From: Microscillaceae bacterium
GTDB taxonomy: Bacteria > Bacteroidota > Bacteroidia > Cytophagales > Microscillaceae
Length of the DNA stretch: 64,000 nucleotides
Direction of reading: 5' to 3'
NCBI GenBank assembly: GCA_025054775.1
Contig: JANWZA010000015.1
Coordinates: 1-64,000 of the forward strand
The notes under the pieces were generated by a model. That model searched no databases. It had not been told where the DNA came from and saw only the letters and a program-made list of their open reading frames with translations. Position 1 is the first letter of the stretch. Every line of letters begins with the position of its first letter. Both the position numbers and the translations under genes were made by a program. Below are positions 1-64,000 of the stretch, one piece after another.

Positions 1-2
1 TT

Positions 3-218
3 TCATGAGTTCCTGAATAGGGGGTTACAAGCATTATAGAAATACTTGGCTTGGAAGTGCTTTCCACAAGATTTACACTTGTAGTTTTGCTGACCATTGG
101 ATTTCTTGCCGTTTTTTACTACCTTTACGCCAAGGCAATGAGGACATCTTAAATTTTGGATTACTTCGCACGTAATTGCAAAATTATGCCCTTTTGCCTC
201 TTTTTGCAAAATTATCAT
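3..218 (-). pseudogene. Truncated IS1-family insA (zinc-finger part of transposase)
   Basis: The reading frame encodes a CxxC...CxxC zinc ribbon (CPHC, then CKSC) followed by GKHFQAKYFYNACNP, which is the N-terminal InsA layout of IS1-type transposases. It stops at residue 71, just after the point where the family normally continues into a helix-turn-helix, next to a run of five C's. Either a frameshift in that run or a truncation at the window edge would explain this. The same consensus (KVVKNG...CRNCGKQF) is recognisable in two other remnants near 24 kb and 47.6 kb. The first codons (before CPHC) are probably not the natural start. The rest of the element lies outside the window, so completeness cannot be judged. 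Confidence 0.6.
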
Positions 219-368
219 ACAATTAGAAACACCACCAAAGCGTTACTTTGGAATAACTTTTTTTGTTGTTTTTTGTTCAATAAACAACCTACAAACCAAT
301 ATTTTCAAGAATCTTTCTACCAAATCTTAGCTATTTGACCCAAAAAGATATTTCAAAACTTGTAATTT

Positions 369-1616
369 ATGGAACTCCCTAACCCTGATCTCCGCACCAA
401 CGCAAAGCAAATTCAATACATTTTTGAGGAGAATAATTTGCAAAAATCTGTGCCTAACAAATATGATTGGCAGAGTTTGCGTACCGAAGAAATGATTTTG
501 AACATAGGACCCCAACACCCTTCTACGCATGGTGTATTACGGTTAGAGGTAGTTACCAATGGTGAGATAATTATAGATGTTGTGCCACACATTGGATATT
601 TGCACCGCTGTTTTGAAAAACACGCCGAAGCATTGCCTTTCAACCAAATTATTCCCTACACGGATAGAATGGATTACGTGGCAGCCATGAACAACGAACA
701 CGCCTTTGTGATGGGTGTAGAGCGAATGTTAGGCATTGAAAAGCAAATTCCTAAACGCATAGAGTACATTCGTGTGTTAGTTGCCGAACTTAACCGCATT
801 GCTTCGCATTTTATTGCTTTGGGTACTTATGGTATAGATATTGGAGCTTTTACACCTTTTTTGTGGATGATGCGCGACCGCGAGCATATTCTCCGCTTGT
901 TAGAATGGGTTACAGGTGCAAGAATGTTGTATAACTATATTTGGGTTGGAGGGCTTTACTATGATTTGCCCGTAGGTTTTGAAGAGAAATGCCAAGAATT
1001 TGCTCAATACCTAAAACCTAAAATTATAGAAACGCAACAACTTTTGATTGAAAATAAAATCTTTATCCAAAGAACAGCAAATGTAGGCGTATTGCCTTTG
1101 CCTTTGGCAATTAACTATGGCGTTTCAGGACCGATGCTTCGCGCAAGTGGGCTACGGTTTGACCTTCGCAAAGTAGATGGGTATAGTGTTTATCCTGAAA
1201 TTGATTTTGATATTCCTATCGGCACAGGTGAAATGGGAACTTTGGGCGACTGCTGGGATAGAACTTGGGTACGTTTGCAAGAATGTTTTGAGAGTTTGAA
1301 AATCGTAGAGCAGTGTTTAGAAAAACTACTCGGCGAACATAAACGCACTCGCGACTTTGACCCGCAAGCCCTTGTACCTAAAAAAATTCGTCCTAAGGCA
1401 ATGGATTTTTATGTACGTGCCGAAAACCCCAAAGGAGAACTCGGCTTTTTCTTTCGTACTGATGGCAAAAGTGAAATGCCTTACCGTTGCAAAGCCCGCT
1501 CTGCTTGTTTTTCTAACCTCTCGGTTTTGCCTGCCATTTGCAAAGGGGCTATGCTTGCCGATTTGATTGCAATTATTGGTTCTTTGGATTTTGTTATGGG
1601 TGAGGTGGATAGGTAG
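369..1616 (+). CDS. nuoD: NADH-quinone oxidoreductase subunit D
   Basis: This is the 49-kDa-type subunit of respiratory complex I, which helps form the quinone-binding pocket on the cytoplasmic arm at the membrane junction. The 415-residue protein is full length for the family. It has the signature HPSTHG at residues 50-55, the following HIGYLHR segment, and the conserved C-terminal LDFVMGEVDR ending. The ATG at 369 leaves an N-terminal extension of about 40 residues before the conserved core, which is not unusual. No other nuo gene is adjacent: upstream is an IS1 fragment and downstream an unrelated small ORF, so nuoD is separated from nuoC and nuoE here. Identity is secure; whether it sits alone because of rearrangement is inference. 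Confidence 0.97.
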   Translation: MELPNPDLRTNAKQIQYIFEENNLQKSVPNKYDWQSLRTEEMILNIGPQHPSTHGVLRLEVVTNGEIIIDVVPHIGYLHRCFEKHAEALPFNQIIPYTDRMDYVAAMNNEHAFVMGVERMLGIEKQIPKRIEYIRVLVAELNRIASHFIALGTYGIDIGAFTPFLWMMRDREHILRLLEWVTGARMLYNYIWVGGLYYDLPVGFEEKCQEFAQYLKPKIIETQQLLIENKIFIQRTANVGVLPLPLAINYGVSGPMLRASGLRFDLRKVDGYSVYPEIDFDIPIGTGEMGTLGDCWDRTWVRLQECFESLKIVEQCLEKLLGEHKRTRDFDPQALVPKKIRPKAMDFYVRAENPKGELGFFFRTDGKSEMPYRCKARSACFSNLSVLPAICKGAMLADLIAIIGSLDFVMGEVDR

Positions 1617-1958
1617 TAGAAATGATTTGGGCAAATGCAAAAGTAAAATCAAAGTAGCTATTTGGCTATATGTTCAAGCACGAAAGCAGATTTGTAATTG
1701 TGTTGAGTAAAAAACTATAATTTGCGTTTTTTGGGAAAGGTTAGCGAAAACAAAACACCTTAGTAATCCTTGCAATAGCTAACAGCAGTGATTATACCTA
1801 CGCAATAGTTGCTAAAAATATAATAAATTATTGATAAAATATCATTTTTTATAAGAAAAATCATACTCTTTGATTTTTCTTTGATTTTTCTTTGATTTGC
1901 ATTATTACTTAAACATTTATACAATCTTAAATCTACAAGAAAAATGTAAAGTAAATTT
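1617..1958. other. Intergenic gap after nuoD
   Basis: No convincing gene is present in these 342 bases. The only clear structure is three head-to-tail copies of the 11-mer CTTTGATTTTT at 1868-1900 (the third copy ends GC). The gap should hold the promoter of the small Cys-rich gene, but no TAnnTTTG element with good spacing was found. Confidence 0.5.
1868..1900. repeat. 11-bp tandem repeat, three copies
   Basis: CTTTGATTTTT occurs twice exactly and a third time as CTTTGATTTGC, directly adjoining. It lies about 60-90 bp upstream of the small Cys-rich ORF. It could vary in copy number by slippage; no function is evident. Confidence 0.8.
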
Positions 1959-2195
1959 TTGTTAACCTGTGAACTCATTTTGTTTTTATTAGTTGTAGTT
2001 ATGAGTTTAGACACTACTTCGTTAAAGGCAAAAGGGCGCGATCCAAAGGCACCTCCTATAGACGGTTATTGTGTTTGTGTTTCTACACAAGGAGCAGGGT
2101 TCTGTGCCAACGTTTGTGATTATGACTCTACACTTTATGGATTGTGTGGGAGTAATCCTAATGGGACACAATGCGGTTCTTGCCTACCTGTTTAG
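1959..2195 (+). CDS. Small cysteine-rich, possibly exported peptide
   Basis: The frame is bounded by a stop at 1947-1949, so the possible starts are TTG at 1959 (78 residues) or ATG at 2001 (64 residues). From the TTG, the N-terminus has a hydrophobic core (LILFLLVVVM) that could act as a signal or membrane anchor. The C-terminal 45 residues carry seven cysteines in a Gly/Asn-rich context (YCVCVST, GFCANVC, GLCGS, QCGSC), a pattern of disulfide-rich exported peptides. I do not recognise the family. The layout resembles short Bacteroidota exported peptides of the NVEALA kind only in general form. The next gene, 36 bp on, encodes a lipoprotein, so the two may be cotranscribed. The coding status is plausible but rests mainly on the cysteine pattern. 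Confidence 0.55.
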   Translation: MLTCELILFLLVVVMSLDTTSLKAKGRDPKAPPIDGYCVCVSTQGAGFCANVCDYDSTLYGLCGSNPNGTQCGSCLPV

Positions 2196-2231
2196 TTTAG
2201 TTTTTTTCATTCTTAATAATTCTGAATAATT

Positions 2232-2579
2232 ATGAAAAGATTAGTGTATTTGTTTTTAATTTTTGGACTTTTTGGGTTAGGCCTTGGCAGTTGTAGTTCT
2301 AAAAAAGAAACTACAAAACCTAAACCTTTTGAAGTAACAGCACAAAATACTGCCTACATAGACTCTGAAGTTCTATACAACTTGGTAGGTAAGGAAATAT
2401 GGAATACCGCAGAAATGAAAACACTAATGCGTTCTTATTCCAAAAGTAAAGGTTACACTGCCCTTTTTATCAAGCAGGATATGCACGAAAAGATAAAGCA
2501 ATTAGATTTGAAAGATTTTACCCAAGAATTAGCCTCATTTATCAATACTAATAGAATTGATAGTAGAAAGGTTGAATAG
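2232..2579 (+). CDS. Small lipoprotein of unknown function
   Basis: The 115-residue product begins MKRLVYLFLIFGL and has a lipobox LGSC with the acylated cysteine at residue 21, so it should be a periplasm-facing lipoprotein. The mature part is short, charged and lysine-rich (SKKETTKPKPF at its start), with no recognised domain. It follows the Cys-rich peptide ORF by 36 bp on the same strand and is followed by a palindromic GC-rich repeat. A role paired with the upstream peptide, for example binding or immunity, is only a guess from adjacency. Confidence 0.75.
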   Translation: MKRLVYLFLIFGLFGLGLGSCSSKKETTKPKPFEVTAQNTAYIDSEVLYNLVGKEIWNTAEMKTLMRSYSKSKGYTALFIKQDMHEKIKQLDLKDFTQELASFINTNRIDSRKVE

Positions 2580-2593
2580 CAATAAACAGAATT

Positions 2594-2730
2594 GCGTTAG
2601 GGATGCGGAGGGCGTGCCGATTGTCGGCACGGGTGCGAAGCGTTAGCGAAGCACGGTAGCGAAGCGAACCCCGTAGCAGCCCGCCCTTTTTGCCCTTTGA
2701 GCGGTAGCGAAAAGGGCAAAAGGAACGCCC
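2594..2730. repeat. GC-rich palindromic intergenic element, copy 1
   Basis: The element begins GCGTTAGGGATGCGG and ends AAAAGGAACGCCC, and is far richer in G+C than its surroundings. It holds nested inverted repeats: GTGCCGA/TCGGCAC near the start, and GCCCTTT...AAAGGGC around the loop GAGCGGTAGCGA near the end. It lies between the 3' ends of the lipoprotein and flippase genes. The same blocks (GTTAGGGAT, CCCTTTTTGCCC, AAAGGGCAAAAGGAAC) recur at 5063-5186 and, degenerate, near 58459-58525, so it is a dispersed REP-like family. It could also act as a two-way transcription terminator. Confidence 0.75.
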
Positions 2731-2782
2731 AAAAAATTGGTTACTTTTGTTTAATAACTTGTAAAATACAAAACAAAAAAGG

Positions 2783-4282
2783 TTATTTGCTCTTTGCCAA
2801 AGTAATTTTTTGCTTTTCTATCCAAATAATAGGTACAATGTAAATAAAAAATACAATTTGTAACCAAACAAAATTTTGCCAAAAATCAGAAAATTGAATA
2901 AATTTGCTTGCAATAATGACCAAAGTTGCCCAAAAGATATGCCCTAATCCGTTGTTTATTTGGTAAGGTACAGGAAAATATTTTTGCCCATAAGCATAAC
3001 CTAAAACCACCATAAGCAACGATACAACCACAAAACTAATGGCACAACCTACATAGCCCAAGTGTGGAATGAGTAAAAAATTGAGAAATATGGTAAAAAA
3101 TGCCCCAATAAAGCTAAAATATGTGCCAAAATAGGTTTTTTCTGTAATTTTGAACCAAGCCGAAAGGTTGAAATAAATGCCTAATAAAAGATTGCCCAAA
3201 AGTAGAAACGGTACTACCACAAGTCCTGCGCGGTATTCGGCTTTGCGAAGGAAAATTTGCCCTAATATTTCGGTATTGAGGCTTACCAATACATAAATCA
3301 TGCAACAAACAATAATGAAATATCGCATGACGCGAGCAAATACTTGAGGGGCATTTTTATCTTGGGCTTGGCTAAAAAAGAAAGGTTCAGCAGCATACCG
3401 AAAGGCTTGTATAGCTAAACTCATAAAAATAGATAACTTGGCACACGCTGCATAAATGCCCATCGCTTCAATGCTATTTTTGCCTGCATAAAAGCCCACA
3501 GGTAGGTAGTATTTGAGCATGAGGCGGTCAATTAAATTGTTTACCATGCCCGCTAACCCTGTGAAAATGAGCGGATAAGCATATACCAAAATCGGCTTGA
3601 ACTTTTGCCAATTAAACCTAAACCTGAACTGCAACAAAGTACGATAAAGCAACAATACTTGGAACGCATTTGCTAGTAAATTGGCTAAAAAAATGTACCC
3701 AATGCCCAAATCAGGGCTGTAAATAAGCAAAATGATAGGTTTGAGAAATGCCAAAAAATTGCCCTCAAAAATACCTTTGCAAAACCACAAGAAAAAAATA
3801 TTTAGCCCAATGACAAGCAAAATATTTGCAATTTTAGTCAAAGCGAATACTTTGGCTTTATTTTCTTGCCGAAGTCGTGCAAAAGGAATGGCTAACAAAG
3901 CATCAATGGCTAAAATGTATGCAACATATCGTATCAAATTGCCTCTGCCTGCATAGCCCAAAGCAAAGGCAATATTTTCAGAAAAAAGTAAGAGTAAAAT
4001 TGTAAAAAAAGTAGTACTTATGACTATGCTACTCATAGTAAGGTTGTAGGCTTCGGCTATGTCATACTTTTGGCTATACCGAAAAAAAGCCGTTTCCATA
4101 CCATAGAGATAAATAATTTGCAAAAAAGCTACATAAATATACAACTCCGATTGGATACCAAACTCTTGACTGGCGAATACAGCAGTATGCAAAATAACCA
4201 AAAAATAGTTGAGAGTTCTGCCCAAAATACTGCTTATGCCGTAGAGCGCCGTATCAGAAAGTAGCTTTTTGAGAACAGACAT
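2783..4282 (-). CDS. Polysaccharide flippase-like membrane protein (MOP/Wzx superfamily)
   Basis: The 499-residue product is almost entirely hydrophobic, with roughly a dozen or more membrane helices, and starts with the N-terminal segment typical of oligosaccharide flippases (LLSDTALYGISSILGRTLNYF). The family moves lipid-linked sugars across the inner membrane. A Glu in helix 2 (YGMETAFFRY) matches the pattern in Bacteroidota homologues. It lies 10 bp downstream of the transaldolase gene on the same strand and probably shares its transcript. No other polysaccharide genes adjoin, although a glycosyltransferase lies 1 kb away on the other strand. The substrate is unknown. Confidence 0.85.
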   Translation of the reverse strand: MSVLKKLLSDTALYGISSILGRTLNYFLVILHTAVFASQEFGIQSELYIYVAFLQIIYLYGMETAFFRYSQKYDIAEAYNLTMSSIVISTTFFTILLLLFSENIAFALGYAGRGNLIRYVAYILAIDALLAIPFARLRQENKAKVFALTKIANILLVIGLNIFFLWFCKGIFEGNFLAFLKPIILLIYSPDLGIGYIFLANLLANAFQVLLLYRTLLQFRFRFNWQKFKPILVYAYPLIFTGLAGMVNNLIDRLMLKYYLPVGFYAGKNSIEAMGIYAACAKLSIFMSLAIQAFRYAAEPFFFSQAQDKNAPQVFARVMRYFIIVCCMIYVLVSLNTEILGQIFLRKAEYRAGLVVVPFLLLGNLLLGIYFNLSAWFKITEKTYFGTYFSFIGAFFTIFLNFLLIPHLGYVGCAISFVVVSLLMVVLGYAYGQKYFPVPYQINNGLGHIFWATLVIIASKFIQFSDFWQNFVWLQIVFFIYIVPIIWIEKQKITLAKSK

Positions 4283-4292
4283 TCAATTTTGG

Positions 4293-4949
4293 TTATGAAT
4301 TTACCTTTTTGTGGTCGGCTAAAAATTTTTCCAAGCCAATATCGGTAAGAGGGTGTCTGAGCAAACCTGTAATTACATTAAGCGGGCAAGTGGCAACATC
4401 AGCCCCAATTTCGGCACACTGAACAAGGTGCATCACGTGGCGAATGGAAGCGGCTAATACTTTGGTTTCAAAGCCATAATTATCATAAATAGTTACAATT
4501 TGTTCAATCAACGCTAAACCGTCGGTGCTTACATCATCTAACCTACCAATAAAAGGCGATACGTAAGTAGCTCCTGCTTTGGCAGCTAACAATGCCTGCC
4601 CCGCTGAAAAGACTAATGTACAATTTGTTTTGATACCTTTTTCGCTAAAATACCGAATGGCTTTTATGCCGTCTTTTATCATAGGCACTTTTACTACAAT
4701 ATTTTCATGCAAAGAAGCCAACTCCTCACCTTCGGCAATAATACCTTGGTAGTCTGTTGCAATTACTTCGGCACTTACGTCGCCTTGCACCATATTGCAA
4801 ATCTTTACGTAATGGGCAAAAATATTATCTTTGCCTTTTATGCCTTCTTTTGCCATTAAGGACGGATTAGTGGTTACACCGTCAAGTACGCCGAGGTCGT
4901 TAGCTTCGGCAATTTCTGCTAAATTGGCTGTATCAATAAAAAATTTCAT
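4293..4949 (-). CDS. fsa: Transaldolase / fructose-6-phosphate aldolase-like (TalC/FSA family)
   Basis: The 218-residue length is that of the small FSA/TalC subfamily. It opens [11 protein letters not shown] and has the [14 protein letters not shown] motif at residues 23-36, with the Schiff-base lysine at K87 in VVKVPM. The enzyme makes or cleaves C-C bonds through dihydroxyacetone transfer; in Bacteroidota this short form usually serves as the transaldolase of the pentose phosphate pathway. It is first in a two-gene unit with the flippase. A TAnnTTTG-type element (TATCTTTG) lies 37 bp upstream of the start. The choice between transaldolase and F6P aldolase activity cannot be made by eye. Confidence 0.92.
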
Positions 4950-4985
4950 ACAATCTGCGTTATGTTCGGTTTAGAATATGCGGCA

Positions 4986-4993
4986 CAAAGATA
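4986..4993 (-). promoter_or_regulatory. Candidate -7 element for fsa
   Basis: On the minus strand this reads TATCTTTG, an exact TAnnTTTG match, 37 bp before the fsa ATG. No TTG is seen at the usual 19-nt spacing, so only half of the promoter is supported. Confidence 0.4.
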
Positions 4994-5062
4994 GATAAAA
5001 ACTACTAAATCTACATTTCGCTAGTACATTTAGGTTAAAACTAATTGCCAATAGTAATTTTT

Positions 5063-5186
5063 GGGTGTTCCTTTTGCCCTTTGAGCCTTAGGGCGAAAAG
5101 GGCAAAAAGGGCGGCTTTACAGGGCTTCGCTAATGCTTCGGTGCTTTGTACCAAGCCCTTAGGGCTTGCCCTTTCAATCCCTAACA
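5063..5186. repeat. GC-rich palindromic intergenic element, copy 2
   Basis: Read on the minus strand the element runs from GTTAGGGATTGAAAGGGC to AAAGGGCAAAAGGAACACCC, mirroring copy 1 at 2594-2730. Hairpin arms GCCCTTT...AAAGGGC enclose a loop containing GAGCCTTAGGGCG, and a second palindrome AAGCCCTTAGGGCTT lies near its other end. The loop points the opposite way to copy 1 relative to the flanks. It sits between divergent fsa and the glycosyltransferase gene, so it is not simply a 3' terminator. The open frames that cross it are artefacts of its G+C content. Confidence 0.75.
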
Positions 5187-5247
5187 CAGGAAAAAAAACT
5201 TTTTGTGACTTTTCTAAATTAACAGAAAATTTTTTGCCTTGTTGAAA

Positions 5248-6402
5248 ATGTCTATTTTGCTTGCCTCTACGCTCAAACCTTGTGATGATGTACGAATGTA
5301 TCATAAGATTGCCTGTACATTAGCAGAAGCTAATCCACAAGAGTTGTTTTATGTCTTAGGTTTTGAGGCAGAAGTTCCTATTGATAAGCCTAAAAATATT
5401 GTCTTTTTGCCTATGTTTCAGTTTAAGCGTCTGGCTTGGAAAAGGCTTTTTGCAAATTGGATATTGTTCAGAAATTTGCTAAAAATTCAACCTAATATGC
5501 TGATAATCTGTACATTTGAACTGCTACCTGCAAGTGTACTATACAAATTTTTTCAGTATTTGAAAGGTAAAAAAATACGCTTGGTTTATGACATTCAAGA
5601 AAATTACTTTGCTAATGTTCTTTATACCAACAAGCATTATCCTTGGGGTATACAGCACGTGTTGGCTTGGGCAATCCGAATGGTAGAATGGGTATGTAGT
5701 TTTTGGATAAATGACTATTTTTTAGCAGAAAGATGTTATGAAAGTGAATTGAAATACTTGCACAAAGGTAATTTTTTGTTATTAGAAAATAAAGTTTTAC
5801 CACATTTTTTCCAACCGTTGGCTAATAATGAAATTGACAAAAGGAACTATCATTTGGCCTTGGTAGGTACAATCTCGGCAAGTTATGGGCTTTGGCAAGC
5901 AATTGAGTTTGCAGAAAAACTATATAGTCAAATTCCCACCATACGGCTCTACATCACAGGAAACTGCCCTGTTACTCAAGAATATACGGAACTATTGGAA
6001 CTTTCTTTGCAAAAGAAATTTCTTGTACTGAATGTAAAAAACAAGCCTTTGCCTTATTCTGAAATTGTACGTACTATGCAAAAAGCCTCCGTAATTCTTA
6101 TGCCTTACAAGCCGCAAAGAAATATACTGCACCGCATACCCACTAAAATGTTTGAGTGCTTGTTTTTACAAAAAATTATGCTTATCCAACAAAATGACTT
6201 TTGGAAAAAGTACCTCCAACAATTTGATTTTAAGAGTGCTATTTTTATAGATTTTTACCAAACTTATCATGTGCAAAGTATTTGGCAAAGACTTCAAAAT
6301 GAGCTATTTTATCAAAGCCCAAACAACAATTATTCGTTATTTACTTGGCAAAAAGATAAGTTGTTAGAGTGGTTTGATAGCCAAAGTAGTAGAGAGTATT
6401 AA
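5248..6402 (+). CDS. Glycosyltransferase (GT4-like)
   Basis: The 384-residue product has two Rossmann-like halves. The N-terminal half contains RLVYDIQENYFANVLY, a segment seen in sugar-transferring GT-B enzymes. The C-terminal half has VGTISASYGLWQAIEFA, then the nucleotide-sugar-binding region VILMPYKPQ with IPTKMFECLF, matching the P-T-K-x-F-E motif of family 4. I chose the ATG at 5248 over the TTG at 5239. It stands alone, with repeat copy 2 upstream and a convergent FIST gene downstream. Donor and acceptor are unknown. Confidence 0.8.
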   Translation: MSILLASTLKPCDDVRMYHKIACTLAEANPQELFYVLGFEAEVPIDKPKNIVFLPMFQFKRLAWKRLFANWILFRNLLKIQPNMLIICTFELLPASVLYKFFQYLKGKKIRLVYDIQENYFANVLYTNKHYPWGIQHVLAWAIRMVEWVCSFWINDYFLAERCYESELKYLHKGNFLLLENKVLPHFFQPLANNEIDKRNYHLALVGTISASYGLWQAIEFAEKLYSQIPTIRLYITGNCPVTQEYTELLELSLQKKFLVLNVKNKPLPYSEIVRTMQKASVILMPYKPQRNILHRIPTKMFECLFLQKIMLIQQNDFWKKYLQQFDFKSAIFIDFYQTYHVQSIWQRLQNELFYQSPNNNYSLFTWQKDKLLEWFDSQSSREY

Positions 6403-6417
6403 GATTAAGGGGAAGAT

Positions 6418-6454
6418 AGTGGTTCAAAATGTATGGTAATACATTCACACCACT
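6418..6454. terminator. Hairpin between convergent genes
   Basis: AGTGGT and ACCACT form the outer stem, and AATGTAT/AATACATT the inner one around GGT. It lies between the 3' ends of the glycosyltransferase and the FIST gene and is flanked by T/A-rich runs, so it could end transcription from both sides. Confidence 0.5.
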
Positions 6455-6465
6455 CCTAAAATATT

Positions 6466-7587
6466 TTACTTTTCCCTTAAAACCAAAAGAGAAATAGTTT
6501 CGTTATGAAAATCACACTTACCGTTTTGTAAAGCTCCTATTTCACCATAGGAAAAAAAGCCGATAAGAGGAGCATCCCACACATCTTTTATTCCTTGAAT
6601 TTCCTCTTCAATAGTTATCCCAAATGAAAGTTTACGTGCTGCACACGATACTACCCAAATTGCCTCAGGTTCAGGAAAACTCTCTTTCAACTGATTTATC
6701 TGTTTTACTACCTCTTCAATAATTTCTGCTCCTGGTTCGGTAGAGAAACGCACTGTTGCTCCTTGAGGTACGGTACCTGCAAATACAAGAGAGTTGTCTT
6801 CTTTTATTCTCATGACTGGAGCGCGTAGTACAAATGTTCCATCAGCGCGTTGAACCTGCAAAGGGAACATAGCCCGCATAGTTACTGCTTCTGTTTCTTT
6901 ATCAATACCCAAATAGTGCATGTATGCCTCTGCTGCTGGCAGGTTATCTATCATATGAACAATATTCCCTGAAGATTTAGTAACTTTTTTAGGATTTCCT
7001 ACTGCTTGCCAGCCGCTAGTAGTAATGCCTTTTGTTTCTATTTTATCTCCATTAAGAACCAAGGCAAGCACTCCTTGCTCTATCACTTGTTTTTCGCTGA
7101 ATGCGTAAGTAGCTTGTACTCTCAAATCATCAGCAGCTAACCCACCATAAATAGGTACATCACTACCTAATACACTTCTTAGTCCTTCTACGGCTTGTTG
7201 TCCGTCTGCTCTTATGCCACAAGTAAGTACAAATAAGACAGGATTTTCAAAAGTTTCTTTAGCTTTTTGGGCTATACTTTGAGCTGCGGAAAATACATCA
7301 AAATTAGTACTTCCTTGCAAAAAAACCTTAAAGTTTTCTTTTCGCATATCCATGAGCATTGCCACTATGCTCTGTTCGTTGGTATCATAATCTTGTATTT
7401 CGCCAGCAGTGGTGCAACCTACGGCTTGTATTTGATACTTGTCAAAAACTGCCGAAATAGCAGGTAAATCAAAACTTACAGAGCAAAATACCAACGCTAA
7501 AGTCGGTTGAAATTGCTTTTTGGTCAAATCAGCAATTTGCTGTTCCAAATTGGCTACTGAGGTCGCTTTCAAGTTGTGTGCTTTCAT
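6466..7587 (-). CDS. FIST-domain sensory protein
   Basis: The 373-residue protein fits the FIST N + FIST C architecture. The N-terminal part has ALVFCSVSFDLPAI and VGCTTAGEI near residues 30-65, then VLFVLTCGIRADGQQAVEG and PIYGGLAADD. The C-terminal part has EPEAIWVVSCAARKLSFG and the closing APLIGFFSYGEIGAL. FIST proteins are thought to bind small ligands, possibly amino acids, and to feed signalling chains; this one has no attached kinase or methyl-accepting domain, so it would need a partner. A TPR membrane-protein gene lies upstream on the same strand (108 bp gap, AT-rich). Confidence 0.88.
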   Translation of the reverse strand: MKAHNLKATSVANLEQQIADLTKKQFQPTLALVFCSVSFDLPAISAVFDKYQIQAVGCTTAGEIQDYDTNEQSIVAMLMDMRKENFKVFLQGSTNFDVFSAAQSIAQKAKETFENPVLFVLTCGIRADGQQAVEGLRSVLGSDVPIYGGLAADDLRVQATYAFSEKQVIEQGVLALVLNGDKIETKGITTSGWQAVGNPKKVTKSSGNIVHMIDNLPAAEAYMHYLGIDKETEAVTMRAMFPLQVQRADGTFVLRAPVMRIKEDNSLVFAGTVPQGATVRFSTEPGAEIIEEVVKQINQLKESFPEPEAIWVVSCAARKLSFGITIEEEIQGIKDVWDAPLIGFFSYGEIGALQNGKCDFHNETISLLVLREK

Positions 7588-7695
7588 AATAAAAAAGAAT
7601 TAAGTTTAAGAAATATATTAAAATAATAAAAAAATAATATAGAAAAATAATTATTAAATTTAGTTTTTGAGATAAAAAGGAGATTTTTTCAATGA

Positions 7696-8997
7696 TTATT
7701 CCATTTTTATGATAGAGACGTAGTATTTTTTATAATATTTTTTGGGAGTATTTAGCTTAAATATCCAACTTTTAGCGCGTTTCTGTTTAGGTTTGAGCAT
7801 AGGTTCTTGCTCGGTAAGCAGTTTAAGCGTTTCATTGGAAATTAACTTATCTTCCGTATCAAACCATGCTATCTCTATTTCTACGTGTTTAAGCGGATTT
7901 GCCCCTGTGTTTTCATATTGCAAAACAATTTGGTGAGTAAATTGCTGATTCAAAGGTTCAATAACTTGATTTCGCTCACGAATAATTAGCCCCAAAAAGT
8001 GATTATTTGTTAGGCTATCAGCAAGTAGGCGTAAGTCCTCCTCAGGGTTAATGTTCTCTTTCTCCACTACTTTTTGTTCTTGTAGTTTAATGATTACCTT
8101 TTGTAAATTTTTCAACTCAGGTTGCTGGGCTGTAAATACGAAAGGTACACACTCTTCTGCCCATGCCTCGGGTTTCTCAGTATCCAAAAGGATAATTTCT
8201 TTTTGATAAATCGTTTGGTCTGTCTCCCCTAAGCATTGCATTTGAATAACTAGTTGCTCAATATTTTTATTTTTATGATAAATGCTTGCTCTTAAGTGAT
8301 AGTGTGTTTGGTTCAAAATAGAACTTTCTATATCCAAACGATAGCCTTGCAAATACATTGTTTTTTCTAATTCTACCTTTATTTTATGTGGCTGATTATC
8401 AGGGATTTTAATAGGTTCTATTGGTTCAATATTTTCAGCTTTAACGGCTTTGGTGTCTCTCAAAAAAGTATCTTTGAAGGCAAGCCAAAATATGAGGCTA
8501 AAAGCCAAGCCTACTAAGACAAAGAGTATTAAGCGTAACCATTGAGTAGTTTTTTGATAAGAGGTAGAAGTATTTCGGAGTTCACTGATCAATTTTACGG
8601 CAGGTTCGTATTGATAATTAAGCAAGAGGCAACGCTTGGCATAGAGTTCAGAATTTTTCTTATCTTTGGTTCTGTGTTGTAAAATCCATCGCTGTTGGTA
8701 GGCTTGGGCAAGGTCAAAGAGGGCTTGTTCATGATTGGGTTTAAGCAATACAGCTTGTTCTAATTCTTGGATAGCCTCGTCCCATTGGGCGTATTTGCTA
8801 TATTGCTTACCTCGCCCCCAAAAGGCTTCAAATTGAGTTTGAATATATTGCCAATCTTTGTCTGTTAGCCCAAGTTGGATAGCAATCTGACGTAGCTCCT
8901 CTTCTGTAAGTGCAGTATATTGGCTTCTCTCACGCTGAATTTTGAGAACTTGCTTGATATAATTTTGAATGATATGTGTAAACTCTGGACTTTGCAT
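7696..8997 (-). CDS. TPR-containing single-pass membrane protein
   Basis: The 433-residue product is predicted cytoplasmic for about 150 residues. That part holds TPR-like helices (YSKYAQWDEAIQELEQAVLL, NHEQALFDLAQAYQQR), followed by one membrane helix (ILFVLVGLAFSLIFWLAF). The C-terminal 240 residues are probably extracytoplasmic beta-rich sequence, with repeated charged strands and no recognised domain. The family is unrecognised. A TAATTTTG element just upstream (9002-9009, minus strand) is the only promoter hint. Confidence 0.75.
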   Translation of the reverse strand: MQSPEFTHIIQNYIKQVLKIQRERSQYTALTEEELRQIAIQLGLTDKDWQYIQTQFEAFWGRGKQYSKYAQWDEAIQELEQAVLLKPNHEQALFDLAQAYQQRWILQHRTKDKKNSELYAKRCLLLNYQYEPAVKLISELRNTSTSYQKTTQWLRLILFVLVGLAFSLIFWLAFKDTFLRDTKAVKAENIEPIEPIKIPDNQPHKIKVELEKTMYLQGYRLDIESSILNQTHYHLRASIYHKNKNIEQLVIQMQCLGETDQTIYQKEIILLDTEKPEAWAEECVPFVFTAQQPELKNLQKVIIKLQEQKVVEKENINPEEDLRLLADSLTNNHFLGLIIRERNQVIEPLNQQFTHQIVLQYENTGANPLKHVEIEIAWFDTEDKLISNETLKLLTEQEPMLKPKQKRAKSWIFKLNTPKKYYKKYYVSIIKME

Positions 8998-9347
8998 ATC
9001 GCAAAATTAACAAAAATTAGCATTTTTTTTGAAAGTATTTGCGTCTAACTTAATTTGTAAGATACAATTATCATATTAACCAGGTTAGCAAGAAGTTAGG
9101 GAATGTAAATTTTTTAGACCGATAATACAATTTTCGCAACATTTCTAAAACTGCATTTAGCTAATCTTTATTTGTACAAAGAATTAAATAATATAGCTGA
9201 TTTTCAATAATCTAGATAAAAACAAATAAGCATATTTTCATATGTAAACTTTTTTTACTATCTTTGTGTTATCTTCTTGAAAGATAAAAAAGGAAGAATT
9301 ACCAATAAAATTACGAAACGTAATTCAATTCATTTGTTTGAAAAACT
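8998..9347. other. Divergent intergenic region before the sulfur operon
   Basis: These 350 bases separate the TPR gene (minus) from the TauE gene (plus). They hold candidate -7 elements in both directions (TAATTTTG at 9002-9009 minus, TATCTTTG at 9259-9266 plus) and AT-rich sequence. No regulator gene of the CsoR/CstR, ArsR or Crp kind is present, and no clear operator palindrome was seen. Confidence 0.4.
9259..9266 (+). promoter_or_regulatory. Candidate -7 element of the sulfur operon
   Basis: TATCTTTG matches TAnnTTTG exactly, 82 bp upstream of the TauE start. The expected -33 position has only ATTTTC, not TTTG, so the promoter is partial and may need an activator. Confidence 0.4.
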
Positions 9348-10157
9348 ATGCAAGAAGCAATCGGCTACATTTTAGCCTCCTTAATTGGGATTTCATTAGG
9401 ATTGATTGGTGGCGGCGGCTCTATTCTCACTGTACCTGTGCTGGTGTATGTCATGGGAATAAGTACTACCCTTTCTACAGCATATTCGCTTTTTATTGTA
9501 GGTACTACCGCTTTGGTTGGTTCTTTGAACTATATGCAACGCCAACTTGTTTGCTTTAGGACAGCTATCATCTTCTCTATTCCCTCTTTCATTTCAGTTT
9601 TTTTGGTACGGAAGTATCTTGTGCCTATTATTCCTGAAAAGATAATGCAATTAGGGAGCTTTACTCTAACCCGAGATATTTTTTTGATGCTTCTTTTAGC
9701 TATTCTGATGTTATTTGCAGCGCTATCTATGATAAAAGATAAGAAAAAAATAGAAGTGTTAGGGCAACAAGAAACAGGAAAGTTCAATTATCTGCTCATT
9801 TCAGTAGAAGGTTTTGTAGTGGGAGCTATTACAGGACTAGTGGGTGCGGGTGGCGGTTTTATGATTATTCCTGCCCTAGTACTTTTTGCTAAACTAGATA
9901 TGAAATTAGCCGTAGGGACTTCACTTATCATAATTACCATCAAATCTTTAATTGGATTCTTGGGAGATGTGGCTAATCCTAATCTTACTATTGATTGGAT
10001 GTTTTTAATATTGTTTTCCACCATTGCCTCGGCAGGTATTTTCATTGGAGCTTATCTCTCACGTTTTATTGAGAGTGAGAAGTTAAAAAAAGCCTTTGGT
10101 GTTTTTATTATCTTAATGGCAATCTATATTCTTGTGAAAGAACTTTTATTGAAATGA
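9348..10157 (+). CDS. TauE/SafE-family (DUF81) anion exporter
   Basis: The 269-residue protein has about eight membrane helices in two homologous halves. Each half starts with a glycine-rich motif of the family: SLGLIGGGGSILTVP near residue 15 and TGLVGAGGGFMIIPALV near residue 165. Family members export sulfite, sulfoacetate or other organosulfur anions. It is first in a cluster with a persulfide-dioxygenase/rhodanese fusion (78 bp downstream) and a free rhodanese, the gene content of sulfide-detoxifying cst-type operons, so export of sulfite or thiosulfate made by those enzymes is the likely job (inference). Confidence 0.9.
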   Translation: MQEAIGYILASLIGISLGLIGGGGSILTVPVLVYVMGISTTLSTAYSLFIVGTTALVGSLNYMQRQLVCFRTAIIFSIPSFISVFLVRKYLVPIIPEKIMQLGSFTLTRDIFLMLLLAILMLFAALSMIKDKKKIEVLGQQETGKFNYLLISVEGFVVGAITGLVGAGGGFMIIPALVLFAKLDMKLAVGTSLIIITIKSLIGFLGDVANPNLTIDWMFLILFSTIASAGIFIGAYLSRFIESEKLKKAFGVFIILMAIYILVKELLLK

Positions 10158-10235
10158 AATCAATTATAGAATAAACTTCATTGAAATAATTTATTTCTAA
10201 CAATTTTGTTTATTACTCTATTCTTATATAAACCC

Positions 10236-11660
10236 ATGAAAGCAGAACAAATTTATACAGGATGTTTGGCACAAGGTGCTTATTACATTCAATCAGGGAG
10301 TGAAGCGGCTATTGTGGATCCACTTCGCGAGGTAGATGCTTACATTCAAAAAGCAGAAAAAAATGGAGCAAAAATCAAATACATTCTTGAAACACACTTT
10401 CATGCTGATTTCGTTTCAGGGCATTTAGATTTAGCGAAAAAAACGGGGGCTAAAATTGTATTTGGTCCTAATGCCCGACCTTCTTATGAAGCCTACATTG
10501 CTCAAGATGGAGAAGAACTTCCTTTGGGAAATACTAAAATTAGAGTTATTCATACTCCCGGGCATACCATGGAGTCCACTACTTATTTATTATTTGACGA
10601 AGAGGGCAAGGAATATGCTATTTTTACAGGAGATACTTTATTTATTGGGGATGTAGGTCGTCCTGACTTGGCTCAGAAGGTAGCTTCCGACCTAACCCAA
10701 GAAAAATTGGCAGGTATTCTTTATGACTCACTTCACAATAAAATCATGTCTTTACCTGACCATATATTAGTATATCCCGCTCACGGGGCAGGTTCGGCTT
10801 GTGGAAAAAACCTAAGCAAAGAAACTTTTGACACTTTGGGCAACCAAAAGAAAGTAAACTATGCCCTCCAACCCATGAGCAAAGAAGAGTTTATTGCTAA
10901 AGTGCTTGATGGGCTAACTCCTCCGCCTTATTACTTCCCTCAAAATGCTTTGATGAATATTCAGGGTTACTCCAGCCTTGACGAGGTGAAAAAAAATGCT
11001 CTTAATCCACTCTCTGCCCAAGAGTTGGAGATGGTGGTAGAAGCTCATGGAGCCTTGGTATTAGACACACGCAACCCTGAGGAGTTCGTAAAAGGCTTTA
11101 TTCCACGTAGTATTAACATTGGCTTAAATGGAGATTTCGCTGTGTGGGTAGGTACGCTAATCACCAATATTAAACAACCTTTGGTTATCGTTGCCCATGA
11201 AGAGAAAATTGACGAAGCAATTACTCGCTTGGCTAGAGTTGGTTATGAAAATGTATTAGGCTATCTAAAAGGTGGATTTGACACTTGGAAACAAGCAGGC
11301 AAAGAAATAGACTATATTGAGAGTATCTCCGCCGAAGAGTTTGAGCAACGTCTCCAAGCCGAAGGAGAGAAAGCCCAAGTAATTGATGTTCGCAAAATGG
11401 CAGAGTACCATTCGCAACACGTGGTGGGAGCTATTCACGCACCTTTGGCTTACATCAATGACCACATGGCAGCTTTTGCCCCTAATAAAACTAACTATAT
11501 CCATTGTGCAGGTGGTTATCGTTCTGTAATTGCTTGCTCTATTCTCAAAGCACGCGGCATTCACAATGTGGTTAATATTGCAGGAGGATTCAAGGCGATA
11601 CAAAAAACCAAAGTACCACAGAGTGAATATGTGTGTACCTCTAGCATGTCGCAGTTATAA
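10236..11660 (+). CDS. Persulfide dioxygenase-like MBL hydrolase fused to two rhodanese domains
   Basis: The 474-residue protein starts with a metallo-beta-lactamase domain of the ETHE1/CstB kind: ETHFHADFVSGH (H54, H56, D58), HTPGHT and FTGDTLFIGDVGRPDL. The residue after D58 is Phe rather than the His of dinuclear hydrolases, which fits the mononuclear-iron persulfide dioxygenases. Two rhodanese domains follow. The first (LVLDTRNPEEF) has no cysteine in its active loop (VIVAHEEK) and is likely structural. The second (VIDVRKMAEYH) keeps C424 in HCAGGYRS and should transfer sulfane sulfur. The ATG at 10236 is preferred to an upstream alternative start at 10206. The likely role is oxidation of persulfides to sulfite/thiosulfate in the cytoplasm. 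Confidence 0.92.
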   Translation: MKAEQIYTGCLAQGAYYIQSGSEAAIVDPLREVDAYIQKAEKNGAKIKYILETHFHADFVSGHLDLAKKTGAKIVFGPNARPSYEAYIAQDGEELPLGNTKIRVIHTPGHTMESTTYLLFDEEGKEYAIFTGDTLFIGDVGRPDLAQKVASDLTQEKLAGILYDSLHNKIMSLPDHILVYPAHGAGSACGKNLSKETFDTLGNQKKVNYALQPMSKEEFIAKVLDGLTPPPYYFPQNALMNIQGYSSLDEVKKNALNPLSAQELEMVVEAHGALVLDTRNPEEFVKGFIPRSINIGLNGDFAVWVGTLITNIKQPLVIVAHEEKIDEAITRLARVGYENVLGYLKGGFDTWKQAGKEIDYIESISAEEFEQRLQAEGEKAQVIDVRKMAEYHSQHVVGAIHAPLAYINDHMAAFAPNKTNYIHCAGGYRSVIACSILKARGIHNVVNIAGGFKAIQKTKVPQSEYVCTSSMSQL

Positions 11661-11686
11661 GTTGTACCTAATCACCAAGCTAAAAA

Positions 11687-11998
11687 ATGTTCAATCTTCT
11701 AAAAAAACTTTTTGGTGGGAGTAACGAAAGATTACGCCAAGTTCTTGCTGAAGGTGCATTTTTGGTAGATGTACGTACACCCAGCGAGTTCAAAGCGGGG
11801 AGTGTGAAAGGAGCAGTCAATATCCCTTTAGATACTATCAGCAGTAATTTATCCAAATTCAAAAGCAAACAACATATTGTAGTATTTTGCCAAAGTGGCA
11901 TACGAAGCAGTCAAGCCAAAGCCATTTTAGAAAAAAATGGTTTTGAGAATATTATCAACGGAGGCTCGTGGTATAACGTAGCCAAACTTGTAAAATAA
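11687..11998 (+). CDS. Single-domain rhodanese sulfurtransferase
   Basis: The 103-residue protein carries FLVDVRTPSEF and the catalytic loop VVFCQSGIRSSQA with C68, then NIINGGSW, a complete single rhodanese domain. It follows the persulfide-dioxygenase fusion by 26 bp and should act with it, passing sulfane sulfur between thiol carriers. A 114-bp imperfect palindrome starts right after its stop codon. Confidence 0.93.
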   Translation: MFNLLKKLFGGSNERLRQVLAEGAFLVDVRTPSEFKAGSVKGAVNIPLDTISSNLSKFKSKQHIVVFCQSGIRSSQAKAILEKNGFENIINGGSWYNVAKLVK

Positions 11999-11999
11999 A

Positions 12000-12113
12000 T
12001 TAAGGCTTTGGTAGAGTTTGCAAAAGAAACTTTTTTAAGAAAAACTATCTATAAATCGGTTAGTTTTGATTAAAAGAACGTTTCGCTTGCAAACTCATAA
12101 CTGACTGCCTTAA
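12000..12113. repeat. 114-bp imperfect palindrome (long hairpin) after the sulfur operon
   Basis: The two arms are TTAAGGC (12000-12006) with GCCTTAA (12107-12113), GAGTTTGCAA (12014-12023) with TTGCAAACTC (12087-12096), a weaker GAAAC/GTTTC segment, and AAAACTA (12041-12047) with TAGTTTT (12061-12067) around a 13-nt loop. Almost the entire rhodanese-DUF983 gap is thus one foldback. It may be a miniature transposable element, a strong terminator, or a processed hairpin RNA; the sequence alone does not decide. Confidence 0.7.
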
Positions 12114-12179
12114 CTAAACCTTACAAGATTTCAAATCCATAGTATACTTTTTTAACAATTTAATATTTCTTTTCTTCTT

Positions 12180-12581
12180 ATGGCTTCACGTTCTTTGTTG
12201 GAGGCGATGCTTCAAGCACGTTGCCCACAATGCAGAAAAGGCAAAATGTTTAAGCATAATCCTTACAATATAGCCTACATGGCAGCTATGTACGAAAATT
12301 GCTCACAATGTGGGCTACACTATGAGCGAGAACCGGGTTTTTTCTATGGTGGAATGTATATTAGCTATGCGTTTTCGGTGGCTATTTTTCTTACATTTGG
12401 TTTGGGAACTTACATTTTGCTCAAAGACCCGCCTGTATGGGTGTATATCACCATAGTAATGAGTGCCTCTTTGTTGCTTTTTCCGCTTTCTTTTCGTTAT
12501 TCGCGTGTGTTAATGCTCTACTTATTTGGAGGTGTAAGCTATCAAGGTGAGCCAAAAGAGCAAGAGATAGCAAAGAAATAG
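12180..12581 (+). CDS. DUF983 family membrane protein
   Basis: The 133-residue product starts with a zinc-ribbon pair (RCPQC...CSQCG) separated by about 30 residues, then YEREPGFFYGGMYISYAFS and two membrane helices. That is the layout of DUF983, common in Bacteroidota and alphaproteobacteria and sometimes near cytochrome oxidase assembly genes. The function is not established. It stands alone between the long palindrome and the promoter of the DUF3822 operon. Confidence 0.9.
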   Translation: MASRSLLEAMLQARCPQCRKGKMFKHNPYNIAYMAAMYENCSQCGLHYEREPGFFYGGMYISYAFSVAIFLTFGLGTYILLKDPPVWVYITIVMSASLLLFPLSFRYSRVLMLYLFGGVSYQGEPKEQEIAKK

Positions 12582-12621
12582 CCTGAAACGGTGAGATGAA
12601 AGCAAATTTTATGGTGTAGTT

Positions 12622-12651
12622 TTTGTTTTTGTACAAAAAAACTTACCTTTG
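12622..12651 (+). promoter_or_regulatory. Promoter for the DUF3822-porD-asparaginase operon
   Basis: TTTG (12622-12625), an 18-nt spacer and TACCTTTG (12644-12651) match the Bacteroidota consensus TTTG-N19-TAnnTTTG within one base of spacing. It lies 73 bp upstream of the first ATG. Confidence 0.65.
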
Positions 12652-12724
12652 TAAACTATATTCTTCTCCCTGACTCAAGAAATCAAGAGTTTACTTTGAT
12701 AAGTATCTACCCAAAAACGAGTGT

Positions 12725-13612
12725 ATGGCAACCGCACAAGATATTATTCAGCTCAAATTGAGCGTTAAAGATGAAGCCTTTGATGTTCAGTCCCTAAGTG
12801 ATTATCATTTGTATCTTTCGCTAGGGTGTGAGTCATTCAAAGTTACAATTATAGATATAGATACTAACAGATGTAAATATTTGGAAGAGTATCAATTTCC
12901 TGCCTCACGTAATAGCCGTACACAAATTTCACATCTGAATTGGATTTTTGAAGAGCACCACTTCCTAAAAGCCGATAGTTGGCGAAATGTTTTCGTTTCT
13001 ATTGGTAATACTCCTTTTTCGCTTGTCCCTTATGAAATATTTGATGCTCGACGTGCTCCCAAATATTTACTATATCTAAGCCAAGAAGTAAATCCTGAAT
13101 GGGTACTCCATTATCCACATAAAAATATCCCCGCAGTCAATGTATTTGCAATAGATATTGAAATAAGGGCTTGGTTTGACAAAATGTATCCGAATAAAAA
13201 TATTAAATTCTTACCGCAAATCTCTTCTTTTATTGAGGCCGTTTTTCAGCAAAAATTTCACTACTTAGCCCCACAACTTTATATTTTATTAGAAGGTGAA
13301 TATTTCTTGGCAGTGGTAGCCCAAGACGGCAAACCTGTACTTTGTAACAGCTTTCATTTTTATACAGCACAAGATTTCTTATATTACGTACTATTTATAC
13401 TTGACGAACTTCGCCTTAGTCCGCAAGAGTGTAAGGTAAACCTCTTTGGTGATGCCGAAGAGTTAGACTTTGTGCAACATCTTTTAAGCCAATATGTGAG
13501 TAAAATTTCCACTGAAAGTAAATTTCCTGAATGGGTAAATTTTACTAACGTGTTTGATAATATACCTATTAACAACTACATTGAAATTTTCGGCTTACAT
13601 TTGTGCCAATAG
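12725..13612 (+). CDS. DUF3822 family protein
   Basis: The 295-residue soluble protein matches the Bacteroidota-specific DUF3822 family in length and in its opening strands (YHLYLSLGCESFKVTIIDID), and the C-terminal half has LYILLEGEYFLAVVAQDGK and NSFHFYTAQDFLYYVLFILDEL. The fold is probably related to actin/ASKHA ATPase pseudoenzymes, although no clear phosphate loop is visible. It is first in an operon: 35 bp precede the PorD-like gene, then asparaginase. The function is unknown. Confidence 0.8.
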   Translation: MATAQDIIQLKLSVKDEAFDVQSLSDYHLYLSLGCESFKVTIIDIDTNRCKYLEEYQFPASRNSRTQISHLNWIFEEHHFLKADSWRNVFVSIGNTPFSLVPYEIFDARRAPKYLLYLSQEVNPEWVLHYPHKNIPAVNVFAIDIEIRAWFDKMYPNKNIKFLPQISSFIEAVFQQKFHYLAPQLYILLEGEYFLAVVAQDGKPVLCNSFHFYTAQDFLYYVLFILDELRLSPQECKVNLFGDAEELDFVQHLLSQYVSKISTESKFPEWVNFTNVFDNIPINNYIEIFGLHLCQ

Positions 13613-13647
13613 TATCATAAATTTGTTTGACCCAAGTAGATGAGAAT

Positions 13648-14574
13648 ATGAAGCAAGGTAAGTGGCTGGTAATGATTTACTTAATTGTAGGTTGGTTGCT
13701 CCTTTTTAGCCAAGCCATAGGGCAAGAATTAAATTGTAAAGTTACGATTGATATTAACCAACTACAGACCAACCAAGCCACCGAAAGGCAAATTTTTAAG
13801 GAAATGGAAACCCTTATTGCAGGGTTTCTCAATAATCGTGAGTGGACAACCGATAAGTTTGAACCCGAAGAGCGAATAGAGTGCCGTCTGCAAATTACGC
13901 TCACGCAAATGCCCTCTCCTACGAATTTTACTGCCATAGCCCAATTTCAGGTACTTCGTCCAGTGTACAATACCAACTACGAAACCCTGCTTTTGAGCTA
14001 TGTAGATAGAGAGTTTCAATTTCAATACATTCAATCCCAACCTTTGGAGTATAATCCAAATGTTTTTACAGGTAATTTAGCTGCCTTACTGGCATTTTAT
14101 GCTAATTTGGCTCTTGCTATGGATTACGATAGCTTTGCTAAACGTGGTGGCGATAGGTACGTAGAGCAAATGTTCAACATTGTAAACTTTTCGCAATCAG
14201 CTGCCGAACCTGGCTGGCGACGTGCAGGGGATAGCCGTAACCGCTACTGGCTTACTGAAAATTTGAATAACCAACAATTCTATCCCCTGCGTGAAGCAAT
14301 TTATGAATACCACAGGCACGGATTAGATATCTTTCTTATCAACCCTGAAAAAGCCCGCGAAAATATTTTGAAGGCTCTCCGAAAGATAGATGAAGTAAAC
14401 AAAATTCGCCCTGCTACAGTGCTGATAAATGTTTTTTTTGATACCAAAGGGCTAGAATTAGTGAACATTTTTAGCCAAGCTACCGACAAGCAAAAAATGG
14501 AAGCTCATACACTCCTCACACGATTAGACCCAGGCAAAGCAGATATGTATAACCGCTTGATTGGTAAGCAATAA
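13648..14574 (+). CDS. porD: PorD-like type IX secretion component (DUF4835)
   Basis: From the ATG at 13648 (preferred to the TTG at 13627) the protein has a signal peptide (WLVMIYLIVGWLLLFSQAIGQ) and then ELNCKVTIDINQLQ, the typical start of mature DUF4835. Downstream landmarks are FQVLRPVYNTNYETLLLSYVD, LAALLAFYANLALAMDYDSF and RNRYWLTENL. PorD/DUF4835 is a periplasmic or outer-membrane-associated factor needed for the type IX secretion system in Porphyromonas. Its presence supports a Bacteroidota host with T9SS and, possibly, gliding. No other T9SS gene is in the window. Confidence 0.88.
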   Translation: MKQGKWLVMIYLIVGWLLLFSQAIGQELNCKVTIDINQLQTNQATERQIFKEMETLIAGFLNNREWTTDKFEPEERIECRLQITLTQMPSPTNFTAIAQFQVLRPVYNTNYETLLLSYVDREFQFQYIQSQPLEYNPNVFTGNLAALLAFYANLALAMDYDSFAKRGGDRYVEQMFNIVNFSQSAAEPGWRRAGDSRNRYWLTENLNNQQFYPLREAIYEYHRHGLDIFLINPEKARENILKALRKIDEVNKIRPATVLINVFFDTKGLELVNIFSQATDKQKMEAHTLLTRLDPGKADMYNRLIGKQ

Positions 14575-14583
14575 AATAAAGAT

Positions 14584-15654
14584 ATGCGAAAAATTACTAT
14601 CAATACTAGTGCAAACACCACTGCTTCAATACTGATTATTTACACAGGAGGGACAATAGGTATGGTATATGATGAAAAGTATCAAAATTTAGTACCGTTT
14701 GATGTAGAAATCATTTTGAAGCAAGTCCCCGAACTTCGACTCTTAGAGTATGCCATTACAGTGATTTCTTTTGAACCTGAGCAGCTAATTGACTCGTCTA
14801 ACATTAAGCCTCATCATTGGTTTGAAGTTGCCCGTATTATTCAAGAAAATTATGCCTTATTTGACGGCTTTGTTATCTTGCATGGTACGGATACAATGGC
14901 TTATACGGCTTCGGTGTTGAGTTTTTTGTTCAAAAATTTGCAAAAGCCTGTCATTCTTACAGGAGCGCAATTGCCTATTGGAGCTATTCGAAATGATGCG
15001 CGGCGTAATCTTATTACCTCTATTCAAATTGCTGCAGCCAAACGAAATGGCTTACCCATTGTACCTGAGGTTTGTATTTTTTTCAACGATTTTTTACTTC
15101 GTGGCAATCGCTCTCGCAAAGTAGAGAATATACATTTTGATGCCTTCCATTCGGCTAATTATCCACATTTGGCACAAGTAGGCATTAACATTACCTATAA
15201 CGAAGCGGCTATTATGCCTATTCAACTGCCTCTGCAAAATGAATTAGAGGTGCAGTTCGCTTTAGACGAAAATATTGCTATTCTCAAACTTTTTCCTGCC
15301 ATACGTGCTGAAATGATAAAGCATTTCTTAGAAATCCCTAATCTGAAAGCTGTAGTTTTAGAAACTTATGGTGCAGGCAATGCTCCTACGGACAAGTGGT
15401 TCATTGATTTACTTCGGCAAGGTATTGAAAAAGGTATTGTTATTTTCAACGTTTCGCAGTGCATTGGGGGGGTTGTAATACAGGGCAAATATGCTACCAG
15501 TCGTTTGCTTAAAGAAATTGGCGTGTTGAGTGGAGCCGACCTAACCACCGAAGCGGCTGTAAGCAAACTGATGTACCTTTTAGCCCAAAATTTGCCTAAA
15601 GAGACCTTTGAATACCAGCTTACTCACAGCCTTCGTGGGGAGATGAGAACCTAA
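14584..15654 (+). CDS. ansA: Type I (cytoplasmic) L-asparaginase
   Basis: The 356-residue enzyme has both catalytic threonine motifs: IYTGGTIGMVYD at about residues 20-31 and VILHGTDTMAYTASVLSF near residue 97. The middle carries KPVILTGAQLPIGAIRNDARRN, and there is no signal peptide, so it should hydrolyse asparagine to aspartate and ammonia in the cytoplasm. It lies 9 bp after porD and probably shares its transcript. It converges on a minus-strand gene with only 9 bp between stops. A second, unrelated asparaginase-type enzyme lies at 35773-36777. Confidence 0.93.
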   Translation: MRKITINTSANTTASILIIYTGGTIGMVYDEKYQNLVPFDVEIILKQVPELRLLEYAITVISFEPEQLIDSSNIKPHHWFEVARIIQENYALFDGFVILHGTDTMAYTASVLSFLFKNLQKPVILTGAQLPIGAIRNDARRNLITSIQIAAAKRNGLPIVPEVCIFFNDFLLRGNRSRKVENIHFDAFHSANYPHLAQVGINITYNEAAIMPIQLPLQNELEVQFALDENIAILKLFPAIRAEMIKHFLEIPNLKAVVLETYGAGNAPTDKWFIDLLRQGIEKGIVIFNVSQCIGGVVIQGKYATSRLLKEIGVLSGADLTTEAAVSKLMYLLAQNLPKETFEYQLTHSLRGEMRT

Positions 15655-15663
15655 AAATTCTCA

Positions 15664-18429
15664 TCAATTTAGCATAAAACTTTGAATTACTTGGTTAAAT
15701 ACGTAAAATACCTGCACTTGCCCATTCGGCAAAAGCAATATACTCACTGGCTTGTTGCTCTTGAATGGTTCGCAAAGTAGCTTGCCTTGGGTAGCATCTA
15801 CCAAGTAAGAGGTGTTACTACTTTTGTCTGTAATAGCTATTATTTTTTTAGAAATACCTAAATTAAAGTACTGTACCTCGGTTTTAGCTATTGTACCCAC
15901 ATTTTTCTCAAATAAGGTTTTGCCTTTTTTATCCAAAATAATAGTTTGGTTGTGTGAGATTATAGTGATTAGCCAATCCTTATTTTTTTCGTCAATGCAT
16001 AGCATAGCTTGAGCCTTTTTAGAAGGCATAAATAACTGCTCGCGCAAGGCAAACTCCCCTTGTAAGTTTATTTTGAAGAAGATACCTTTTTCAGTAGTGT
16101 TCACTAAATATGTACTAGCCTTGGTGCTACCTTGTTCTATGGCGAAGGAGCTAAATACTTTGCTTTCCAAGCGGAAGGTGAATTCTTCATTTCCTTGTAA
16201 ATCAAAGACTTGTACGAGGCCATCTTCCTGTGCAAGGATAAAGTAATCCTTGTTTTGTATGCGAAAGTGTTGTACGGGCACACTCAATTTGTGCGTAAGT
16301 TTTTTAGGTTTCCAACCAGTTTGTAAGTATTTATTGCTATCATAAAAATAGACACGCCCTTTAGTATCCGAAATAATAAACCAGTAGTCCTTGCTATTTT
16401 TAAGATCAAGAATAGTAAGTGTATGAAATTGTGCCGTAGTATCAGGATTGAAAAGTGGAAAAGTAGGTACATTCCGCCCTGACCTATCAATCAAATTAAA
16501 CCTATCTGTACCGATAAAAGCATATTGCAAGCGATTATTTTTGTAAATATCTAATTGAAAAACCTTACTTCGCATAGGTGAGCCTACAGGTCGGCTCCAA
16601 ACAAATTTCCCTTTTTGAGTAATTAAGTATAGTTTGTTTTGAAAATCTTGTATCAGAATTTCAGTGCTATTTTCTATGGGATTTTGTGTAAGATAAGCAG
16701 GAGTAAAAGCAGGTTGTGGGAGTGTGGTCTTAGTAACAGTCGGATTAGCAGTAAAAGGGTCGTTTATTCTGTCTATTTTCTTGTCCAAACTTAATTCGGC
16801 TTGAAGAGTGAAGGTATTTCCACTCTGCGTAGCTTGCAAGCCAAAACCCTCTACTAATTCGATAGGAATTTGCTTAAAGGCATTTTGCCACTCGGGAACG
16901 ATATTCTCAAAAAGCTTATTCCAGAAGATTTGAGGATTAACCACAAAAGAAAAATTATGTTTCTTTTCTAGCTCAGTTAATAAAAAGGATTGTGTTTTCT
17001 CGTTCCATGTTTTTGCTTGATTCCACGCATCAATTGTTTGCCGAGCTGCTTGTAAATTATTGAAAAAAACTAAGTAATTTTTTTCTAAAGTAAAGTAACA
17101 TTCCTCAAAATTCTGAGTAAAATTTCCTAAAAGGAAAGTGGGAAATTGCTCTTGGCGGATTTGAATAATAAGATAGCCGTTGTAAGTTTCGTTTAAGGAG
17201 CTAATTTTTTCTTGTTGATCTATGGTTTGGGTTAGTTTTTGTAATTGCTTGTGAATTAAACCTATATTTTTTGTTTTAATGAAAAGAATTTTATTCCAAG
17301 CTAGTGGTCTATCACTTTCCATATAGCACAGAGCTATTTCTCCATCCCAGGATTTGTAAAAGTTTTGCCAAGAGAATTGATATTTTTCTGTAAATTTTTG
17401 TTGGTTCTGCTCTAATGTAGCATTTTCGGTTTTCCAGTAGGTAGTTAAGTTTTGATAAAATTTATCTGCATAGCTAAAACTGAAATGAAAAAGCAAAGCA
17501 GTTGCTTCAGGAACAAGCCCTTTTAGTCCAAAGGGTTGGGGAGTTTGATGCTTAAAAATACTGAAAAAAAACTTATCTTCTTGTTTTGGAATAGGTAAAC
17601 TTCCTTGAAAAATAAATCTTTTGTAACTTGGGCTTAACCTAAAAGATAAATTTGCACCCAAGTTTTTCAGAATTTCAAAATCATTTCCTTTTTTATGTTG
17701 TGAAATATTTTGTAACCACTCGGCAAGTTTGATGGTATTGAGGTGAATGCTTACTCTCTCTTGCAGGTAAGTTTGCACGTAGGCAGGTTTGAACTCATTC
17801 AAAATACTTTGCTCGTTACTAATTTTACGAATTACATCATCAAGTAGGATAGAACTGAAAGTGCCGATTAAGTAGTTTTTGTATATAATATACGAAAAAA
17901 TCTGATCACTAGTAAGGTTTTTTGCCTCTATTATATCTATTTCTTTGAACCTTCGTTGTGAAAAAAAGAATTGATTAGTTTGCTTAAAGCTAAGTAATAT
18001 CTCTTGCAAAAGAGCATTTTCTTTCTCAGGATTAAAGGAAATAAACAACAAAACACCCACGTTTTCCTGTGAATTGAAATGTATGCTGAGTGTAATAGCT
18101 CTATTTTTCAGGATTTGTGAGGTTTTGCGTAGCTTATTTGCTACATTTTCAAGATCTTCTATGTAAAGGCTCATTGCACTTACGGCATCTATTTGTAACA
18201 AATTTTGCCAAATAGGTTGTTTGCGGTAGTGATTAAAGGTTTCAAAAAAATTTTGAGTTTCTATTACCGCAATGAATTCTTCAGGAATAAGTCGCCAGTA
18301 ATTAAGAGTTTGGTCTCTTTCGGCTATTTTTTGGTAGACCCACGTAGCCATCAATACCACTAGAAACAGGATAAAAATGCTACCTACCCAAAGCAAGCGA
18401 TAATTGAGATATGAGTTTCTTGAGGGCAT
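15664..18429 (-). CDS. Large membrane-anchored protein with possible beta-propeller C-terminus
   Basis: From ATG 18429 (a TTG at 18468 is also possible) the product has 921 residues: one N-terminal membrane helix (LLWVGSIFILFLVVLMATWVY) and a long extracytoplasmic part. Residues roughly 30-540 look like a DUF3352-type alpha/beta region (LIPEEFIAVIETQNFFETF opens it). The last 300 residues carry repeated strands such as LYLITQKGKFVWSRPVGS, VYFYDSNKYLQTGWKPKKL and VQVFDLQGNEEFTFRLES, resembling PQQ/WD-like propeller blades. I do not recognise a named family. A well-spaced promoter is present upstream, back to back with that of the YitT gene. Confidence 0.8.
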   Translation of the reverse strand: MPSRNSYLNYRLLWVGSIFILFLVVLMATWVYQKIAERDQTLNYWRLIPEEFIAVIETQNFFETFNHYRKQPIWQNLLQIDAVSAMSLYIEDLENVANKLRKTSQILKNRAITLSIHFNSQENVGVLLFISFNPEKENALLQEILLSFKQTNQFFFSQRRFKEIDIIEAKNLTSDQIFSYIIYKNYLIGTFSSILLDDVIRKISNEQSILNEFKPAYVQTYLQERVSIHLNTIKLAEWLQNISQHKKGNDFEILKNLGANLSFRLSPSYKRFIFQGSLPIPKQEDKFFFSIFKHQTPQPFGLKGLVPEATALLFHFSFSYADKFYQNLTTYWKTENATLEQNQQKFTEKYQFSWQNFYKSWDGEIALCYMESDRPLAWNKILFIKTKNIGLIHKQLQKLTQTIDQQEKISSLNETYNGYLIIQIRQEQFPTFLLGNFTQNFEECYFTLEKNYLVFFNNLQAARQTIDAWNQAKTWNEKTQSFLLTELEKKHNFSFVVNPQIFWNKLFENIVPEWQNAFKQIPIELVEGFGLQATQSGNTFTLQAELSLDKKIDRINDPFTANPTVTKTTLPQPAFTPAYLTQNPIENSTEILIQDFQNKLYLITQKGKFVWSRPVGSPMRSKVFQLDIYKNNRLQYAFIGTDRFNLIDRSGRNVPTFPLFNPDTTAQFHTLTILDLKNSKDYWFIISDTKGRVYFYDSNKYLQTGWKPKKLTHKLSVPVQHFRIQNKDYFILAQEDGLVQVFDLQGNEEFTFRLESKVFSSFAIEQGSTKASTYLVNTTEKGIFFKINLQGEFALREQLFMPSKKAQAMLCIDEKNKDWLITIISHNQTIILDKKGKTLFEKNVGTIAKTEVQYFNLGISKKIIAITDKSSNTSYLVDATQGKLLCEPFKSNKPVSILLLPNGQVQVFYVFNQVIQSFMLN

Positions 18430-18477
18430 TGCACTAAAAATACTATAAAGCGAGCCAAATACAGACAAATACTATTG

Positions 18478-18507
18478 CAAAGATAAGCGTTTTTAGATAA
18501 TGACCAA
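18478..18507 (-). promoter_or_regulatory. Promoter of the large membrane-anchored protein gene
   Basis: On the minus strand TTG (18505-18507), a 19-nt spacer and TATCTTTG (18478-18485) match the Bacteroidota consensus spacing exactly, 49 bp upstream of the chosen ATG. Confidence 0.65.
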
Positions 18508-18515
18508 TAGTGAGG

Positions 18516-18545
18516 TTGTTAGCTAAATAAAAAATACTAACTTTG
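18516..18545 (+). promoter_or_regulatory. Promoter of the YitT-like gene
   Basis: TTG (18516-18518), a 19-nt spacer and TAACTTTG (18538-18545) match the consensus. The -7 element is only 8 bp from the ATG at 18554, so if that start is right the mRNA is nearly leaderless; a later ATG at 18590 (MLQKIIVQFLV) would restore a short leader. Confidence 0.6.
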
Positions 18546-18553
18546 ATGCATAA

Positions 18554-19558
18554 ATGCTGCTATACGCAACCCTATTCAAAACAAAAGCCATGCTACAAAA
18601 AATTATTGTTCAGTTTTTGGTTTACACTGACAAGACGTGCTATGATGCAGCAGGCAACTTATCACGTTATAGACTTGCAAAAAGTTTCAAGGCATTCAAA
18701 GTTACAGCAGTGCGTGCCTTGAAAGATTTTATCCTCATCACTTCGGGTATATTCTCCGCCTCCTTCGGTTTAGAAAGTTTTTTATTGCCTAATAAATTCA
18801 TTGATGGAGGTGTTACAGGTATTTCGCTTTTAGTTACAGAGCTCACCTTTATTCCCTTGCCTTGGCTTTTGGTAGCTATCAATTTGCCGTTTATTTTTAT
18901 GGGCTTTCATTCTATTGGGCGGGCTTTTGCTATCAAAACGGCAGTAGCGGTTACGTGTTTGGCTATCGTATTAGCTACTGTTCACTTTCCCGAGGTAACA
19001 AAAGATAAATTATTGGTAGCTGTATTCGGTGGGTTCTTTTTAGGGGCAGGCATTGGCTTGGCTATTCGTGGCGGGGCTGTATTAGATGGTACTGAGGTGT
19101 TGGCTATCTATTTGAGTAGAAAACTTTATACCAGTGTAGGCGATTTTATTATTATTTTCAATATCCTAATTTTTTCCTCTGCGGCATATTTGCTTTCTAT
19201 TGAGCAAGCCTTGTATTCTATGATAACCTACATTGCTGCCTCCAAAATTGTAAATTTTGTTGTAGAAGGCATTGAGGAGTATGTAGGTATCCAAATTATT
19301 TCAGTACACTGCCAAGAAATACGTGTAATGATTACTGAAAAAATGCGATGTGGTGTAACCCTTTTCAAAGGGCGCGGCGGCTATGGTAAAAAAGGAATAC
19401 CCAATGAAATAGATATACTTTACACCGTAGTTACACGTCTGGAATTGAGCCGTCTGATGATGGAAGTGCAAAAGATTGATGAAGGAGCATTTATCGTAAC
19501 TACAAATGTGAAATCCATCTCGGGTGGTGTAGTCAAAAAACGACGATTAGCCCATTAA
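18554..19558 (+). CDS. YitT-family membrane protein (DUF161 + DUF2179)
   Basis: The 334-residue protein has five or six membrane helices starting with FILITSGIFSASFGLESFLLPN and FIDGGVTGISLLV, then GGAVLDGTEVLAIYLSRK, followed by a soluble C-terminal DUF2179 domain (VGIQIISVHCQEIRVMIT, GVTLFKGRGGYGKKG, GAFIVTTNVKSISGG). That is the standard YitT layout; the transport or signalling role is unknown. The N-terminal 50 residues before the first helix are longer than usual, so the start may be at the in-frame ATG 18590. It converges on an Lrp regulator across a palindromic hairpin. Confidence 0.88.
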   Translation: MLLYATLFKTKAMLQKIIVQFLVYTDKTCYDAAGNLSRYRLAKSFKAFKVTAVRALKDFILITSGIFSASFGLESFLLPNKFIDGGVTGISLLVTELTFIPLPWLLVAINLPFIFMGFHSIGRAFAIKTAVAVTCLAIVLATVHFPEVTKDKLLVAVFGGFFLGAGIGLAIRGGAVLDGTEVLAIYLSRKLYTSVGDFIIIFNILIFSSAAYLLSIEQALYSMITYIAASKIVNFVVEGIEEYVGIQIISVHCQEIRVMITEKMRCGVTLFKGRGGYGKKGIPNEIDILYTVVTRLELSRLMMEVQKIDEGAFIVTTNVKSISGGVVKKRRLAH

Positions 19559-19699
19559 AGAATAGCTGACTACTGAAGAAAAAATGCTAAATGTTGGGTT
19601 TATTTTTTCATGCCTCTAAAGAAATTTTTTGCCTTTTATCACGTTATTCTGCTCACTCACAATAGAAAAGTCTTCTAACTTTTAGCAACACTTCATAAG

Positions 19700-19729
19700 G
19701 GTAGATATTTGATTTATCAAATATCTACC
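19700..19729. terminator. Perfect hairpin between YitT and Lrp genes
   Basis: GGTAGATATTTGA and TCAAATATCTACC pair perfectly (13 bp) around TTTA, with flanking TAAG/CTTA extending the stem after a one-base bulge. It lies between the 3' ends of convergent genes in a 287-bp gap otherwise empty of genes. There is no long T-run on either side, so it may be an mRNA-stabilising hairpin or a factor-dependent stop. Confidence 0.6.
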
Positions 19730-19845
19730 ACTTACTAAATGTCTACATTGGTATATTTACTTAAATACTTAATAATTCTCAAAATTCTCAGATATTTTTG
19801 CTAATATTTGCATCAAGGAAAGAGTCAGACAACTATCCAGAGTTA

Positions 19846-20316
19846 TTAGTCAGGAATAGGCATTACCTTGCTATCTTTCAGTGTAGAAAGAATAACCAGA
19901 GTTTCCATATTCCGAATTTCTTTAATTCGGCTAATAGATTCTAGTACAAACTTTTGGTATGAGGCAATATTTTCAGTAATGATTTTGAGAATAAAATCAC
20001 AGCCTCCTGTAACGTGATGACACTCAATTACATTAGGAATTTGTGAAATTTGTTCAATGAATGAATCAAATACTTCCTTTGTATGGTCAGAAAGATACAC
20101 TTTGAGAAATGTAGTAACTCCTAATCCTACTTTTTCGGTATCTAATACAGCATGATAACTTTTGATTAGCCCTGCTCTTTCTAATTTCTTTACCCTTTCC
20201 AAAGTGGGAGCAGGTGAAAGCCCAATCTTTTCAGACAATTTAGCATTAGTTATTTTGCTATTCTCTTGCAAAATGCGCAAAATTTGCTTGTCTATTTCAT
20301 CTATTTTATGCTTCAT
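19846..20316 (-). CDS. Lrp/AsnC-family transcriptional regulator
   Basis: The 156-residue protein has an N-terminal helix-turn-helix (QILRILQENSKITNAKLSEK, then IGLSPAPTLERVKKLERAGLI) and a C-terminal RAM/AsnC ligand-binding domain (FLKVYLSDHTKEVFDSFIEQ, VIECHHVTGGCDFILKI). These regulators sense amino acids and often act globally. It is a single gene; the upstream region adjoins a decayed IS1 element, so its promoter could have been affected by that insertion (inference). Confidence 0.95.
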   Translation of the reverse strand: MKHKIDEIDKQILRILQENSKITNAKLSEKIGLSPAPTLERVKKLERAGLIKSYHAVLDTEKVGLGVTTFLKVYLSDHTKEVFDSFIEQISQIPNVIECHHVTGGCDFILKIITENIASYQKFVLESISRIKEIRNMETLVILSTLKDSKVMPIPD

Positions 20317-20498
20317 GCGTGAAAATAAAAAAGAGGTTTTTTTGGCTTCTAATAAATATGCAAAATTTTATATTGCAAATATCGTAATATATTTTGATTT
20401 TACCCATTTTGTTGCATTTTTTTTGTTTTTTTCAAAAAAAATTGCAAAATAATATCGCTAATAAAGTAATGTCGGCGAATATGGATGCTATATTGCAG

Positions 20499-20952
20499 GT
20501 ATTGTTAATTTTGTATAGATTTATTATTTTTACAAAAAAATTACTACAACCCTGAAACTATGGAACGATGTCCCAAATGCAAATCAACAAAATTTTGTAA
20601 AGATGGTATAGCTAAAGGCAAACAACGATTTAAATAAAGACTGCAGTTTTCGTTTTACAGTAGAATATAGGAAAACCTGAAAAACTAAAACGTGATGCAT
20701 TAATGAAGATAAAGGGAAAGGTTTGTACAGATCATTGGAAGGCATACGAAGCATTTGTGCTAAAGTATACATATACAATCCAAAGCGGAACGTTTAAGGT
20801 TGAAGGATATAATAGTCTTTTTCGTCATTTTTTAGCACGATTAAGAAGGAAAACTAGATGTTACTCTAAAGTTGTTTATATGCTAGTCTATTCAGTTAAA
20901 CTTTTAGTGTTTAAGTGGAATAATGATTTATCTATACTATTTTAACAACGCC
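20499..20952 (+). mobile_element. Internally deleted, frameshifted IS1-family element
   Basis: An ATG at 20560 opens MERCPKCKSTKFCKDGIAKG, an InsA zinc ribbon, which breaks at a stop (20635). The downstream frame carries NKDCSFRFTVEYR, then after another shift GKPEKLKRDAL joins directly to VCTDHWKAYEAF...VEGYNSLFRHFLARLRRKT, the InsB catalytic end. The middle of the transposase is missing. Imperfect terminal inverted repeats are visible: about 20499-20530 on the left (ATTGTTAATTTTGTATAGAT) and 20919-20950 on the right (ATCTATACTATTTTAACAAC as its complement). The element is non-functional. It belongs to a different IS1 subgroup from the copies at 24 and 47.6 kb. Confidence 0.8.
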
Positions 20953-21033
20953 AAAGTATGATTTACTCTCACCTCAATTAAGGAGTATGTTATTTTTACT
21001 GAGGTGTAAACACTTCAAATAAATCTTTTTGTG

Positions 21034-21041
21034 TACTTTTG
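21034..21041 (+). promoter_or_regulatory. Candidate -7 element of purC
   Basis: TACTTTTG matches TAnnTTTG, 41 bp upstream of the purC ATG. The -33 position lacks TTG. A small inverted repeat CACCTCA/TGAGGTG lies just before it (about 20974-21007) and could be an operator or the end of the IS region. Confidence 0.35.
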
Positions 21042-21081
21042 TAAATGCTCAAATTATCCTAACTTTTATTTTTAATTTACT

Positions 21082-22017
21082 ATGCCCGAAGTAATCCAAG
21101 AAACGCATTTCCAGTTTCCTAATCAAATAGATTTTTACAGGGGTAAAGTGCGCGATGTGTATATTTTGCCTAATAAGCTAATTATTGTGGCTACTGACCG
21201 TATTTCTGCTTTTGATGTTATTTTACCGCAGGCTATTCCATATAAAGGGCAAGTATTGAATCAAATTTCGTGCTTTTTTTTAGAAAAGTGTCGTTCTATT
21301 TTACCCGTCTGGTTAGAAGAAACACCACACCCCAACGTTGCTGTAGGCAAACGCTGCCAACCTCTAATGGTGGAAATGGTAATTCGCGGACACCTCGCAG
21401 GAAGTGCCTGGAGGGCTTACCAAAAAGGGCAACGAAATTTTAATGGCTTTCGCTTACCTAACGGACTACATGAAAATGACCGCCTACCTATGCCTATTAT
21501 TACTCCCACTACCAAAGCTATCCAAGGGCAACACGACCAAGAAATTAGCTTTGCTCAAATTGTTGAGCAGAAAATCGCCTCTGCTCAAATCTTAAATAAT
21601 TTGATTGAATATACATATCAAATTTTTGAATTAGGATGTAAAATTGCTCAACAAGCGAACCTCATTTTAGCTGACACCAAATACGAATTTGGATTATATA
21701 ATAATGAAATATATTTGATTGACGAGGTTCATACTCCTGACTCCTCACGCTATTTTGACCTCGTGGGCTTCGAGGAGAGGCAAGAAAAAGGCATTCCACA
21801 AGCGCAACGCTCTAAAGAAATGGTACGGCAATGGCTTATTGCAGAAGGTTTTATGGGCAGACCACACGATAAAATACCTCCCATGAGCCAAGAATGGATA
21901 GAAAAAATTAGCCAAGAGTACATTAGCATCTACGAACAAATTACCCAAACTACTTTTATACGAAATGAAAATAAAAACTTTGAAAATTTTCTAGCCAAAA
22001 TGCAACAAAATATGTAA
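21082..22017 (+). CDS. purC: SAICAR synthase (purine biosynthesis)
   Basis: The 311-residue enzyme ligates aspartate to CAIR with ATP in step 8 of de novo purine synthesis. It has the N-terminal RGKVRDVYILPNKLIIVATD and RISAFDVILP, the signature EMVIRGHLAGSAWRAY, and LADTKYEFGLYNNEIYLIDE with HTPDSSRYF. The length is that of the longer, yeast-like form common in Bacteroidota rather than the 237-residue E. coli type. It follows a dead IS element and precedes a STAS gene; purE is 2.4 kb downstream on the same strand. Confidence 0.96.
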   Translation: MPEVIQETHFQFPNQIDFYRGKVRDVYILPNKLIIVATDRISAFDVILPQAIPYKGQVLNQISCFFLEKCRSILPVWLEETPHPNVAVGKRCQPLMVEMVIRGHLAGSAWRAYQKGQRNFNGFRLPNGLHENDRLPMPIITPTTKAIQGQHDQEISFAQIVEQKIASAQILNNLIEYTYQIFELGCKIAQQANLILADTKYEFGLYNNEIYLIDEVHTPDSSRYFDLVGFEERQEKGIPQAQRSKEMVRQWLIAEGFMGRPHDKIPPMSQEWIEKISQEYISIYEQITQTTFIRNENKNFENFLAKMQQNM

Positions 22018-22094
22018 TAAAACGTATCTAGGGATGGAAAATTATTTTTTTACCAAATGTAACCTTTTTCTCAACCACTACTCTCCTTTTGCTT

Positions 22095-22472
22095 ATGAAT
22101 TATAACATTGACAAACAAACTAAATTTACAAAATTAGAACTTAATCACGATAAATTAGATGCGACCTTGGCACCAGAACTGAAATCCACTTTTGTTACTA
22201 TACACACCGAAGGTACGCGAAATTTGATTTTAGATTTGAATAAAGTGAAGTACGTAGACTCCTCAGGTTTAAGTTCACTTTTGGTAGCCAATCGCCTCTG
22301 TACGGAAAGTAACGGAACTTTTGTTATTGCCAAAGCCAACGAACACGTAATGAAACTTATCAAGATTTCACAATTGGATAAAGTACTGAATATTTTGCCC
22401 ACCGTAGAGGAAGCTCAAGAATTTATTTATATGAACGAACTAGAAAATGAACTCAAAAATTCAACACAATAG
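22095..22472 (+). CDS. STAS-domain protein (anti-sigma factor antagonist-like)
   Basis: The 125-residue protein is a single STAS domain with LILDLNKVKYVDSSGLSSLL, where the DSSGL serine is the usual phosphorylation site. Such proteins switch partners with serine kinases of the RsbW/SpoIIAB kind. No kinase or phosphatase is adjacent. I took the ATG at 22095 over the TTG at 22089. A strong terminator follows, so it ends a unit that may begin with purC (77-bp gap). Confidence 0.9.
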   Translation: MNYNIDKQTKFTKLELNHDKLDATLAPELKSTFVTIHTEGTRNLILDLNKVKYVDSSGLSSLLVANRLCTESNGTFVIAKANEHVMKLIKISQLDKVLNILPTVEEAQEFIYMNELENELKNSTQ

Positions 22473-22517
22473 TGCAAATAACCCTTTTTACTCACCCGAG
22501 CAACCATTGATAATGAT

Positions 22518-22550
22518 AAAAAGCCTCAACGCGTGGTTTTGAGGCTTTTC
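22518..22550 (+). terminator. Rho-independent terminator
   Basis: AAAAGCCTCAA and TTGAGGCTTTT form an 11-bp stem around CGCGTGGTT, ending in a TTTTCTATTT tract, 45 bp after the STAS stop codon. Confidence 0.8.
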
Positions 22551-22703
22551 TATTTAGAAAGACATGTTAATTAGTCTGATATTTTGAATGATTTTTTAAT
22601 CTAGATAGGTTAAACCTTTGCATGGCTTTTAGGTTATTTGATAATATTGCAAAAAAGTATTTGTTTTGCATGCCAAATTCATTGAGCAAACCTTCAAAAA
22701 TCC

Positions 22704-23816
22704 ATGTCATTTAAATCTTTTACCTCTTTCATTTCGTTCCTTACGGCTTGTTTATTTATCTTTTCAGGGCTTATTAAATTAAATGACCCTGTGGGAACGG
22801 AAATTAAGCTAGAAGAGTATTTTGAAGTATTTCAAACTGATTTTGCTTTTTTGAAGGCTTTATGGCAATTCCTCGCTCCACATAGTCTGAGCTTGGGTGT
22901 GTTTATGAGCGTAGCAGAAGTGGTACTAGGGGTACAACTTCTAGTCCGTTATCGCGTATCTTCTGCTTTGAGGGCATTGTTAGCTTTGATAGTATTTTTT
23001 ACTTTTCTTACTTTTTACTCAGCTTATTTCAATAAAGTTACCGATTGTGGTTGCTTCGGGGATGCTATCAAACTCACACCTTGGCAGTCATTTGGGAAAG
23101 ATATTATTTTACTCATCGCTCTGCTTTTCTTGTGGTTCAACAAAAAACACCTGCTTGGGCTAATGTCTAATTGGGCAAGTTTTATTCTAATAATTTCAGT
23201 TACTATTTGTAGTACTTATTTAGCATATTATTGCATTAACCACTTACCTCTAATTGATTTTAGAAACTACAAAGTAGGCAACAGCATTCCTAAACTTATG
23301 CAACCCTCAGCCCCTTTGAAGTACAAATACATCATGGAAAAAGATGGAAAGCAAGTAGAATTTGAACAATATCCTGCCGACACATCCTATAAGTACAAAG
23401 AAATGGTACTGCTCAATCCGGAGGATATGCCCAAAATTACCGATTTTAGAATTTGGGGCAAGGATATTCCTGACTATACTCAAGAGGTGCTAAAAGGGAA
23501 GAAAATGCTCATTATTATAGCTGATGTAAAGCGTAGTAATTCATCAGCTATGGGCAAAATCAATCAATTAGCCCAAGAAGTGAGCAAAAAAGGCATACAA
23601 CCTTTAGTGCTTACTAGTGCCTCTCCCGAAGTGTTTGAGGCCTACCGCAAGCAATGGCAATTAGCCATACCATTTTTTATGGCAGATAAAACCTTGCTCA
23701 AAACTATGATCCGCTCTAATCCAGGAATCATGTTTTTGAACAATGGCAAAGTAAAAGCCCAATTTCATTACAACGATACCCCAGACATATCCAAAGTGGA
23801 AGATATTTTCGGGTAA
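22704..23816 (+). CDS. BT_3928-type DoxX membrane protein with C-terminal thioredoxin-like domain
   Basis: The 370-residue protein begins with a DoxX-like four-helix membrane part (LFIFSGLIKLNDPVGTEIKL near residue 17, FLAPHSLSLGVFMSVAEVVLG, DCGCFGD). The C-terminal third looks like a thioredoxin fold (GKKMLIIIADVKRSN, VLTSASPEVFEAYRKQW, PGIMFLNNGKVKAQF), but the usual CxxC position reads RSNSSAM, so it is probably not a redox enzyme. The CGC motif in the loop is typical of this family. The function is unknown; it may handle quinone-linked or membrane redox. Confidence 0.82.
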   Translation: MSFKSFTSFISFLTACLFIFSGLIKLNDPVGTEIKLEEYFEVFQTDFAFLKALWQFLAPHSLSLGVFMSVAEVVLGVQLLVRYRVSSALRALLALIVFFTFLTFYSAYFNKVTDCGCFGDAIKLTPWQSFGKDIILLIALLFLWFNKKHLLGLMSNWASFILIISVTICSTYLAYYCINHLPLIDFRNYKVGNSIPKLMQPSAPLKYKYIMEKDGKQVEFEQYPADTSYKYKEMVLLNPEDMPKITDFRIWGKDIPDYTQEVLKGKKMLIIIADVKRSNSSAMGKINQLAQEVSKKGIQPLVLTSASPEVFEAYRKQWQLAIPFFMADKTLLKTMIRSNPGIMFLNNGKVKAQFHYNDTPDISKVEDIFG

Positions 23817-23840
23817 TACTTAAACTTTGTAGGTGTTGAT

Positions 23841-24340
23841 TTAGAGTATATAATAGCGGTAATCTTTATGCTGAAACATAATTTTAGCAGAAGCATAGTA
23901 GTAGGGTCTTTCTTGAGAAAATAAGTAATTTTCATAGTAATCTTCTGTTTCTAGCTCACGCAGGTATTTACGCTTTCCATCTGCTTGGTTAAGTCTTGCT
24001 AACTAATAACTTTCCTTACTAAACATTCGCGCAAATGCCTTCTAAACTATTTATAAATGTTTTGTAAATGTTTGATTTTCTCGTAAAGTTTCCTGACCAT
24101 AGCAGCAGTGTTTCTTTTTCCTATCATATAAGCCAATATTTCATTTCAGGAGCATTAGGCATACATTATCTAGGCTTTTCGTTTTTGCACTATACAAGAC
24201 CTCAATTTATTGCCGAGCATACGTAAAACCGTGCAAAAACTGACTTGTAGCAACTCTAAAATTACTTGCCGTAGTTCCTACACAAAAAGTTTTGTGTTCT
24301 GACTTTTTTATGACCATTTTTTACTACCTTTGTCCGCACC
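23841..24340 (-). pseudogene. Decayed IS1-family insAB remnant
   Basis: Reading on the minus strand from about 24340, fragments follow in transposase order: KVVKNG, TQNFLCRNYGK then a TAA stop, AYMIGKRNTAAMVRKLYEK (InsB core), FRRHLRECLVRKV, ESVNTCVS, and KIMFQHKDYRYYIL with its stop at 23841. Frames change at least three times, so it is dead. A second frame stays open for about 50 codons at its 3' end and mimics a Tyr-rich gene. The remnant fills most of the 640-bp gap before purE. Confidence 0.75.
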
Positions 24341-24456
24341 TATTAAGGGTAGGTTAATTTTAACTGTTACTTGATACATAAGGCAAAAGTAAAGTATCAT
24401 TGTCTATTTCAGCAAATATCCATCCTACATTTTAGACTACAACCAAAATAAAAATT

Positions 24457-24969
24457 ATGGAAATCTCTCTGAGGGCTCACGTAGCGGTGGTGATGGGAAG
24501 CCAATCGGACTGGGAGGTGATGCAAGAGGCTACTAATATTTTACAAACTTTTGAAGTACCATTTTGGGTAGACATTGTTTCTGCACATCGCACTCCTCAC
24601 AAGATGTTCCAGTTTGCTCAAAATGCTGCTAAAAATGGCTTAAAGGTCATTATTGCGGGGGCAGGAGGTGCCGCACACCTACCTGGTATGATTGCCTCGC
24701 TCACTACGCTACCTGTAATAGGTGTACCTATTAAATCAAGCAATTCTATAGACGGATGGGACTCGGTATTATCTATCTTACAAATGCCTAATGGCGTGCC
24801 TGTGGCTACTGTTGCACTTAATGCGGCTCAAAATGCGGGTTTGCTAGCAATACAAATCTTAGCTATTGCGGATAACGACTTAGCCCTTAAACTGACAGAC
24901 TATAAGCAAAAGTTACAAGAAAAAGTACATGAACAGTCACAAAAAATACGGGCATTTTTTTATAGTTAA
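24457..24969 (+). CDS. purE: N5-carboxyaminoimidazole ribonucleotide mutase
   Basis: The 170-residue class I PurE converts N5-CAIR to CAIR in purine synthesis. It shows MGSQSDWEVM near residue 13, VDIVSAHRTPHKM near residue 38 and IAGAGGAAHLPGM near residue 68, which form the nucleotide and catalytic-histidine sites. Its partner purK is not in the window. A TACCTTTG sequence at 24325-24332 points at it but lies inside the adjacent IS1 remnant. It converges on gmk with 10 bp between stops. Confidence 0.97.
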   Translation: MEISLRAHVAVVMGSQSDWEVMQEATNILQTFEVPFWVDIVSAHRTPHKMFQFAQNAAKNGLKVIIAGAGGAAHLPGMIASLTTLPVIGVPIKSSNSIDGWDSVLSILQMPNGVPVATVALNAAQNAGLLAIQILAIADNDLALKLTDYKQKLQEKVHEQSQKIRAFFYS

Positions 24970-24979
24970 AGGCAGGTAG

Positions 24980-25567
24980 TTAGCTATTCAAAAACTTGAC
25001 AACAAGTTGGTAAGCCTCTTTAACGGCTTGGTCTAGCTCGTAGTTAATGATGGTATGGTCAAATTGTGAGGCAAAACCTAATTCATAAGTAGCCTTTGCC
25101 AAACGTTTTTGCAGGCTTTCTTCTGTTTCGGTACGTCTTTGGCGGAGGCGTTGCTCTAATTCAGCCAAAGATGGTGGTTGCACGAAAATAGCTAAGGCAT
25201 TATTTTGGTAATGTTTTTTTATATTTAACCCACCTTTTACATCTAAGTCAAATACAGCTACTTTATGAGCCTCGTGCAAACGTTGTACCTCTGATTTGAG
25301 TGTACCATAAAACACATTTGTATATACCTCTTCCCATTCAATAAATTCACCTTTCTTAATTTTAGCCTCAAATTGCTCTTTATCCAGAAAATAATAATCC
25401 TTGCCTTCGGTTTCGTGCAAACGCTTGGGGCGCGTGGTAGCAGAAACGGAAAAGGCCAGCCTTGGCTCTAATTCTAGCAATCGATTTACAATGCTTGTCT
25501 TTCCTGCCCCTGAGGGAGCAGAAAAAATAATTACTTTAGGCTGATAATTTTCCTCCGAGTTCATCAC
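24980..25567 (-). CDS. gmk: Guanylate kinase
   Basis: The 195-residue enzyme phosphorylates GMP to GDP. The P-loop FSAPSGAGKTS is at residues 14-24, the GMP-binding SATTRPKRLHETEGKDYYFL follows, and FIEWEEVYTNVFYGT and VAVFDLDVKGGLNIKK are present. The length is normal. It is 15 bp downstream of a lipoprotein gene and probably cotranscribed with it; proximity to purE and purC is thematically consistent. Confidence 0.97.
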   Translation of the reverse strand: MMNSEENYQPKVIIFSAPSGAGKTSIVNRLLELEPRLAFSVSATTRPKRLHETEGKDYYFLDKEQFEAKIKKGEFIEWEEVYTNVFYGTLKSEVQRLHEAHKVAVFDLDVKGGLNIKKHYQNNALAIFVQPPSLAELEQRLRQRRTETEESLQKRLAKATYELGFASQFDHTIINYELDQAVKEAYQLVVKFLNS

Positions 25568-25582
25568 TCATTGCTTAGTGGC

Positions 25583-26107
25583 TTAATAAGTTGCCATATA
25601 GTCAATGTAAAATTCTATTTGCGTTACCTTTCCTTTCTCTACTTGGACAGGAAAAATATTCATTTCTCCATCAAAGCTATTAGCATAAAGCCCTTTGCCT
25701 TGTTCTACACTTAAAATACTGTATTTTCCTTCGTCTAATTCTACTGCAAAGCAACCATACTCGTTTGATTTTACGGTTTTTACAAGCTCGGCATCAATGC
25801 GGGTGTAAAAACGGTCTTGTTTAGTAGTTTGACTTTCTTTTACCAAGCGATAAATGTTGAGGGTGCGTGCTACGGGTTTGTTTTTTCCTGTTACTGCATC
25901 GCCAATGGTAGGCATAAAGTCACCCTCACGCCACCAAACGCGTCCACTTATACCTTGCTTTATGCTATGAGGACAAGTAGAAGATAAAGTTTCCACAGGT
26001 ACTTCAAGGTTACCACTTTTACTATTGGCGATACTTTTTTGAGCATTTTTGCAAGAAAATACCCAAAATAGGCATAAAAGAATTAATACCTTTGCAAGAA
26101 TTAGCAT
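25583..26107 (-). CDS. Lipoprotein with carboxypeptidase-regulatory-like fold
   Basis: The 174-residue product has a short signal peptide (MLILAKVLILLCLFWVFSC) with a lipobox at C19. The mature part contains GISGRVWWREGDFMPTIGD and NEYGCFAVELDEGKYSILS, which is the pattern of CarboxypepD_reg/beta-sandwich modules that often bind surfaces or sugars. No specific family is recognised. It is first in a unit with gmk. A TATCTTTG element lies 36 bp upstream of the start. Confidence 0.75.
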   Translation of the reverse strand: MLILAKVLILLCLFWVFSCKNAQKSIANSKSGNLEVPVETLSSTCPHSIKQGISGRVWWREGDFMPTIGDAVTGKNKPVARTLNIYRLVKESQTTKQDRFYTRIDAELVKTVKSNEYGCFAVELDEGKYSILSVEQGKGLYANSFDGEMNIFPVQVEKGKVTQIEFYIDYMATY

Positions 26108-26142
26108 GTTTTTGATAATTTTAGATTGTAAGTATTCAGATG

Positions 26143-26150
26143 CAAAGATA
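26143..26150 (-). promoter_or_regulatory. Candidate -7 element of the lipoprotein-gmk unit
   Basis: On the minus strand this is TATCTTTG, an exact TAnnTTTG match, 36 bp upstream of the ATG. No -33 TTG at 19-nt spacing was seen. Confidence 0.4.
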
Positions 26151-26250
26151 CATTTTTTAGCTTAATAATAAGGTAAAAAAAATACACCCATCGCGCAAAA
26201 CATATGCGTAATTTAGGTGCATTTCCCGTAAGTATTAAGTATTCAGAAAA

Positions 26251-26532
26251 CTATACAGTCTCTACGATTTTATTTTTTGTTTCTAAGAGTTTATTTTCTA
26301 TGTATTGAATTGCTTTTTGGAATGTAACCAAAGAAGCTGATTCAGTGTCAGGGATACGAATATCGAAGGCTTGTTCAAATTCCATGATAATCTCAATATA
26401 ATCCAACGAGTCCAAGCCCAAGTCCTTTACAAAATGTACCTCTGGGGTAATTTCGCTTTCATGAATATTTAGTTTGCTGATTAAAATGTCTTTAACGGTT
26501 TTTTCAATATCGGTTTTTTCAATATCTTTCAT
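26251..26532 (-). CDS. Acyl carrier protein (paralogue-type)
   Basis: The 93-residue protein has the phosphopantetheine site DLGLDSLDYIEI with S42. YIEI instead of the usual xVEL, and the lone position away from fabF, suggest a specialised ACP rather than the main fatty-acid ACP. The N-terminus carries a duplicated DIEKT-DIEKT, produced by a direct repeat of about 15 bp (GGTTTTTTCAATATC on the plus strand), so the first 10 residues are a recent tandem duplication. Neighbours do not reveal its pathway. Confidence 0.88.
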   Translation of the reverse strand: MKDIEKTDIEKTVKDILISKLNIHESEITPEVHFVKDLGLDSLDYIEIIMEFEQAFDIRIPDTESASLVTFQKAIQYIENKLLETKNKIVETV

Positions 26533-26717
26533 ATAACCTTTAGTTTTAAGCGTGGAGTAAAAAAAATTGAAGTTATATATTGCTTTCTGTTGTTAAGGTT
26601 AAGATTTCAATAGGCAATACGTAATTTGTAAATAAAAGGTTGAATAAGATTGTAAAACTATGGAAAATTTTTTCGTTTTTTGAGTTTCTTTAGGTAGTTA
26701 TGCAATCAGTAAATAAT

Positions 26718-27761
26718 TTAAGACAAAGGAATAGGGCAGGTAGCAAGTTCTTGGTAATCAGGTCTATCTGCTACGGATTGATATATAAATTCTTTTAGTA
26801 CTTCACCTTGATATACTAAAAACACGCCAGGCATACGAAAGCCATCACCTATCAATTTTCCTATGCCATGTTTTTTCAAAATCCCTGCTTGGAAGCCTCG
26901 CCAGATAGCTTTTAGCCCGAAAATTTGTCCAAATTTACCACGCTCTAATCGAAAGGCACGGTATAAGCCACAACTTACATCGCTAATATGTTCTATTCCC
27001 TGTAAACGATAGTTTTCAAAGTAAGCCGTTGCGGTTTCAAGGTCTGCCATATGCACAAAAACAATGTGAGCTTGCTTTTCTATTTCTGTACGTTTTTCAG
27101 CGATTTCGGATAAGGTTTCACGGCAGAAAGTACAGCCTAAATGTCGTAGGAATATTAACAAAACAGGCTTCTCTTGGGTAAGAGCTATCAATCTACTTCC
27201 GTAATTAGTTTCATAGTTGTGCAAAATATAAGGCAGGGGTACAAAAAAATCCTCTTCGGTATTTTGCCATGCTCTAAAAATATGATAAAAGCTAACTAAT
27301 AAGAGCGGTATCCAAATCAAATCATTAAGAATAGTATAAAAAATCAATACTTCTTGGTTAGTGTACTCATCACTTATGAGCCAAGTTCCTAACATACTTG
27401 CAATTTTAATCAGCACACCAATAATCAAAATCAAAGAGAAGCGAAAAGGAGCGAGCCTAACAAAGTAAAGCCCTACGCCTAGGGCTAATAACAATAAAGC
27501 AAAAAAGTAGATAGTTAGGGGAGCTTGTTGTATTTCGGGATTAAAAAATTGCAAAAAGAGTGTAGGATACATTAAAATAAAAAGTCCCCAAACTATGTTA
27601 TAGTAACTAGCTATGCTAATAAAAGGCAGTACCCAATTAGGAATTTCTGCTATCCTTTTATCATCTTTTTGGCTAATATTTTGTATATATTTCTGAATTT
27701 TCAAGTATTTTTCTTGTAAAATACTCCAAAAATTACTTACCCATTCTTTTATCTTTTCCAT
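26718..27761 (-). CDS. Membrane-anchored SelL-like peroxiredoxin-like protein
   Basis: The 347-residue protein has about four membrane helices (residues 45-165: WVLPFISIASYYNIVWGLFI and following). A soluble AhpC/TSA_2 domain of the SelL kind follows: LIFLRHLGCTFCRETL with the CxxC pair, VHMADLETATAYF, ISDVSCGLYRAFRL, and GDGFRMPGVFLVYQG ending SVADRPDYQEL. SelL proteins in other lineages carry UxxU or CxxC and likely reduce peroxides or disulfides. The fusion to a membrane module is not the usual form. It ends a three-gene unit with DUF4199 and SiaC-like genes (gaps 10 and 22 bp). Confidence 0.82.
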   Translation of the reverse strand: MEKIKEWVSNFWSILQEKYLKIQKYIQNISQKDDKRIAEIPNWVLPFISIASYYNIVWGLFILMYPTLFLQFFNPEIQQAPLTIYFFALLLLALGVGLYFVRLAPFRFSLILIIGVLIKIASMLGTWLISDEYTNQEVLIFYTILNDLIWIPLLLVSFYHIFRAWQNTEEDFFVPLPYILHNYETNYGSRLIALTQEKPVLLIFLRHLGCTFCRETLSEIAEKRTEIEKQAHIVFVHMADLETATAYFENYRLQGIEHISDVSCGLYRAFRLERGKFGQIFGLKAIWRGFQAGILKKHGIGKLIGDGFRMPGVFLVYQGEVLKEFIYQSVADRPDYQELATCPIPLS

Positions 27762-27771
27762 ATTTGCTTAT

Positions 27772-28311
27772 TTAGTTTCTAAATAAAGCACTTACTACAA
27801 AAGCTAAAAAAGCTGAGAGTAGCAATTTCTCAAATAACTCTTTTTGTAAAATATGCCTAAACCAAGTGCTATTATCTAACTTTTCTAAATCTTTCACTAT
27901 ATTAGCAAAGGTTTGCTCTTTTTGTTTCGTATCTTCTATCTTCATAGCTTGTAAATAGACAGCCTTTCCTGCTAAGAATGCCTTAATTTGATAGTTTTTG
28001 TAAATTTCCACAATTTTAGGGAGTGAGGTAAGAAAGCAAGCCATAAAGACAAGTGTAATAAGCAATGTTTTGAGAGCAGTAAGGCTACATAAAGCCATGC
28101 CCTGCCAAAAAGAATACCTACCTTGGTTGATACGAAACCGAAAAACGTAACTTGCCACTACCATTGCCAAGACATAGATAAAAAAATCTAAAGACTTGGG
28201 CGTAGCTACAAACGGGTTCTGGTAAATCCAATACAATGAAAGAAAATAAAGGATATAGCTCCCTGCGGCAATGATGCTTGTACGCAAAGCTATGCTAATA
28301 ATTGAAGGCAT
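27772..28311 (-). CDS. DUF4199-like membrane protein
   Basis: The 179-residue protein has about four membrane helices: SIIAAGSYILYFLSLYWIYQ, FFIYVLAMVVASYVFRFR, ALKTLLITLVFMACFLTSL and a C-terminal hydrophobic helix near LLLSAFLAFVVSALF. Between helices 3 and 4 is a charged helical segment. The size and order fit DUF4199, a Bacteroidota family of unknown function. It lies between the SiaC-like and SelL-like genes in a tight unit, which suggests linked function. Confidence 0.65.
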   Translation of the reverse strand: MPSIISIALRTSIIAAGSYILYFLSLYWIYQNPFVATPKSLDFFIYVLAMVVASYVFRFRINQGRYSFWQGMALCSLTALKTLLITLVFMACFLTSLPKIVEIYKNYQIKAFLAGKAVYLQAMKIEDTKQKEQTFANIVKDLEKLDNSTWFRHILQKELFEKLLLSAFLAFVVSALFRN

Positions 28312-28333
28312 ACGTTATGGATAATAGAATACG

Positions 28334-28735
28334 TCAAAAGTCTATGTGATATGCAATAATGTTCATTTCAGTTAGCTTGGTCGTATCTCTCAAATCTTCA
28401 GCTTCGGTAGCTAAGGAAATATCGCTGGAAGGGTAATACCAGTTTACTTTAATTTCATAACCTTCTGAAATGTAATGCTTTAATTTTTTCATGATTCGCA
28501 TAATAGCTTTGGAAGAGCCTGTATTGAAATACGAAAGGTTAAAATTGAACACCAAAGGCTTTTTCACGTGTTCAAAATACTGATCTATCCAAACAATTAC
28601 CTGTTCGTAAAAGGTATCAGCATCTTCTAAATAAGACTCACCTTTGATGTTGCATAGCCCTATTTCTGCATTAAGCGATACTTCTGGGACGAAGTACGTA
28701 CCTTGCATTCCTTTTATGAACAAGTTATTTAGCAT
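28334..28735 (-). CDS. SiaC-family regulatory phosphoprotein (DUF1987)
   Basis: The 133-residue protein matches SiaC/DUF1987, with VSLNAEIGLCNIKGESYLED, PLVFNFNLSYFNTGSSKAIM and GYEIKVNWYY. In Pseudomonas aeruginosa, SiaC is switched by a kinase (SiaB) and a phosphatase (SiaA) and controls biofilm formation through a diguanylate cyclase; the threonine in the NTGSSK motif is the likely phospho-site. Here the kinase and phosphatase are not adjacent. It is the first gene of a unit with DUF4199 and SelL-like genes. Confidence 0.9.
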   Translation of the reverse strand: MLNNLFIKGMQGTYFVPEVSLNAEIGLCNIKGESYLEDADTFYEQVIVWIDQYFEHVKKPLVFNFNLSYFNTGSSKAIMRIMKKLKHYISEGYEIKVNWYYPSSDISLATEAEDLRDTTKLTEMNIIAYHIDF

Positions 28736-28918
28736 ACATCTACGTTATTTGTTTTGTGATTTGTGTTTTGTAGCCATTTCTAATTTCAGTATTTTGTTAA
28801 TATCTTGTAAGTTTTTGTGAAAAATAGGTAGTTTTTACAAAAATAATAAAAAACAGAAAAAATTACTACTTATGTAGAACCTCATTTAGCATCAATTTGT
28901 TTGCGAGTAACTATAAGC

Positions 28919-30157
28919 TTAAAAAATAAAGTAATTAAATTGTAGTTTTACTTCACCAGCTTGTTGCCTTTCTGCAATACTACCATTCATACGTTCATAA
29001 GTTATGTTTTCGTATTGTAGCTTCACGTTAAAATTAAAATCTTTAATGTAATAATTAAGCCCTATGCCCCAGCGAGACTCGGATTTAAGTCGGCTAAAGT
29101 TATCAATTCCTACTAAAAGAGCAGGGTTATTTTGTATTTCTTGGTTTAGGTTGTATTGTGTTTGCGTAATTCTAAAAATTTGCCCTTCGTACTTTACATA
29201 AGGTTGCAACTTAGCTTTTTTGAAAAGATAACCTGCTTCGGTGAAGAAAATAGTTTGATTAGGGATAAGCGGTGTAAAAGTGTTTGGATTAGTGGAATTT
29301 CCTCCTGACATAAACATAACATTATTACTCCAAGTAAAAGCCCCATTGTTGCCTATGGGCAGGTCAAGAAAAATATCTGTGCCGTAGTTGGTATAAGTGC
29401 CTTGCCAATCCACACCTGCCCCCCAAGCGAGTATTTTTTGTTTGCCTAAGGTTTGCCCTGTATAATAATGGCTTTTTTCCTCTATATCCCAAAAATTATA
29501 GTTCAGACGAGCTACGGCTCGCACATTACTAAACGGATTAGCAGCTCCGCCTCTATAAATACCCAAACGATACTCTAACCTATCGCTTGCCGTATAGCCA
29601 CGCAAACTAATCCCAATATCACGCGAAAAGTTGTTTCGCAAAGGTTGAAAACTAAATAAGTGTGGGTATTGATACCAACCAAACTCCAAACCTAAAAGCG
29701 AACTAATGGTTTGTAAACCTTGTCGGTTGATATTGACTAACTGCATACCTATACATGTCCATAGGTTTAGGGCTACTTGATGTTCTATTTGAGCATCAAG
29801 GATAATAAAAGTGGGGCTTTGGATATTTTTAGAGCCATTGCTACTAACCAGTCCTATGGGTTCTAAAATAGTGCTTTGCATAAAAAAAGAAGTTCTGGAT
29901 GAGACGTTGCCTGTAAGTAATAGGTTAGCTCTCCAAAGTTGCATTTGTGTTGCCCATTTGCGGTTATTATCAAAACCGGGAGCTGTACGCTCTTGAGTAA
30001 AAACGGCTTGCGGTTGAATAAGTACTCCTAATTTGAGTGTTTGCGGTAGAGCTTTGTCCTTATCTTCTATATTCTCTTGAGCAAACCCAGGCAAATAAGC
30101 GAAACATAATAATAGAAAAGTGAGGTGAATATCAAAAGGAAAAAACAATCGGCTCAT
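28919..30157 (-). CDS. Outer-membrane porin (phosphate-selective porin O/P-like)
   Basis: From ATG 30157 (a TTG at 30175 is an alternative) the protein has 412 residues: a signal peptide ending near LPGFAQ, then LKLGVLIQPQAVFTQERTAPGF and a long series of alternating strands, ending in the C-terminal aromatic strand LQFNYFIF. That is the form of 16- or 18-strand porins of Bacteroidota. The substrate is unknown. The 370-bp upstream region holds a tandem repeat and a structured, possibly attenuator-like element. Confidence 0.82.
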   Translation of the reverse strand: MSRLFFPFDIHLTFLLLCFAYLPGFAQENIEDKDKALPQTLKLGVLIQPQAVFTQERTAPGFDNNRKWATQMQLWRANLLLTGNVSSRTSFFMQSTILEPIGLVSSNGSKNIQSPTFIILDAQIEHQVALNLWTCIGMQLVNINRQGLQTISSLLGLEFGWYQYPHLFSFQPLRNNFSRDIGISLRGYTASDRLEYRLGIYRGGAANPFSNVRAVARLNYNFWDIEEKSHYYTGQTLGKQKILAWGAGVDWQGTYTNYGTDIFLDLPIGNNGAFTWSNNVMFMSGGNSTNPNTFTPLIPNQTIFFTEAGYLFKKAKLQPYVKYEGQIFRITQTQYNLNQEIQNNPALLVGIDNFSRLKSESRWGIGLNYYIKDFNFNVKLQYENITYERMNGSIAERQQAGEVKLQFNYFIF

Positions 30158-30175
30158 AGAATGAAAAGGAAACAA

Positions 30176-30396
30176 GAGGTTAGTACAAATTTGTTAAGTT
30201 GAAAAATCGTTTGGCATCGTTGAAAAATACTATATCGTTGAAAAATACTATGAGATTCATAGCATAAATTATGCAATTTTTTACTTTATTAAAAAGTATT
30301 TATACTTATCTATTTACAAAAAAAAATTTCAGCTTATTTGAGTATATTTACATTTTTAAGAAAAGCTTTTTTTGTCCAATTTTTATGATATGTCAT
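30176..30396. other. Leader or upstream region of the porin gene, AT-rich
   Basis: This stretch has no gene. It contains the 18-bp tandem repeat at 30216-30251, a GCATAA-ATTATGC palindrome near 30263-30275 and A/T runs. A porin promoter should lie here or in the structured region at 30397-30524, but no TAnnTTTG element was found. Confidence 0.4.
30216..30251. repeat. 18-bp perfect tandem duplication
   Basis: ATCGTTGAAAAATACTAT is present twice head to tail, 59-94 bp upstream of the porin ATG at 30157. The exact match of both copies suggests a recent duplication in a regulatory position. Confidence 0.85.
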
Positions 30397-30524
30397 TAAG
30401 TAGTTAGAATACAAAAAAAGAGACTTACATATAAGGCAGCCTCTTGAGTCTGTAAAGCAGGTTTTTAGGTAGCTAAAGGAAAGTTATCTTTTTAGCCTTT
30501 ACAGGAGGTTCTTGTAACTACTTA
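30397..30524 (-). promoter_or_regulatory. Attenuator-like structured leader between AAA+ and porin genes
   Basis: Long-range inverted repeat TAAGTAGTTA (30397-30406) and TAACTACTTA (30515-30524) enclose a second pair: CTGTAAAG (30450-30457) and CTTTACAG (30497-30504), extended by CCTC (30440-30443) and GAGG (30505-30508). Read as minus-strand RNA, the early CCTCCTGTAAAG can pair with CTTTACAG...GAGG. That pairing uses the bases which otherwise form the left arm of a terminator (30413-30445). This mutually exclusive pairing is the layout of transcription attenuators. It starts about 20 nt after the AAA+ stop and lies 240 nt before the porin start. Direct evidence is only base pairing. Confidence 0.45.
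30413..30445 (-). terminator. Rho-independent terminator downstream of the AAA+ gene
   Basis: On the minus strand AAGAGGCT, a 12-nt loop and AGTCTCTT form an 8-bp stem with one G-U pair, followed directly by a T-tract. It ends transcription from the AAA+ gene and may be conditional, given the alternative pairing noted for 30397-30524. Confidence 0.65.
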
Positions 30525-30546
30525 CTGAGCGGAGAGTATTTGATAT

Positions 30547-31734
30547 TCAGCCGTGTCCGGATTGGGATTTACGCAAACGATTAAGTGTATCAACATCTTC
30601 CTCTATATAGGCAAGAATATCTTGTATCTCTTCTTTGATAGCTCCAATATCTATCTGATTAGCAAGCATTTGTGTCATGTTATAAATATAAGCACCTGTA
30701 AACTTGTTTTCTCTATAATTTTCTACAATTTCATGGGCATAGAGTGTTTTGAGATTTTCCATGTTCAGATTTTTAAGTGCTTTTTGAATAATATTGATAA
30801 TATTTTCTGCAGTCAAATCTCCAAAGAATAAGATTTTGTTAAACCTTCCTGGTCTTTGTGCGGCGGTATCCACGAGCCAGAGGCTATTTGTAGTGGCAAT
30901 GATTCCTACATCAGGGTTAATTTTTTCTACTCCATCTAATACATCAAGAAAAGTACGGAGATAAGAAGTTTGAGAATAGTTATCGCGGTTACCGAGTTCT
31001 AGATCTACATCATCTAGAATAATAAGTGAAGGGGCGAGGATATTAGCAAATTTCACGGCATTACGTATGGCAGCGGCTGAGGCTTTCAGAATAGTTACTC
31101 CTTTTTGTTTGAGCATATTTGCCAGTACAATTAAAGACTCCGTTTTGCCTGATCCAGGAACACCCACAAAAAGATACCGCAAGAGGCGTTTTCTTTTTTC
31201 AAAAATAGCATCATAAGCTTGCAAATCTTTGAGAATACTTTGTGGCAAAAATATATCATTGAAAGAGCGTTCAGGCAATTCGTGCTTGTAAAAATTCTGA
31301 AAATCATCATCTTCTACATTGATATAAGCCCCCTTAAAGTCGCTGTAATAAATAGCATTATCTAACAAATACTCAAAGAAGCTGTAATCTTCAAAGTTAA
31401 ACTTATCGTCTGAAGTAATAGTAATTTCATGGTATAGCACCTCATCATTTTCCCAGTAAGATTTGAAGAAGACTAGAATAGACTTGTTTTGTACTTTGAG
31501 TATAATGTGCGTATTTTTAGCATTATTCATACGCACTACATTAGAGAACTCCGTACCTTCCAAAATTTTTTCTATTTTAATAGGAATTTGCGCATTTTCC
31601 AAACTTATTGTGCCTTGGTTAAGATTAGAAAAGAACTCAAAAAGTAAGTTTCTGACTAATATAGGAATTCGCTTATGGTAAAGACAAAGTACCTGCTCGG
31701 TTTTGGTGATGTTAATTGAAATACGGTGGCTCAT
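30547..31734 (-). CDS. Orphan AAA+ ATPase with unrecognised N-terminal domain
   Basis: The 395-residue protein has an N-terminal domain of about 160 residues that is mostly beta strand and matches nothing I recognise. Then follows an AAA+ core of the classical type: Walker A GVPGSGKT at 191-198, Walker B LIILDDVD at 237-244, sensor-1 ATTN at 280-283, and arginine finger in QRPGRFN at 293-299. The C-terminal lid is followed by a helical tail of about 60 residues. The core resembles FtsH/proteasome-type unfoldases, but there is no protease domain. It lies 66 bp downstream of rny and might share its transcript. Confidence 0.85.
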   Translation of the reverse strand: MSHRISINITKTEQVLCLYHKRIPILVRNLLFEFFSNLNQGTISLENAQIPIKIEKILEGTEFSNVVRMNNAKNTHIILKVQNKSILVFFKSYWENDEVLYHEITITSDDKFNFEDYSFFEYLLDNAIYYSDFKGAYINVEDDDFQNFYKHELPERSFNDIFLPQSILKDLQAYDAIFEKRKRLLRYLFVGVPGSGKTESLIVLANMLKQKGVTILKASAAAIRNAVKFANILAPSLIILDDVDLELGNRDNYSQTSYLRTFLDVLDGVEKINPDVGIIATTNSLWLVDTAAQRPGRFNKILFFGDLTAENIINIIQKALKNLNMENLKTLYAHEIVENYRENKFTGAYIYNMTQMLANQIDIGAIKEEIQDILAYIEEDVDTLNRLRKSQSGHG

Positions 31735-31800
31735 AACGTAGTGCGTAAGCAGTTGGTTTTAATAGTCAAAAATATGAATTTGATTAGAGAAAGCTACTAA

Positions 31801-33384
31801 TTACTTAGCATAACTTACGGCTCGCATTTCACGAATTACGGTAACCTTCACCTGTCCTGGATATTGTAGTCCTTTTTCTATTTTTTGAGCAATATCAAAG
31901 GCAAGACTATTAGCTTTTTCATCTTTTACTTGGTCTGCATCTACGATTACACGCAGTTCACGTCCTGCTTGGATAGCATAGCATTTAGTTACTCCCTCAA
32001 ATGACGTAGCAATTTCTTCCAAATCTTTCAATCGTTTGATGTATGACTCCATAATTTCACGTCTGGCGCCTGGTCTAGAACCTGAAATAGCATCGCAGGC
32101 TTGTACGATAGGAGAAATGAGAGAGGTCATTTCTATTTCGTCGTGGTGTGCTCCGATGGCATTGCATACTTCAGGGTTTTCTTTATATTTTCTTGCTAAG
32201 TCCATGCCTAAAAGTGCGTGCGGCATGTCAGGTTCATCAGGGTAGACTTTTCCTATATCGTGCAGTAGCCCTGCTCGTTTAGCAAGCTTGGCATTCAGCC
32301 CTAGTTCGGCTGCCATAGTAGCACAAAGGCGAGCAACTTCTTTGGAATGTTGCAGTAAATTTTGCCCATAGGAGGAGCGGAAGCGCATTCGCCCTACAAG
32401 TTTGATAAGTTCGGGATGCAGGTTGTGAATACCAAGTTCAATAGCGGTTCTTTCACCTATTTCAACTATTTCCTCTTCAATACTTTTAGTGGTTTTAGCC
32501 ACAATCTCCTCAATGCGGGCAGGATGGATGCGCCCATCAGCAACTAATTTTTGTAATGACAACCGAGCAACTTCACGTCTTACAGGGTCAAATCCTGAAA
32601 TAATAATAGCATCGGGGGTATCATCTACGATAATTTCTACTCCTGTGGCGGCTTCTAAGGCTCTGATATTTCTTCCTTCGCGTCCAATGACTTTTCCTTT
32701 TATCTCTTCACTTTCTATGTGAAAGATAGAAACGCAATTTTCTATGGCATGTTCAGTGGCAGTACGTTGTATGGTTTGGATAATAATTTTCTTAGCTTCC
32801 CTTGTAGCTGACATTTTAGCCTCTTCTAATAGATTTTTAGCATACCCTTGTATTTGGGCTTGGGCTTCCTCTTTAAGTGATTCTATGAGCTGCTGTTTAG
32901 CTTCTTCGGCAGTAAGGTTAGCTATTTTTTCTAGTTGCTCTACCTGCGAGAGTCTTAATCTTTCAGCTTCTTCTTTCTTTTTATTAATGATTTCAGTTTG
33001 TTGTTTAAGGTTTTCAGCAATTTGATTAAGCTCGGCTTCACGTTTCTTTTGTTGCTCTGCCATCTTGCCTAAGGTTTGTTCTTTCTGTTTAAGTTTGCTT
33101 TCATTAGTAAGCAAGAGATTTCGTTTACGATTAAGTTCTTCTTCTATTTCGTTCTTTTTTTTCAAAATTTCTTCTTTGGCCTCTAAAATACAGTCTTTTT
33201 TGTAGTTTTCAGCATCTTTTTTTAGACTTTCTGCCTGAATTTCAGCTTCTCTGACAATTAGTGATGCGCGCTCTTGGGCTTCTTGTTCTTGTTTTCTAAG
33301 CAAGCTACGTAGTAGAGAGCGATCTATAAAAATACCTACTACAATACCTACTACCGCAGCAATAACTGCTATAATTATCTCCAT
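31801..33384 (-). CDS. rny: Ribonuclease Y
   Basis: The 527-residue membrane-anchored endoribonuclease initiates mRNA decay. It has an N-terminal helix ([18 protein letters not shown]), a long coiled coil to about residue 200, a KH domain ([20 protein letters not shown]) and an HD domain ([34 protein letters not shown]). The length is typical. In many Bacteroidota zapA lies just upstream; here the upstream 770 bp has no gene. The downstream neighbour is an orphan AAA+ ATPase. Confidence 0.97.
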
Positions 33385-33974
33385 GGTTTTTAGTTAAGAT
33401 TAAGGTTTGAAAACTTGGTTATGTAATAAACTACAAAGGGTAGGAAGTAAGAATTGGCAATTTTGCTTGCAGATAGTTTTGAAATTATGCCAATGAGACT
33501 ATCAATTTTAGATAGATTTGAGCTATCTAGCTAGTATTAGCTTACATTTTTCTTAGAAACATTAGCAGAGTCAGATAAAATAAGCAAGTAGTGTTTAGGC
33601 TAGCCATTATTATTAAAAAAAGGTTGCGTAGCAAGGATTTATGTTTCTGCAAGTTTCTTCAAATACATCCAAGCAAGCAGCTGTATTTTAATAGTTTCTT
33701 AAAGCAACATAAGTGAAACACACCAAAAAAAGTTTCTGTATATCTGTATATAAATTAGCTGGCAGTGGTTCAATATAATGATACGTGTTGTTTCATACTC
33801 AAAAATTAATATAATATAATTAGCAATTCAATTTCTAACAAAATTTTGTAGCTATTTCACAATATCACATATTTTAACCACTACCGATTATCACTTTCAA
33901 GTACTTAATAGCCTAATAGTTAAATCTGTCAGTTCTTTTAGAACTTTACGGATTTTTCAGCAGTGCTACTTACG
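33385..33974. other. Long gene-free region upstream of rny
   Basis: No open frame over 60 codons and no recognisable tRNA or structural RNA was found. The sequence is AT-rich with short repeats (TGTATATCTGTATATAAA near 33737). The rny promoter is expected close to 33400-33500, but no element with good spacing was seen; ACAAAGGGTA near 33432 is one base too long to fit TAnnTTTG on the minus strand. Confidence 0.4.
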
Positions 33975-34003
33975 TTGTTAAAAGAATGCTTGGTTTATCT
34001 TTG
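33975..34003 (+). promoter_or_regulatory. Orphan plus-strand promoter in the rny-glycosyltransferase gap
   Basis: TTG (33975-33977), an 18-nt spacer and TATCTTTG (33996-34003) match the Bacteroidota consensus. No plus-strand gene follows; both neighbours are on the minus strand. It would drive the candidate small RNA at about 34010-34099, or antisense transcription into the glycosyltransferase gene. Confidence 0.5.
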
Positions 34004-34009
34004 CTCACA

Positions 34010-34099
34010 CAGCTACTGCTTTTTTAGCACAAAACTTACTTTCTATTCCTTTGGTTTATTTCTATGATTATTTTGCAATAATAATATTTTTTTTTGGAT
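34010..34099 (+). ncRNA. Candidate small RNA
   Basis: The interval runs from the expected start of the orphan promoter to ATTATT-TTGC-AATAAT (34067-34082) followed by a run of nine T's (34087-34095). The terminator stem is only six A/U pairs, so the call rests on promoter plus T-run. There is no open frame of note. No known RNA family is recognised. Confidence 0.3.
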
Positions 34100-34154
34100 T
34101 AAGCAAATTCGCTTTATACAAAATTGATTACTTACTGCAAATACCCTTCAGGAG

Positions 34155-35309
34155 TTATGCTAATTTTCTATTTTTCCATTCGTATGAGGTATTCAAATTA
34201 GCAATTATTCCAAAAAAAATTACATAATAAGGATAGATTATTTGTAACAAAGGTATAGCCCATATGTGTTTTCTTTTGCCTAAAAACCACAACACTGGGC
34301 ACAAGAAGATGTACTCACTCCCGCATTTTAGCCCTATTTGCCATGCGAAAGTGTGCCAAGATTGTATACCTGCAAGTGTAAGAAAAAAGGCGAAAGGTAC
34401 TAAGGCATTGCTCAAAAAAATGAAAACAGCTAAAATTTTTGAAAATACGTCAGGATAAGCATGCCACTTACTTGCCCAACGCTTGCGTTGCTGAAAAAAT
34501 GCTTTCCAGGTAGCTTGAGCTTGCGTATGTACAATATTTTGTGAACTTTTGAGAAAACGAATATTTTGAGGAGAAATTTTTGCAATTTTACGCATGAGCA
34601 ACTCATCGTCGCCAGAGGCGAGATGTTTTATACCTTCAAAGCCATTTACCCGAGCGAAGATTTGTTTTGTGTAAGCCAAATTTGCTCCGTTGCACATGGT
34701 AGGGAAACCTGCTTGCATACTTGCCGCACCTGCTCCAACTAAACTTGCAAACTCAATAGTTTGGAGAACCTGAAATAAATCTTTTTCTGCCGAAAACGTA
34801 ACTAAACTGCTTATAAGTGGGCTATGGGTTTGTTGGTAGAATAAATTTATCGTTTCTAGCCATTCTTTGGGTAGTACGCAGTCGCCATCGGTAGTGAGTA
34901 TGAGTTCGCCTTGTGCGTGTTGAATGGCTAATTCAAGAGCTTGTTTTTTGGGTGAGATAAGGTTTTGTGAGGACAAATGTAAGAGATGTAAAGGGAAATT
35001 TGGGTGTTTTTGGATAAAGTTTTTAATAATTTCTACACTCTCATCGGTAGAATGGTCGTTTACCATCCAAACTTCAAATTTGTTTGTAGGATAAGTTTGT
35101 GCTAAAAGACTTTGCAAAAGAGCAGGTAAATGCTTGGCTTCATTCCGAACAGGTATCACTACTGAAAGGAAAGCTTTGGGAAATTCTTGTATTGTATTTG
35201 GAGTTCTGAGCTTTATTGTCGGAATTTGAAACCAGTAATATGCTAAAATAAGATTAAAACAAGCGTATAAGCCCCAAACTAATGCTATAAATAATGTGAA
35301 ATACAACAA
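34155..35309 (-). CDS. Family 2 glycosyltransferase, membrane-bound
   Basis: The 384-residue protein has an N-terminal membrane helix, the GT2 catalytic domain (LSVVIPVRNEAKHLPALLQS, VNDHSTDESVEII, ILTTDGDCVLP with the DxD-type site) and the processive-type QxxRW region (QQRKRWASKW), then three or four C-terminal helices. The layout resembles polysaccharide synthases. No ATG lies near the N-terminus: the frame opens with TTG-TTG at 35309/35306 just after a stop, so TTG initiation is likely. Product unknown. Confidence 0.88.
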   Translation of the reverse strand: MLYFTLFIALVWGLYACFNLILAYYWFQIPTIKLRTPNTIQEFPKAFLSVVIPVRNEAKHLPALLQSLLAQTYPTNKFEVWMVNDHSTDESVEIIKNFIQKHPNFPLHLLHLSSQNLISPKKQALELAIQHAQGELILTTDGDCVLPKEWLETINLFYQQTHSPLISSLVTFSAEKDLFQVLQTIEFASLVGAGAASMQAGFPTMCNGANLAYTKQIFARVNGFEGIKHLASGDDELLMRKIAKISPQNIRFLKSSQNIVHTQAQATWKAFFQQRKRWASKWHAYPDVFSKILAVFIFLSNALVPFAFFLTLAGIQSWHTFAWQIGLKCGSEYIFLCPVLWFLGKRKHIWAIPLLQIIYPYYVIFFGIIANLNTSYEWKNRKLA

Positions 35310-35353
35310 TTTTTATTTTATGAAAAATAATTTTTTCAGTTATTAGGTATTTT

Positions 35354-35653
35354 TTACTTTGAGCCACGCAACATCAGACCTGCACCACCCACAATCAATA
35401 CAAGCATTATTAAGATTTCTAATGCACTTATGGTTTGCATATAAATTTGTAAGTTAAGAATAATACCAAAAAGGAGCATTATCATAGAACCAAACATAAG
35501 CAACCACCCCCAAATATTTTTGATATTAAAAAAAATCATGACTATACCGAAAATAAACGGAATGAGTACCATACCTGAGGTTACGCGAAAACGCCCTATG
35601 TTAAAAATACTATAGGAGGTACTAAAAAGATTGCTTACTTGCACTGAAGACAA
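35354..35653 (-). CDS. Small three-helix membrane protein
   Basis: The 99-residue product has helices at about 27-45, 47-72 (GWLLMFGSMIMLLFGIILNL) and 80-96, and ends in a basic GLMLRGSK tail. The frame opens with TTG after a stop; a start at the internal ATG (35587) would leave 77 residues. It precedes the glycosyltransferase gene by 44 bp on the same strand. The family is not recognised; Bacteroidota genomes have many such proteins. Confidence 0.6.
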   Translation of the reverse strand: MSSVQVSNLFSTSYSIFNIGRFRVTSGMVLIPFIFGIVMIFFNIKNIWGWLLMFGSMIMLLFGIILNLQIYMQTISALEILIMLVLIVGGAGLMLRGSK

Positions 35654-35772
35654 GAACTAGTACACTCCTGCCACGAGCATGGTTAAGTCTAATATAATAT
35701 AAGGAGTAGATTTACTCATAAATGAATGAAAAAATACTTGCTTTTTTATCTTTTACGAAAAGTACTTAAAAG

Positions 35773-36777
35773 TTATTTGTATAAAAGAGTTTCCATTCGT
35801 TTATTTTTGTCAATATAGCCGCGGTACATACCGTCAGTATTGAAGGGCATAGCGATATTTCCTTCGCGGTCAAGGGCAATTACGCCGCCAGAACCGCCTA
35901 ATTTTTGCACTAAATCTAAGGCTTGCTGTGCGGCTTGTTGCAAAGATAGGTTTTGCATGGTTTTGAGTGCAGCAATACGGAAGGCAACATTTGCTCTAAT
36001 AAAATACTCTCCATGTCCTGTGGCAGAGACGGCACAACTGTTATTATCGGCATACGTACCTGCCCCAATGATAGGTGCATCACCCACTCTACCATATCTC
36101 TTATTTATCATTCCTCCTGTAGAGGTGCCTGCGGCAAGATTACCTGCCTTGTCTAAAGCTACACAACCTACGGTGCCAAATTTTCCTATTTCTTGGTTTG
36201 GGCTGAGGCTAGCTTTTTGATTTTTCTTTTGGTCTTTTAAGCGTTTTTGTAGTTTTTTCAGTTGATTTATTTGTTCTGGGGTAATGAAGTAATTAGGCTT
36301 TACCATTTCTAATCCTTGCTCTTTGGCAAATTGTTCGGCACCTTTGCCAATCATAAAGACGTGAGGGCTTTTTTGCATAACTAACTTGGCAGCAGAGATA
36401 GGCTGTTTAATACGGCTTACACCTGCTACGGCACCTGCCTCTAAAGTAGCCCCGTTCATGATAGATGCGTCTAGTTCAGGTTGGGCTTTGTTGTTCAATA
36501 CGCTTCCTACTCCTGCATTAAAAAGTGGGTGATTTTCCAAAAAAATAATGGTTTGCTCTACGGCATCGAGGCTCGTACCACCATTTTCTAGAGTTTGATA
36601 ACCTATCCGTAAGGCTTTGGCGAGAGCTTCGTGGACTTCTTTTTCTTTTTCTGGAGGCATATCTGCTTTGCGAATAGTACCTGCCCCGCCGTGAATAACG
36701 ATAACAGGTTGGTACTGTGCAAATAAATAGTTCATTATCAAGAAGTTAGTAAGGAAAGATAAACTCAAACATTTCAT
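35773..36777 (-). CDS. iaaA: Isoaspartyl peptidase / plant-type L-asparaginase (Ntn hydrolase)
   Basis: The 334-residue precursor opens with a signal-like segment (LSFLTNFLIMNYLFAQ), then VIVIHGGAGTIRKADMP. The autocleavage and nucleophile site is GKFGTVGCVALD with T202, and the substrate-binding GRVGDAPIIGAGTYAD and SATGHGEYFIR follow. The enzyme removes isoaspartyl dipeptides and asparagine; the signal peptide suggests a periplasmic location. A Lys/Gln-rich linker lies just before the cleavage site, as usual. It is 12 bp downstream of the ADP-ribosylglycohydrolase gene. Confidence 0.93.
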   Translation of the reverse strand: MKCLSLSFLTNFLIMNYLFAQYQPVIVIHGGAGTIRKADMPPEKEKEVHEALAKALRIGYQTLENGGTSLDAVEQTIIFLENHPLFNAGVGSVLNNKAQPELDASIMNGATLEAGAVAGVSRIKQPISAAKLVMQKSPHVFMIGKGAEQFAKEQGLEMVKPNYFITPEQINQLKKLQKRLKDQKKNQKASLSPNQEIGKFGTVGCVALDKAGNLAAGTSTGGMINKRYGRVGDAPIIGAGTYADNNSCAVSATGHGEYFIRANVAFRIAALKTMQNLSLQQAAQQALDLVQKLGGSGGVIALDREGNIAMPFNTDGMYRGYIDKNKRMETLLYK

Positions 36778-36789
36778 TAGTTTGTATTA

Positions 36790-37746
36790 TTATTTATTCA
36801 AGGCATGGTAAAATTTCTCAATTAAAAATAGAATATCCATTTTTCGGGCAATAACATCGCGCCAATCTTCAGGAATAGAGTCCAAGCCGTAGTACAGCCC
36901 GGCCATGCTACCTGCAATTGCACCAGTGGTATCCGTATCATCACCCAAGTTGACAGCAAGCGTGGTAACTTCCTCGTAATTATTTCCTGTAAAAAAACTC
37001 CACAAAGCGGCTTCTAAGGTATGCACTACATACCCTGTAGAGGAGATTTCACTTTCTTTGTACTTGCTAATATCCTCTTGCAAGATACGATGAAAATGTT
37101 TGGCTTCGGCCTTCAGGAAATATTGTCTATCACAAAAATCATTCACCAAAAGTTGTGTATTTTCATAGGCTTTTCTCAAGGTTTTGTTTTCAATCAGTTG
37201 CCACATAAATTCTACATAAATAAAACAGGCTAATACGCTACGGAGGTGTGCATGAGTAAGAGAGGATACTTGTTTAATGATTTCAAATCTTTCGTTAATA
37301 GACATTTTACTCACCCAAAAAACAATAGGTAAAATTCGCATTAAGGAGCCGTTACCTATGGAGCGTTCATCATTGAGAGTAGCCTCGTGGACAAGGTTTC
37401 CTTTTTCTAAATTCAAGATACCATTGCGGGTAGTATTACCAACATCAAATACTTGTCCGTAAGGTGTCCAAAGTCCATTCCTGTACCATTCTATAAATTT
37501 CTTTGCCATGTCCTGCAGGTTGTAACCTTGGCAGAGGCTTTCCATAGTACAAAAGAGTAGAGAGCTATCATCGGACCATGTACCTTGGGGCTGTTTATGT
37601 GTTCCATATCCACGCATGTGTTTTACAGGAAAAGACTTAAGAACTACGCGTGGTTCAAATTCTACGGGCACGCCAAGGGCATCACCTACTACGAACCCCC
37701 AGATAGAGCCTTGTAACTGTGAAAAAGTATAAGTACGTGAATACAT
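36790..37746 (-). CDS. ADP-ribosylglycohydrolase family protein
   Basis: The 318-residue protein has the metal-binding motifs of the DraG/ARH family: FVVGDALGVPVEFEPR near residue 17, GTWSDDSSLLFC near residue 56 and GDDTDTTGAIAGSMAGLYYG near residue 270. Family members remove ADP-ribose from proteins or act on related substrates. There is no partner transferase in the window. It is the first gene of a two-gene unit with the isoaspartyl peptidase, both of which could serve protein repair (inference). Confidence 0.92.
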   Translation of the reverse strand: MYSRTYTFSQLQGSIWGFVVGDALGVPVEFEPRVVLKSFPVKHMRGYGTHKQPQGTWSDDSSLLFCTMESLCQGYNLQDMAKKFIEWYRNGLWTPYGQVFDVGNTTRNGILNLEKGNLVHEATLNDERSIGNGSLMRILPIVFWVSKMSINERFEIIKQVSSLTHAHLRSVLACFIYVEFMWQLIENKTLRKAYENTQLLVNDFCDRQYFLKAEAKHFHRILQEDISKYKESEISSTGYVVHTLEAALWSFFTGNNYEEVTTLAVNLGDDTDTTGAIAGSMAGLYYGLDSIPEDWRDVIARKMDILFLIEKFYHALNK

Positions 37747-37815
37747 CGGGTAATCTGTGCTTGCTTTGGCTGTTTAGTAAAGGAAACTAAAAATATAAAA
37801 AATCCTTAACAAGGA

Positions 37816-40800
37816 TTAGTTTTTGAGAAAAATAGAAATGAAATCTATTTCTTGGTTAGCTGTATTCTTATGAACAAGAATGTTTGCATTACTTCGTATT
37901 ACTTTGTTATTTTTGCTAACTAACTCTAATTCACCTTGCCAAGCTCCATTTTGTATAGCTTGTGGTAAGATATTTTGTAAAAAAAGATTTTTATAGAGTT
38001 CGGTGAAAAGTTCGGTAATATTTTTATCTTTCAATTCTTGGGCATTATTATAGGATAAAGCAGTATAAGCGGCTTTGTTAATATGTTGGATTGTATTTTG
38101 AGCATCTAACGTGAATATCTGTTCATTCAAAGTTTCTAAAACTGCAATAAGTTGGTTTCGTTCGTGTTCTATCTGTTTGCGTCGGGTTATATCGCGAATA
38201 GCAAGAATACGTACTGCTTTTCCTGTGCGTTTTATGGAACGGACTTGCAGTTCGGCATCAATAATTAGTCCATTTTTGGTAAGAATTTGGGCTTCGTAGG
38301 GGTCTTTAATATTTTTTTCCATGTATTCGCGGGCAATTTTTTGCGACTTTTCGGTTAAGAGATTAAAGCTATTTTTACCTATTAGCTCTTCGCGCGTGTA
38401 ACCTGATAGTTTGCATATTGCTTCGTTTACATCGTAAATAATACCTTTTTCGTGGAAAATGATTCCCTCGTTAGTGGCTTCGGCGAGGTTACGGAAGCGT
38501 TCTTCGCTCTCTTCTAAAATAGCTTCTTTTTCCTTTATTTTGGTAATATCGCGTAGAATAGCTACGTAAATAATTTTGCTGTTAATAAGAGATTTAGATA
38601 CAGAAACCTCTCCTAAAAATGTTTCTTGGTTTTTCTTTTGAAGTAAGATTTCTTGCACGTTGCCTTCTAATCGTGTGAGGTCTGCCTCTTGGGGGTTAGC
38701 AAAAAGGTTTGCAAGAGGCTGTCCTATAAGTTCGTTTGTAGAATAGCCGAAGGTTCGTTCTGTGGCTTGGTTACAGAGCGTAATTTTACCTTCGGTGTCT
38801 ATACTCAAAATACTATTCACGGCAGCGTTTAAGATAGCATTTACTTTGGCGGTTTGCTCTAGGAGTTCCTCTTCGGTGCGCTTACGGCGATTAATATTTC
38901 GAATGCTTCCTGCCATGCGTACAGGTTTGCCTTGCTCATCACGCATAGCTTGCCCTGCAGAGGAGAACCATTGATAGGTCTTATTTTTAAGTTGTAAGCG
39001 ATATTCTACATTAAAGGAGACTTTTCCTGTTCTATCCAGTAGGTGGGTTTGCAAAGCGGTAACTACATTTACAATATCTTCAGGGTGGATTTGAGAGAGC
39101 CATGCTTTAATGTCATTAGGTAATTCGTGTTCTTCATACCCTAACAAAGATTTAGATTGAGCAGACCACCAGAATTTATTTTGTGGGTGAGCGATATTGT
39201 TCTCGTCTACGATGTAAAACTCCCACAAGCCTTCGTTGGTAGCTTTGGAAGCAAGGTCGAAGCGTTTTAGGGCTTCCTCTAATTGCAATTCTTTTTGTTT
39301 ACGTTCTGTAATATCCTGCACGATGGCGGCAAAGAGCGGAATGTCCTCGTTAGGAAAGAATTGCAAATTAACTTCTACGTCATAACTTGTGCCATTTTTA
39401 CGGATAAAGGTGGTTTCATATGTGAGGTTAGTTACTTGTCCATTTTGTAGCGGTGTAATTCTTTCTAAGAAGCTACGTTGCGTGGCATGGCTTTCGATTT
39501 CATAGGGTGCAAGTTCCACAATTTCTTCGGCAGAGTAGCCCAAGTTTTTACGTCCTCTTTCGTTAGCTTCTACAAATTTGTAGTTTATACCACTAAACAG
39601 GTACACTTCATTGGTAGAATTGTCTAAAATATTAGCATATCGGCTAATTTTTCTTTGTTGATTAGTTATTTCGGTTACATCAAGTACGAGCATGGTTGCT
39701 CCGATGATGGCGCCCTCTTCGTTAACGATCGGGCTGAAATTCGTTTCAAACCAGAGTTTTTCTTGGGGGTTGTCTCCAAAGGTTTCGGTAATGGTGAAAT
39801 TTTCACCTGCAAAGGCTCTGTCCCAAAAGCCTTTTTCTTTTTCTTTATCTTTTTCTCTAATAAAAATATCTAACCAGCTCTTTCCTGATTCGGGCTCACT
39901 GTTGCGAAGTTTCCGCATGAGTTTTTTGATACTTTTATTAGCAGCTACGATTTTGTAGTTCAAATCTACGGCAACGATTCCTGCGGTAGTACTATCAATA
40001 ATGCCTTGTAATTGAGAAAGGGTAATAGCTAGTTCATTCTCTTTGGCAATTAATTCATTAGTACGTTGGGCTACTTCGGCTTCCAGATTGCGTTTGTACT
40101 CTTCCAAACGCTTATTATTACGTTGCATTTCCTCTTGCGTACTTGCCAACTCTTCCATGTTTTGCCTCATTTCCTCCTCTTGGGCTTGGGCTTGCTCGGC
40201 ATAGAGGCGGGTTTCTTCTAATAGGCGTTTAGTGTTTTCGTTTATACGCACTGTAGCAATAGCTGAAGCAATATTTTCTGAAAGTCGTTGAATAAAATCT
40301 AACTCAAAGGGTTGAAAGGCGCGTAGCGAAGCTAATTCTATGGCGCCATAGATTTCATTATTAGTGATAAGAGGTACGATAACGATAGTACGCGGGGAGG
40401 CTTCTCCCAACCCTGAGGTAATTTTTATATACTCTTCGGGTAATTTTTCCATGTAAATAGTTTCTTTTTCCAAGACAGATTGCCCTACCAGTCCTTGTCC
40501 GATGCTGAGTTTTTTTTGCTCGTATTTTCGCTTATTGTAGGCAAAGCAGGCTTTCATATCCAAATATGCATTTTCTTTATGCCCATTACTGTTTTCGTGT
40601 TCTAGTAGGAATATGCCGCCTTGCACTGCCCCTACATATTTAACAAGGTTAGAAATAATATCATAGCTCAATTCCGTTAAGTCTTTTTCTGAAGAACGAA
40701 GGATGCTACTAAATTTGGCAAAACCTTCATTTGCCCAGTTGCGTTTGCGGTCTTCTTCAGCCACGCGTTTTAAGTTATCCCGCATGGCAAGCAGGGTATA

Positions 40801-41769
40801 GCCTAAGGTGTCTTTTTCGCTTTTTACTTCAAAGTTTATATCAAAGTTACCGCGTCCGATATTTTCGGCAAAACGAGTATATTCTCTGAAACTATCTACC
40901 AAAAGGTTCAAGCTATCAGCCACTTCTCCGATTTCATTTTTTCGGTTGTAAGGGATAGTAACCTCTACATCCCCTTGGGCAACATTTTTAGCCGCAATAC
41001 TTATTTTTTTCAATGGATTGACAAACGAGCCTGCAATAAAATAGTATCCCGAACTTAACAAGATGAGGTTGAGCAGTACAGTGAAGAATAGTACTAATTG
41101 GAAATTAAATTGACTGTTATCAAAACTTTCAGAGTAGATACGTGTAAGTTCGCGATTTTTGTTAAGTAAATCCTCTAAATTAGTTTGTGCCAAGTTATAG
41201 GCTTTTTCTATTTCAGGGTTTAACATTTGTACACTACGGTCACTTCCCTCAAGGGTTTTAGTGGTATCGGTCTTTGCGGTTTCTATGGTTAGGCTGTCGC
41301 GTTTTTGTGGGGCATCAAGGCGTAAACTGCGAGCAGGTAATATGGTATCTAATTGGACTTGTTCGGTTACAATAATTTGGAGTTGGGTTTTCAAATCTGC
41401 CCAAGCACGTATAATATTTGCTAAATTTTCTTTACCTCGTCGAGGAATATCCTCTACTGTTACAATTTCAGAACCGATAGTGGCATCTCCCCCACTTCGC
41501 AAAACTTCTAAATTTGCACCATAGGCTTCTACTTTGTTTTTAAGTACGGTTTTAAGTTCTATATCTCCATTTACAATGGCATTGGTAATATAGTTAATCT
41601 CCTCTAATAAATTTTCATTCTCTTCGGAGATACGTACATATTTGCCTTCCTCTTGGGCAGTGTTATTAGAGATAACCGTTAAGCCATAGTTGAAAATTAC
41701 TAGCAAAACATTAATAAAAAAGAACAAACCTACGCCTGTTTTGATGCTATTGAGTGCAAATTTTATCAT
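37816..41769 (-). CDS. HAMP-GAF-multi-PAS sensor protein without a kinase domain
   Basis: The 1317-residue protein has membrane helices near residues 11-30 and 225-247 flanking an extracytoplasmic helical region, then HAMP (NPLKKISIAAKNVAQGDVEV) and GAF (residues about 350-505, with IGQGLVGQSVLEKETIYMEK). A coiled coil (QAQEEEMRQNMEELASTQEE) and about six PAS domains follow to the C-terminus, most ending in PAC signatures such as VQDITERKQKE, RNINRRKRTEEE, LRDITKIKEKE and IRDITRRKQIE. The protein ends right after the last PAS; no histidine kinase, GGDEF, EAL or phosphatase domain is present, and the stop codon is not near an IS. It must act through partner proteins. Confidence 0.9.
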   Translation of the reverse strand: MIKFALNSIKTGVGLFFFINVLLVIFNYGLTVISNNTAQEEGKYVRISEENENLLEEINYITNAIVNGDIELKTVLKNKVEAYGANLEVLRSGGDATIGSEIVTVEDIPRRGKENLANIIRAWADLKTQLQIIVTEQVQLDTILPARSLRLDAPQKRDSLTIETAKTDTTKTLEGSDRSVQMLNPEIEKAYNLAQTNLEDLLNKNRELTRIYSESFDNSQFNFQLVLFFTVLLNLILLSSGYYFIAGSFVNPLKKISIAAKNVAQGDVEVTIPYNRKNEIGEVADSLNLLVDSFREYTRFAENIGRGNFDINFEVKSEKDTLGYTLLAMRDNLKRVAEEDRKRNWANEGFAKFSSILRSSEKDLTELSYDIISNLVKYVGAVQGGIFLLEHENSNGHKENAYLDMKACFAYNKRKYEQKKLSIGQGLVGQSVLEKETIYMEKLPEEYIKITSGLGEASPRTIVIVPLITNNEIYGAIELASLRAFQPFELDFIQRLSENIASAIATVRINENTKRLLEETRLYAEQAQAQEEEMRQNMEELASTQEEMQRNNKRLEEYKRNLEAEVAQRTNELIAKENELAITLSQLQGIIDSTTAGIVAVDLNYKIVAANKSIKKLMRKLRNSEPESGKSWLDIFIREKDKEKEKGFWDRAFAGENFTITETFGDNPQEKLWFETNFSPIVNEEGAIIGATMLVLDVTEITNQQRKISRYANILDNSTNEVYLFSGINYKFVEANERGRKNLGYSAEEIVELAPYEIESHATQRSFLERITPLQNGQVTNLTYETTFIRKNGTSYDVEVNLQFFPNEDIPLFAAIVQDITERKQKELQLEEALKRFDLASKATNEGLWEFYIVDENNIAHPQNKFWWSAQSKSLLGYEEHELPNDIKAWLSQIHPEDIVNVVTALQTHLLDRTGKVSFNVEYRLQLKNKTYQWFSSAGQAMRDEQGKPVRMAGSIRNINRRKRTEEELLEQTAKVNAILNAAVNSILSIDTEGKITLCNQATERTFGYSTNELIGQPLANLFANPQEADLTRLEGNVQEILLQKKNQETFLGEVSVSKSLINSKIIYVAILRDITKIKEKEAILEESEERFRNLAEATNEGIIFHEKGIIYDVNEAICKLSGYTREELIGKNSFNLLTEKSQKIAREYMEKNIKDPYEAQILTKNGLIIDAELQVRSIKRTGKAVRILAIRDITRRKQIEHERNQLIAVLETLNEQIFTLDAQNTIQHINKAAYTALSYNNAQELKDKNITELFTELYKNLFLQNILPQAIQNGAWQGELELVSKNNKVIRSNANILVHKNTANQEIDFISIFLKN

Positions 41770-41899
41770 AACCTTGTTGTGAAGGATTGGCCTGGACTAT
41801 TTCATGAAAGCTTTGCCAAATATACACCAAATCGTGCAAAGTATTCTAAAAAAAGCATTACTTTTTACTAAACAATTAAAATACCAAAACTAACCGAAG

Positions 41900-42349
41900 C
41901 TAGCAGTCAATAAAGCCATTTAACCACTCTGCATCAAAAACTGCCCCTAATTGTTTATAAAATTGAATAGCAGGTTCGTTCCAATGCAGTACTTGCCAAC
42001 TAATTCTACGGCAGTGATTTGCTATAGCGTGCTGTCGTATTCGCTCAAATAAGGCTTTTCCGATTTTTAGCCTGCGATATTCAGGTTTTACATAAAGGTC
42101 TTCTAAATACAATACTTTACCCTTCCAAGTAGAATAACGATAATAGTACAAAGCCATACCCACTGTTTGCTCTTTTACCTTTGCTACATAAAAGCCATAG
42201 AGAGGCTTTTCCCCAAAGCCATCGGCTAAAAGTTGGGCTTCAGTGTTAATAACCTCGTGCGGGGCTTTTTCATAAAGTGCTAACTCTTTAATTAAAGCTA
42301 ATAAAGCAGGTACATCATCGGGAGTTCCAGGTGTAATCTCGAAGGTCAT
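41900..42349 (-). CDS. GNAT-family N-acetyltransferase
   Basis: The 149-residue protein from ATG 42349 has the acetyl-CoA binding segment YVKPEYRRLKIGKALFERIR near residue 90 and the closing QVLHWNEPAIQFYKQLGA. It opens EITPGTPDDVPALLALIKEL. The arrangement resembles diamine/spermidine acetyltransferases and related small-molecule GNATs; the substrate is unclear. It stands between the multi-PAS gene and lpd. Confidence 0.9.
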   Translation of the reverse strand: MTFEITPGTPDDVPALLALIKELALYEKAPHEVINTEAQLLADGFGEKPLYGFYVAKVKEQTVGMALYYYRYSTWKGKVLYLEDLYVKPEYRRLKIGKALFERIRQHAIANHCRRISWQVLHWNEPAIQFYKQLGAVFDAEWLNGFIDC

Positions 42350-42374
42350 AAAATACAAGAAAAAATAGCAGGTA

Positions 42375-42413
42375 AGATTTGAAAAAAAGATTTGAAAAAA
42401 AGATTTGAAAAAA
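42375..42413. repeat. 13-bp tandem repeat, three copies
   Basis: AGATTTGAAAAAA recurs at 42375, 42388 and 42401, 26-64 bp upstream of the acetyltransferase ATG. It could alter promoter spacing through slippage. Confidence 0.85.
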
Positions 42414-42468
42414 TACTAATTATTTCCAAAAAATCAATCTACTCTTTATCTAATCGGATTTATTTACT

Positions 42469-42500
42469 AAACTTTCCAAGTTTATAGACTTGGAAAGTTT
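42469..42500. repeat. AACTTTCCAAGT palindrome, copy 1 (3' of lpd)
   Basis: AAACTTTCCAAGT and ACTTGGAAAGTTT form a perfect 13-bp stem around TTATAG, 62 bp after the lpd stop. Related copies follow the desaturase gene (44581-44612) and ccoP (62591-62627), all on the same side of minus-strand genes. The element may serve as terminator or 3'-end stabiliser as well as being a repeat. Confidence 0.8.
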
Positions 42501-42561
42501 TAGTCAGACTTGTTTTCACTATTTGTTACTTTTTACTAATTTTTATCGTTTTCTACTAAAC

Positions 42562-43962
42562 TTAAATGTTCAAAGCTCTATTAGCAGTAGCAGCTAAACA
42601 AGCTTCCTTAAAGGCTTCTGAGTAGGTAGGGTGAGCATGAGACATACGGGCAATGTCTTCAGCAGAGGCGCGATACTCCATAGCTACTACGGCTTCGGCA
42701 ATCATATCAGCGGCTCTGGGACCGATAATATGAACTCCCAAGATTTCATCAGTTTCTCTATCAGCTAACACCTTTACCAAGCCGTCCATATCCATACTTG
42801 CGCGAGCGCGCCCAAGTGCTTTGAAAGGAAAACTACCTACTTTGTAAGGTTTACCTTTTTCTTTGAGCTCCTCTTCGGTATAGCCTACTGCTGCTACTTC
42901 GGGCCAGGTATAAACTACGTTAGGAATAAGTAAGTAATTGATGTGTGGGCGTTGCCCTGCGATGGTTTCAGCGACAAATACTCCTTCCTCTTCGGCTTTA
43001 TGGGCAAGCATTGCTCCGCGAATTACATCACCAATAGCATAAATACCCTTTACTTTGGTTTGCAAATGCTCATCTACGGGGATACGTCCTCCTTTGTCAA
43101 GTTCGATGCCAATATTTTCTAGCCCAAGCCCTTCGGTGTAAGGTCGCCTTCCGATAGCTACCAAGCAATATTCGGCTTCAAATTGCACTTGTTTGCCCTC
43201 TTTACTTTCAGCTACTATACTTACATACTCGCCGTGGTTAGTTACAGCTGTTACTTTGTGATTGAAATAAAAATCCATATTTAATTTCTTGAGGGCTTTT
43301 TGCAGTTCTCTTCCTAAGGTCTTATCCATAGTGGGGATCATGGAGTCCAAAAATTCAATCATAGTTACTTTACAACCTAATCGGGCAAATACTGAACCCA
43401 TTTCAGAGGCAATAACGCCTGCTCCAATCACTACCATTGTTTGGGGAACAGCTTGTAAGTTAAGGGCTTCGGTAGAGGAGATGATGCGTTTCTTGTCAAT
43501 AGGAGCAAAAGGCAAGTTGATAGGTTTTGAACCTGTGGCAATAATCGTTTTTTGAGTATTGATAGTTTGACTTTCGCCTTGCGAATTAGTTATTTTGATT
43601 GTATTTGCATTAACAAACGAGCCTACGCCGTGATGTACATCAATTTTATTTTTTTTCATTAAGTAAGCTACTCCTTCGCAAGTTTCTTTTACTATTTTAT
43701 TTTTGCGAGCAATCATTTGTGGCATATCTACTCGCAAATCTTTGAGCAAAATGCCGTGTTGGGCAAATGTATGCAAGGCATTATAGTAGTGTTCTGACGA
43801 GTCAAGCAAGGCTTTGGAGGGAATACAGCCTACGTTGAGGCAAGTTCCTCCCAAAGTAGGATATTTTTCTATAATGGCGGTTTTCATTCCTAATTGTGCG
43901 GCACGAATAGCGGCAATGTAGCCTCCAGGTCCCGAGCCGATAACGGTTACATCGTAATGCAT
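42562..43962 (-). CDS. lpdA: Dihydrolipoyl dehydrogenase (E3)
   Basis: The 466-residue flavoenzyme reoxidises lipoamide in the pyruvate, 2-oxoglutarate and branched-chain dehydrogenase complexes. It has the FAD-binding VIGSGPGGYIAAIRAAQLG, redox disulfide GGTCLNVGCIPSK (C41, C46), NAD-binding VVIGAGVIASEMGSVFARLG, FAD motif YAIGDVIRGAMLAHKA and the C-terminal catalytic HAHPTYSEAF. No E1/E2 genes adjoin. A consensus promoter lies about 90 bp upstream. Confidence 0.97.
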   Translation of the reverse strand: MHYDVTVIGSGPGGYIAAIRAAQLGMKTAIIEKYPTLGGTCLNVGCIPSKALLDSSEHYYNALHTFAQHGILLKDLRVDMPQMIARKNKIVKETCEGVAYLMKKNKIDVHHGVGSFVNANTIKITNSQGESQTINTQKTIIATGSKPINLPFAPIDKKRIISSTEALNLQAVPQTMVVIGAGVIASEMGSVFARLGCKVTMIEFLDSMIPTMDKTLGRELQKALKKLNMDFYFNHKVTAVTNHGEYVSIVAESKEGKQVQFEAEYCLVAIGRRPYTEGLGLENIGIELDKGGRIPVDEHLQTKVKGIYAIGDVIRGAMLAHKAEEEGVFVAETIAGQRPHINYLLIPNVVYTWPEVAAVGYTEEELKEKGKPYKVGSFPFKALGRARASMDMDGLVKVLADRETDEILGVHIIGPRAADMIAEAVVAMEYRASAEDIARMSHAHPTYSEAFKEACLAATANRALNI

Positions 43963-44279
43963 AACTTGTATATTGTGGTTTGTAAGTGAGAAATATTAAA
44001 AAAAAAGAGAAAAGGGCAAGAAGTTCGTAAAATTAAAGATTTACGAATTCAAACCAAAAGTACAACTTTTTTGTAGGTTAGCAAAAAAGAAAATCGTTTT
44101 AATCCTTAATTTTTTAGTTACTTATGGCACATACTTTAAATAAGAGGTATGGGAATGGCATAAAATGTATGGTTTATAGAAAAACCACAAAAAAAATTGA
44201 ATCGCTAATTTTGTATTTTTGAATACCAAACACAAAGGTATGTATCATACATTTGAACCATTGCCCAATATTTTTTAGG
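43963..44279. other. Intergenic region upstream of lpd
   Basis: No gene is present. It holds the lpd promoter (44055-44085), AT-rich sequence, and a TACCTTTG match on the minus strand at 44233-44240 without a partner -33 element, which may be chance or a second start site. Confidence 0.4.
44055..44085 (-). promoter_or_regulatory. Promoter of lpd
   Basis: On the minus strand TTTG (44082-44085), a 19-nt spacer and TACTTTTG (44055-44062) match the Bacteroidota consensus exactly. A leader of about 85 nt would precede the ATG. Confidence 0.7.
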
Positions 44280-44537
44280 CTAATTCGGAGAATGAATAAC
44301 TGCGGCAATAATGAGGCAAATACCTAAAATAAGTGCGCCGGCAAGAATAGAGGCAGCTATATTGCCTTCAAAGATTTTTTCAGTGAGCTTACCTGGTGTA
44401 ACCCAATCCAGAATCTTGTAAGCTAATACTGCCATTGCTATTCCAATTGCAGAGTAAAGCAGAGTACCTAAAATACCTGTTTCAATATTAGCGGCCAAAA
44501 GGACTTGTAGTGTTATCATACGAACAATAAGTTCCAT
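44280..44537 (-). CDS. DUF350 family membrane protein
   Basis: From ATG 44537 (an upstream TTG at 44555 is less likely) the 85-residue protein has two helices: GTLLYSAIGIAMAVLAYKIL and IAASILAGALILGICLIIAA, with the linker DWVTPGKLTEKIFEGN, which is one DUF350 unit. These proteins are thought to influence membrane or envelope functions; no role is firm. It follows the desaturase gene after an 86-bp gap that contains a palindromic repeat. Confidence 0.82.
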   Translation of the reverse strand: MELIVRMITLQVLLAANIETGILGTLLYSAIGIAMAVLAYKILDWVTPGKLTEKIFEGNIAASILAGALILGICLIIAAVIHSPN

Positions 44538-44580
44538 TTTAGACAAAAAAGTCAAACTAAAAATATATCTTTATTTTGTA

Positions 44581-44612
44581 AAACTTTCCAACTCTTTAAG
44601 ACTTGGAAGAGT
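44581..44612. repeat. AACTTTCCAAGT palindrome, copy 2 (3' of the desaturase gene)
   Basis: AAACTTTCCAACTC and GACTTGGAAGAGT form an imperfect stem around TTTAA, 11 bp beyond the desaturase stop. It differs from the copies at 42469 and 62591 by two or three substitutions in each arm. Confidence 0.7.
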
Positions 44613-44623
44613 AAAAGGGGGTT

Positions 44624-45382
44624 CTAAGACATTACTCGCACCGCTTGTGGCTTCAAGCGGATAATACCAAGCCAATTCATTACCTTGATAATATAGTAAA
44701 TAGGATCGATTTCAAACCATTTCACAGCAAAATTCACACGATTAGGCAACTTATGATGGTTGTTTTGAAAAAGTTCGCCTAAGGTTAAGAAATCAAAAAA
44801 AAGCGAATTTTTAGACTTGTCGTTGTTATCAAAGTTACTGTATCCGTATTTATGCCCTGCCCAGTTTACTATAGCCCCGTGGACAGGCCCCATGAAGTAA
44901 TGAATAGGTAAAACAAGGAAAAATACCCAAGGCAGGTCAAAGTATAGGTAACAAGCAATATAAAACAAGGTGTAAAGCGTCCCCCAAGCAATACGTGAGA
45001 ACCAACTTTCAGCCCAATTTTCTAAACTTTTCCAAATATATGGTACCTCAAAGCGTGCTTCTATTTCAAGGCAATTTCGCACCAAAGCTGAATACAAATT
45101 TTTAGTTTCCCACATCATAGCAAAAATACTATGTGTATGGTGCGGAGAATGAGGATCTTTTTCAGTATCACTAAAAGCATGGTGCATCTTGTGTAAAATA
45201 CCATAGGCACGTGGACTCAAGTACGAAGAGCCTTGTCCAATATAGGTAAGCAAGCTAAAAAATTTCTCCCAAAATTTGTTCATTGTGAACATTCCATGAG
45301 CTACATACCGATGCAAAAAGAAAGATTGGCAAAATAGGGAAAAATACCAGTGAATAACAAAGAAAATAATAACAGGTAACAT
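44624..45382 (-). CDS. Acyl-CoA/lipid desaturase (fatty acid desaturase type 1)
   Basis: The 252-residue membrane enzyme has the histidine boxes HRYVAHG near residue 24, HKMHHAF near residue 66 and NNHHKLPN near residue 208, which bind the di-iron centre that introduces a double bond into fatty acyl chains using O2. Four membrane helices fit. ATG 45382 is used. A partial promoter (TACCTTTG on the minus strand near 45436-45443) lies upstream. It probably adjusts membrane fluidity. Confidence 0.9.
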   Translation of the reverse strand: MLPVIIFFVIHWYFSLFCQSFFLHRYVAHGMFTMNKFWEKFFSLLTYIGQGSSYLSPRAYGILHKMHHAFSDTEKDPHSPHHTHSIFAMMWETKNLYSALVRNCLEIEARFEVPYIWKSLENWAESWFSRIAWGTLYTLFYIACYLYFDLPWVFFLVLPIHYFMGPVHGAIVNWAGHKYGYSNFDNNDKSKNSLFFDFLTLGELFQNNHHKLPNRVNFAVKWFEIDPIYYIIKVMNWLGIIRLKPQAVRVMS

Positions 45383-45534
45383 CAAAAATAACGATAATTT
45401 TAATTTTACTAAAACAATAATTACTTTTTGAACAACAAAGGTATGCTGTCCTTGTGTACAAATATAGCAAACTTTGTGAAAGTTACAAAAACTTACAAAA
45501 AAATATTCAAATTTTTTAAGAAAAGATTAAGTTA

Positions 45535-45918
45535 TTAGTTATGTTCTTTGACTTTTTCTGTAAAATGAATGAAATCACATATTTTACGGTCTATAACTTC
45601 CACTTCTTGAGCTCTGAGCGTATCCCCTTTTTTAATCAAATATTTGTGAAAGTGCATTAAAGCAGCAGATATAATTTTCATTTCTTGCAAAGAAATTACA
45701 AATTTTTTTTGTTCACCTTTCTCTTGGGTAGTATCTTCATGTAAAATATTTGGCTGATTTTGAGGCTGTTCTATCTCTGAGTTATAGTTTTTTCCAAGAT
45801 TGTTCTCAATTGTTTGACTTTCTGGCTGGCTCTCTATAAGAGAATTTGTTTTATTTCCTAACCATTCCCAAGTCTTTTCTAAAATCAATTTAGGTGAAAT
45901 TATACTAATTTTTGCCAT
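45535..45918 (-). CDS. Hypothetical protein
   Basis: The 127-residue product from ATG 45918 has a short N-terminal helical part, a Gln/Asn/Glu-rich low-complexity linker, and a C-terminal helical segment (ISLQEMKIISAALMHFHKYL). No family is recognised. It is divergent from the sigma-54 activator gene with 160 bp between starts, so the activator may control it. Confidence 0.6.
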   Translation of the reverse strand: MAKISIISPKLILEKTWEWLGNKTNSLIESQPESQTIENNLGKNYNSEIEQPQNQPNILHEDTTQEKGEQKKFVISLQEMKIISAALMHFHKYLIKKGDTLRAQEVEVIDRKICDFIHFTEKVKEHN

Positions 45919-46078
45919 ACTATTCAAACCGAGAAAACATGTGTTTTTTGCAAAATAAATATAAACTAAAAATAGTTCCTGAAAAATAAAAAAGGAACTA
46001 AACGAACTGCATTATCCTTATACTATAAGATTAGCAAAAATTTAATTTAATTATTTTTTAATCTAAACTAATAAACAC

Positions 46079-47383
46079 GTGATAGATCCAGAGCAAATAC
46101 AAGCCGTTAAACGCAGATTTGATATTATAGGCAACTCTCCCCTCTTAAACCAAGCCATAGAGCGAGCCATTCTTGTAGCAAACACTGACGTTTCTGTATT
46201 AATCACAGGCGAAAGTGGAAGCGGGAAGGAGTCTTTTTCTAAAATTATTCACAATTTAAGCCACCGTAAGAACAATAAGTTCATTGCTATTAATTGTGGG
46301 GCCTTGCCTGAAGGTACTATCAATTCAGAACTTTTTGGTCATGAAAAAGGAGCGTTTACAGGGGCAGCCGAAATGCGCAAAGGGTATTTTGAAGAGGCAA
46401 ATGGAGGTACTATCTTCTTGGATGAAATCGGTGAAATGCCTGCTGAAACACAAGCCCGCCTGCTCCGCGTATTAGAGTATGGAGAGTTTATTCGTGTAGG
46501 CTCATCTAAGGTACTCAAAACCGATGTGCGTATAATTGCGGCAACTAACGTGAACTTATTAGAAGCTATTGAACAAAAAAAATTCCGAGAGGATTTATAC
46601 TATCGCCTTAGCACTATGCCTATTTATGTCCCTCCTTTGCGTGAGCGTGGAAATGATATACTTTTGCTATTTAGAAAATTTGCTACCGATTTCGCTGAAA
46701 AATACTGTACTCGCCCCATAGAACTTAATGAAGCCGCTAAACAAACTTTGCTCTCCTTTCGATTTCCAGGAAACATCCGCCAACTGAAAAATCTTGTAGA
46801 GCAACTTTCAGTTTTGGAATATGACCGTGTAATTACTCCTGAAATGTTGCTCAAAGCTATGCCCCAAGAGCAACGCCAAAATGCATTGACCTTAGCCTCT
46901 CCCAAGTTTAACAGCCAAGCAGATATGAACGAACGCGATATCTTTTACAAAATCCTGTTAGATATGCGTAAAGATCTAGCTGAATTGAAAAAATTAGTGT
47001 TACAACTTCTTCAAAGTGGCAGCAGCCTCTCACCCAATGTAATCCAGGCACGCAAAGAGCTTTTTGCAGGGCTACCTAATACTGAACAAGTACCCACCTT
47101 TGGTATGAATAATCTTAATTCCACCTTACTTTTGACAGACTCAACCACCAATCCTTTACCCAAAACCATAGATATTAGCAATAACATACAAAACAAAAAT
47201 ATTACTATTCAAGACGTATCTCACGAAGAGACAAGTGACTCCCTTTCTATTGAGCAGAAAGAAAAAGAACTCATTATCAAAGCCTTACAAAAACACAAAA
47301 ATCGCAGAAAACCTGCTGCAGAGGAGTTAGGAGTTTCAGAAAGAACTCTCTATCGTAAAATTAAACAATATGATATTGAATAA
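46079..47383 (+). CDS. Sigma-54-dependent activator without sensor domain
   Basis: The 434-residue protein starts at a GTG just after an in-frame stop. The AAA+ domain has Walker A GESGSGKES at 44-52, the sigma-54-contacting GAFTGA at 91-96, FLDEIGEMPAETQARLLRVL and the arginine-finger region IYVPPLRERGND. A linker of about 150 residues leads to a Fis-type HTH (PAAEELGVSERTLYRKIKQY). There is no receiver, GAF or PAS input domain, so it is either constitutive or controlled by a separate protein, as in the PspF/HrpR class. Confidence 0.94.
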   Translation: MIDPEQIQAVKRRFDIIGNSPLLNQAIERAILVANTDVSVLITGESGSGKESFSKIIHNLSHRKNNKFIAINCGALPEGTINSELFGHEKGAFTGAAEMRKGYFEEANGGTIFLDEIGEMPAETQARLLRVLEYGEFIRVGSSKVLKTDVRIIAATNVNLLEAIEQKKFREDLYYRLSTMPIYVPPLRERGNDILLLFRKFATDFAEKYCTRPIELNEAAKQTLLSFRFPGNIRQLKNLVEQLSVLEYDRVITPEMLLKAMPQEQRQNALTLASPKFNSQADMNERDIFYKILLDMRKDLAELKKLVLQLLQSGSSLSPNVIQARKELFAGLPNTEQVPTFGMNNLNSTLLLTDSTTNPLPKTIDISNNIQNKNITIQDVSHEETSDSLSIEQKEKELIIKALQKHKNRRKPAAEELGVSERTLYRKIKQYDIE

Positions 47384-47542
47384 CTTCAATAGTTCTCCTC
47401 CTAAAACCGGATTTTAATAAAAAATTTATACTGAAAAACTACAATTAGCTTCTATCGGTTTTATTCTAAAATGTATGATGGCTATTTAGTATAATAACTA
47501 AAAAGTTTTTGCTTTTTGTGTTATGAGCGAAACAAAGTAAAT

Positions 47543-47930
47543 TGTTCTTATTGTCTTAGGTAAAGGTAGTAAAAAATGAATAGTCGTAAAAAAAGAAGAA
47601 ACACACAACTTTTTGTGTAGAAATTGTGGCAAGTAACTTCAGAGCCATTACAAGTATTAAGGTACTAATCCTACTATCAAAAATTTATCAAAAACTCAAA
47701 CACTCGCAAATAGATGCGTGTTGCACTGATGCCTAGAAGACATTTACCAAGTGTTAGCTAGGGAAATTATCAAGTCAGTAAGGCTCATACTAAGCCTAAT
47801 AGAAGCATAAATACTTGCTTGCGAGTCAGAAACAGGCGATTAGTCCGAAAAACTATTTGTTTTCTCCCAAAGAGGGACTTCTGTTAAAATTATGTTTCAA
47901 CATAGAAATTACCACTATCCTGTATTCTAA
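47543..47930 (+). pseudogene. Decayed IS1-family insAB remnant
   Basis: The fragments are CSYC and KVVKN (InsA zinc ribbon), NFLCRNCGK followed by a TAA stop, LQSHYKY, NPTIKNL, then after a deletion INTCLRVRNRRLVRKTICF and KIMFQHRNYHYPVF with its stop (InsB end). Frames change several times. It lies between the sigma-54 activator and the DUF4153 gene, ending 15 bp before the latter's stop. It belongs to the same subfamily as the remnant at 23841-24340 and shares with it the nonsense codon after CGK. Confidence 0.75.
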
Positions 47931-47944
47931 ACCCTCACCCAAAT

Positions 47945-49819
47945 TTAATAATGCTTTCGTTTTATCAATATTTCTACTGACAGCCACACAATTCTATACT
48001 TGGGTTTAGCTGTACCTTCTCTTTGAGTTTGCACATCTCTAAACAAGAAATAAAATTTACCTTGTTCATTTTCAAAAGTTCTTTCAAGATCGCTTTTGGC
48101 TACTTCGTAGTTATTAGTTTTGTATTTTTGGTGCAGTTGTTCTATCCAAGTATTGGCATCAAATTTTACCAAAATTATTTCTTCTTTGTTTTCACTTTCA
48201 GCAGTTAGGATTATTTCGTTATTTTCATTCAATACAAGTTGGTATTTTATACTTTCTATTTTTATAGTTTCCTTTTGTTCTGTTCGGCTGTTAGGGTTTC
48301 GGTTGAGATTAAACTTAAGCCAATAATCATAACCGCTCACCTTAAAATAAGTGTAATTTTCACGTGTGCCAAAATTAACAAAAGGAGAATTACTGCTCAC
48401 TTTTTCATTGATTTGGTTGAAAAAGGGTAAATTCGCCACAAGTGCCTCACTGCGTTCCCAACTGTTTTGTAGTGCGTTTTTGGATTGTTGTTTTACCAGA
48501 AGGCTGTCTATGGGCTGTTTGAAGTACGGTTGTAACCAATATTCCTTGCGTCTTTGGCAAAAATAGCGAATAATAGAGCGAATATTTTCAGAGTCTTCAA
48601 AAGAAAGTTGGCTATTCTTGGGCAGATTAGTCAGATAGCCTCCTTCGCTAATTACTTGCAATTTCTTGAAAGTTTGATGCAAGCGATTGAGTTGGCTTTG
48701 ATTAGAAACATAAAATGCTCCCCAAAAACCAAAAGAACTCAACAACGCCACCGCTGCCAACGAAATAGGAATTACTTTGATGCCTTTCGCTTTGCTAAAC
48801 AAAAAATAAAGACAAATCCCTAACAACCACAAACCCAAAACTAACACAAAATATCGTTGCTCTGTAAAGCCATAGTCGCTAATACGTCTACCAATAGCCA
48901 CGAAATGTAGCCCAATTAAGGGCAGAAGAGCAAAGTAAAAACCACGTACGTACAATTTTATCCATTTGTTATCTGCCGTTTCTTGGATAGGCGCTGTGAG
49001 CAACAGCGAAAAAATGCCTACAATAGAAAATACCAAAATTAAATATACTACCCAGCCTTTGGGCAAATCAAATTCAATCAAAATTTTGATACCATACGCA
49101 TATAAAATAGCCAAATAGATACCTACCAACGGCAAAAGTACATACTGTGTAAAGATTTTTAGCCCTTTGGGATAAAAGGTACTTTCGTTAAGTGCTTGAA
49201 AATCCTGTGGAACACCCGCCAAGAAAAACCACGTATTAAAGAAAAAAGCAATTATTCCAAAAATTTGCCCAAATATTCGTGTCTCTATATTTGCATTAAA
49301 AAGCACATTCAAAGCTCCCAAAGCGATAGAAATTCCTGCATATAGCACTCCTGCATATAACACTGAGAGTAAAAAGCGTGAAAACAGTGTTTCGTTGTAT
49401 TGCCAAAAGCCGTTCGGTTCGTTGTGTCTGAGGTAAGGGGCAAAAGCAGCAAATAAATGAGAAAATAAAAAAAATAATATCATTCTTAGTACACTTTCTA
49501 AATTATCCAAACTCTTAGGCAAACTAAAATAATACGCTAACAACAATACAGCTCCTACTAAAGGCAATAACCACTGTCGGGATTTTTGCTCAAGGTACCG
49601 CTCTGCCAAAATGGTAAGCGAATACAACCAAGAAATCCCTAATAAACTACAAAAAAACGCACTTAATAACTTTTGGTCTTGTAAGTCGCCACTCTCAGCT
49701 TCTAGTAACCATACCCAAAAAAAAGAGGCTAAAAAAGCACTCAACAGCACGAAAGGAAAGCGAGCCGCACTCTGACGTGCCTCACTTATGATTTGATTGA
49801 AGGAAAATCTAGGAAGCAT
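47945..49819 (-). CDS. DUF4153 family membrane protein
   Basis: The 624-residue protein has about 11-12 membrane helices in the first 400 residues (ARFPFVLLSAFLASFFWVWL onward, with ESVLRMILFFLFSHLFAAFA), then a soluble C-terminal part of about 200 residues. That is the DUF4153 layout. The function is unknown. The stop codon is followed by the IS1 remnant. Confidence 0.82.
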   Translation of the reverse strand: MLPRFSFNQIISEARQSAARFPFVLLSAFLASFFWVWLLEAESGDLQDQKLLSAFFCSLLGISWLYSLTILAERYLEQKSRQWLLPLVGAVLLLAYYFSLPKSLDNLESVLRMILFFLFSHLFAAFAPYLRHNEPNGFWQYNETLFSRFLLSVLYAGVLYAGISIALGALNVLFNANIETRIFGQIFGIIAFFFNTWFFLAGVPQDFQALNESTFYPKGLKIFTQYVLLPLVGIYLAILYAYGIKILIEFDLPKGWVVYLILVFSIVGIFSLLLTAPIQETADNKWIKLYVRGFYFALLPLIGLHFVAIGRRISDYGFTEQRYFVLVLGLWLLGICLYFLFSKAKGIKVIPISLAAVALLSSFGFWGAFYVSNQSQLNRLHQTFKKLQVISEGGYLTNLPKNSQLSFEDSENIRSIIRYFCQRRKEYWLQPYFKQPIDSLLVKQQSKNALQNSWERSEALVANLPFFNQINEKVSSNSPFVNFGTRENYTYFKVSGYDYWLKFNLNRNPNSRTEQKETIKIESIKYQLVLNENNEIILTAESENKEEIILVKFDANTWIEQLHQKYKTNNYEVAKSDLERTFENEQGKFYFLFRDVQTQREGTAKPKYRIVWLSVEILIKRKHY

Positions 49820-49876
49820 GAATACCGTAAAGTCAAATGAACAGACAAAAGCATGAAGAATATTTGCTAATTTAGT

Positions 49877-51397
49877 TTACTTTATCAATACAAATTCAAT
49901 TCTACGATTTTTAGCTTTATTTTCGGGGGTATCATTAGGAGCAATGGGTTTACTTTCGCCAAAACCTTGATAAGTGATGCGTTCCTTGTTAATACCTTTT
50001 TGTATGAGGTAATTAGCCACAGCTTGAGCGCGATTTTGCGAAAGTAGTAAATTTTTTTGCTCGTTTCCGTCGCTGTCAGTATGTCCGCTAATATCAATTT
50101 TTACATATTGTGCAATTTTAAGATATTCCACCAACTCGTCCAGTTCGGAAAAATACTGTGGTTTGATGTCAAACTTATCAAAGTCAAACAAGATATTCTT
50201 GACAAAGGGTTCGTTAAGTTTGATTTTGGTATTACTTTGCGAGGAGATTTTGCTAATATTTTCCATATCTTCAAAATAAGTCTGTACGAAGGTAGGTAGT
50301 CCAAGAGTAGCTCGTCTACCTTTAAGATCCACGGCTTGGGGTTCAAATTGGCAGTCTTTGCCTTTTTGGTTAGGTTTTTGGATGGCCTCCAAAAAATTAC
50401 TTCCATAAACAGAAACATAAATTTTACCGTCATTTCCAAGTTGCAAAGCTCCTGCCCATCCCGAGAGTTCAGCTACTTTGTAGCGAGAGGCTTGTATAGC
50501 TTCTGCGGTAGGTTGGCTCAAATCAAATTGAAACAAGGTTTGGATTTGCCCTGCTGTTCCATACATTTTTGTTCCATCAGAAGAGAACTCAATACCATAA
50601 GGGCGTGCATCTCCTTCAATTGGAATTTTGATATAGTTACTCAACTTTCCTGTTTGGTTGTCAAAGTCAAAAAGTTCAAAAATATGCAGTCCTTTCACGG
50701 CAGCAGCCAATTTTTTACCATCAGGAGAGGCTTTTAGGTAACCAATGGCTTGGTCTGGGTTGTCGCCGTGCATTTCTCCAATTTTTGTAATGATAGGTGT
50801 GGTTTGTAGTCCCTCTTCGGTAAGCAAATAAGCATAATATTCTTGACTATTCCATTTGTGGGTAATAATCCAAATATCGCGATTGTTTTTATGCCTTACG
50901 GCAGTAATTTTCTCGTCGGTAGGTGCAAGCAAAGGTTTGTTTTTTTCTATTACTCTTCCTAGTCCATTTTCTGCTTGGAGGTCAACAAGGTTATATCTTA
51001 CACCGTTTTCACCACCTGAGTGATCTACGGTAAAGACATAGAAAATAGTAGGATTGTTAGGTTTTGGTACAATAACACCAGACTGGGTAGCTGAAACATC
51101 ACCTAGTAAATCTTCTCCGTTTCTCATTACTTCGTGGTTTTTATTCCAAATGGTAATGCCATCAGTGTAAAAAAGGAGTTTGCCTTGTTGGTCGCAAATA
51201 GTGGCACAGCCTTCTATGGTATTGAGCATGCCGTCAGTAAGGGCAATTGGCTTTCCTTGGCTGAAATCTACTCCTGCATTTTCCCCAAAGTACCAAATAT
51301 TAGCTTCGGCTTGAGCTAATATCCTTTGAGGGCAAATAATAGAAATACACCCTGTGGTAATCAAACCTGTGAATAGTACAAGCAAATGGGCTTTCAT
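49877..51397 (-). CDS. OmpA-family outer-membrane protein with beta-propeller-like N-terminal part
   Basis: The 506-residue protein has a signal peptide; cleavage near RILAQA or lipidation at C17 (ITTGC) are both possible. A propeller-like region follows (ANIWYFGENAGVDFSQGKPI, GVIVPKPNNPTIFYVFTVD, GKKLAAAVKGLHIFELFDFD). From residue 388 the OmpA peptidoglycan-binding domain follows: NILFDFDKFDIKPQYFSELD, VKIDISGHTDSDGNEQKNLL, LSQNRAQAVANYLI and NRRIEFVLIK. It should tie the outer membrane to peptidoglycan. This architecture is common near type IX secretion and gliding factors, but no such gene adjoins. Confidence 0.9.
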   Translation of the reverse strand: MKAHLLVLFTGLITTGCISIICPQRILAQAEANIWYFGENAGVDFSQGKPIALTDGMLNTIEGCATICDQQGKLLFYTDGITIWNKNHEVMRNGEDLLGDVSATQSGVIVPKPNNPTIFYVFTVDHSGGENGVRYNLVDLQAENGLGRVIEKNKPLLAPTDEKITAVRHKNNRDIWIITHKWNSQEYYAYLLTEEGLQTTPIITKIGEMHGDNPDQAIGYLKASPDGKKLAAAVKGLHIFELFDFDNQTGKLSNYIKIPIEGDARPYGIEFSSDGTKMYGTAGQIQTLFQFDLSQPTAEAIQASRYKVAELSGWAGALQLGNDGKIYVSVYGSNFLEAIQKPNQKGKDCQFEPQAVDLKGRRATLGLPTFVQTYFEDMENISKISSQSNTKIKLNEPFVKNILFDFDKFDIKPQYFSELDELVEYLKIAQYVKIDISGHTDSDGNEQKNLLLSQNRAQAVANYLIQKGINKERITYQGFGESKPIAPNDTPENKAKNRRIEFVLIK

Positions 51398-51436
51398 TGA
51401 TTCTAGGTTTAGAACTAAGCTGAAAGTTAGGAAAAT

Positions 51437-52123
51437 TTATTTATTTTTAGGTTTTGTGGCTAAAAAATTTTTTAAGTAAAGGGGTTCAAAATAAGCAAGA
51501 TTTTCAAATTTCTGATTATCAAAGGCTTGTTGGGCTAAAAAACCAACAGCTCGTGCTGTTGGAGCAAAGTGCCTATCAAAAAAAGCCTGCGGCGAATAAG
51601 CAAACAAAGGTTTGGCTTTGGCTACTCCATCACCTATAAAAAATACTTTTTGAGTTTGTAACATTTCTGCAAAGCTATTAGGTTGCAAAATGAGGGCTTG
51701 CGTAGGCAGGATGTTGTTCAGTTGGCTGTCCCAAATTCCACAATACACTTCCATACGGCGAGCATCGATCATGGGACAGACCCAAAAATCTTTTTGTGGT
51801 ATATTTTGAAGTGCCTGCCATGCCATGGCTTTCAAAGTAGGAATAGCGATAAGTGGTTTGTGTAAGGCAAAGCATAGCCCTTTGGCAGTAGAAACACCAA
51901 TTCGCAAGCCTGTATAAGAACCAGGGCCTTGCGAAACAGCTATGGCATCAAGGTCTGTAAATTGCCAGTTTGCCCATGCCAATTGTTGCTCTATCAGGGG
52001 TGTAAGCAACGAGGCATGGTTGTAATCCCTGAAAATGTTTGTTTCTGTTATGCACTTACCCTCATCAGTAAGAGCTACAGAACAAACGCTAGTAGCAGTT
52101 TCTATGCTCAGAATTTTTGCCAT
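51437..52123 (-). CDS. tsaB: tRNA t6A threonylcarbamoyladenosine biosynthesis protein TsaB
   Basis: The 228-residue protein has the N-terminal ILSIETATSVCSVALTDEG, the SLLTPLIEQQL segment and the signature AVSQGPGSYTGLRIGVSTAKG near residue 62. TsaB pairs with TsaD to make the essential t6A modification on ANN-decoding tRNAs. It is full length. Neighbours (OmpA protein and TPR protein) are unrelated. Confidence 0.96.
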   Translation of the reverse strand: MAKILSIETATSVCSVALTDEGKCITETNIFRDYNHASLLTPLIEQQLAWANWQFTDLDAIAVSQGPGSYTGLRIGVSTAKGLCFALHKPLIAIPTLKAMAWQALQNIPQKDFWVCPMIDARRMEVYCGIWDSQLNNILPTQALILQPNSFAEMLQTQKVFFIGDGVAKAKPLFAYSPQAFFDRHFAPTARAVGFLAQQAFDNQKFENLAYFEPLYLKNFLATKPKNK

Positions 52124-52147
52124 ATAGCAAATTTACCAGTAAAATGC

Positions 52148-53413
52148 TTACTTGGAATTAGAAACTGCAATTTGCGAATTTTCTTGAGTATTGTTTGTAT
52201 TTTCTTGAGCTGAGGTTACTTTATCCGTAGGTTCAAGGTTGTTCTTTTTCGGTTTCTTTTTATCGTCTTCAAATACTTTCTCTTTAATGCGTCGGTCAAA
52301 ATAACGATTGATAAGTAGTAAGATGTAAGCAAAAAAAGCGTTTAAGGCTAAACGAGGAATAGGATTACCCCCTGTATATTTTTCTGAAATAGGACTAAGC
52401 AACAGAAGCATGAATTGCACCCCCAAAAAGAGGCTCAAAAAAATTGCCGTGCTAATAATTTTATCAGGAATTCCAATTTGAGGTAGGAAAAATAGACCTC
52501 CGAATACTACTCCAAAGAAGATAAAAATAACTAAATACTGCAAATTATTACGATAAGTACGTGCTTCTCTTTCCTCTTGGGCGGCTAATTCGCGTCTGCG
52601 CTCCTCTTCAAATTTTTTCTCAATTGCCGCAATTTCTTTTGCTTTCTCTCTACGGGCAATGCTATCTCTAATTTCAGTATGCAGCACATAAAATTTATAG
52701 GCATTTTCATAATTTTCTAAATCTGCATATGATTTAGAGAGAATAAGTGTAGCCCTATTGGCTTCTCTCTCATCATTGAGCTGCATAGCTAAATCCATGG
52801 CTTTGGTGGCAAAAGTAACAGAGTTCTTGAACTGGTCTTCCATTTCATAGGTGTCTGCTAAGTTATTGAGTACCACCATAGTGCCACGCTTGTCTTCTAA
52901 CTTTTCAAACAAATCAAGAGCTTTTTTGTAGTATTTAAGTGCAGAGCTAAATTCACGTCTTCCTTTGTAAGCGTCGCCCAGTTCCTCAAAACATTCAGCA
53001 ATTCCTCGGGAATTGTTAATTTCCTCTTCTAAAGCCAAAGATTGTAAGAAGTAACGTTTAGCTTCTTGATACTTTTGCTGATACTTATAACCTTTACCTT
53101 TAAGCCGAATAGCCCAAGCAAGGTGTTTTTTATCGCTAAGATGAGTAGCAATTTGAATAGCTTTATCAGCATACTCTATAGTTTTCTCAGGGGCAAATTC
53201 TTTGAATTCTACACCTAACAAAATATAATTTTGTACTGCTTGTAGTCCTTTGGCGGTTTTGAGATTATTCAATAAGCTATCTATACGGCTCTGGTCCTGG
53301 GCAATACTCAAACTCGTACTTACCAAAATTAAAAGTACAGAGGAGGCGGTTAAGAATATTTTTAATTTTAAGCCGCTAATACGAATGTAAGTATGATTAG
53401 CGTAGTCATCCAT
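52148..53413 (-). CDS. TPR-repeat membrane protein
   Basis: From ATG 53413 (GTG at 53446 possible) the product has 421 residues with an N-terminal signal/anchor (IFLTASSVLLILVSTSLSIA), about five TPR units (AECFEELGDAYKGRREFSSA, LKYYKKALDLFEKLEDK, VVLNNLADTYEMEDQF), a coiled segment and three C-terminal membrane helices. The N-terminal half resembles TPR sensor domains of Bacteroidota histidine kinases, but the kinase is absent. It lies just upstream of tsaB (24-bp gap). Confidence 0.82.
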   Translation of the reverse strand: MDDYANHTYIRISGLKLKIFLTASSVLLILVSTSLSIAQDQSRIDSLLNNLKTAKGLQAVQNYILLGVEFKEFAPEKTIEYADKAIQIATHLSDKKHLAWAIRLKGKGYKYQQKYQEAKRYFLQSLALEEEINNSRGIAECFEELGDAYKGRREFSSALKYYKKALDLFEKLEDKRGTMVVLNNLADTYEMEDQFKNSVTFATKAMDLAMQLNDEREANRATLILSKSYADLENYENAYKFYVLHTEIRDSIARREKAKEIAAIEKKFEEERRRELAAQEEREARTYRNNLQYLVIFIFFGVVFGGLFFLPQIGIPDKIISTAIFLSLFLGVQFMLLLLSPISEKYTGGNPIPRLALNAFFAYILLLINRYFDRRIKEKVFEDDKKKPKKNNLEPTDKVTSAQENTNNTQENSQIAVSNSK

Positions 53414-53446
53414 GCGTTTGTGATTTGGTGAAGCAATATCTAGCAC

Positions 53447-53797
53447 CTAAGCGAGAGGTGCTAATTTTTCTTAATATAGCAAATAATTCGCCATTTTAGT
53501 TTCATAAGGTTGAAATATGTTTTCAGTAAAAGAATAGAGAAACTTTGTTACAAATCCTACCTCATACTCAACTTCAGAGGAGGATACAAGTTGGGCAATA
53601 AGGTTGAGAAATTAAGAAAAAGTAATCTTAACATTAAATTTATGTAAACTTTTAGCCTTCGGTTTCAAAAATCTAAAATGTTTTAGTGAATTTTCGCTTA
53701 TTTTGTAAATTGGTTGTAATTATTTACACATTTTTTTATGTTCAGCCTGCTACTTGCTCAGGCTGATGGTTATTCATTAGCCTAACAAAGTTAAGTT
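53447..53797. other. Divergent intergenic region, TPR and SNF2 genes
   Basis: There is no gene in these 351 bases. They hold an imperfect inverted repeat around CTCAACTT/AAGTTGGG (about 53568-53596) and the hairpin at 53742-53766. No promoter with clear spacing was found. Confidence 0.4.
53742..53766 (+). promoter_or_regulatory. Hairpin in the SNF2 gene leader
   Basis: TCAGCCTG and CAGGCTGA pair perfectly (8 bp, GC-rich) around a 9-nt loop, 32 bp before the SNF2 ATG. It is not followed by a T-run, so it may be a translation or stability element rather than a terminator. Confidence 0.45.
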
Positions 53798-56731
53798 ATG
53801 AAAATTGCCCCTGATGTTGATTTTCAAGTGGTTTACTCGCTTTACAAGCATGAATACTTGGGCTATTTATTCAACGCTTACATCATAGAACTAGATAGCA
53901 AAGGGCAACTTACGCTCAAAAACCAAGCCATCACTGCCACTACTGCCAATGATTTCAAAGCAGGACTTAGCGAACAGGATTTTGAGATTATCAAATTGAT
54001 TGAGTCCATGCAACAAGAGAGCATCATCAAGAAATTCTATGGCAAAAGAGCCACACCACAAGAGTTCTTTTTGAAAGTTTACCACAAACAAAAAGGCAAT
54101 TTAGTCCTTCAAGAGGCTATTGAGGAGCACCTAGAAGTTTGCCGCTCTAAGCTTATGCCTTTGCTTAAAGACCAACAGCTCTTTATTATGGGCAAAGACG
54201 GTAACCCTACTTGGAAACCAATAGAAGTAATACAGCAACCCGCTACCATTTACTTCCATTTCAAAAAACAAGACGATCAAAGCATCGTTTATTACCCTAC
54301 TGTGTATTGCAACAAAGAAAAGCTGAATATTTTTGGGGCAATAGTTATTTGTAACCAACCTGCATGGATTGTTATCCAACAAAAGTTATATCAATTTGAT
54401 AAAAACATAGATGGCAGAAAGATAGAACCTTTTACCCGCAAATACAATATCACCATTCCACCCAAAAATTTAGAGAGTTATTACCAAAAATTTGTATCCT
54501 CTCTTGTAGCCTCTTTTGATGTAAAACAAGATTGTTTCAAAGTAATCACCTACCAAGATACGCCACAAGCTATTCTCCAAATTTCAGAATACTTTGTAGA
54601 GGAGAACCCACAACTCTTCGAAAACACAGCAGGTAAAACTGAACGTCAGGCTAAAATCTTACTTGAGCTATTTTTTGCCTACAATAATTTTCTACTCAAA
54701 ACCGAGGATCTAACCGAAAAGAATAAGGAAACTACCCATGTAAAGGTACAAGTAGAAAAAATCGAGAATGATTTTATTTTTCATAAAATTTATAGACAAA
54801 CTACCCAAGAGAAAAACGTAATAGAATTTCTGAAACAAACAGGAATAGAACTTAAGCAAGGACGTGCCTTACTCTCTAAAAACCAAGCCTTTGAATGGAT
54901 AAATACCCAACAGAAGCATTTTACTCAATATAACCTCTTGCTCAAATCTAACTTACAAGGTAAAAAATATTTTCTGGGCAAGGCGAATATACAAGTAGAA
55001 ATTAAAGAAAGTCATGACTGGTTTGATATTTTAGCTACTATCAAATTTGGAGATTTTGAAATCCCTTTTATCAAACTCAGGCAAATCATTTTGCAACAAA
55101 AAACCGAGTTTGAACTTCCTAATGGGGAAATTGCTATAATTCCTGAAAGTTGGCTCCAACGTTATAGTGAATTATTTTACTTTTCAGAAGAGAACTCTCA
55201 AAATATAAAACTGAAAAAACATCATTTAGGGATTGTACAGAAATTACGTGCTCATGACTACGCCCGCGTAACCATGAACCGTAAGCTAGAAAAACTGTAC
55301 GATTTTCAAGAAATAGAAGATGTACCTTTACCAAAAAACTTTCAAGGAACACTACGCCCTTATCAGAAAGCAGCTTATAACTGGTTACACTTTCTTAACA
55401 AATACCACTTCGGAGGCTGTTTAGCAGATGACATGGGGCTGGGCAAAACAGCTACTACTTTAGCCCTTTTGCAATCACAGGTAGAAGCTGGAGTGAAAGA
55501 AAGTTCATTAGTAATTGTACCTACCTCCTTAATATATAATTGGGAAATGGAGGCAAAAAAATTTACTCCCAAACTCAAAATTTTAGTGTATAATGGAACA
55601 AACCGCCTTAAAACTACTAATTACTTTGATTATTTTGATGTTGTTATTACTTCATACAGCATTACCCGCCTTGACATTGATATACTAGAAAAATACTTAT
55701 TTCACTACATAATCTTAGACGAGTCGCAAGCAATTAAAAACCCAAGTTCTCATATTACAATAGCAGTAAATAGACTTAATAGTAGGCACAAATTAATACT
55801 CACAGGCACGCCTTTGGAAAATACTACTCTTGATTTGTGGTCGCAAATGTCCTTTATCAATCCAGGGCTATTAGGTTCGCAAAGTTTTTTCAAACGAGAG
55901 TTCTTGCAAGCCATAGAAAAAAATGCTGATAGACAAAAACTAGAACGCTTGTCCAATCTAATTAAGCCTTTTATTTTACGCAGGCTCAAATCACAAGTAG
56001 CCACTGAATTGCCTACAAAGATTGAAAGCTTGCAATATTGTCTTATGACACCCGCCCAAGAGCAACTCTATGAAACCACCAAAGCCGCTTACCGCAACCA
56101 AATTTTAGAACTTATAGAAAGAGAGGGCATAGCCAAAAGCCAACTTCTTGTACTGCAAGGGCTTACCAAACTTCGCCAAATCGCTTGCCATCCCCAAATG
56201 ATTGATCCAAAGTATAAAGGTGGCTCAGGCAAAATAGAAGACGTAATGTATAAAATTGAAGAAGTAATTAGCGAAGGGCATAAGGTATTGGTTTTTAGTC
56301 AATTTGTCAAGCAATTAAATATCCTGAAACAAGCCATTGAGCAAAAAAAATGGAAATATGTATTTTTAGATGGCTCTACTAAAAACCGGCAAGCGGAAGT
56401 AGCTCAATTTCAACAAAATAAGCACATAAAGATTTTTTTAATTTCGCTTAAAGCAGGAGGCGTAGGGCTAAACCTGACTCAGGCAGAGTATGTATTTCTA
56501 CTTGACCCATGGTGGAACCCCGCCGTAGAAGCCCAAGCCATTGACCGTACCCATCGCTTAGGGCAAAAAAATACCGTCTTCGCTTACAAGTTCATCACTA
56601 AAAACACTGTTGAAGAGAAAATTGTAAGCCTGCAAAAAAATAAACTACAATTAGCCGAAAATATTATACTTACTGACGAGAGCATCACAAAAAATCTCAC
56701 CCCAGAGGATATTTTGAATTTGTTAAGCTAA
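53798..56731 (+). CDS. SNF2-family DEAD/DEAH-box helicase
   Basis: The 977-residue protein has an unrecognised N-terminal region of about 500 residues, then the two-lobed SNF2 ATPase. Motifs seen are ADDMGLGKTATTLALL (Walker A, near residue 546), IILDESQAIKNPSS (DESQ box), LTGTPLENTTLDLWSQM, KVLVFSQFVKQLNILK, and the closing DPWWNPAVEAQAIDRTHRLG. Family members remodel DNA-protein complexes; bacterial ones (RapA/HepA, YqhH and similar) act in transcription recycling or repair. It is single, and its stop is 1 bp from the convergent GGGP synthase stop. Confidence 0.94.
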   Translation: MKIAPDVDFQVVYSLYKHEYLGYLFNAYIIELDSKGQLTLKNQAITATTANDFKAGLSEQDFEIIKLIESMQQESIIKKFYGKRATPQEFFLKVYHKQKGNLVLQEAIEEHLEVCRSKLMPLLKDQQLFIMGKDGNPTWKPIEVIQQPATIYFHFKKQDDQSIVYYPTVYCNKEKLNIFGAIVICNQPAWIVIQQKLYQFDKNIDGRKIEPFTRKYNITIPPKNLESYYQKFVSSLVASFDVKQDCFKVITYQDTPQAILQISEYFVEENPQLFENTAGKTERQAKILLELFFAYNNFLLKTEDLTEKNKETTHVKVQVEKIENDFIFHKIYRQTTQEKNVIEFLKQTGIELKQGRALLSKNQAFEWINTQQKHFTQYNLLLKSNLQGKKYFLGKANIQVEIKESHDWFDILATIKFGDFEIPFIKLRQIILQQKTEFELPNGEIAIIPESWLQRYSELFYFSEENSQNIKLKKHHLGIVQKLRAHDYARVTMNRKLEKLYDFQEIEDVPLPKNFQGTLRPYQKAAYNWLHFLNKYHFGGCLADDMGLGKTATTLALLQSQVEAGVKESSLVIVPTSLIYNWEMEAKKFTPKLKILVYNGTNRLKTTNYFDYFDVVITSYSITRLDIDILEKYLFHYIILDESQAIKNPSSHITIAVNRLNSRHKLILTGTPLENTTLDLWSQMSFINPGLLGSQSFFKREFLQAIEKNADRQKLERLSNLIKPFILRRLKSQVATELPTKIESLQYCLMTPAQEQLYETTKAAYRNQILELIEREGIAKSQLLVLQGLTKLRQIACHPQMIDPKYKGGSGKIEDVMYKIEEVISEGHKVLVFSQFVKQLNILKQAIEQKKWKYVFLDGSTKNRQAEVAQFQQNKHIKIFLISLKAGGVGLNLTQAEYVFLLDPWWNPAVEAQAIDRTHRLGQKNTVFAYKFITKNTVEEKIVSLQKNKLQLAENIILTDESITKNLTPEDILNLLS

Positions 56732-56732
56732 T

Positions 56733-57497
56733 TCAGGCTATCTCCTGGTGGTTTATCTCTGCTAATTTTTGAGCCAAGACTCTGAAAAAAGTAGGATCCT
56801 CTTCCACGGCATTACCAATCACAAGCATGTCTGCTCCTGCCCGCCAAAGTTCTACGGCTTTTTCTACAGTTTTGATGCCCCCACCAATAATAATAGGCAA
56901 ACTTACTGATTTGCGAAGCATGGATACCATTTTAGGACTGATAGCTTTCTCTGCCCCGCTTCCTGCATCAGCATAAATCAGTTTTAGCCCTAACATCTCA
57001 CCTGCCATTGCTGTACACGCTGCTACCTCAGGCTTGTCGGCAGGCAAGGGAGTAGTATTGCTAATGTACGAAACGGTAGTTTGTTTACCCCCTTCTACTA
57101 ACATATACCCCGTAGGTAAAATTTCTAAATTGCTCTTTTTCAAGATAGGTGCCGCAATTACATGTTGCCCTATTAGCAAATCAGCATTTCGCCCCGAGAT
57201 AAGTGAAAGAAATAGAATAGCATCTGCCTGAAAATCAATGTGCATACTACTTCCTGGAAAAATAATAATCGGTTTAGTAGTATGCTTTTTGAGCAAAGCA
57301 ATCGTTTTGCCCATGTTTGCTCCAACCATTAAGCTGCCACCTACAAAAATAAAATTAGCACTTTCAAACGCATTGAGTTGAAGGTATAATTGGCAGGTAG
57401 CTTCATCAAATTTATCAGGGTCAATCAGTAGAGTAAGCGACTTTAAGCCGCTCTTGTGGCGATATTCTATCTGTTGGAGAATAGACAAGGGCATCAT
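56733..57497 (-). CDS. Geranylgeranylglyceryl phosphate synthase (group II, PcrB family)
   Basis: The 254-residue TIM-barrel prenyltransferase has SLTLLIDPDKFDEATC near residue 20, FIFVGGSLMVGANMGKT, IIIFPGSSMHI, LPTGYMLVEGGKQTTVSYIS, and the phosphate-binding IIIGGGIKTVEKA and MLVIGNAVEEDP. It joins a polyprenyl diphosphate to glycerol 1-phosphate, the first step of archaeal-type ether lipids; Bacteroidota carry the group II form. The glycerol-1-phosphate source is not seen in the window. Confidence 0.92.
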   Translation of the reverse strand: MMPLSILQQIEYRHKSGLKSLTLLIDPDKFDEATCQLYLQLNAFESANFIFVGGSLMVGANMGKTIALLKKHTTKPIIIFPGSSMHIDFQADAILFLSLISGRNADLLIGQHVIAAPILKKSNLEILPTGYMLVEGGKQTTVSYISNTTPLPADKPEVAACTAMAGEMLGLKLIYADAGSGAEKAISPKMVSMLRKSVSLPIIIGGGIKTVEKAVELWRAGADMLVIGNAVEEDPTFFRVLAQKLAEINHQEIA

Positions 57498-57560
57498 AGT
57501 TAAGAGCTATAAACAAAAAAAAACGGAATAGCCTTATAGTTGTTACCGTGAAATACATTG

Positions 57561-57568
57561 CAAAGATA
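57561..57568 (-). promoter_or_regulatory. Candidate -7 element of the GGGP synthase gene
   Basis: On the minus strand TATCTTTG lies 64 bp upstream of the ATG; there is no -33 TTG at the right distance. Confidence 0.35.
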
Positions 57569-57707
57569 ACCTTTTTTGCTGAAAAAGGTCATCTTTCTAC
57601 GCAAAGCCTTAAAGAAGTAGCAACTTTTTCGCAACTTTACACGTTTTTTTAGGTAATAACTTAAAAGTTATTTTTTATTTTTCCATATACTTTAAGTATA
57701 AGTTCAT

Positions 57708-58385
57708 ATGATACAAAAGCCAAATTTTTGGAGTCGTGCATTCGTGATAACCACGTGGATAGGTGCATGCGTATACTTTCAAACATTAGCCCAACCTACT
57801 AAAAAAGATGCAAAAGCTTTTGCAATTCTAGAGGCTGTAAACCAAAAATATAAATCCTTTACTAGCTTTCAAGCCGATTTTACTTACAAACTATATAGCC
57901 CTACAAGTAAAGTCAATGAAACAGTAGCAGGAAATATCACTGTAAAAGGGAAAAAATATGCTCTTAAATTAGAAAAACAAGAAATTCGTACTGATGGTAA
58001 AACAATTTGGACTTACCTCAAAGATGCTAACGAAGTTACTATTGCTGATTATGAAAAAGATGATGACGAAATAACCCCTGAAAATATTTTTGAAATTTAT
58101 AAGAAAGGATTTAAGTATATCTATACAGGAGAAACCAAAGAAGGTGGAGTGGTGTACGATAACATTGAACTTGCTCCAGAAGACCGTAACAAGAAATTTA
58201 CCAAAATTAAAATTAAAATTGACCAAGCCCAAAAAACAATTAAAAGCTGGGAAATCTACATGCGAAATGCTGACAGATACAGCTATGTTGTGAATAATTT
58301 TGTAAGCAATCCCATAGTAAATGATAACATTTTTATTATGAACAAGTCCCAATTCCCCAAAGCCGAGTGGAATGATTTGAGATAG
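57708..58385 (+). CDS. lolA: LolA-like outer-membrane lipoprotein carrier protein
   Basis: The 225-residue protein has a signal peptide ending near TLAQP. The mature part opens KAFAILEAVNQKYKSFTSFQ and has ADFTYKLYSPTSKVNETVAG, IRTDGKTIWTYLKDANEVTI and YVVNNFVSNPIVNDNIFIM, matching LolA-like carriers that shuttle lipoproteins through the periplasm. The Bacteroidota form is divergent from E. coli LolA but this reading is standard. It is a single gene. Confidence 0.88.
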   Translation: MIQKPNFWSRAFVITTWIGACVYFQTLAQPTKKDAKAFAILEAVNQKYKSFTSFQADFTYKLYSPTSKVNETVAGNITVKGKKYALKLEKQEIRTDGKTIWTYLKDANEVTIADYEKDDDEITPENIFEIYKKGFKYIYTGETKEGGVVYDNIELAPEDRNKKFTKIKIKIDQAQKTIKSWEIYMRNADRYSYVVNNFVSNPIVNDNIFIMNKSQFPKAEWNDLR

Positions 58386-58458
58386 TCTGTTAGATTACAA
58401 CCCACTAGGTAATTACAGCCTAATAATTATTAAAAATTTTTGGGCATTTTTTTATTGT

Positions 58459-58525
58459 TTTTCGCTTATGCCTCAAAAGGCAAAAGATGAACTTTTAAGG
58501 GCTTCGCTTACGCTTTGAGGCTTTC
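58459..58525. repeat. GC-rich palindromic intergenic element, copy 3 (degenerate)
   Basis: TTTTTCGCTTATGCCTCAAA, then AAGGCAAAAGATGAACTTTT and GGGCTTCGCTTACGC, parallel the blocks GGGCGAAAAGGGCAAAAAGG and GGGCTTCGCTAATGC of copy 2. It has lost most of the palindrome. It lies between lolA and the SafE-type gene. Confidence 0.5.
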
Positions 58526-58685
58526 CTCTGCTCCGTGTTTGCTTTTCCAACTCCTGATGCGTTTTTTAGTCTTTTCTAAGTATTAGTTCAAATCTACCTC
58601 AAAGAGAACTTTTAGACAATTAGACAAAAAGAATATTTGAGCGATACACAATAATTGTAGTAACTCAATTACAAGACTTACAAAA

Positions 58686-59396
58686 CTACTCAGTTACTTT
58701 GCAACACTTCATTTCAATTTGCTGACCATATTCTATTAGTTGAGGGCTTAGATAAGGTATTCCCAAATTTAGCCCTCGCAAAATGAATAAAATAGCTAAT
58801 ACAACTAAAAAAACAGGCACAAGCTGAAACGCTTTTCGCTTGAGAGTTGGAAAAACAAACCTTCCAGCCAAACTCACCACAAGCATAGCAGGAATGGTCG
58901 CTAAACCAAAAATAATCATATAAAGTGCGGATTCGGCTATGTTTCCTGTGGCTAAAGCTCCTGCAAGAGCAAAATAAATCAATCCACAAGGCAAAAAACC
59001 ATTCAAAATACCTATAAGTAGAAATGAAGAAGTATTCTTTTGTTGTAGCAAACGCCCTAATTTGGCTTTGAGCCACTGCGTAAAAGGTTGAAATATGTTG
59101 AGCCAATCTATCGTATGGTAAAACGTAGGAAAAACAACTAATGTGAGTAACAAAATACCCACTGCCACTGAGAGCATTTGTTGAGAAATCCCCAAGAGCA
59201 ATCCCTTGCCCACTAATCCAACCACAACTCCCAAAAATGCATAGGTAATTACTCTCCCTAAATTATAGACAATCCTATTCCACAACATTTGGTAAAAATA
59301 TTTGTTATCAATAGGCAAAGCCAGAGCAATAGCCCCGCACATACCCATACAGTGAATACTACCTAACAAGCCTAATATTAGTGCCGAGTATAACAT
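58686..59396 (-). CDS. SafE/TauE-type membrane protein of the cbb3 cluster
   Basis: The 236-residue protein has six helices and opens ALILGLLGSIHCMGMCGAIA, the Cys/Met-rich motif of the subfamily found next to cbb3 oxidase genes (often called sulfite exporter TauE/SafE). The CMGMC motif suggests metal, probably copper, handling (inference). It ends the oxidase cluster, 60 bp after ccoH. Confidence 0.87.
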   Translation of the reverse strand: MLYSALILGLLGSIHCMGMCGAIALALPIDNKYFYQMLWNRIVYNLGRVITYAFLGVVVGLVGKGLLLGISQQMLSVAVGILLLTLVVFPTFYHTIDWLNIFQPFTQWLKAKLGRLLQQKNTSSFLLIGILNGFLPCGLIYFALAGALATGNIAESALYMIIFGLATIPAMLVVSLAGRFVFPTLKRKAFQLVPVFLVVLAILFILRGLNLGIPYLSPQLIEYGQQIEMKCCKVTE

Positions 59397-59456
59397 AATC
59401 TTATGGTTTTTGTCAAAATTTTTGTTTTGCTTGCTTTTGCTACTTTTTGTTTAATC

Positions 59457-59954
59457 CTACCGTTTCTGCTTCTTGGCTTGTTCTTCTTTTAATAGTTCGG
59501 CTTGCAGTTTTACTTTTCCTTGCGGCGTGATAGCGAACTTCTGCTCCAAAAAGTAACCTTTATTACCAAGAGTCCAATCTACTTTTATTCGCCACAAGCC
59601 TTGGGCAAGGGTTTGCAAAGGAATAACTTGCCTGCCTTGATTATCAAGCACAAGCGGAATTTGTATATCTTTTCGCTTATCCGAAGGGCGAAAAAGTAAG
59701 ATACTCCCCTTATCAGCTCGGTTATTGAGTGTAAGTATTAAGGCATGATTTTCAGCATGATAGCTTAACTCTGGCTGATGGCTTAAAGCCTGCGTATTGC
59801 GAATTTTATCTATTTCTTTTTCATAAGCCAACTCTTGTTTGTAATAGTCTTTGGCTACCAAATCAATATTGATACTATATGAAAAGAAAACCAACGTAAG
59901 TATAAAGGCAACAAAGCCCAAATACACGAACATAATTTTATAGCCCCAGTTCAT
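59457..59954 (-). CDS. ccoH: FixH/CcoH-type cbb3 assembly protein
   Basis: The 165-residue protein has one N-terminal membrane helix (MFVYLGFVAFILTLVFFSYS) and a periplasmic beta-sandwich with GLWRIKVDWTLGNKGYFLEQ. NIDLVAKDYYKQELAYEKEI after the helix is the family hallmark. CcoH stabilises the cbb3 subunits during assembly. It follows ccoG by 45 bp. Confidence 0.92.
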   Translation of the reverse strand: MNWGYKIMFVYLGFVAFILTLVFFSYSINIDLVAKDYYKQELAYEKEIDKIRNTQALSHQPELSYHAENHALILTLNNRADKGSILLFRPSDKRKDIQIPLVLDNQGRQVIPLQTLAQGLWRIKVDWTLGNKGYFLEQKFAITPQGKVKLQAELLKEEQAKKQKR

Positions 59955-59999
59955 ATCTCTTTAAAGTTTTGATTTTTATCCTTGAATAAAAAATTAGTT

Positions 60000-61436
60000 C
60001 TACTCCACAGGTCCATTGAAAGTTGTTTTTATTGTTTCTAACAAGCGGTCAGTAGTCCAAACCTCTACTTGAATTTTGGTTTTTACTTTTTTGATATTTT
60101 TAGGATTCGTTTCAATGAAAAGTACAAAATCAGTAGTAGTAGCTTTTTTAGCAATGTTTTTATCGCCTACAATACGCACTGTTCCCCAATTATCTTTTAC
60201 CTTGAAATAAATTGGTAAGTCTTCGTTAGTTTTGTTAGCAATCTGCACATTATAGAGGTTAGAGATATTACCATTTTTTTGCTCTTGATAGAGCATACCT
60301 GGTACTCGTAAAAAGGTAGTTTCTACTTCTGTACGAATAGAAATGAAAAAAACTTGTAAGCTAATTAGTATTAGCAATACTGCTGTATATCCTATTATTC
60401 TGGGAGTAACTCTAAAAGGAACCTTATTAACAATATTATTGTAAGAAGCGTATCGTACCAAACCACGTGGTTTGCCGATTTTATCCATTACCTGGTCGCA
60501 GGCATCAATGCAAGCTGTGCAATTTATACATTCCAATTGCGTTCCATTGCGAATATCAATTCCTGTAGGGCAGACTTGCACGCAAAGCCCACAATCAATA
60601 CAATCCCCTTGCTTTTGAGAGGTGCTATCGGTTAGCAAATTAGTTTGTTCTTGTCTATTTTTTTTCAACTTACCACGTGGCTCTCCTCTTACATGGTCAT
60701 AAGCAATTACGATAGAGTCCTTGGAAAGTAGTACACTTTGCAGTCTGCCATAAGGGCAAACAATAATACATGCTTGCTCGCGTAGATAGGCGAATACAAA
60801 AAAGAAAATCCCCGTGAAAGCTACTAAACCAATAAACCCAGGCAAATTATTTATAGGATTACTTTGCACAATTTGAAATACTTTTTCATAGCCTATGAGG
60901 TAAGCCATAAGCGTATGGGCTATGATAATAGAAATAAGCAGAAATATACTAAACTTGGCAGTCTTTCGTAGAAATTTATCCAAATCCCATGGACGAGCAT
61001 TGAGCTTACGTTGTTGGTTAGCATCACCTTCAATCCAGTATTCAATTTTACGAAAAACCATTTCCATCATAACGGTTTGTGGGCACGTCCAGCCACACCA
61101 TAACCTACCATACACCACTGTAAAGAGAATTACAAATACAAAAAAACTTAGCATCGTGCCTGCAAACAAGTGAAAATCTTGTGGCAGAAATACGAAACCA
61201 AAAATGCTAAATTTTCGCTCAAAAATATTAAATAAAAACAACGGATTGCCATTGATTTTAACGAATGGTACACCAAAAAGTATAATTAAGAGTACCACTG
61301 TAACTGCAACACGGTATCTGTGAAAACGCCCGCTTGGTTTTTTGGGATAAATCCATACGCGTTTGCCTCGCTCATCTACCGAAGAGAGCTTATCACGAAA
61401 TGCTTCTTTATCCTCTATAATTTCTATATTTTCCAT
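60000..61436 (-). CDS. ccoG: CcoG (FixG/RdxA), iron-sulfur copper reductase for cbb3 assembly
   Basis: The 478-residue protein has five or six helices and WCGWTCPQTVMMEMVFRKIE near residue 112. The two ferredoxin-like clusters are CIDCGLCVQVCPTG and CINCTACIDACDQVM near residues 280-315, followed by a C-terminal Ig-like domain (VRIVGDKNIAKKATTTDFVL). CcoG reduces Cu2+ to Cu+ for CcoN assembly. It follows the second globin gene by 86 bp, with a strong hairpin between. Confidence 0.95.
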   Translation of the reverse strand: MENIEIIEDKEAFRDKLSSVDERGKRVWIYPKKPSGRFHRYRVAVTVVLLIILFGVPFVKINGNPLFLFNIFERKFSIFGFVFLPQDFHLFAGTMLSFFVFVILFTVVYGRLWCGWTCPQTVMMEMVFRKIEYWIEGDANQQRKLNARPWDLDKFLRKTAKFSIFLLISIIIAHTLMAYLIGYEKVFQIVQSNPINNLPGFIGLVAFTGIFFFVFAYLREQACIIVCPYGRLQSVLLSKDSIVIAYDHVRGEPRGKLKKNRQEQTNLLTDSTSQKQGDCIDCGLCVQVCPTGIDIRNGTQLECINCTACIDACDQVMDKIGKPRGLVRYASYNNIVNKVPFRVTPRIIGYTAVLLILISLQVFFISIRTEVETTFLRVPGMLYQEQKNGNISNLYNVQIANKTNEDLPIYFKVKDNWGTVRIVGDKNIAKKATTTDFVLFIETNPKNIKKVKTKIQVEVWTTDRLLETIKTTFNGPVE

Positions 61437-61472
61437 AAATATATAAATATATGTCTATGTTTTAATTAGATT

Positions 61473-61512
61473 TACTTACGCTTCTCACTTTTTTAGAGTG
61501 AGAAGCATAAGT
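61473..61512 (-). promoter_or_regulatory. Strong hairpin between the globin and ccoG genes
   Basis: TACTTACGCTTCTCACT (61473-61489) and AGTGAGAAGCATAAGTA (61496-61512) form a stem of about 17 bp with one mismatch around TTTTTAG. It begins 10 bp after the globin stop and ends 36 bp before the ccoG start, and has no T-run on the transcribed side. It may set differential expression within the operon by mRNA processing. Confidence 0.6.
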
Positions 61513-61522
61513 ATTAGTTAGT

Positions 61523-62002
61523 TTATTTTCTCAAAGTTGCATAGCTGTTCGTAGGTATTTTTTTTTCCTGTTTTTGTGCTTTTTGCTCGGCAGCAATAGC
61601 TTTCATATCCTCTATCATAGCTTGCGCAATGAGGTCAAATAGCTCCTCCCAAGCTTGTTTTAGATTAGCACTCCATTGCTTTTGTAAAGCTTCCTCTAAC
61701 ATAGCCATAAAAGCTACCTTAAAGGCTCTAAAATGTTCTGGTTTTACACCATAGTAGATATGCCTTGAAGCCAAACTATGCAATTCTTTGCGAAGGTCAT
61801 CAAGTTTATCTAATTTAGTAATCATTACAGCAACCGCATGAATTAGCTTGCGGTCTTGTGATACAATATCATTTTTGAATAATGGCTTAATTTCAGGGTA
61901 AAGCGTAAAAAGTTTGTTGTAGAAAACTGCTCCTGCTTTCTCTACGTGTATTACTACGTTTACCCAGCTTTCTTTAATAAGTTTGATTTGTGCTGCATTC
62001 AT
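61523..62002 (-). CDS. Single-domain globin, paralogue 2
   Basis: The 159-residue protein is a three-over-three globin: IKLIKESWVNVV (A helix), VFYNKLFTLYPEIKPLF (B/C), VSQDRKLIHAVAVMI with Gln49 at the probable distal E7 position, and LASRHIYYGVKPEHF with the proximal His at H81. A Lys/Gln-rich tail follows. It shares the fold and most signature positions with the adjacent globin. Likely roles are O2 or NO binding near the high-affinity oxidase, possibly NO detoxification if a reductase partner exists (inference). Confidence 0.92.
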   Translation of the reverse strand: MNAAQIKLIKESWVNVVIHVEKAGAVFYNKLFTLYPEIKPLFKNDIVSQDRKLIHAVAVMITKLDKLDDLRKELHSLASRHIYYGVKPEHFRAFKVAFMAMLEEALQKQWSANLKQAWEELFDLIAQAMIEDMKAIAAEQKAQKQEKKIPTNSYATLRK

Positions 62003-62097
62003 AAGTGAAAAATTGTGCTTAGCTTAATATAAAAAAATAAAATATTTTCTCAATAGAATTTTGTAGTTGAAATACAATTTGTAATTTTACGGCAAAA

Positions 62098-62568
62098 TTA
62101 CAATTTAATTTTAATTCTTGCAATTTGTTTTTGGCTCTCTAAATTTTGCATAGCTACTATAATAGCCTGTGAAATTTCAGAGAAAACAACCTCCCAAGCA
62201 TTTTGTAAGGTTCTATCCCAAAAATCCTCAGAAGATAATACTTGTTCAATCATATACATAAATGCTTCCTTGAAAGGAACAAAATGCTTTACCTCTACTC
62301 CATATGCTAAATGCTTACTTGCTAACCAAGTGATTTCGGCATGAATGTTCTCCATTCGTTCTATTTTGTTCACAATCAAAGCGATAGCCATAATTAGCTT
62401 TCGGTTTTGGCTACGCGTGTCTGTGGGAAAAAGATACCTCAACTCAGGGTTGTTTCTGAATAAATAGTCATAAAATATTTGCCCTGCTTCGTTAGCTTTG
62501 CCCACAATCACAAGCCATGAATTTTGCACTAATTTTATATTTTCTTCAGTTATCATAATTTTAGCCAA
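62098..62568 (-). CDS. Single-domain globin, paralogue 1
   Basis: The 156-residue protein has IKLVQNSWLVIV, IFYDYLFRNNPELRYLF, TRSQNRKLIMAIALIV with Gln54 at the likely E7 position, and LASKHLAYGVEVKHF with proximal His H86. It lies between ccoP (80-bp gap containing a palindromic repeat) and the second globin (95-bp gap), all on one strand, so the three probably share expression with the oxidase. Confidence 0.92.
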   Translation of the reverse strand: MAKIMITEENIKLVQNSWLVIVGKANEAGQIFYDYLFRNNPELRYLFPTDTRSQNRKLIMAIALIVNKIERMENIHAEITWLASKHLAYGVEVKHFVPFKEAFMYMIEQVLSSEDFWDRTLQNAWEVVFSEISQAIIVAMQNLESQKQIARIKIKL

Positions 62569-62590
62569 ATAAGAGTATTTTATGCTACAT

Positions 62591-62627
62591 TTGCACTTTC
62601 CAAGTCATACAAGACTTGGAAAGCACA
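62591..62627. repeat. AACTTTCCAAGT palindrome, copy 3 (3' of ccoP)
   Basis: CTTTCCAAGTC and GACTTGGAAAG pair perfectly (11 bp) around ATACAA, with TTG/CAA ends adding to the stem. It lies 22 bp after the ccoP stop and 23 bp before the globin ATG, so it may partly separate oxidase and globin expression. Confidence 0.8.
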
Positions 62628-62648
62628 AGATTAGTTAATAATTGTGTT

Positions 62649-63575
62649 CTATTTGGTAGCTACAGGTGCTTTATAAAGTTGCCCTTGTGGGGGCTTAGCA
62701 TTAGGCGGATTAGTGCCTTGTAAACTCAAAATATAGTTAGCCACGTTTTGTATTTCAACAGGTTTGAGTTGTTGTTGCCAAGAAATCATTCCTTTTTGCG
62801 GCACACCATATTTAATGGTTTTGAATATATCATTGATTGAGCCACCATGTAGCCAGTACTCATCGGTAAGGTTTGGTCCTACTCCTCCTTCTCCTAAGGC
62901 CCCATGACAGGCGGCGCATTTACTTTGGTAAATATTCTTACCTTCAGCAAGTTCTTTTTCTGATTTTACTATTTTTACCGTTTTCTCGTCAATGCTATTT
63001 GCATTTTTCTTTTGGTACTCTGCAATTTGTATTTCGGCTTGTTTTACTTCTGCTTGATATTCAGCCTCAGAGAGAGGGAAGAAACCAATAACGTGATAAA
63101 GAAACAAATATGCTGCAGAGAAAGCAATAGTAGCATAAAACATATATACCCACCAAGGAGGAAGGTGGTTGTTAAGCTCTTTTATACCATCATAATTGTG
63201 ATCTAGTATTATTTCATGTTCACGGCTTACAGGAATAGCTCTTGTCATGCGTTTCTCAAAAGCTTTCCACATAGAGGAGAACATACCTTCCTGAGCTAAT
63301 TCAGGACTTTTCTTTAAGACAACTAACTGAACAACATACAAACTATACAGGGCTGTAATTAAGGTAAGCACTGCCACTACAATAGTTAGAGTAACTACTA
63401 TAATTATCAGCCATTCGATTTGTGTAATAGGAGCAGTACTTGCCTGTGCCTTTGCTTGAAGTGTACTGATTAGCCCTGCGAATATGAGCAATGGTACTAA
63501 AATAGGCTTCCATTGCAGTGGAAAGGCAAACTGTCTGCCTAGCCATTCTTTTATATTTTGCACTATACGTATCAT
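62649..63575 (-). CDS. ccoP: cbb3-type cytochrome c oxidase subunit III (CcoP)
   Basis: The 308-residue protein has a signal-like N-terminal helix (LLIFAGLISTLQAKAQAS), two further helices and a C-terminal cytochrome c domain with one haem site, CAACH, near residue 223, plus the axial Met in KGMISW. Proteobacterial CcoP has two CxxCH motifs; the Bacteroidota form has one, as here. It passes electrons from donors to CcoO/CcoN. It follows ccoQ by 9 bp. Confidence 0.95.
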   Translation of the reverse strand: MIRIVQNIKEWLGRQFAFPLQWKPILVPLLIFAGLISTLQAKAQASTAPITQIEWLIIIVVTLTIVVAVLTLITALYSLYVVQLVVLKKSPELAQEGMFSSMWKAFEKRMTRAIPVSREHEIILDHNYDGIKELNNHLPPWWVYMFYATIAFSAAYLFLYHVIGFFPLSEAEYQAEVKQAEIQIAEYQKKNANSIDEKTVKIVKSEKELAEGKNIYQSKCAACHGALGEGGVGPNLTDEYWLHGGSINDIFKTIKYGVPQKGMISWQQQLKPVEIQNVANYILSLQGTNPPNAKPPQGQLYKAPVATK

Positions 63576-63584
63576 ATTTCTTTT

Positions 63585-63788
63585 TTATTCTTTTGAAGTG
63601 AATGATGAATGATTAGTGTTTGTTGGCACATCGTCTTGCAGAGGCATATTATTCATTCGTTCTATGTGTGGCTTTTTCATTAAAGCTACATAAACTAGTA
63701 GCCCTACGAAAAAGCTAACAAAAATAATGAGCGAAATAACTGGATACACCTCTACTGACTTAATTTGTTCAAAATAATGCTTAAACAT
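63585..63788 (-). CDS. ccoQ: CcoQ-like small subunit
   Basis: The 67-residue protein has one membrane helix (VISLIIFVSFFVGLLVYVAL) followed by a charged tail, the usual CcoQ/FixQ form that stabilises the oxidase. It lies between the ccoO end and ccoP with short gaps. Confidence 0.88.
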   Translation of the reverse strand: MFKHYFEQIKSVEVYPVISLIIFVSFFVGLLVYVALMKKPHIERMNNMPLQDDVPTNTNHSSFTSKE

Positions 63789-63816
63789 GGCTTTGTTTGG
63801 GTTTATACTATTAATT

Positions 63817-64000
63817 TTATTTAGCTTGATTGAGCGTTATATCATTTTTTACCTTGATATCCGTACCTAAACGTTGCATATAAGCAATCAAGGCTACAAT
63901 TTCTTTATTTTCTGACACTTTAATTTTATCCGCTTTTAAGTTTTCTACAATCTTTTTAGCTTGTTTTTCCATATCTTTGGGGGCTATGTCTTCATAACCC
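63817..64000 (-). CDS. ccoO: cbb3 oxidase subunit II (CcoO, or CcoN-CcoO fusion), C-terminal part
   Basis: The last 60 codons of a gene running off the window edge encode GYEDIAPKDMEKQAKKIVEN and then EIVALIAYMQRLGTDIKV near the stop, which is the CcoO C-terminus. In many Bacteroidota ccoN and ccoO are fused; that cannot be told here. It is the upstream gene of the cluster, 28 bp before ccoQ. Confidence 0.9.
   Translation of the reverse strand, partial: GYEDIAPKDMEKQAKKIVENLKADKIKVSENKEIVALIAYMQRLGTDIKVKNDITLNQAK

Follow-up and report, generated by a model that had tools for sequence, protein, structure and literature searches.

The question of O2 delivery to terminal oxidases by bacterial globins has long been debated on the example of Vitreoscilla haemoglobin (VHb), to a large extent with VHb in foreign hosts. 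Another bacterial globin, Campylobacter Cgb, serves NO detoxification under an NO regulator, and neither Cgb nor the Methylacidiphilum globins HGbI and HGbRL are known to lie in a cbb3 oxidase cluster. VHb is reported to be controlled by FNR and to bind subunit I of its terminal oxidase (PMC8398370). HGbI has a very high O2 affinity, which suits delivery poorly, and HGbRL carries a Roadblock domain and swapped helices (PMC4476040). The NmpR oxygen regulon of Myxococcus places an O2-binding protein under the same control as cbb3; this protein is a hemerythrin, encoded as a hemN-hemerythrin pair in a separate operon (PMC11841059). Among the open-access papers searched, no title or abstract opening named a globin in a cbb3 cluster.

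The window analysed here covers the opening 64 kb of a contig 91.8 kb long, from a 3.0-Mb genome (G000). Its minus strand carries the order ccoNO-Q-P-globA-globB-ccoG-ccoH-dsbD-like (Table 1), which follows the ccoNOQP-ccoGH cluster in gene content and order, except that two globin genes are inserted between ccoP and ccoG. Since ccoN, ccoO, ccoQ, ccoP, ccoG and ccoH were all found, this is a cbb3 oxidase gene cluster, with ccoQ and ccoP scoring below the curated cut-offs of FixQ and TIGR00782. The genes named in the original prediction are thus present, but ccoN and ccoO form a single fused gene rather than two; the whole gene (contig 63817-65955, an ORF of 712 aa seen in stretch L048) runs past the window end. 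The DsbD_2-type gene adjoins ccoH in all eight family stretches with ccoH, the window's own counted. As had been predicted, two intact single-domain globins lie between ccoP and ccoG on the same strand, which was confirmed by their ORFs (156 and 159 aa, free of internal stops) and Pfam matches, and the translations bear out the proximal His in SKHLAYGV and SRHIYYGV. The globA ORF was listed from a TTG, and the ATG at 62556 is preferred, in agreement with homologues.

Table 1. Features of the globin-containing cbb3 cluster (positions in the window).
Feature	Position	Strand	Evidence or remark
Fused ccoNO, 3' end	63817..64000	-	FixO match; COX1 match
ccoQ	63585..63788	-	FixQ 1.2e-05, 25.6 bits, below Pfam cut-off 29; position
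ccoP	62649..63575	-	FixP_N, Cytochrome_CBB3; TIGR00782 at 115.2 bits, under the cut-off
Hairpin of 16 bp, ccoP-globA spacer	62591..62628	-	interspersed TTCCAAG..CTTGGAA palindrome
globA, single-domain globin	62098..62568	-	Pfam Globin 2.9e-11; model matches globins
Promoter-like site for globB, end of globA	62093..62123	-	Bacteroidota-type TTG-N20-TAATTTTG; weak evidence
globB, single-domain globin	61523..62002	-	Pfam Globin 7.7e-19; model matches HGbI first
17-bp hairpin between globB and ccoG	61473..61513	-	one copy in window
ccoG	60000..61436	-	TIGR02745 435.2 bits vs cut-off 316.7
ccoH	59457..59954	-	FixH 5.1e-21
DsbD_2-type membrane protein of cco cluster	58686..59396	-	PF13386 2.1e-47

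globA and globB are the only PF00042 matches in the genome, in which neither a truncated globin (PF01152) nor a cytochrome bd was matched. Two genes of the genome match COX1, namely ccoNO and one gene beside a subunit-II gene, the latter looking, by eye, like an aa3/caa3-like oxidase; neither resembles norB. No high-affinity oxidase other than the cbb3 enzyme was found.

The two globins share 38-40% identity and score 44.3 bits (globA) and 68.7 bits (globB) against Pfam Globin (cut-off 22), with no other Pfam family above its cut-off. The best PDB sequence match for both is HGbRL, and by sequence and fold their nearest solved relatives are the Methylacidiphilum proteins HGbRL (globin domain, 3wfw/3wfx) and HGbI (3s1i/3ubc), best or near-best matches with which TyrB10, GlnE7 and LysE10 are common. 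AlphaFold models (from small input alignments of 4 and 5 sequences; pLDDT 86.6 for globB and 89.5 for globA) retrieved globins in a fold search, in which Hell's Gate globin I ranked first for globB and second for globA. HGbRL was matched at a TM of only about 0.4, because its fold is domain-swapped; globA and globB are single-domain proteins and neither model shows swapped helices. They also differ from HGbI and HGbRL at G5, which is Phe in both and Tyr in the HGbI and HGbRL matches. VHb was likewise a fold match, at 18-22% identity in the fold alignments, and the single-domain Campylobacter Cgb (2wy4) matched both proteins.

Helix positions are named here with the help of PMC4476040. A 72-row globin alignment places TyrB10, PheCD1, GlnE7, LysE10, LeuE11 and HisF8 in both proteins. 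LysE10 is not special to the pair, because 63 of the 72 rows keep it. With a one-domain globin fold, HisF8 and PheCD1, both are single-domain globins; TyrB10, GlnE7, close sequence kinship and the lack of a helix D (neither model has a separate helix between C and E) make them HGbI-like. The distal pocket (TyrB10, PheCD1, GlnE7) resembles that of flavohaemoglobins (Hmp/FHP). Unlike flavohaemoglobins, however, globA and globB have no C-terminal FAD/NAD reductase module and are without the proximal residues as far as the alignment tells: TyrG5 is replaced by Phe in both, as in all 14 family globins, and the H-helix Glu aligns with Met in a by-eye reading. Judged by these residues, both proteins should bind O2 and NO. 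A side observation is that both end in Lys-rich C-terminal extensions (61523-61600 and 62098-62140), absent from the globins of G003, G012 and G009, for which contact with the membrane or a partner is possible.

Further analysis covered 241 genomes of the order, 395 of the class and 15 of the family. Stretches around single-domain globins, together with comparison stretches, were fetched and searched with the cluster proteins. Of 66 stretches 60 held a globin, the other 6 being family stretches taken for their ccoG or cco genes; some reach contig ends, including the globin contigs of G001 and G004, and the wide-flank set leaves out 31 order-sample globin matches in open frames above 390 aa (flavohaemoglobin size or long fusions). 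Five of the 15 family genomes, from 4 genera, have a globin no more than 2 kb downstream of ccoP. It follows ccoP immediately in G000, G003, G012 and G009. G000 has two globins and G003 and G012 one each between ccoP and ccoG; G009 has two after ccoP, and in G006 a single globin lies about 1.7 kb past ccoP with an opposite-strand ORF intervening, ccoG being on a separate contig in these last two. Across the 4 genera the order is kept even though identities of the globins and of ccoP are down to about 40-50%. For the genes themselves chance is of no concern, and the neighbourhood is partly common to related genera.

The same arrangement is lineage-restricted, and in the order and class samples it was seen in one family only. 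Globins beside cco genes were found in 5 of the 60 globin stretches, all within the window's family, in none of the other 5 family stretches and in none of the 50 from the rest of the order. At 1e-10 the family globin profile matched 16 of the 395 class genomes; none of the five stretches from outside the order with single-domain matches has cco genes (the G340 and G455 stretches reach a contig end), and the remaining class matches outside the order are of flavohaemoglobin size. A scan of genome contigs gave 4 loci only, all from two genomes already sampled. Within the family, ccoP is directly followed by ccoG in G001, G005 and G010. The globins of G001 and G005 stand elsewhere than the cco cluster (that of G001 near a contig end), while in G010 and G011 ccoG was matched but no globin. 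The four globins of G004 are on three contigs, two of them shorter than 5 kb, whose fetched parts contain no cco match; G001, G005 and G004 thus have ccoG and globins that were not seen together. Of the ccoP-globin-globin-ccoG order proposed for a search across Bacteroidota, the two samples show a globin within 2 kb of ccoP in 5 genomes of 4 genera and the exact two-globin order in G000 only, with none outside the family.

Co-occurrence was also examined at the level of whole genomes. Of the 241 order genomes, 69 carry a PF00042 globin and 156 a ccoG match; ccoG was matched in 62 of the 69 globin genomes (7 lack it) against 94 of the 172 globin-free ones, counts that ignore kinship and include flavohaemoglobins. 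Within the family, a PF00042 globin occurs in 8 of the 10 genomes that match ccoG and in none of the 5 that do not (Fisher p 0.007, kinship ignored).

A globin tree had been suggested as a check for a local duplication. The row set included one long protein (L103) trimmed to 160 aa, two flavohaemoglobins trimmed to 145 aa, and an L109 row that comes from a match with an internal stop and begins at a later ATG. In the 72-row tree globA joins the G009 and G001 globins (92/60) and globB joins a G004 globin (98/85), and the two G009 globins are a separate, later duplication of the ccoP-linked globin (100/99). Moreover, two extra residues before the G-H Trp occur in only 4 of the 72 rows, those of globA, both G009 globins and the G001 globin. 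Young local duplication is not favoured by these placements and the insertion, though the AU test does not reject globA and globB as sisters (p 0.203 with 72 rows, 0.126 with 17). Resolution is poor in the 17-row tree, in which 4 of 14 inner branches are starred, and the tree lacks a clade of all A-type rows, which is 2.56 log units worse (p 0.156). A recent duplication is thus improbable as the origin of the pair, and globB is likely an older paralogue. From the grouping and the insertion common with G009, the globA type stands behind ccoP in two genera and probably did in their ancestor.

Upstream of ccoNO, a TGAC-N4-GTCA box of the CRP/FNR type lies within 200 nt in all seven family loci with a visible start. 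In six of the seven, a Bacteroidota-type -7 element (TAnnTTTG) begins exactly 57 nt after the box start, two of these six being from one genus and 97% alike here. This spacing would suit binding of a CRP/FNR-type activator about 60 nt ahead of the transcription start. In the window genome the combination occurs once, at contig 66000-66064 (L048 11000-11064), outside the window, and no wider regulon was recognised there with the strict box and -7 pattern. The promoter block of the six loci also holds, at fixed spacing, a T-rich stretch and a common ATCAT-like stretch, which may be a second half-site. No FNR-type box precedes globA or globB themselves. As a general feature before globins such boxes were rejected: the loose TGAY-N4-RTCA occurs in 4 of 70 globin upstream regions (two pairs of congeneric genomes) against 1.1-1.6 expected, and the strict form in 1 of 70. 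Control of the VHb type by an FNR-type regulator would thus have its box before ccoNO and none before the globins, which would be reached by read-through.

Read-through bears on what follows ccoP, which was compared over 160 nt in eight genomes. G009, G006 and G010 show a T-tailed hairpin there, and G005 has a weaker one; no terminator-like site was found in G000, G003 and G012, where ccoP, globin and ccoG are contiguous, nor a T-tailed hairpin in G001 by the same definition. The pattern fits read-through in contiguous clusters, in what are eight genomes only; with no intrinsic terminator in the way, transcription could continue from ccoP to the globins and ccoG. Of the genomes in which ccoG is set apart, G006 has a box before the gene, and G009 and G004 have none; in G010 ccoG has its own box and lies behind the terminator. 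The G009 hairpin sits between ccoP and the globins. The promoter-like site of globB, for which the Bacteroidota consensus was used, speaks weakly against a single transcript; over 75 kb the minus strand has 21 such sites where 5.95 would be expected.

The palindrome before globA and the hairpin after globB are both present as described, the second just beyond the interval first given for the pair. Each folds better than all of 200 shuffles (z -5.97 and -7.25), the globA-globB spacer has no structure (z 0.00), and Rfam gave no match in the window at gathering scores. The first hairpin was rejected as a specific regulator, as it is one of 10 copies of TTCCAAG..CTTGGAA in the genome (reversed control 0). 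A further window copy lies at 42474-42495 (within 42469-42500), likewise between two ORFs. Relatives have hairpins of different sequence behind ccoP, some terminator-like with a T run. The idea that local RNA structures set globin dosage is therefore unsupported, because the first hairpin is an interspersed palindrome, and the hairpins behind ccoP may be ordinary 3'-end or processing elements.

The locus is a genuine variant of a known cluster, confined to one lineage and not categorically new, and its partly kept neighbourhood hints that the globins serve cbb3. The suggested link of the globins with the oxidase gains support from the order in 5 genomes of 4 genera, the family co-occurrence and the FNR-type site at the ccoNO promoter, and is plausible; O2 buffering or NO shielding would be candidate roles within it. 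On the computed gene order, its partial conservation, the globin fold, the pocket residues and the promoter box, it is tentatively proposed that globA and globB are accessory globins, induced at low O2, that would handle O2 for cbb3; this is quite possible, if short of probable. They would be the cytoplasmic haem globins of the cbb3 gene set. A CRP/FNR-type activator upstream of ccoNO would turn the cluster on at low O2, transcription would pass ccoP into the globins and ccoG, and the globins would keep O2 at the membrane's inner face and so aid the oxidase when O2 is scarce, as has been proposed for VHb. Gene order, the intact pocket, the box at ccoNO, globin/ccoG co-occurrence and the absence of other globins in the genome argue for such O2 handling; the lack of an FNR box at the globins, the globB promoter-like site, the G009 hairpin, the very high O2 affinity of HGbI and the restriction to one lineage argue against it. 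VHb is a comparable single-domain globin, one tied to a terminal oxidase and to FNR control (PMC8398370); its partner is of the bo type and its link biochemical, that of globA and globB with cbb3 being known here from genomes alone. It is doubtful that the pair goes further, as dedicated cbb3 accessory proteins joined in a heterodimer or relay, there to load O2 (or take away NO) at the enzyme, which would make it one of few bacterial globins genetically wired to a specific terminal oxidase.

The main rival, second after O2 handling and rather unlikely, is that oxygenated globins convert NO to nitrate (NO dioxygenase) or scavenge it, keeping the NO-sensitive cbb3 site free. CRP/FNR-type boxes serve NO regulators too, so the ccoNO box would suit this, as do the TyrB10/GlnE7 pocket of flavohaemoglobins and the sole NCBIfam match of both proteins, NO-inducible flavohaemoprotein (52.1 and 59.1 bits, far below the cut-off of 432). 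The globins could also fill a gap in NO defence, because no flavohaemoglobin, truncated globin or norB-like COX1 gene was found in the genome. The same proteins nevertheless lack a reductase domain, TyrG5 and the H-helix Glu, and no NO-metabolism gene lies in the cbb3 cluster. Somewhat less likely still is that the globins are incidental neighbours, placed in the cluster by descent, with their own expression and an unrelated task. The restriction to one family, the three genomes that join ccoP and ccoG directly, the possible globB promoter, the missing box before the globins and the G009 hairpin ahead of its globins would all suit mere proximity; an order kept in 4 genera despite about 40-50% identity, and the separate duplication of the ccoP-linked globin in G009, argue against it. 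It is very improbable that the pair are haem or O2/NO sensors, hexacoordinate Lys-His globins of the HGbRL type whose shape shifts when a ligand binds and which signal to cbb3 assembly proteins. HGbRL is the best PDB sequence match of both, and LysE10, its reported sixth ligand (PMC4476040), is kept; however, the proteins have no output domain, their models match HGbI well and HGbRL poorly, and this Lys is common among globins.

The link is native, spans several genera and sits in an oxidase cluster with an FNR-type promoter, and is therefore testable in a natural setting, for which relatives with one, two or no globins in the same cluster form a ready comparison set. Tandem globins were also seen elsewhere. 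G340 has a pair (L135 2336-6701) whose second member is part of a 1286-aa ORF, with a CheW-like gene after it, and resembles, by eye, a globin-coupled chemoreceptor. L090 and L108 show two adjoining single-domain globins unlinked to cco genes, the second with two FNR-like boxes at about -110 and -59.
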